Below, piece by piece: positions 1 to 11,854 of a DNA stretch of 11,854 bases. Position 1 is the stretch's first letter; every line of letters starts with the position of its first letter. The notes beneath the pieces were generated by a model. The model was not told the origin of the DNA. It was given only the letters and a program-made list of their open reading frames with translations, and did not search any database. The DNA is from J061 sp003695725 [NCBI: Candidatus Schekmanbacteria bacterium] (GTDB taxonomy: Bacteria; Schekmanbacteria; GWA2-38-11). Position numbers and translations under genes: made by a program. The DNA lies in assembly GCA_003695725.1 (NCBI GenBank), contig RFHX01000030.1:1-11854 (forward strand), written 5' to 3'.

Positions 1-81
1 AAATCGAAAGTTTTTATAACCTTTTCAGAGAGTAATGAAATTCAATTATTATTAAAAAAGTCAGATTTATTGTTTCAATAA
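1..81 (+). CDS. Possible 3' end of a gene entering from the left
   Basis: The first reading frame is open from base 1 for 26 codons and closes with TAA at 79-81; the other two rightward frames stop earlier. The peptide reads KSKVFITFSESNEIQLLLKK and ends in SDLLFQ, a reasonable soluble-protein composition. The stretch is short and AT-rich, so an open frame of this length could occur by chance. Bases 82-271 after it are very AT-rich, and I see no gene, hairpin or promoter there that I would defend. Confidence 0.22.
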   Translation, partial: KSKVFITFSESNEIQLLLKKSDLLFQ

Positions 82-271
82 ATTTTTATTACTTCAATGA
101 GACAGCAAAAAAAGAAAGCTATGGACTACAGCTCGCAAAATAACTATTCACCAATTTAGAATCCTAATCAAAATTTTCAATAATAGCCAATTTGTATCAT
201 ATATCATTGAAATAATTCCTCTTTATTCCTTATTTTTTTCAAAAATATTGTTTTTTTGATTATGTTGTATA

Positions 272-697
272 TTGATTTTTGCATTTTACAATCAAATTGT
301 TTATCAAAATGAATGGCAAGAGATTATAACAGATACTACCGATACCTTCGTTACAGAAACTCTTGTCCCTTTCTTTTATTCGGAAAGTGCTTACTATGAG
401 GGTAACACTCTTACTGCTACCTGGACTGCTACAATGAAAAGCCCGAGCAAAATGAAATCAACAGTTGAAATCAAGAATAGATTAGATGAACTCGGTGGTT
501 TCGGCACTTATACAATTCTATCACTTAGTGCCAATGTAGGAGAAAAAATCCCCATCCAATTAACAATAGACGGAACATACAATTTTGAAAAAGGGACTGA
601 ATGGTCATATGATGGCACATATTATGCCTCTGACGACATCATAATGGTTACTATCACGAATATTCTATTCCGACTCTCCTTACCATATGATGATTAA
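272..697 (+). CDS. Hypothetical protein, possibly truncated or with a misplaced 5' end
   Basis: I do not recognise this 141-residue product. The frame opens at a TTG, has an in-frame stop at 257-259 just upstream, contains no early ATG and has no Shine-Dalgarno sequence, so the true start is doubtful. The composition looks like real protein: rich in Thr, Ser, Tyr and Glu, poor in Lys/Arg runs, with no cysteine, and with alternating hydrophobic and polar residues that suggest extended beta strands (for example around NTLTATWTATMK and GTYTILSLSANVG). That would suit a secreted or surface domain, but the signal peptide expected on such a protein is missing. It may be the remnant of a longer gene whose 5' part was lost or frameshifted. 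It converges on uppP with a 23-bp gap and no visible terminator. Confidence 0.42.
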   Translation: MIFAFYNQIVYQNEWQEIITDTTDTFVTETLVPFFYSESAYYEGNTLTATWTATMKSPSKMKSTVEIKNRLDELGGFGTYTILSLSANVGEKIPIQLTIDGTYNFEKGTEWSYDGTYYASDDIIMVTITNILFRLSLPYDD

Positions 698-720
698 GCA
701 CATAGCTTTACTTCAAAATA

Positions 721-1518
721 CTAAAAATAAAACCACGAAAGAACTGCGATACCAAATATCAACCTGTAAATGACGAAGGGAAGATATGTCCTCACTTTCA
801 CATAGGCAATAAGATATTTGATACTCAAAAAACCAAAGACTGCGGCAGACACAATCCCTACTAAAAGCGCCGCTGAAAAATCCGCCCTTAAAAGCTCGCC
901 TGCCTTCAGGAAGCCTGCGCCTGCAATGATTGGAATCGAGAGAAGAAATGAAAAGCGCGCTGCATCGTCTCTTTTCATATTCAAAAAGAGCGCTGTGGAA
1001 ATTGTAACCCCTGAGCGAGATACCCCGGGAATTACGGCAAATGCCTGTGAAAGCCCTATTAATAAGGCAAAAAGAAATGATATTTCACCTACTGAAACAA
1101 TTGATTTAGACCTTCTGTCAGCAAAAAAAAGTATTACTCCAAGCACAATCATTGCCATCGCCACGAGAGAAGGATTTCTGAAGACCGTTTCCGCTTTTTT
1201 CTCAAGTAGAAATCCTGCAACAGCACCCGGTACAGTACCTAAAAGAACGCACCAACCAAGACGGCTATCTGCTTCCTCAAATGGTGAAAGTCTGATGATC
1301 CCTTTTGAAAAGGAGGAAGCAATGCTAATAACTTCTTTTCTGAAATAATAAAGCACTGCCGCAAGTGTGCCCATATGAAGCGCAACATCGAAGGCAAGCC
1401 CCTGATCGTGCCATTTTAAAATTTTAGGAATTACCACCAAATGGGCAGAGCTCGAAATGGGAAGAAATTCACCGAGTCCCTGAATTGCTCCAAGAATTAT
1501 TGCTTGTAATAAATCCAA
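721..1518 (-). CDS. uppP: Undecaprenyl-diphosphatase UppP (BacA family)
   Basis: Integral membrane phosphatase that converts undecaprenyl diphosphate to undecaprenyl phosphate, recycling the lipid carrier for peptidoglycan and other wall polymers; overexpression of family members gives bacitracin resistance. At 265 residues it is close to the usual size (about 270). Both family signatures are present: the N-terminal Q13-G-L-G-E17-F-L-P-I-S-S-S-A-H26 block holding the catalytic glutamate region, and P164-G-V-S-R-S-G170 with the conserved arginine R168. Multiple hydrophobic segments follow, for example about 86-106, 119-133, 145-165, 191-203 and 215-237. The start is TTG at 1518, since no ATG lies nearby and the conserved N-terminus begins exactly there (MDLLQAIILGAIQG). 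It lies 5 bp after the amidohydrolase stop and is almost surely co-transcribed with it; an A/G-rich stretch at the end of that gene serves as a weak ribosome site. Confidence 0.95.
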   Translation of the reverse strand: MDLLQAIILGAIQGLGEFLPISSSAHLVVIPKILKWHDQGLAFDVALHMGTLAAVLYYFRKEVISIASSFSKGIIRLSPFEEADSRLGWCVLLGTVPGAVAGFLLEKKAETVFRNPSLVAMAMIVLGVILFFADRRSKSIVSVGEISFLFALLIGLSQAFAVIPGVSRSGVTISTALFLNMKRDDAARFSFLLSIPIIAGAGFLKAGELLRADFSAALLVGIVSAAVFGFLSIKYLIAYVKVRTYLPFVIYRLIFGIAVLSWFYF

Positions 1519-1523
1519 TTAAT

Positions 1524-2735
1524 CTATTTTTTCTTTCTGAAATCTGATTTTATTTTCTTCAACTTTTCAGGATAGACTATTATATCATAAGCAGTCATTG
1601 CAAGGGCTTTCGCGCCCTTTAAAAGTCCTTCATCTGCCGACTTGGAAATTGCCGCACGGCAAAATTCTTCCGAATGTATTCCTGATAATCCTTCACCTAT
1701 CTTTATATTCGGATGTATAGTCGGCACTATTTGGCTTAAATTGCCTATATCTGACGAGCCTGTGCCTCTTATATCCTTCAAGTTTTCTGGTTCCTTCAAG
1801 ATTTTCAAATTTTCCCTAAAAACATCTTCCAAGCATTCATTATGCTTCATCGGATAATAAATTATCTCATCCTCTTCTATCTTTATTCTGCATCCTGTTG
1901 CCTTTGCCGCCGCAGAAGCGCAGTTTAAAATTTTCTTATAGACTTGTGGCAGTATCTTCTTCTCCCTTGTTCTTACATAAAACCAACAGGACGCATAATC
2001 AGGAATGATATTCGGCTTTACACCGCCGTCGGTAATTATGCCGTGCACCTTTACATCTTCCCTCAACTGCTGTCTCAATGCGTTAATATTATTGAATGTA
2101 AGTATAACTGCATCAAGGGCATTCACTCCTTCGTGAGGAGATGCCGCGGCGTGAGAGGATTTACCATAGAAATGAAATTTAACCTGCCTGTTTGCTAAAA
2201 ACTCACTTCGCACTCTTGTCTTAATGTCAGGATGAATCATCATTGCCGCATCTATATCCTTAAAAAAATTCTTCTCTATCATTTTAACTTTCCCGCCACC
2301 TCCTTCTTCTGCAGGAGTGCCTATAACTTTTATGACAGCCGGAATTTTTTTCTCAGACAGGACCTTTTTAACGGCATAAGCGGCACCACAGCTTGCAGGA
2401 CCTATTATGTTGTGCCCGCATCCATGACCTATAACCGGAAGGGCATCATATTCTGCTATGAATGCCACAGAAGGGCTCTTCTTTTTCTCGACGCCTATCT
2501 TAAATTCAGCTGAAAATGCCGTTGGCAGTGAACAAACTCCTTTCTTTACTTTGAAGCCTTTTTTCTTCAAAAAGTCTGAAAGCCATTTGGACGCTTTTAT
2601 TTCTTTGAAACCGCCCTCAGGATTTTTATGAATCTTATGGCTAAGAGAAATAAGCTCTCTTGAAACTTGCTCTATTAAATTTACAATTTTCTCTTTATCT
2701 TGGTTCAGTTGACTCATTTTTGAATAACTATCCAT
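1524..2735 (-). CDS. M20-family amidohydrolase (AbgB / ACY1L2-like aminoacylase)
   Basis: Predicted cytoplasmic metal-dependent amidohydrolase that cleaves an acyl- or peptide-like amide bond; relatives include the p-aminobenzoyl-glutamate hydrolase subunit AbgB and the dipeptidase PM20D2. Seen in the 403 residues: AEYDALP at 94-100 followed by GHGCGHN at 103-109 (metal ligands C106 and H108), PAEEGGGGK at 141-149 (catalytic and ligand glutamates E143/E144), H168 in MIHP, the dimerisation-domain histidine H195 in GKSSHAA, and the C-terminal ligand H354 in SGIHSEE. All expected M20D metal positions are intact and there is no signal peptide. Start: ATG at 2735 is used here, but ATG at 2717 (M7) has a GGATAG stretch upstream and is equally possible. 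It is first in a two-gene unit with uppP. The substrate cannot be told from sequence. Confidence 0.93.
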   Translation of the reverse strand: MDSYSKMSQLNQDKEKIVNLIEQVSRELISLSHKIHKNPEGGFKEIKASKWLSDFLKKKGFKVKKGVCSLPTAFSAEFKIGVEKKKSPSVAFIAEYDALPVIGHGCGHNIIGPASCGAAYAVKKVLSEKKIPAVIKVIGTPAEEGGGGKVKMIEKNFFKDIDAAMMIHPDIKTRVRSEFLANRQVKFHFYGKSSHAAASPHEGVNALDAVILTFNNINALRQQLREDVKVHGIITDGGVKPNIIPDYASCWFYVRTREKKILPQVYKKILNCASAAAKATGCRIKIEEDEIIYYPMKHNECLEDVFRENLKILKEPENLKDIRGTGSSDIGNLSQIVPTIHPNIKIGEGLSGIHSEEFCRAAISKSADEGLLKGAKALAMTAYDIIVYPEKLKKIKSDFRKKK

Positions 2736-2817
2736 ATCTACGAAGAAATTTTTGAATCACTTATACCTAACTTGGCGTTTTATATCCAGAAATTTCGGTT
2801 TGAGTAATAATCGCTGA

Positions 2818-2846
2818 TAAAAAAAGAATTCAAAATTTATTTTGAA
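2818..2846 (-). terminator. Candidate weak intrinsic terminator after the metal ATPase gene
   Basis: Read on the minus strand, TTCAAAA-TAAA-TTTTGAA forms a 7-bp stem (2829-2846) with a 4-base loop, then TTC and a run of eight T residues (2818-2825). It lies about 85 bp past the ATPase stop codon and before the amidohydrolase gene, which is the right place. The stem has a single G:C pair, so it would be weak; placement and the T-run are the main support. I see no convincing promoter for the amidohydrolase in the remaining bases 2736-2815. Confidence 0.3.
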
Positions 2847-2930
2847 AAGATTTAGTTGTGAAAAAAATATCGAAGATGGTAATTTGCGGCACCATTCGGG
2901 GGAAAAGCCGTTTTCACCTTACACATTCAT

Positions 2931-5888
2931 TCAGTGTTCATGTCCGCAATCGCAAGACGGCTTCCTGTTTTCTCCATACTTCTGTTCATTGCCATGATCA
3001 TTATGGCTGTGATTATGCCCATCGTTTTTATGAGAGGAATGTTGATGTTCTTCCTGATGATCATGGTCCTTATGGTTGTTATGATTGTGCATAGAATGTG
3101 CAGAATGGTCGTGTCCGCAACCACATTCATCATTATGAGTATGGCTTGAATGGCTATGAGAGTCGTGGTCATGGCTATGTTCGTGGTCATGATCGTGTCC
3201 TTCATGGCTGTGCGAAGAATGGTCATGTCCTGAATGGTCGTGGTCATGCCCGCAATCGCATGCGTCGGCGCATTCCTCGGCATGAGATTTTACTTCATTA
3301 ACTTCGTCCTTTCTTCTTTTGCCAAACCTCAACAGTCTCATTCCATTAAGAATAACTACAAGTGATGTACCTGTATCAGCCAAGACTGCAAGCCAAAGGT
3401 TTGCAAGCCCTGCAAATACAAGGACAAAAAACACAGCTTTTACGATAAGGGATATAGCAATATTTGCTTTTATTATTCCAAGCGACTTTCTACTCAGCTT
3501 CATAGTATAGGGGATTCTGAGCATATCATCAGACATCAAAGCTATATCAGCTGTTTCAAGTGCTGTATCGGTTCCTGCAACCCCCATTGCAATACCTACA
3601 TCTGCAGCGGCAAGAGCAGGCGCATCATTGATTCCCTCACCAACCATTGCAACGGATTTATATTTTTCTTTTAACTGCTTGATAACAGAAACTTTATCCT
3701 GCGGCATTAGTTGAGCTTTGCACTCTGTGATCCCGATCTGATTGGCAACTGCTTCAGCAGTCTTTGGATTGTCCCCAGTAAGCATAACAACTTCTTTGAT
3801 ACCAGCTTTTTTGAGCTCGGATACTGCCTGCGCGCTGTCCTCTCTAATCATATCCCTAAGGGCAATAACCCCTAAAACAGAATCAGAATCAGCAACAAAG
3901 AGAACAGTTTTACCTTCCGACTCTAGTCTTGAAACGATCTCGTCTGCTTCCTTGCTCAAAGAGCTTACTTTTTCATCAATAAGCCGCCTGCTTCCTATGT
4001 AATACATCTTGTTGTCAATCTCTGCCTGCATACCCAATCCAGTAAGCGCTTTAGATTTTTCGGTTTTAAAAAGAGTAAGTCCCATCAACTCCGCTTCTAT
4101 CTTTATTATCTTTCCAATGGGATGTTCTGAGCGTTGTTCAATGGAAGCAGCATATTTAAGGATGTCAGTATCATTCATTGCGCTCAAAGAAATGATATCC
4201 GTAATTCCCGCATGTCCTTTGGTGAGAGTGCCAGTTTTATCGAAGGCAATAGCTCTCACTCTTCCTGCTTCTTCAAGATGAACACCACCCTTTATCAAAA
4301 CTCCGTTTTTAGATGCATTTCCTATTGCAGAGACGATCGATACAGGCGTTGAAATGACAAGGGCGCAGGGACAAGCGATAACCAAAAGCATCAATCCCTT
4401 ATAAAACCATGTATTGAAATCAGCTCCAAATAGAAGGACCGGTACGCAAACTATCAGGAACGCAAAGATAATAACAGTGGGCGTATAATACTTCGCAAAG
4501 GCATCAATGAAAAGCTGAGAAGGTGCTTTCTGCGCCTGCGCTTCCTCTACGAGATGAATAATCTTCGATAGTGTAGTTTCCTCATAGGGCTTTGTAATTT
4601 CAACCTCAAGAGTGCCTGACCCATTGATGGTGCCTGCAAAAACTTCGCTTCCTTCTCTTTTTTCCGCCGGCACAGACTCTCCTGTTATCGATGCTTCATT
4701 TACCTCTGACTCTCCCTTCACAACCTTTCCATCCATTGCTATCTTTTCGCCGGGCAGAATTATCATTATTTCACCTACCTTTACATCAGTAACAGGCACT
4801 GAAATCTGATTTTCACCGCGTTGAATACGAGCTTCCTTAGGTGAAAGGTCCATTAGATAACGAATGGAATTTCTGGTCTTATCCATTGTGTAGTTTTGAA
4901 GCACATTACCAAGAGAAAAGAGAAAGACTACCATTGCGCCTTCTTCCCATTCGCCTATGAATACTGCGCCCAAAATTGCGATAGTCATCAAGAAGTTCAT
5001 ATCTATGGTCTTATATCTCAGGGCGCTTATTCCGGCACGAGCAACATAGAAGCCTCCAACCAGCATTGCAGCGGCATAAAATCCGATCTCTGCAGGCTCT
5101 ATGCCGAGAAACTGAAAAACATATGCAAGCGCTATTAGAATGCCGCATATTACAGTGGTTACGGCTTTCCTGTCGTTCTTTATCCATCCCCAAATAGATG
5201 TGCTTGTTTCTGTTTGCTCTGAAAGTGGAAATGCAGTATATCCAGCCCTGTCCACAAGATGCATTATCTTATCTATCATTCCTGCTTTTTCACTGTATTT
5301 CACTGTCATTCTTGAAAGATTGAAATCTACCCAAGCATCTTCCACTCCCTCGAGATTGCTAAGTTGGCGCTCAAGCTTTACTGCGCAGTCCGCGCAATCC
5401 ATTCCTCTAACATTGAATGTCATTTTGCGGCTTGCTATAGAATATCCTGCATCCTTTACACGGTAGCCGAATGATTTGATGACAGAGATAATTTCTGAAA
5501 GGGAAACTGCATCATGTCTAAATTCCGTATACATCTTCGATGCGGCATAGTTTACTGAGCACCAATCGATACCTTCAAGTTTATTCACTGCGCTTTCTAA
5601 TTTTGCCGCACAATCTGGACAATCGAGTCCTTCCAACTCTAATGTATCGTGACGAAAGCGCTTCTCTATTTCAGCGCCTTCTTTTTTTACTATGTTTCTC
5701 AAAAAATTGACTTCAATGAGATTTGGATCATAGACAATTTTTATACTCTCCGAATTATCAATAAAGGATACCTCTTTTATTCCTTTGATTGTTGAAAGCT
5801 TCTCTTCAAGGCGCTTTTCACATCTTCTGCAATCATTTCCATTTATGGGATTTGCTATAACTTCATTTTTCTTCAATGTCTGCGTCAT
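2931..5888 (-). CDS. zntA: Zn/Cd-class P1B-type metal-exporting ATPase with three HMA domains and His-rich tail
   Basis: ATP-driven efflux pump of the inner membrane, P1B-2 type (Zn2+, Cd2+, Pb2+). Order in the 985 residues: three ferredoxin-like metal-binding domains with CxxC at C20-C23, C90-C93 and C165-C168; transmembrane helices from about 243; actuator TGES 402-405; membrane metal site C506-P-C508; phosphorylation site D550-KTGTLT; SEHP ending at H589-P590; TGDN 704-707; hinge motif 750-757; then K817 and D838 (ADTG), the pair that marks the ZntA-like subgroup rather than the copper pumps. The pump core ends near 854 and is followed by about 130 extra residues, mostly a His-rich tail. 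The hinge reads GEGINDAP instead of the usual GDGxNDAP. The ATG has a good AGAGGT ribosome site. It lies 69 bp after the ArsR-type gene and has its own operator and -10 element. Total length is well above the usual 650-800 residues. Confidence 0.96.
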   Translation of the reverse strand: MTQTLKKNEVIANPINGNDCRRCEKRLEEKLSTIKGIKEVSFIDNSESIKIVYDPNLIEVNFLRNIVKKEGAEIEKRFRHDTLELEGLDCPDCAAKLESAVNKLEGIDWCSVNYAASKMYTEFRHDAVSLSEIISVIKSFGYRVKDAGYSIASRKMTFNVRGMDCADCAVKLERQLSNLEGVEDAWVDFNLSRMTVKYSEKAGMIDKIMHLVDRAGYTAFPLSEQTETSTSIWGWIKNDRKAVTTVICGILIALAYVFQFLGIEPAEIGFYAAAMLVGGFYVARAGISALRYKTIDMNFLMTIAILGAVFIGEWEEGAMVVFLFSLGNVLQNYTMDKTRNSIRYLMDLSPKEARIQRGENQISVPVTDVKVGEIMIILPGEKIAMDGKVVKGESEVNEASITGESVPAEKREGSEVFAGTINGSGTLEVEITKPYEETTLSKIIHLVEEAQAQKAPSQLFIDAFAKYYTPTVIIFAFLIVCVPVLLFGADFNTWFYKGLMLLVIACPCALVISTPVSIVSAIGNASKNGVLIKGGVHLEEAGRVRAIAFDKTGTLTKGHAGITDIISLSAMNDTDILKYAASIEQRSEHPIGKIIKIEAELMGLTLFKTEKSKALTGLGMQAEIDNKMYYIGSRRLIDEKVSSLSKEADEIVSRLESEGKTVLFVADSDSVLGVIALRDMIREDSAQAVSELKKAGIKEVVMLTGDNPKTAEAVANQIGITECKAQLMPQDKVSVIKQLKEKYKSVAMVGEGINDAPALAAADVGIAMGVAGTDTALETADIALMSDDMLRIPYTMKLSRKSLGIIKANIAISLIVKAVFFVLVFAGLANLWLAVLADTGTSLVVILNGMRLLRFGKRRKDEVNEVKSHAEECADACDCGHDHDHSGHDHSSHSHEGHDHDHEHSHDHDSHSHSSHTHNDECGCGHDHSAHSMHNHNNHKDHDHQEEHQHSSHKNDGHNHSHNDHGNEQKYGENRKPSCDCGHEH
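2934..3284 (-). repeat. Low-complexity His/Asp/Ser-rich coding tract (tail of the metal ATPase)
   Basis: This part encodes residues 869-985 of the pump. It contains 35 histidines in 117 residues, mostly in HDHDH, HSH and GHDH units. Three copies of a seven-residue motif C-x-C-G-H-[D/E]-H are spread along it: CDCGHDH at 877-883, CGCGHDH at 922-928 and CDCGHEH at 979-985, the last forming the exact C-terminus. The DNA is repetitive (ATGGTCGTG-like units on the plus strand), so the length is likely to vary between strains through slippage. The expected role is cytoplasmic metal binding; this is inference from composition. Confidence 0.85.
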
Positions 5889-5893
5889 TTTTT

Positions 5894-5899
5894 ACCTCT
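5894..5899 (-). promoter_or_regulatory. Ribosome binding site of the metal ATPase gene
   Basis: AGAGGT on the minus strand ends five bases before the ATG at 5888. It is one of the two clear Shine-Dalgarno sequences in the window and fixes the start of the ATPase. Confidence 0.7.
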
Positions 5900-5917
5900 A
5901 TCATATTTGTAAAATTG

Positions 5918-5940
5918 ATTATATGAACAATTCTTCATAT
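5918..5940 (-). promoter_or_regulatory. ArsR/SmtB-type operator overlapping the -10 element of the ATPase promoter
   Basis: The plus strand at 5921-5940 reads ATATGAACA-AT-TCTTCATAT, an inverted repeat with a single mismatch to the perfect arrangement TGAACA-N2-TGTTCA. On the minus strand a consensus -10 TATAAT lies at 5918-5923 and overlaps its edge; no good -35 precedes it. A bound repressor would cover the -10 element. The half-site is the same as in the operator upstream of the ArsR-type gene and is the known recognition sequence of SmtB/CzrA/ZiaR-like sensors. Confidence 0.7.
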
Positions 5941-5957
5941 ATTGAGAGCAAAAAAAA

Positions 5958-6347
5958 TTAATCGTGTTCTATATGCTTCAATCCTTCTTCAAAAAGATTC
6001 AAAACATGTTCATCATCCAAAGAATAATAAATGATTCTCCCTTTTCGTCTATTTTTAACCAGTCTCAATGACCTCAAAATTCTCAATTGATGAGATATAG
6101 CAGAAGGGCTCATACCAAGAAGGCTTGAAATATCACATACACAAAACTCTCCAAGGGATAGGGCATAAAGAATCTTAACCCTTGTCGCATCTCCCAATGC
6201 CCGATACAATTCAGCCAATTCTATCACTTCTGTATCAAGAAGCATCTTTCTCGAAGCCTTTTCCACCTTATCCTTATCGATAAGATGAGTTTGGCATTGG
6301 GAATCAGACAAATCTATTTCTTCTTTCTTTTTTATTTTATTAGCCAT
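5958..6347 (-). CDS. ArsR/SmtB-family metal-sensing transcriptional repressor
   Basis: Winged-helix repressor that leaves its operator when it binds metal. Residue numbers here count from a TTG at 6359; the ATG at 6347 (residue 5) is chosen because neither start has a ribosome site and ATG leaves a sensible leader. The core ELYRALGDATRVKILYAL is typical, and the recognition helix is MSPSAISHQLRILRS (83-97). Two possible metal sites are visible: the alpha-5 site D116, H118, H129, H132, with the same spacing and ligand types as CzrA (D84, H86, H97, H100), and an alpha-3N-like site C22, H25, C73, C75, where EFCVCD matches the CadC signature ELCVCD. The C-terminus HIEHD ends right after the alpha-5 site. 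The gene lies upstream of the pump in the same direction and has its own operator, so autoregulation and control of the pump are likely. Cognate metal: Zn or Cd by inference. Confidence 0.95.
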   Translation of the reverse strand: MANKIKKKEEIDLSDSQCQTHLIDKDKVEKASRKMLLDTEVIELAELYRALGDATRVKILYALSLGEFCVCDISSLLGMSPSAISHQLRILRSLRLVKNRRKGRIIYYSLDDEHVLNLFEEGLKHIEHD

Positions 6348-6370
6348 AATTTTGATCAAAGCAATTAACT

Positions 6371-6394
6371 ATATTTGAACATATGTTCATATAT
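6371..6394. promoter_or_regulatory. Palindromic SmtB/CzrA-type operator of the ArsR-family gene
   Basis: The core TGAACATATGTTCA at 6376-6389 is a perfect 14-bp palindrome. The symmetry continues outward for four more base pairs on each side after one mismatch, giving ATAT...ATAT arms across 6371-6394. It lies about 25-45 bp upstream of the ATG and matches the 12-2-12 operators described for SmtB, ZiaR and CzrA. It is a better match than the second site near 5930, so tighter binding here is expected. Confidence 0.85.
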
Positions 6395-6411
6395 CGAAAT
6401 ATTTTTGTCAA
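6383..6411 (-). promoter_or_regulatory. Promoter of the ArsR-family gene (-35 TTGACA, -10 inside the operator)
   Basis: On the minus strand a perfect -35 TTGACA lies at 6406-6411. A 17-bp spacer leads to GAACAT at 6383-6388, only 3 of 6 to the -10 consensus and lying in the operator palindrome. The -35 is clear; the exact -10 is not. The layout means that a bound repressor blocks polymerase. The -35 begins 26 bp past the stop of the upstream cysteine-cluster gene, so the metal unit has a promoter of its own. Confidence 0.55.
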
Positions 6412-6436
6412 GTATTAATTTATTTTTTTCAAAAAT

Positions 6437-6739
6437 TCAATATTGAAAATAATAACCGCACCTTCCTCCTACATCTTCAATATCTCTTTCATCTATAGGG
6501 AAAAGACGACAGCTTAGCGGTCTGCCTTTCTTATAAATTCTGCACGAAAGTTGATTTCCGCTTTTATCAAGCAATGGACATTTAAAGCTCATTTCACAAC
6601 ATTTGCCGCACTGAAGACATTTTCCTCGCCTTCTCTTCAATTGCTCTTCAACATATCTTTTCTTGAAACGGACAAGAAAATACCGTCTGACAGTGCCTTT
6701 AAAAATCCATGCCCTTTGGATAATTTCCTTCGTTGTCAT
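6437..6739 (-). CDS. YkgJ-type cysteine-cluster protein (putative Zn/Fe-chelating domain)
   Basis: Small cytoplasmic protein of 100 residues with eight cysteines, C41, C44, C47, C48, C54, C66, C77 and C94. The block CLQCGKCCEM at 41-50, then KCPLL and later SCRIY and LSCRLFP, is the signature of the YkgJ/UPF0153 family, annotated as binding zinc or an iron-sulfur cluster; no defined reaction is known to me. The N-terminal 40 residues are strongly basic and aromatic (RRYFLVRFKKRYVEEQLKRR), which could contact nucleic acid or membrane; this is inference. The ATG at 6739 has only a weak GGAC upstream. It reads in the same direction as the sensor-pump pair, but a separate operator-promoter lies between them, so a link to metal resistance is only suggested by position. 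Confidence 0.82.
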   Translation of the reverse strand: MTTKEIIQRAWIFKGTVRRYFLVRFKKRYVEEQLKRRRGKCLQCGKCCEMSFKCPLLDKSGNQLSCRIYKKGRPLSCRLFPIDERDIEDVGGRCGYYFQY

Positions 6740-6816
6740 TTATATATGAGTCCATTTAAAGTGAAAAATAATCAATAATAATTTTTGCTTGTTTAAATAA
6801 CTACTATATACGCAAT

Positions 6817-6843
6817 TTGTCAAGAGAGACAATTTTTATTGTC
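6817..6843. repeat. Overlapping inverted repeats TTGTC/GACAA (alternative hairpins)
   Basis: TTGTC (6817-6821), GACAAT (6828-6833) and ATTGTC (6838-6843) are three alternating arms. The middle arm can pair either with the left one (5-bp stem, loop AAGAGA) or with the right one (perfect 6-bp stem, loop TTTT). Outer copies of TTGTCAA begin 22 bp apart, about two helical turns, which also fits paired protein-binding sites. The elements are short and the region is AT-rich, so chance cannot be excluded. Confidence 0.35.
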
Positions 6844-6872
6844 AAAATCGTGGATTTAGAAATCATATCGTA

Positions 6873-6898
6873 TAGAGTGGTGATTTAGAGTGGTTATT
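6873..6898 (+). repeat. 13-bp tandem duplication
   Basis: TAGAGTGGTGATT (6873-6885) is followed directly by TAGAGTGGTTATT (6886-6898), 12 of 13 bases identical. A related GTGGATTTAGA precedes it at 6850-6860. It lies about 130-160 bp upstream of the predicted promoter of the giant gene. It could be an activator site or a replication-slippage duplication; nothing decides between them. Confidence 0.4.
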
Positions 6899-7028
6899 CT
6901 CTCTTACCCCCATTGAAGAATCTATGAAATAGAAATTTATCACAAATCAATATGGTCTTTACAGTCAAGCTCAACAATGAGTGATGAGGATAGATCCTTT
7001 GAAAACTAATTTTTTTGAAAGATATGAT

Positions 7029-7057
7029 TTGACAGATGAATTTATTGAAATAATAAT
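7029..7057 (+). promoter_or_regulatory. Sigma70-like promoter of the giant activase gene
   Basis: TTGACA at 7029-7034 (6/6 to consensus), a 17-bp spacer, and AATAAT at 7052-7057 (5/6). The start of transcription would be near 7064, giving a leader of about 87 bases before the ATG. The leader is T-rich and shows no stable hairpin or riboswitch-like structure that I can see. Confidence 0.6.
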
Positions 7058-7134
7058 CTAACTTACTTATTATTTATATAGCTTTTTTATTCTATTTTTC
7101 TATATTTTAATTTTTTCTCTGTCTCCATTGCAAG

Positions 7135-7141
7135 GGAGGGG
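7135..7141 (+). promoter_or_regulatory. Ribosome binding site of the giant activase gene
   Basis: GGAGGGG lies nine bases before the ATG at 7151. This is the strongest Shine-Dalgarno sequence in the window and fixes the start, which also agrees with the conserved GIDIGS nucleotide-binding loop beginning at residue 13. Confidence 0.8.
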
Positions 7142-7150
7142 AATCTGGCT

Positions 7151-10100
7151 ATGATTCGTAAGGATGGAGAAGGGTGTTATTTCGCGGGAATAGATATTGG
7201 TTCGATTTCTGTTAATGTAGCGCTTCTCAACGAAAAAAAAGAAATAATCAAAACTTGGTACCGCCGCTTTCACAGCCATCCAATATCTACAGCAAAAGAA
7301 ATTTTAAAGGAAGCCATATCTTTGTCTCCCAATTCAAAAATAGCCCTATCTGCAACAGGCAGCGGCGGAAAATTAATCAGCAAAGCTCTCGATGTCTTCT
7401 TTTTAAACGAAGTAGTTGCACAGGCAAAAGCTACAGCGCACTTCTACCCCGAGGCAAAAACAATCATAGAAATGGGGGGACAAGATTCGAAACTGATTCT
7501 CATTGAAAATACAATCAACGGCAATGGCTTTAAGATAACTGATTTTGCAACAAATACAATCTGCGCCGCAGGTACCGGCTCCTTTTTAGACCAACAGGCG
7601 AATCGCCTAGGAATTTCCATTGAAGATGAGTTTTCAGAGTTGGCTTTAAAATCAGAAAAGCCGCCCAGAATTGCAGGCCGCTGTTCCGTTTTTGCAAAAA
7701 GCGATATGATTCATCTCCAGCAGATTGGCACCCCTGATTACGATATTGTAGCAGGTCTATGCTACGCCGTTGCAAGAAATTTCAAAAGCAATATTGCCCG
7801 AGGCAAAGAGTTTATCAAGCCCGTTGTTTTTCAAGGAGGAGTTGCAAGCAATAGAGGAATGGTAAAGGCATTCCGCGACATCTTAGAATTGAATGAAGAA
7901 GAATTCATAGTTCACAAATACAATTCAGTCTCAGGCGCAATTGGATCAGCACTGATTCTCTTTGAAGAGAAAGATGAAAATATAAGGTATATAAGTGAAG
8001 AAGAACTTGAAAAATTGAATGAAAAACTAACAGCACTTGAATCAAAACATTTGCCTCCATTGAGTTTGGACAAAAGTGTTTATCTTCACAATCCAAACTA
8101 TCGCTATCCAATCGAAGAAAAAGCCAAAAATGGAAATGGGAAAATAAAGGTGTACCTTGGAATAGATGTCGGTTCAATAAGCACAAATGTAGTGGCAATA
8201 GATGAAAATGGAGAAGTAGTGGCACGCCGCTACCTGATGACAGCTGGAAGACCTATCGAGGCAGTACGCAGAGGACTTGAAGAAATTGGTAATGAGGTAG
8301 GCGATTATGTAGAAGTTGCAGCTGTTGGAACGACAGGTTCAGGAAGATATTTGACAGGAGATTTAGTTGGCGCTGACATCGTTAGAAACGAAATAACGGC
8401 TCAGGCAAAAGGGGCGGCAGCTATTGACCCCGAAGTTGATACGATCTTTGAAATTGGGGGACAGGATTCGAAATACATCAGTCTTACAAACGGTGTTGTT
8501 TCCGATTTCGAGATGAATAAAGTCTGCGCAGCAGGCACCGGATCATTTCTCGAGGAGCAAGCAGAAAAGCTCAATGTAAATATCAAGGAAGATTTCAGCA
8601 AAGTTGCCCTCTCGTCAAAAGCGCCTGTCAAACTTGGTGAAAGATGTACAGTTTTCATCGAATCAGACATTGTCAATCAACAGCAGAAGGGAACAGCAGG
8701 AGAAGACATAGTTTCAGGACTTTCTTATTCCATAGTCTATAACTATCTAAACCGGGTGGTTGGAAACAGAAAAATAGGGAATAAGATTTTCTTTCAAGGG
8801 GGTGTAGCATATAACAAAGGCGTAATTGCGGCATTCGAGAAGGTGCTCAATAAAAAAATAACTGTGCCTCCTCATCACGATGTAACTGGTGCAATAGGAG
8901 TCGCCCTCCTTGCAAAAGAAAACGCTCCTGAGAAGAGCGCTTTTAAGGGCTTTGACCTTTCCAAACGGCAATACACTGTTAAAACCTTCGAATGTAAAGA
9001 TTGCAGCAATCTTTGTGAAATCAGAATGATTAAGATGGAAGGCGAAAAACCGCTCTTTTACGGTTCACGGTGTGAAAAATATGATGTAGACCGTAAGAAG
9101 AAAGACACAAATTTAAAAAACTACTTCAACCTCAGAGAAGAATATCTTCTAAACTCAGGCATTCATAGTATGCCCAAGAAAAAAAGAAAAAGAGTGGGTA
9201 TCCCGCGAATTCTTTATTTCTATGAATTGTTTCCTATGTGGAAAGCCTTCTTCGAAGAGCTTGGTTGTGAAGTCGTTCTCTCATCTCCTACAAACAAATC
9301 AATCATAGAAAGAGGTGTTGAAAATGTTGCGGCAGAAACCTGTTTTCCCATCAAAGTAGCGCATGGACATATCTTGGATTTGTTGGGAAAGGATATAGAT
9401 TACCTTTTTCTGCCAAGTGTTATAAGTCTTTTCAGAGAAAATCAGTCTTTTCGCGAAAATCATACCTGCCCTTATGTGCAGGCATCACCTTACATAATCA
9501 ATGCTTCATTGAACCTTGATAAAAAAAATATCGATCTGCTTCAGCCAGTATTTCATCTTCAAGGCACAGACAACCAGATTAGCAAACCCTTCAAAGAAAT
9601 AGGAAAAAAACTCGGTGTTTCACTCAATGACTATCTGCAAGCTTATCGGGTTGCTATGGATGTGCAAAAAAGATTCTATTCAAACCTTGCTAATTTAGGC
9701 AAAAAATTCCTCGACTCATTGAAAGAAGACGAAAAAGCTCTTGTCATCGTAAGCAGGCCTTACAATGGATTTGATTCGTCAATCAATTTAGGATTGCCTG
9801 AAAAACTTTGCTCCCTTGGGGTAAGGACAATTCCGATGGATTTTCTCCCGTTGAACAGCACAGACATATCTCCTTATCATCCGAATATGTATTGGAAGTC
9901 AGGACAAAGGATTCTCTCTGCGGCGCAATATATTAGAAACCATCCAAACCTCTTCGCCGTTTATATTACCAATTTTGGATGCGGACCAGATTCATTCATC
10001 AGTCACTTCTTTGCCGACATTATGAAAGGTAAACCCTATCTGCAGATAGAAATCGATGAACACAGCGCAGATGCAGGCGTAATTACAAGATGTGAGGCTT

Positions 10101-11362
10101 TCCTCGACAGCCTTGAAAACTATAAACAGAAAACTCCTGCTTCTGTTCGCGCAAGACAAATGATACTAAAACACCTAAAAAATCGAAAACATACCATCTT
10201 TATTCCAAATATGACTGACCACGCCTATGCTATCAAGTCGGCATTCAATTATAATAATGTAGATGCCGAAGTCATCGAGGAATCCGACGATGAAACTGTT
10301 CAACTTGGAAGACAATTCACATCAGGCAAGGAATGCTATCCCTGTATCCTGACAACAGGAGACCTTTTCAAAACAATCAAAAAATCGGGTCTCCCACCGG
10401 AAAGAATAGCCTTTTTTATGCCGTCGGCAGAAGGTCCTTGTAGATTTGGACAGTATCACCAGTTTCAGCGTCTCCTTTTAGATGAAAACGGATACGAAAA
10501 TGTCCCCATCTATTCATTAGAACCCGAAAAATCCTATAGCGACGAAGTATTCGGAAAAGACTTTGACCTTCTTGCATGGGAAGGAATCATTGCCATCGAT
10601 ATCCTCGAAAAAGCCGCAAGGGAAACTCGTCCTTATGAAATAAATAAAGGTGAAACCGATGAGGTCTATCAGCATTGTTTAAGGTATATAACCAATATAC
10701 TAAAATGCAACGGAGACATTGCGCGAGCTCTTGAAATCTGCAGAAAAGAATTCGAAGCAATAAAGGTTGAAAAGAAAAATGGACAAAAACCAAAAATTGG
10801 AATTGTGGGAGAAATCTATATTCGCAGTAACCGTTTTGCCAATCAAAATATTGTGAAAAAAGTTGAAGAATTGGGCGGTGAAGCATGGGTAGCACCTTTG
10901 AGTGAATGGTTCCTGTACAGCAATTATGTCTATAAGAAGAGAAAGCTATTCAGGAAACAATATAAGAATTTACTGAAAACCCATACGAAGGATAGGATTC
11001 AGAAGCTCCTTGAACACAAACTTTACAAAACCTTTGAAGGCTTTCTTGAAAATGGAGATGAGCCGGCTACAGAAACCTTGATAGAGCAGAGCAAAAAATA
11101 TTTAGACCCTTCCTTCGATGGAGAAGCAATACTGAGCGTTGGTAAGGCAATCGATTTTGCAAAAAGAGGATTAAAGGGGATTATCAATGCAATACCCTTC
11201 AGCTGTCTGCCGGGCACAGTGGTAACAGCCATATCAAAAAAACTCAGCGAGGATTTTGGAAATATTCCTTGGCTCAATATTTCATTCGATGGAATGGACG
11301 ATACAGGCACAGAGAATCGGCTCGAGGCATTTATTTATCAAGCCAAAGATTTCAAGGGATAA
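7151..11362 (+). CDS. Giant acyl-CoA dehydratase activase-related protein (two BcrAD/BadFG modules plus dehydratase-like half)
   Basis: A 1403-residue cytoplasmic protein of the 2-hydroxyacyl-CoA dehydratase activator superfamily, in which ATP hydrolysis by an ASKHA fold drives a low-potential electron from a 4Fe-4S cluster to a partner. Module 1 (about 11-272): GIDIGS, GGQDSK 109-114, C138-AAGTGSF and GRC178SVF. Module 2 (about 335-588): GIDVGS, GGQDSK 436-441, C459-AAGTGSF and ERC499TVF. Both keep the two cluster cysteines with the same 40-residue gap. A four-cysteine patch follows (C615, C618, C622, C641), then a DUF2229-like region from about 681 (AETC731FPIKVAHGH) and a dehydratase-like region with C944-GPDSF, GKEC1062-YPC1065, AEGPC1097 and a conserved end, SFDGMDDTGTENR. 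Neither half is truncated. No separate dehydratase subunits, CoA enzymes or ferredoxin lie beside it, so the substrate is unknown. Relatives include YjiL/YjiM and double-cubane cluster proteins. Confidence 0.95.
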   Translation: MIRKDGEGCYFAGIDIGSISVNVALLNEKKEIIKTWYRRFHSHPISTAKEILKEAISLSPNSKIALSATGSGGKLISKALDVFFLNEVVAQAKATAHFYPEAKTIIEMGGQDSKLILIENTINGNGFKITDFATNTICAAGTGSFLDQQANRLGISIEDEFSELALKSEKPPRIAGRCSVFAKSDMIHLQQIGTPDYDIVAGLCYAVARNFKSNIARGKEFIKPVVFQGGVASNRGMVKAFRDILELNEEEFIVHKYNSVSGAIGSALILFEEKDENIRYISEEELEKLNEKLTALESKHLPPLSLDKSVYLHNPNYRYPIEEKAKNGNGKIKVYLGIDVGSISTNVVAIDENGEVVARRYLMTAGRPIEAVRRGLEEIGNEVGDYVEVAAVGTTGSGRYLTGDLVGADIVRNEITAQAKGAAAIDPEVDTIFEIGGQDSKYISLTNGVVSDFEMNKVCAAGTGSFLEEQAEKLNVNIKEDFSKVALSSKAPVKLGERCTVFIESDIVNQQQKGTAGEDIVSGLSYSIVYNYLNRVVGNRKIGNKIFFQGGVAYNKGVIAAFEKVLNKKITVPPHHDVTGAIGVALLAKENAPEKSAFKGFDLSKRQYTVKTFECKDCSNLCEIRMIKMEGEKPLFYGSRCEKYDVDRKKKDTNLKNYFNLREEYLLNSGIHSMPKKKRKRVGIPRILYFYELFPMWKAFFEELGCEVVLSSPTNKSIIERGVENVAAETCFPIKVAHGHILDLLGKDIDYLFLPSVISLFRENQSFRENHTCPYVQASPYIINASLNLDKKNIDLLQPVFHLQGTDNQISKPFKEIGKKLGVSLNDYLQAYRVAMDVQKRFYSNLANLGKKFLDSLKEDEKALVIVSRPYNGFDSSINLGLPEKLCSLGVRTIPMDFLPLNSTDISPYHPNMYWKSGQRILSAAQYIRNHPNLFAVYITNFGCGPDSFISHFFADIMKGKPYLQIEIDEHSADAGVITRCEAFLDSLENYKQKTPASVRARQMILKHLKNRKHTIFIPNMTDHAYAIKSAFNYNNVDAEVIEESDDETVQLGRQFTSGKECYPCILTTGDLFKTIKKSGLPPERIAFFMPSAEGPCRFGQYHQFQRLLLDENGYENVPIYSLEPEKSYSDEVFGKDFDLLAWEGIIAIDILEKAARETRPYEINKGETDEVYQHCLRYITNILKCNGDIARALEICRKEFEAIKVEKKNGQKPKIGIVGEIYIRSNRFANQNIVKKVEELGGEAWVAPLSEWFLYSNYVYKKRKLFRKQYKNLLKTHTKDRIQKLLEHKLYKTFEGFLENGDEPATETLIEQSKKYLDPSFDGEAILSVGKAIDFAKRGLKGIINAIPFSCLPGTVVTAISKKLSEDFGNIPWLNISFDGMDDTGTENRLEAFIYQAKDFKG

Positions 11363-11668
11363 AATATCTTTATTTCCCCTCTCTCTTTTGAAGGATACAA
11401 CTAACTATTCTTCCGGTAATGAACTATGTAGGCAAGTTCACCAATATGCGATGAGAAATGACTTTTCCACGAATTTGGTTGATACAACTCATCTATGACG
11501 CAGAGGGTAGGTTTAGTGTCAGCCGTTGTAATCGGCATTATGATTTTTATGATATGGCAGTTTCAGTCGATTCAAAATGAGCCGTAATATTTTTATTGGA
11601 TTGATCATTGAACAGAAAAACTCACCTCAAGATGAATTGGTTGAGAACTTGAAAGATAAAAATGCTAT
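11363..11668. other. Intergenic stretch after the giant gene, only tiny ORFs
   Basis: About 300 bases between the stop of the giant gene and the 3' end of a leftward gene. I see no stem followed by a T-run that would serve as a terminator, no tRNA-like fold and no clear promoter. Two very short rightward frames are present: 11495-11587, listed separately, and 11577-11687. They overlap by 11 bases and neither has a ribosome site. Confidence 0.5.
11495..11587 (+). CDS. Possible 30-residue single-span membrane peptide
   Basis: ATG to TAA encodes 30 residues. After MTQR comes a continuous hydrophobic stretch, GLVSAVVIGIMIFMIW (6-21), then a polar end QFQSIQNEP. The layout of positive N-terminus, one membrane span and polar tail is that of many small membrane proteins and also of a truncated signal-anchor. 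No Shine-Dalgarno sequence precedes it, and a frame of this length is expected by chance. It may be a relic of a larger gene. A second frame, 11577-11687, overlaps its end and would encode a polar 36-residue peptide (…SPQDELVENLKDKNAIYSGSP). Confidence 0.2.
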   Translation: MTQRVGLVSAVVIGIMIFMIWQFQSIQNEP

Positions 11669-11854
11669 TTATAGTGGATCTCCTTGAAGCGAAAATTCAT
11701 ACCGCTTCTTGCCAAGACATTTGAGTCGGTCGCTAACAACAGGACTTCGCAGAAAAATCTCACTTGCAGGATAGAAATACCAAACAACTTTTCCCTTTTT
11801 TATGTATATCTCGCCTCCTGAAATATAGCGCACTGTCTTTTCCGAAATATAAAA
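11669..11854 (-). CDS. 3' end of an unrecognised gene running off the window
   Basis: The minus-strand frame is open from the last base of the window for 61 codons and ends with TAA at 11669-11671; the start lies outside. An open frame this long is unlikely by chance in such AT-rich DNA, and the composition is mixed and protein-like: it includes GGEIYIKKGKVVWYFYPASE, then FLRSPVV and a basic LKCLGKKRYEF, ending in SLQGDPL. The pattern of short strands and turns suggests a small beta-rich C-terminal domain. I do not recognise the family. It converges with the giant gene. Confidence 0.52.
   Translation of the reverse strand, partial: FYISEKTVRYISGGEIYIKKGKVVWYFYPASEIFLRSPVVSDRLKCLGKKRYEFSLQGDPL

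Follow-up and report, generated by a model that had tools for sequence, protein, structure and literature searches.

An ATP-driven activator and an iron-sulfur reductase are ordinarily separate proteins, and nitrogenase-like ATP-driven reductases are multi-protein. The class I benzoyl-CoA reductases BcrCBAD, BzdNOPQ and MbdONPQ associate two unlike activator subunits with two HGD-D-like subunits, as does the enzyme described here, but they consist of four separate chains whereas the present enzyme is a single one. According to the available excerpt of PMC11971306, their catalytic subunit carries an open [4Fe-4S] cluster on three cysteines, a pattern also encountered here, while BzdN is a six-cysteine double cubane, in contrast to the three invariant cysteines of both units in the present chain. 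In HgdABC and HadBC-HadI, an ATP-driven activator likewise serves two subunits with three-cysteine [4Fe-4S] clusters (PMC11574389, in excerpt); there, however, the activator is separate and homodimeric and the substrate is known, whereas two fused modules are found here. DCCP/DCCP-R shares the activator and the partner fold with this chain, but not its double-cubane ligand set, which was not found here.

A single description of a comparable fusion was found among open-licence papers. It concerned Ruminococcus MAGs, in which two YjiL-type ATPases were fused to DUF2229 and accompanied by a separate partner (2024; PMC11362221, in excerpt), and its authors interpreted it as a relative of BcrCBAD that reduces acyl-CoA. 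As here, two activator domains and DUF2229 shared one polypeptide, but the second Hgd-D-like protein was encoded by a separate neighbouring gene, whereas it is fused in the present chain. That account had thus already published the general architecture; its excerpt yielded no mention of the linker cysteines considered below.

The window, i.e. the whole stretch of 11,854 nucleotides analysed here, contains one gene whose product appears to unite an ATP-powered electron booster and an iron-sulfur reductase in one bacterial chain. Its features are as follows:

7134..7141, plus strand: likely ribosome-binding site GGGAGGGG, 9 bases 5' of the ATG, as read from the sequence
7151..11362, plus strand: whole gene, a single ORF with an ATG start encoding 1403 aa, stop included
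7178..7975, plus strand: activator module 1, residues 10-275 (PF01869), with cluster cysteines C138 (7562-7564) and C178 (7682-7684)
8147..8938, plus strand: activator module 2, residues 333-596 (PF01869, TIGR00241), with cluster cysteines C459 (8525-8527) and C499 (8645-8647)
8972..9085, plus strand: four-Cys linker, residues 608-645 (C615-x2-C618-x3-C622-x18-C641), a putative [4Fe-4S] or zinc site
9188..10135, plus strand: COG3580-like unit with DUF2229, residues 680-995, with cysteines C731, C773 and C944; electron-relay subunit by fold
10172..11359, plus strand: COG3581-like unit, residues 1008-1403, with cysteines C1062, C1097 and C1352; proposed catalytic subunit

The chain was thus ordered as module 1, module 2, linker, COG3580-like unit and COG3581-like unit. 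Pfam searches detected PF01869 (BcrAD_BadFG) in two stretches (E 3e-81) and DUF2229 at residues 681-898 (E 1.6e-68), and TIGR00241 (acyl-CoA dehydratase activase) also matched two stretches (E 3.5e-98); these matches bore out an earlier note made on this DNA, which had claimed two activator modules and a reductase partner in one chain. The same note placed an electron-accepting partner in the C-terminal half; such a partner was indeed present, but it consists of two HGD-D-like units, and the four-Cys linker had been overlooked.

Conservation was followed in an alignment of 96 rows (the window and 95 tandem ORFs, the partial L091 being excluded) and in one of 85 rows (the window, 79 of the 80 loci L003-L082, and L085, L087, L090, L096 and L097), from which minus-strand ORFs were left out and L049 was omitted because it is split. 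The modules of L086 and L003 were identical, so one genome was probably counted twice, both in the 96 rows and in the 86 neighbour loci used further below. The cysteine sets of module 1, module 2, the linker and the COG3580-like unit (2+2+4+3) were kept in 96/96 rows. The claimed pairs C138/C178 and C459/C499, one per module, were confirmed in position and were invariant (85/85 and 96/96 rows).

The two modules matched each other with an E-value of 2.2e-91 (profile comparison) and formed two lineages, each on one side of a branch, with a support of only 77 for module 1. This tree was built by a 'quick' method from 28 of the 96 module pairs together with 16 of the 17 single activators, and several module-1 rows, including L088, formed long branches of uncertain placement. 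The predicted models scored well (pTM 0.82 and 0.87); the folding alignments A1 and A2 comprised 77 and 78 of the 79 loci, any row exceeding 60 gaps having been removed. Module 2 closely resembled solved activators (4ehu_B, Z 30.8; MbdQ 9gai_D, 30.6; 1hux_A, 30.1), HadI matching it at Z 30.8.

ATP motifs were intact in both modules of the window's chain. In module 2 the motif residues D339, G341, S342, G436, G437, Q438, D439 and K441 were present in 96/96 rows, while those of module 1 were decayed in some relatives and lost in several distant homologues. D112 of module 1 was replaced in nine of the 96 rows, all of which still displayed C138 and C178. The earlier note regarded its proposal as refuted if close homologues had consistently lost the ATP-binding residues of one module; this was not seen, D112 being replaced only in L054 and L080 among L003-L082. 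As the cysteine pair of module 1 is kept despite decayed ATP motifs, one cluster shared by both modules is favoured, and an internal pseudo-dimer, in which a single chain would hold one cluster between its two modules, is indirectly supported by this conservation, by the two module lineages and by their constant order in the tandem ORFs. The bridging cluster might instead form between modules of two chains (domain-swapped or 2:2), since known activators build their cluster between two polypeptides (PMC11574389, in excerpt) and nothing in the present data fixes the oligomer. This was considered rather unlikely: module 1 preceded module 2 in 95/95 tandem ORFs, an order which, together with the asymmetry of the modules, suits a fixed 1+2 pair, although a swapped pair would keep 1+2 as well.

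In the linker connecting the activators to the C-terminal units, C615, C618, C622 and C641 were all invariant (96/96 rows) and flanked by short strands in the predicted model. It had no Pfam match, did not match the HGD-D alignment (hhalign) and scored only 17 bits against the NF038196 ferredoxin, for a cut-off of 75. By eye, the order of its cysteines resembled Molybdop_Fe4S4. Membership in the molybdopterin-oxidoreductase [4Fe-4S] domain (PF04879) was not supported, the E-value of 0.46 being no improvement on those obtained between the linker and control families; this was a weak test because the profiles were short, and they were run without positive control, the Molybdop_Fe4S4 alignment comprising 17 sequences chosen by their cysteine pattern. 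The linker is perhaps a further metal site, to judge from its cysteines. That it is a structural zinc site taking no part in electron transfer was given slightly less than even odds: no Fe-S family exceeded its threshold in the comparisons with Pfam, NF038196 and Molybdop_Fe4S4, but the four cysteines are invariant, they lie between ATP pump and reductase in the window's chain and its aligned relatives, and all other invariant cysteine sets in this chain correspond to Fe-S ligands in the alignments.

Among the C-terminal units, the COG3580-like one matched the HGD-D alignment with E 8.6e-9 and a probability of 95 (hhalign). The COG3581-like one did so over its full length with E 4e-4 and a probability of just 15%, 16 control families giving E 0.13 or worse. 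Homology to HGD-D was firm for the former and weak for the latter, the homology of the activator modules being firm as well. PF06050 was absent from the chain (Pfam, E up to 1) and from the isolated COG3581 part (E up to 10), and a direct comparison of both units gave no match (E 0.69). DUF2229 weakly touched the COG3581-like unit (E 0.0026 in the window's chain, 3.3e-6 in G035), and PF06050 matched some relatives, namely G048 with its split ORFs (E 6.4e-7 and 3.2e-5) and G057 with its 1430-aa ORF (2.3e-4). Natural splits between the two units were encountered in L049 (994 + 384 aa), in G035 and G023 (adjacent ORFs) and in G014 (two contigs).

In each unit three cysteines were invariant, the number also seen at the open-site [4Fe-4S] of benzoyl-CoA reductase and of 2-hydroxyacyl-CoA dehydratase, and hhalign placed them onto the three cysteines kept in HGD-D proteins (39/40 each). 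C1062, C1097 and C1352 were found in 91, 90 and 90 of the 96 rows, the rest being gaps except for one G at C1097. Four of the five gaps at C1062 belonged to ORFs ending ahead of the COG3581-like unit (L089, L092, L098 and L099), and the fifth is probably L049, which is split there. The open cluster of BzdO is held by Cys95, Cys128 and Cys380 (PMC11971306, in excerpt); its spacings of 33 and 252 compare with 35 and 255 in the COG3581-like unit, while those of the COG3580-like unit (42 and 171) differ from them, a point against the reading preferred below.

Structural matches for the model of residues 600-1403 covered mainly the COG3580-like unit and barely probed the COG3581 fold; among the families in the VIA-align list for this model, no full-length match to the latter was seen. 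The COG3580-like unit matched HadC (3o3m_D, Z 15.0), DCCP (7yzm_A, 14.0; 6eno, 13.9), BzdN (13.8), BzdO (11.2) and HadB (10.9), and was by these scores closer to the electron-relay subunits HadC and BzdN than to BzdO and HadB. A mode of action like that of DCCP/DCCP-R, with small-molecule reduction at an [8Fe-9S] cluster, could be suspected since 6eno was the top Foldseek match and both DCCP structures lay only about one Z unit under HadC. It was judged quite improbable and a double-cubane protein was set aside on cysteine count, the [8Fe-9S] cluster of BzdN having six irons on cysteines (PMC11971306, in excerpt) as against three invariant cysteines in each unit here.

The preferred reading (probability roughly 0.72) is that of a single-chain member of the superfamily HAD/BCR, i.e. 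2-hydroxyacyl-CoA dehydratase / class I benzoyl-CoA reductase, in which a pseudo-dimeric pump with a bridging [4Fe-4S] would feed the cluster of the COG3580-like unit and then that of the COG3581-like unit. In the path that we infer, modules 1 and 2 would fold back as an asymmetric pseudo-dimer and hold one [4Fe-4S] via C138, C178, C459 and C499. ATP binding and hydrolysis would lower the potential of this cluster, the site in module 2 being the one that is intact throughout, and single electrons would be pushed into a [4Fe-4S] at C731, C773 and C944. This cluster would hand them to a further [4Fe-4S] at C1062, C1097 and C1352, whose fourth iron would be open to substrate and which would make the COG3581-like unit catalytic. 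The linker, situated between pump and reductase, may be a fourth cluster, for instance a port for electrons from ferredoxin.

In the genome carrying the window (97.84% complete), no other PF01869 activator was found at E 0.001, only the two modules of this chain matching, and HGD-D dehydratase (PF06050) gave 0 matches at the same threshold. The claim that separate dehydratase genes are missing nearby thus holds for the whole assembly, and the view of a self-contained chain is supported. Rex-type operators, an idea taken from a Lactobacillus paper (in excerpt), were rejected: 10 matches with up to three mismatches occurred in the window against 7.83 expected, none of them in 6740-7150 ahead of the gene.

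A pathway shared among homologue neighbourhoods, which the earlier note had suggested searching for, did not emerge from 86 neighbour loci (43 of them with at least 2 kb on both sides): there was no constant neighbour, and the commonest family occurred in 12/86 loci. In G001, hemC-cobA/hemD-hemB follows the gene on the same strand after about 45 bases. A general tetrapyrrole link was rejected, since blastp at 1e-5 detected no hemC, cobA/hemD or hemB in the ORFs of these 86 loci. A catabolic acyl-CoA enzyme, either 2-hydroxyacyl-CoA dehydratase or aryl-CoA reductase, would agree with superfamily membership and with what was suggested for the Ruminococcus fusion (PMC11362221, in excerpt), but the missing constant neighbour speaks against it and it was considered doubtful. 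Given that many phyla possess the gene and that no constant partner gene accompanies it, a core, low-flux reduction was tentatively favoured over such a catabolic pathway, at a little under even odds.

The family was as widespread as had been claimed, with at least 458 confirmed relatives among at least 581 matched stretches and with 28 of 60 genomes having a DUF2229 match above the cut-off. DUF2229 was also found in controls from Thermus, Deinobacterium and Lactococcus, organisms not known as strict anaerobes, an occurrence that speaks against the preferred reading. At its fullest, the chain could be a complete low-potential reductase with four [4Fe-4S] in series (linker port, pump, relay and open site), an asymmetric pump and a role in a core, non-catabolic reduction common to many anaerobic phyla, a combination considered rather doubtful. 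In such a pump, ATP might be spent by one module alone, the other serving only to bind the cluster. Both the invariant four-Cys linker and the asymmetry of the modules lend themselves to direct tests, and an enzyme on one chain, with its parts in constant proportion, would make electron gating and very-low-potential reactions accessible in a simple system.

The ORF at 7151-11362 (+), with GGGAGGGG just upstream, codes for a chain of 1403 aa and belongs to an assembly of 2.77 Mb (374 contigs; completeness 97.84%). The chain displayed two PF01869 matches and one DUF2229 match with Pfam, and two TIGR00241 matches with NCBIfam, where BcrD was best on module 1 (residues 10-275) and BcrA on module 2 (333-596), both far under their cut-offs. 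The closest solved chains by sequence were MbdQ (9gai_D, E 5.3e-37), HgdC (1hux_A, 1.1e-36) and HadI (4eht_A, 1.2e-34), each with module 2 as the best stretch. Beyond the modules lie two partner units, which we take to be COG3580-like (residues 680-995) and COG3581-like (1008-1403). Among relatives in the same order is a genome with modules identical to those of Candidatus Schekmanbacteria GWA2_38_11 (loci L003 and L086; 62% identity with the window's protein), which makes this phylum the very likely origin of the window. The chain is a real, well-conserved and self-contained enzyme of a known superfamily.

The earlier note had attributed one cysteine pair to each module (C138/C178 and C459/C499), which was borne out here. 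These four residues, together with C615, C618, C622, C641, C731, C773, C944 and C1062, were invariant in an alignment of 85 rows, C1097 and C1352 each being found in 84. In a 96-row alignment (the window's chain and 95 tandem ORFs), which extended to ~27-29% identity (loci L097 and L096), the first eleven cysteines, C138 through C944, were each present in 96/96 rows, C1062 in 91/96, and C1097 and C1352 in 90/96 each. Gaps at C1062 occurred in five rows, of which four (L089, L092, L098 and L099) were ORFs ending ahead of the COG3581-like unit; the fifth is probably L049, which is split there, and the extra gap, at C1352, probably belongs to L065, which is matched only as far as residue 1334.

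The order of the modules was 1-2 in 95 out of 95 tandem ORFs. Module 2 displayed D339, G341, S342, G436, G437, Q438, D439 and K441 in all 96 rows. In the GGQDSK motif of module 1, E took the place of Q111 (7481-7483) in 68 of the 96 rows, the module 2 equivalent being Q throughout; D112 was replaced in nine rows and K114 in seven. Only two of the named, closer loci (L054 and L080) displayed a replaced D112. Fifteen rows came from genomes beyond those loci (L003-L082), three of them from family or order mates; among these 15, the ATP motifs of module 1 were plainly decayed in L088, L090, L093, L094, L095 and L097, while L092 displayed N at D112. C138 and C178 were kept in the rows with decayed motifs. 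Loss of the nucleotide site with retention of the cluster ligands is expected if the cluster is shared with module 2, and this combination is the best support, of an indirect kind, for the proposal in the earlier note that the tandem modules could form an internal pseudo-dimer around one cluster. Module 1 seems to evolve faster than module 2, identity with the closest relative being 67% for the former versus 83% for the latter. The tree set each of three groups on one side of a branch: module 1 (support 77), module 2 (97) and the single activators (100). Locus L067 (Candidatus Eisenbacteria) displayed, at ~10150 (+), a 370-aa ORF for a lone module-1-type activator adjoining the full fusion, apparently a partial duplicate.

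The linker (residues 608-645) displayed a C-x2-C-x3-C-x18-C arrangement in the window's chain and no match to any Pfam family. Its spacing was altered in some distant rows, where the four cysteines were still present; it is perhaps a [4Fe-4S] or zinc site.

With hhalign, slices of a 79-sequence alignment covering the partner units were compared with 40 aligned HGD-D proteins. The COG3580-like unit matched with E 8.6e-9 and probability 95, and the COG3581-like unit with E 4e-4 but a probability of only 15, a weak match; for 16 control families, E was never better than 0.13 with either unit. The three invariant cysteines of both units aligned on the three HGD-D cysteines, which were present in 39 of the 40 HGD-D rows. 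Compared directly with hhalign, the two units did not match each other (E 0.69); DUF2229 weakly matched the COG3581-like unit (E 0.0026).

AlphaFold2 models of residues 1-1005 (pLDDT 86.4, pTM 0.82) and 600-1403 (pLDDT 88.1, pTM 0.87) were compared with the PDB. The module 2 model resembled 4ehu_B (Z 30.8 over 257 residues, 2.0 A), 9gai_D (Z 30.6) and 1hux_A (Z 30.1). The unit at ~648-991 of the 600-1403 model resembled 3o3m_D, presumably HadC (Z 15.0, 268 residues, 3.9 A), and 3o3o_A, presumably HadB (Z 10.9). It also matched DCCP (7yzm_A, Z 14.0), BzdN (8s02_B, 13.8) and BzdO (8s2r_C, 11.2), the last two being assigned to their chains from lengths in excerpts of PMC11971306. According to these excerpts, BzdO binds an open [4Fe-4S] cluster through Cys95, Cys128 and Cys380, and the cysteines of the BzdN double cubane hold six irons; excerpts of PMC11574389 describe three protein cysteines per subunit cluster in the HAD enzyme and an activator cluster held by two cysteines out of each monomer. 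Because of these ligand counts and the alignment of three invariant cysteines per unit with those of HGD-D, the partner half most likely has a pair of [4Fe-4S] sites that are open or semi-open.

Some chains were divided. L049 consisted of 994 + 384 aa, adjoining ORFs of G035 covered residues 35-988 and 1014-1397 (G023 was alike), and the two parts lay on separate contigs in G014. All four were cut at the boundary of the COG3580 and COG3581 units, where a break would be expected if the latter is a subunit. G048 was cut elsewhere, with the DUF2229 unit alone in a 319-aa ORF.

The absence of nearby dehydratase genes, already remarked upon, extends to the entire assembly: PF06050 (the HGD-D family) had no match in it, nor did PF01869 beyond the 1403-aa chain. 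Four genomes of the order each displayed the full-length protein and no PF06050 match. The window's genome holds one member only, unlike its order mates: G001 displayed a second fused copy of 1455 aa (G001:C7:321707-326029), and G002 (G002:C11:89044-89655) and G003 (G003:C63:8112-8720) a second, shorter DUF2229 ORF of 788 and 820 aa, respectively.

A pathway common to the homologues' neighbourhoods, as sought in the earlier note, did not emerge. Among 86 loci (43 with at least 2 kb on each side), the commonest neighbour family occurred in 12, and there is therefore no constant partner gene. The fusion gene often, not always, stands by itself, since a close same-strand ORF (up to 100 bases downstream or 150 upstream) was found in 25 of the 66 loci flanked by 500 bases on either side. 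Its neighbours in the window were:

2931-5888, minus strand: heavy-metal P-type ATPase (three HMA domains; long tail rich in His)
5958-6359, minus strand: ArsR-type regulator
6437-6739, minus strand: small, Cys-rich YkgJ-like protein (Pfam match slightly below cut-off)

This set, identified with Pfam on the window's copies, lay beside the reductase gene in the window, G001 and G002, with two other genes intervening in G002. In G001 (L153, G001:C3:93500-111500; 3551-11231, minus strand), hemC, cobA/hemD and hemB followed ~45 bases after the reductase gene on the same strand; none of the 86 other loci displayed this arrangement. A same-strand downstream membrane protein, by eye like the beta subunit of sodium-pumping decarboxylases, was observed at L004, L006, L007, L009-L012, L015, L024 and L063.

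Of the 14 control genomes, four displayed DUF2229 matches, namely Thermus composti, Deinobacterium chartae, Thermotoga maritima and Lactococcus lactis; growth in air, of which some of these organisms are capable, is odd for an oxygen-sensitive enzyme. In few-term searches of the open-licence full-text literature, neither the fully fused chain nor the linker cysteines came up. The architecture itself is already noticed in the literature, in excerpts of a 2024 paper on Ruminococcus MAGs (PMC11362221), where one polypeptide combines two activator domains with DUF2229 and a neighbouring gene codes separately for the second Hgd-D-like protein. The present analysis adds that the partner consists of two units, that the four-cysteine linker is invariant, that the modules are asymmetric and that partners are missing from the assembly.
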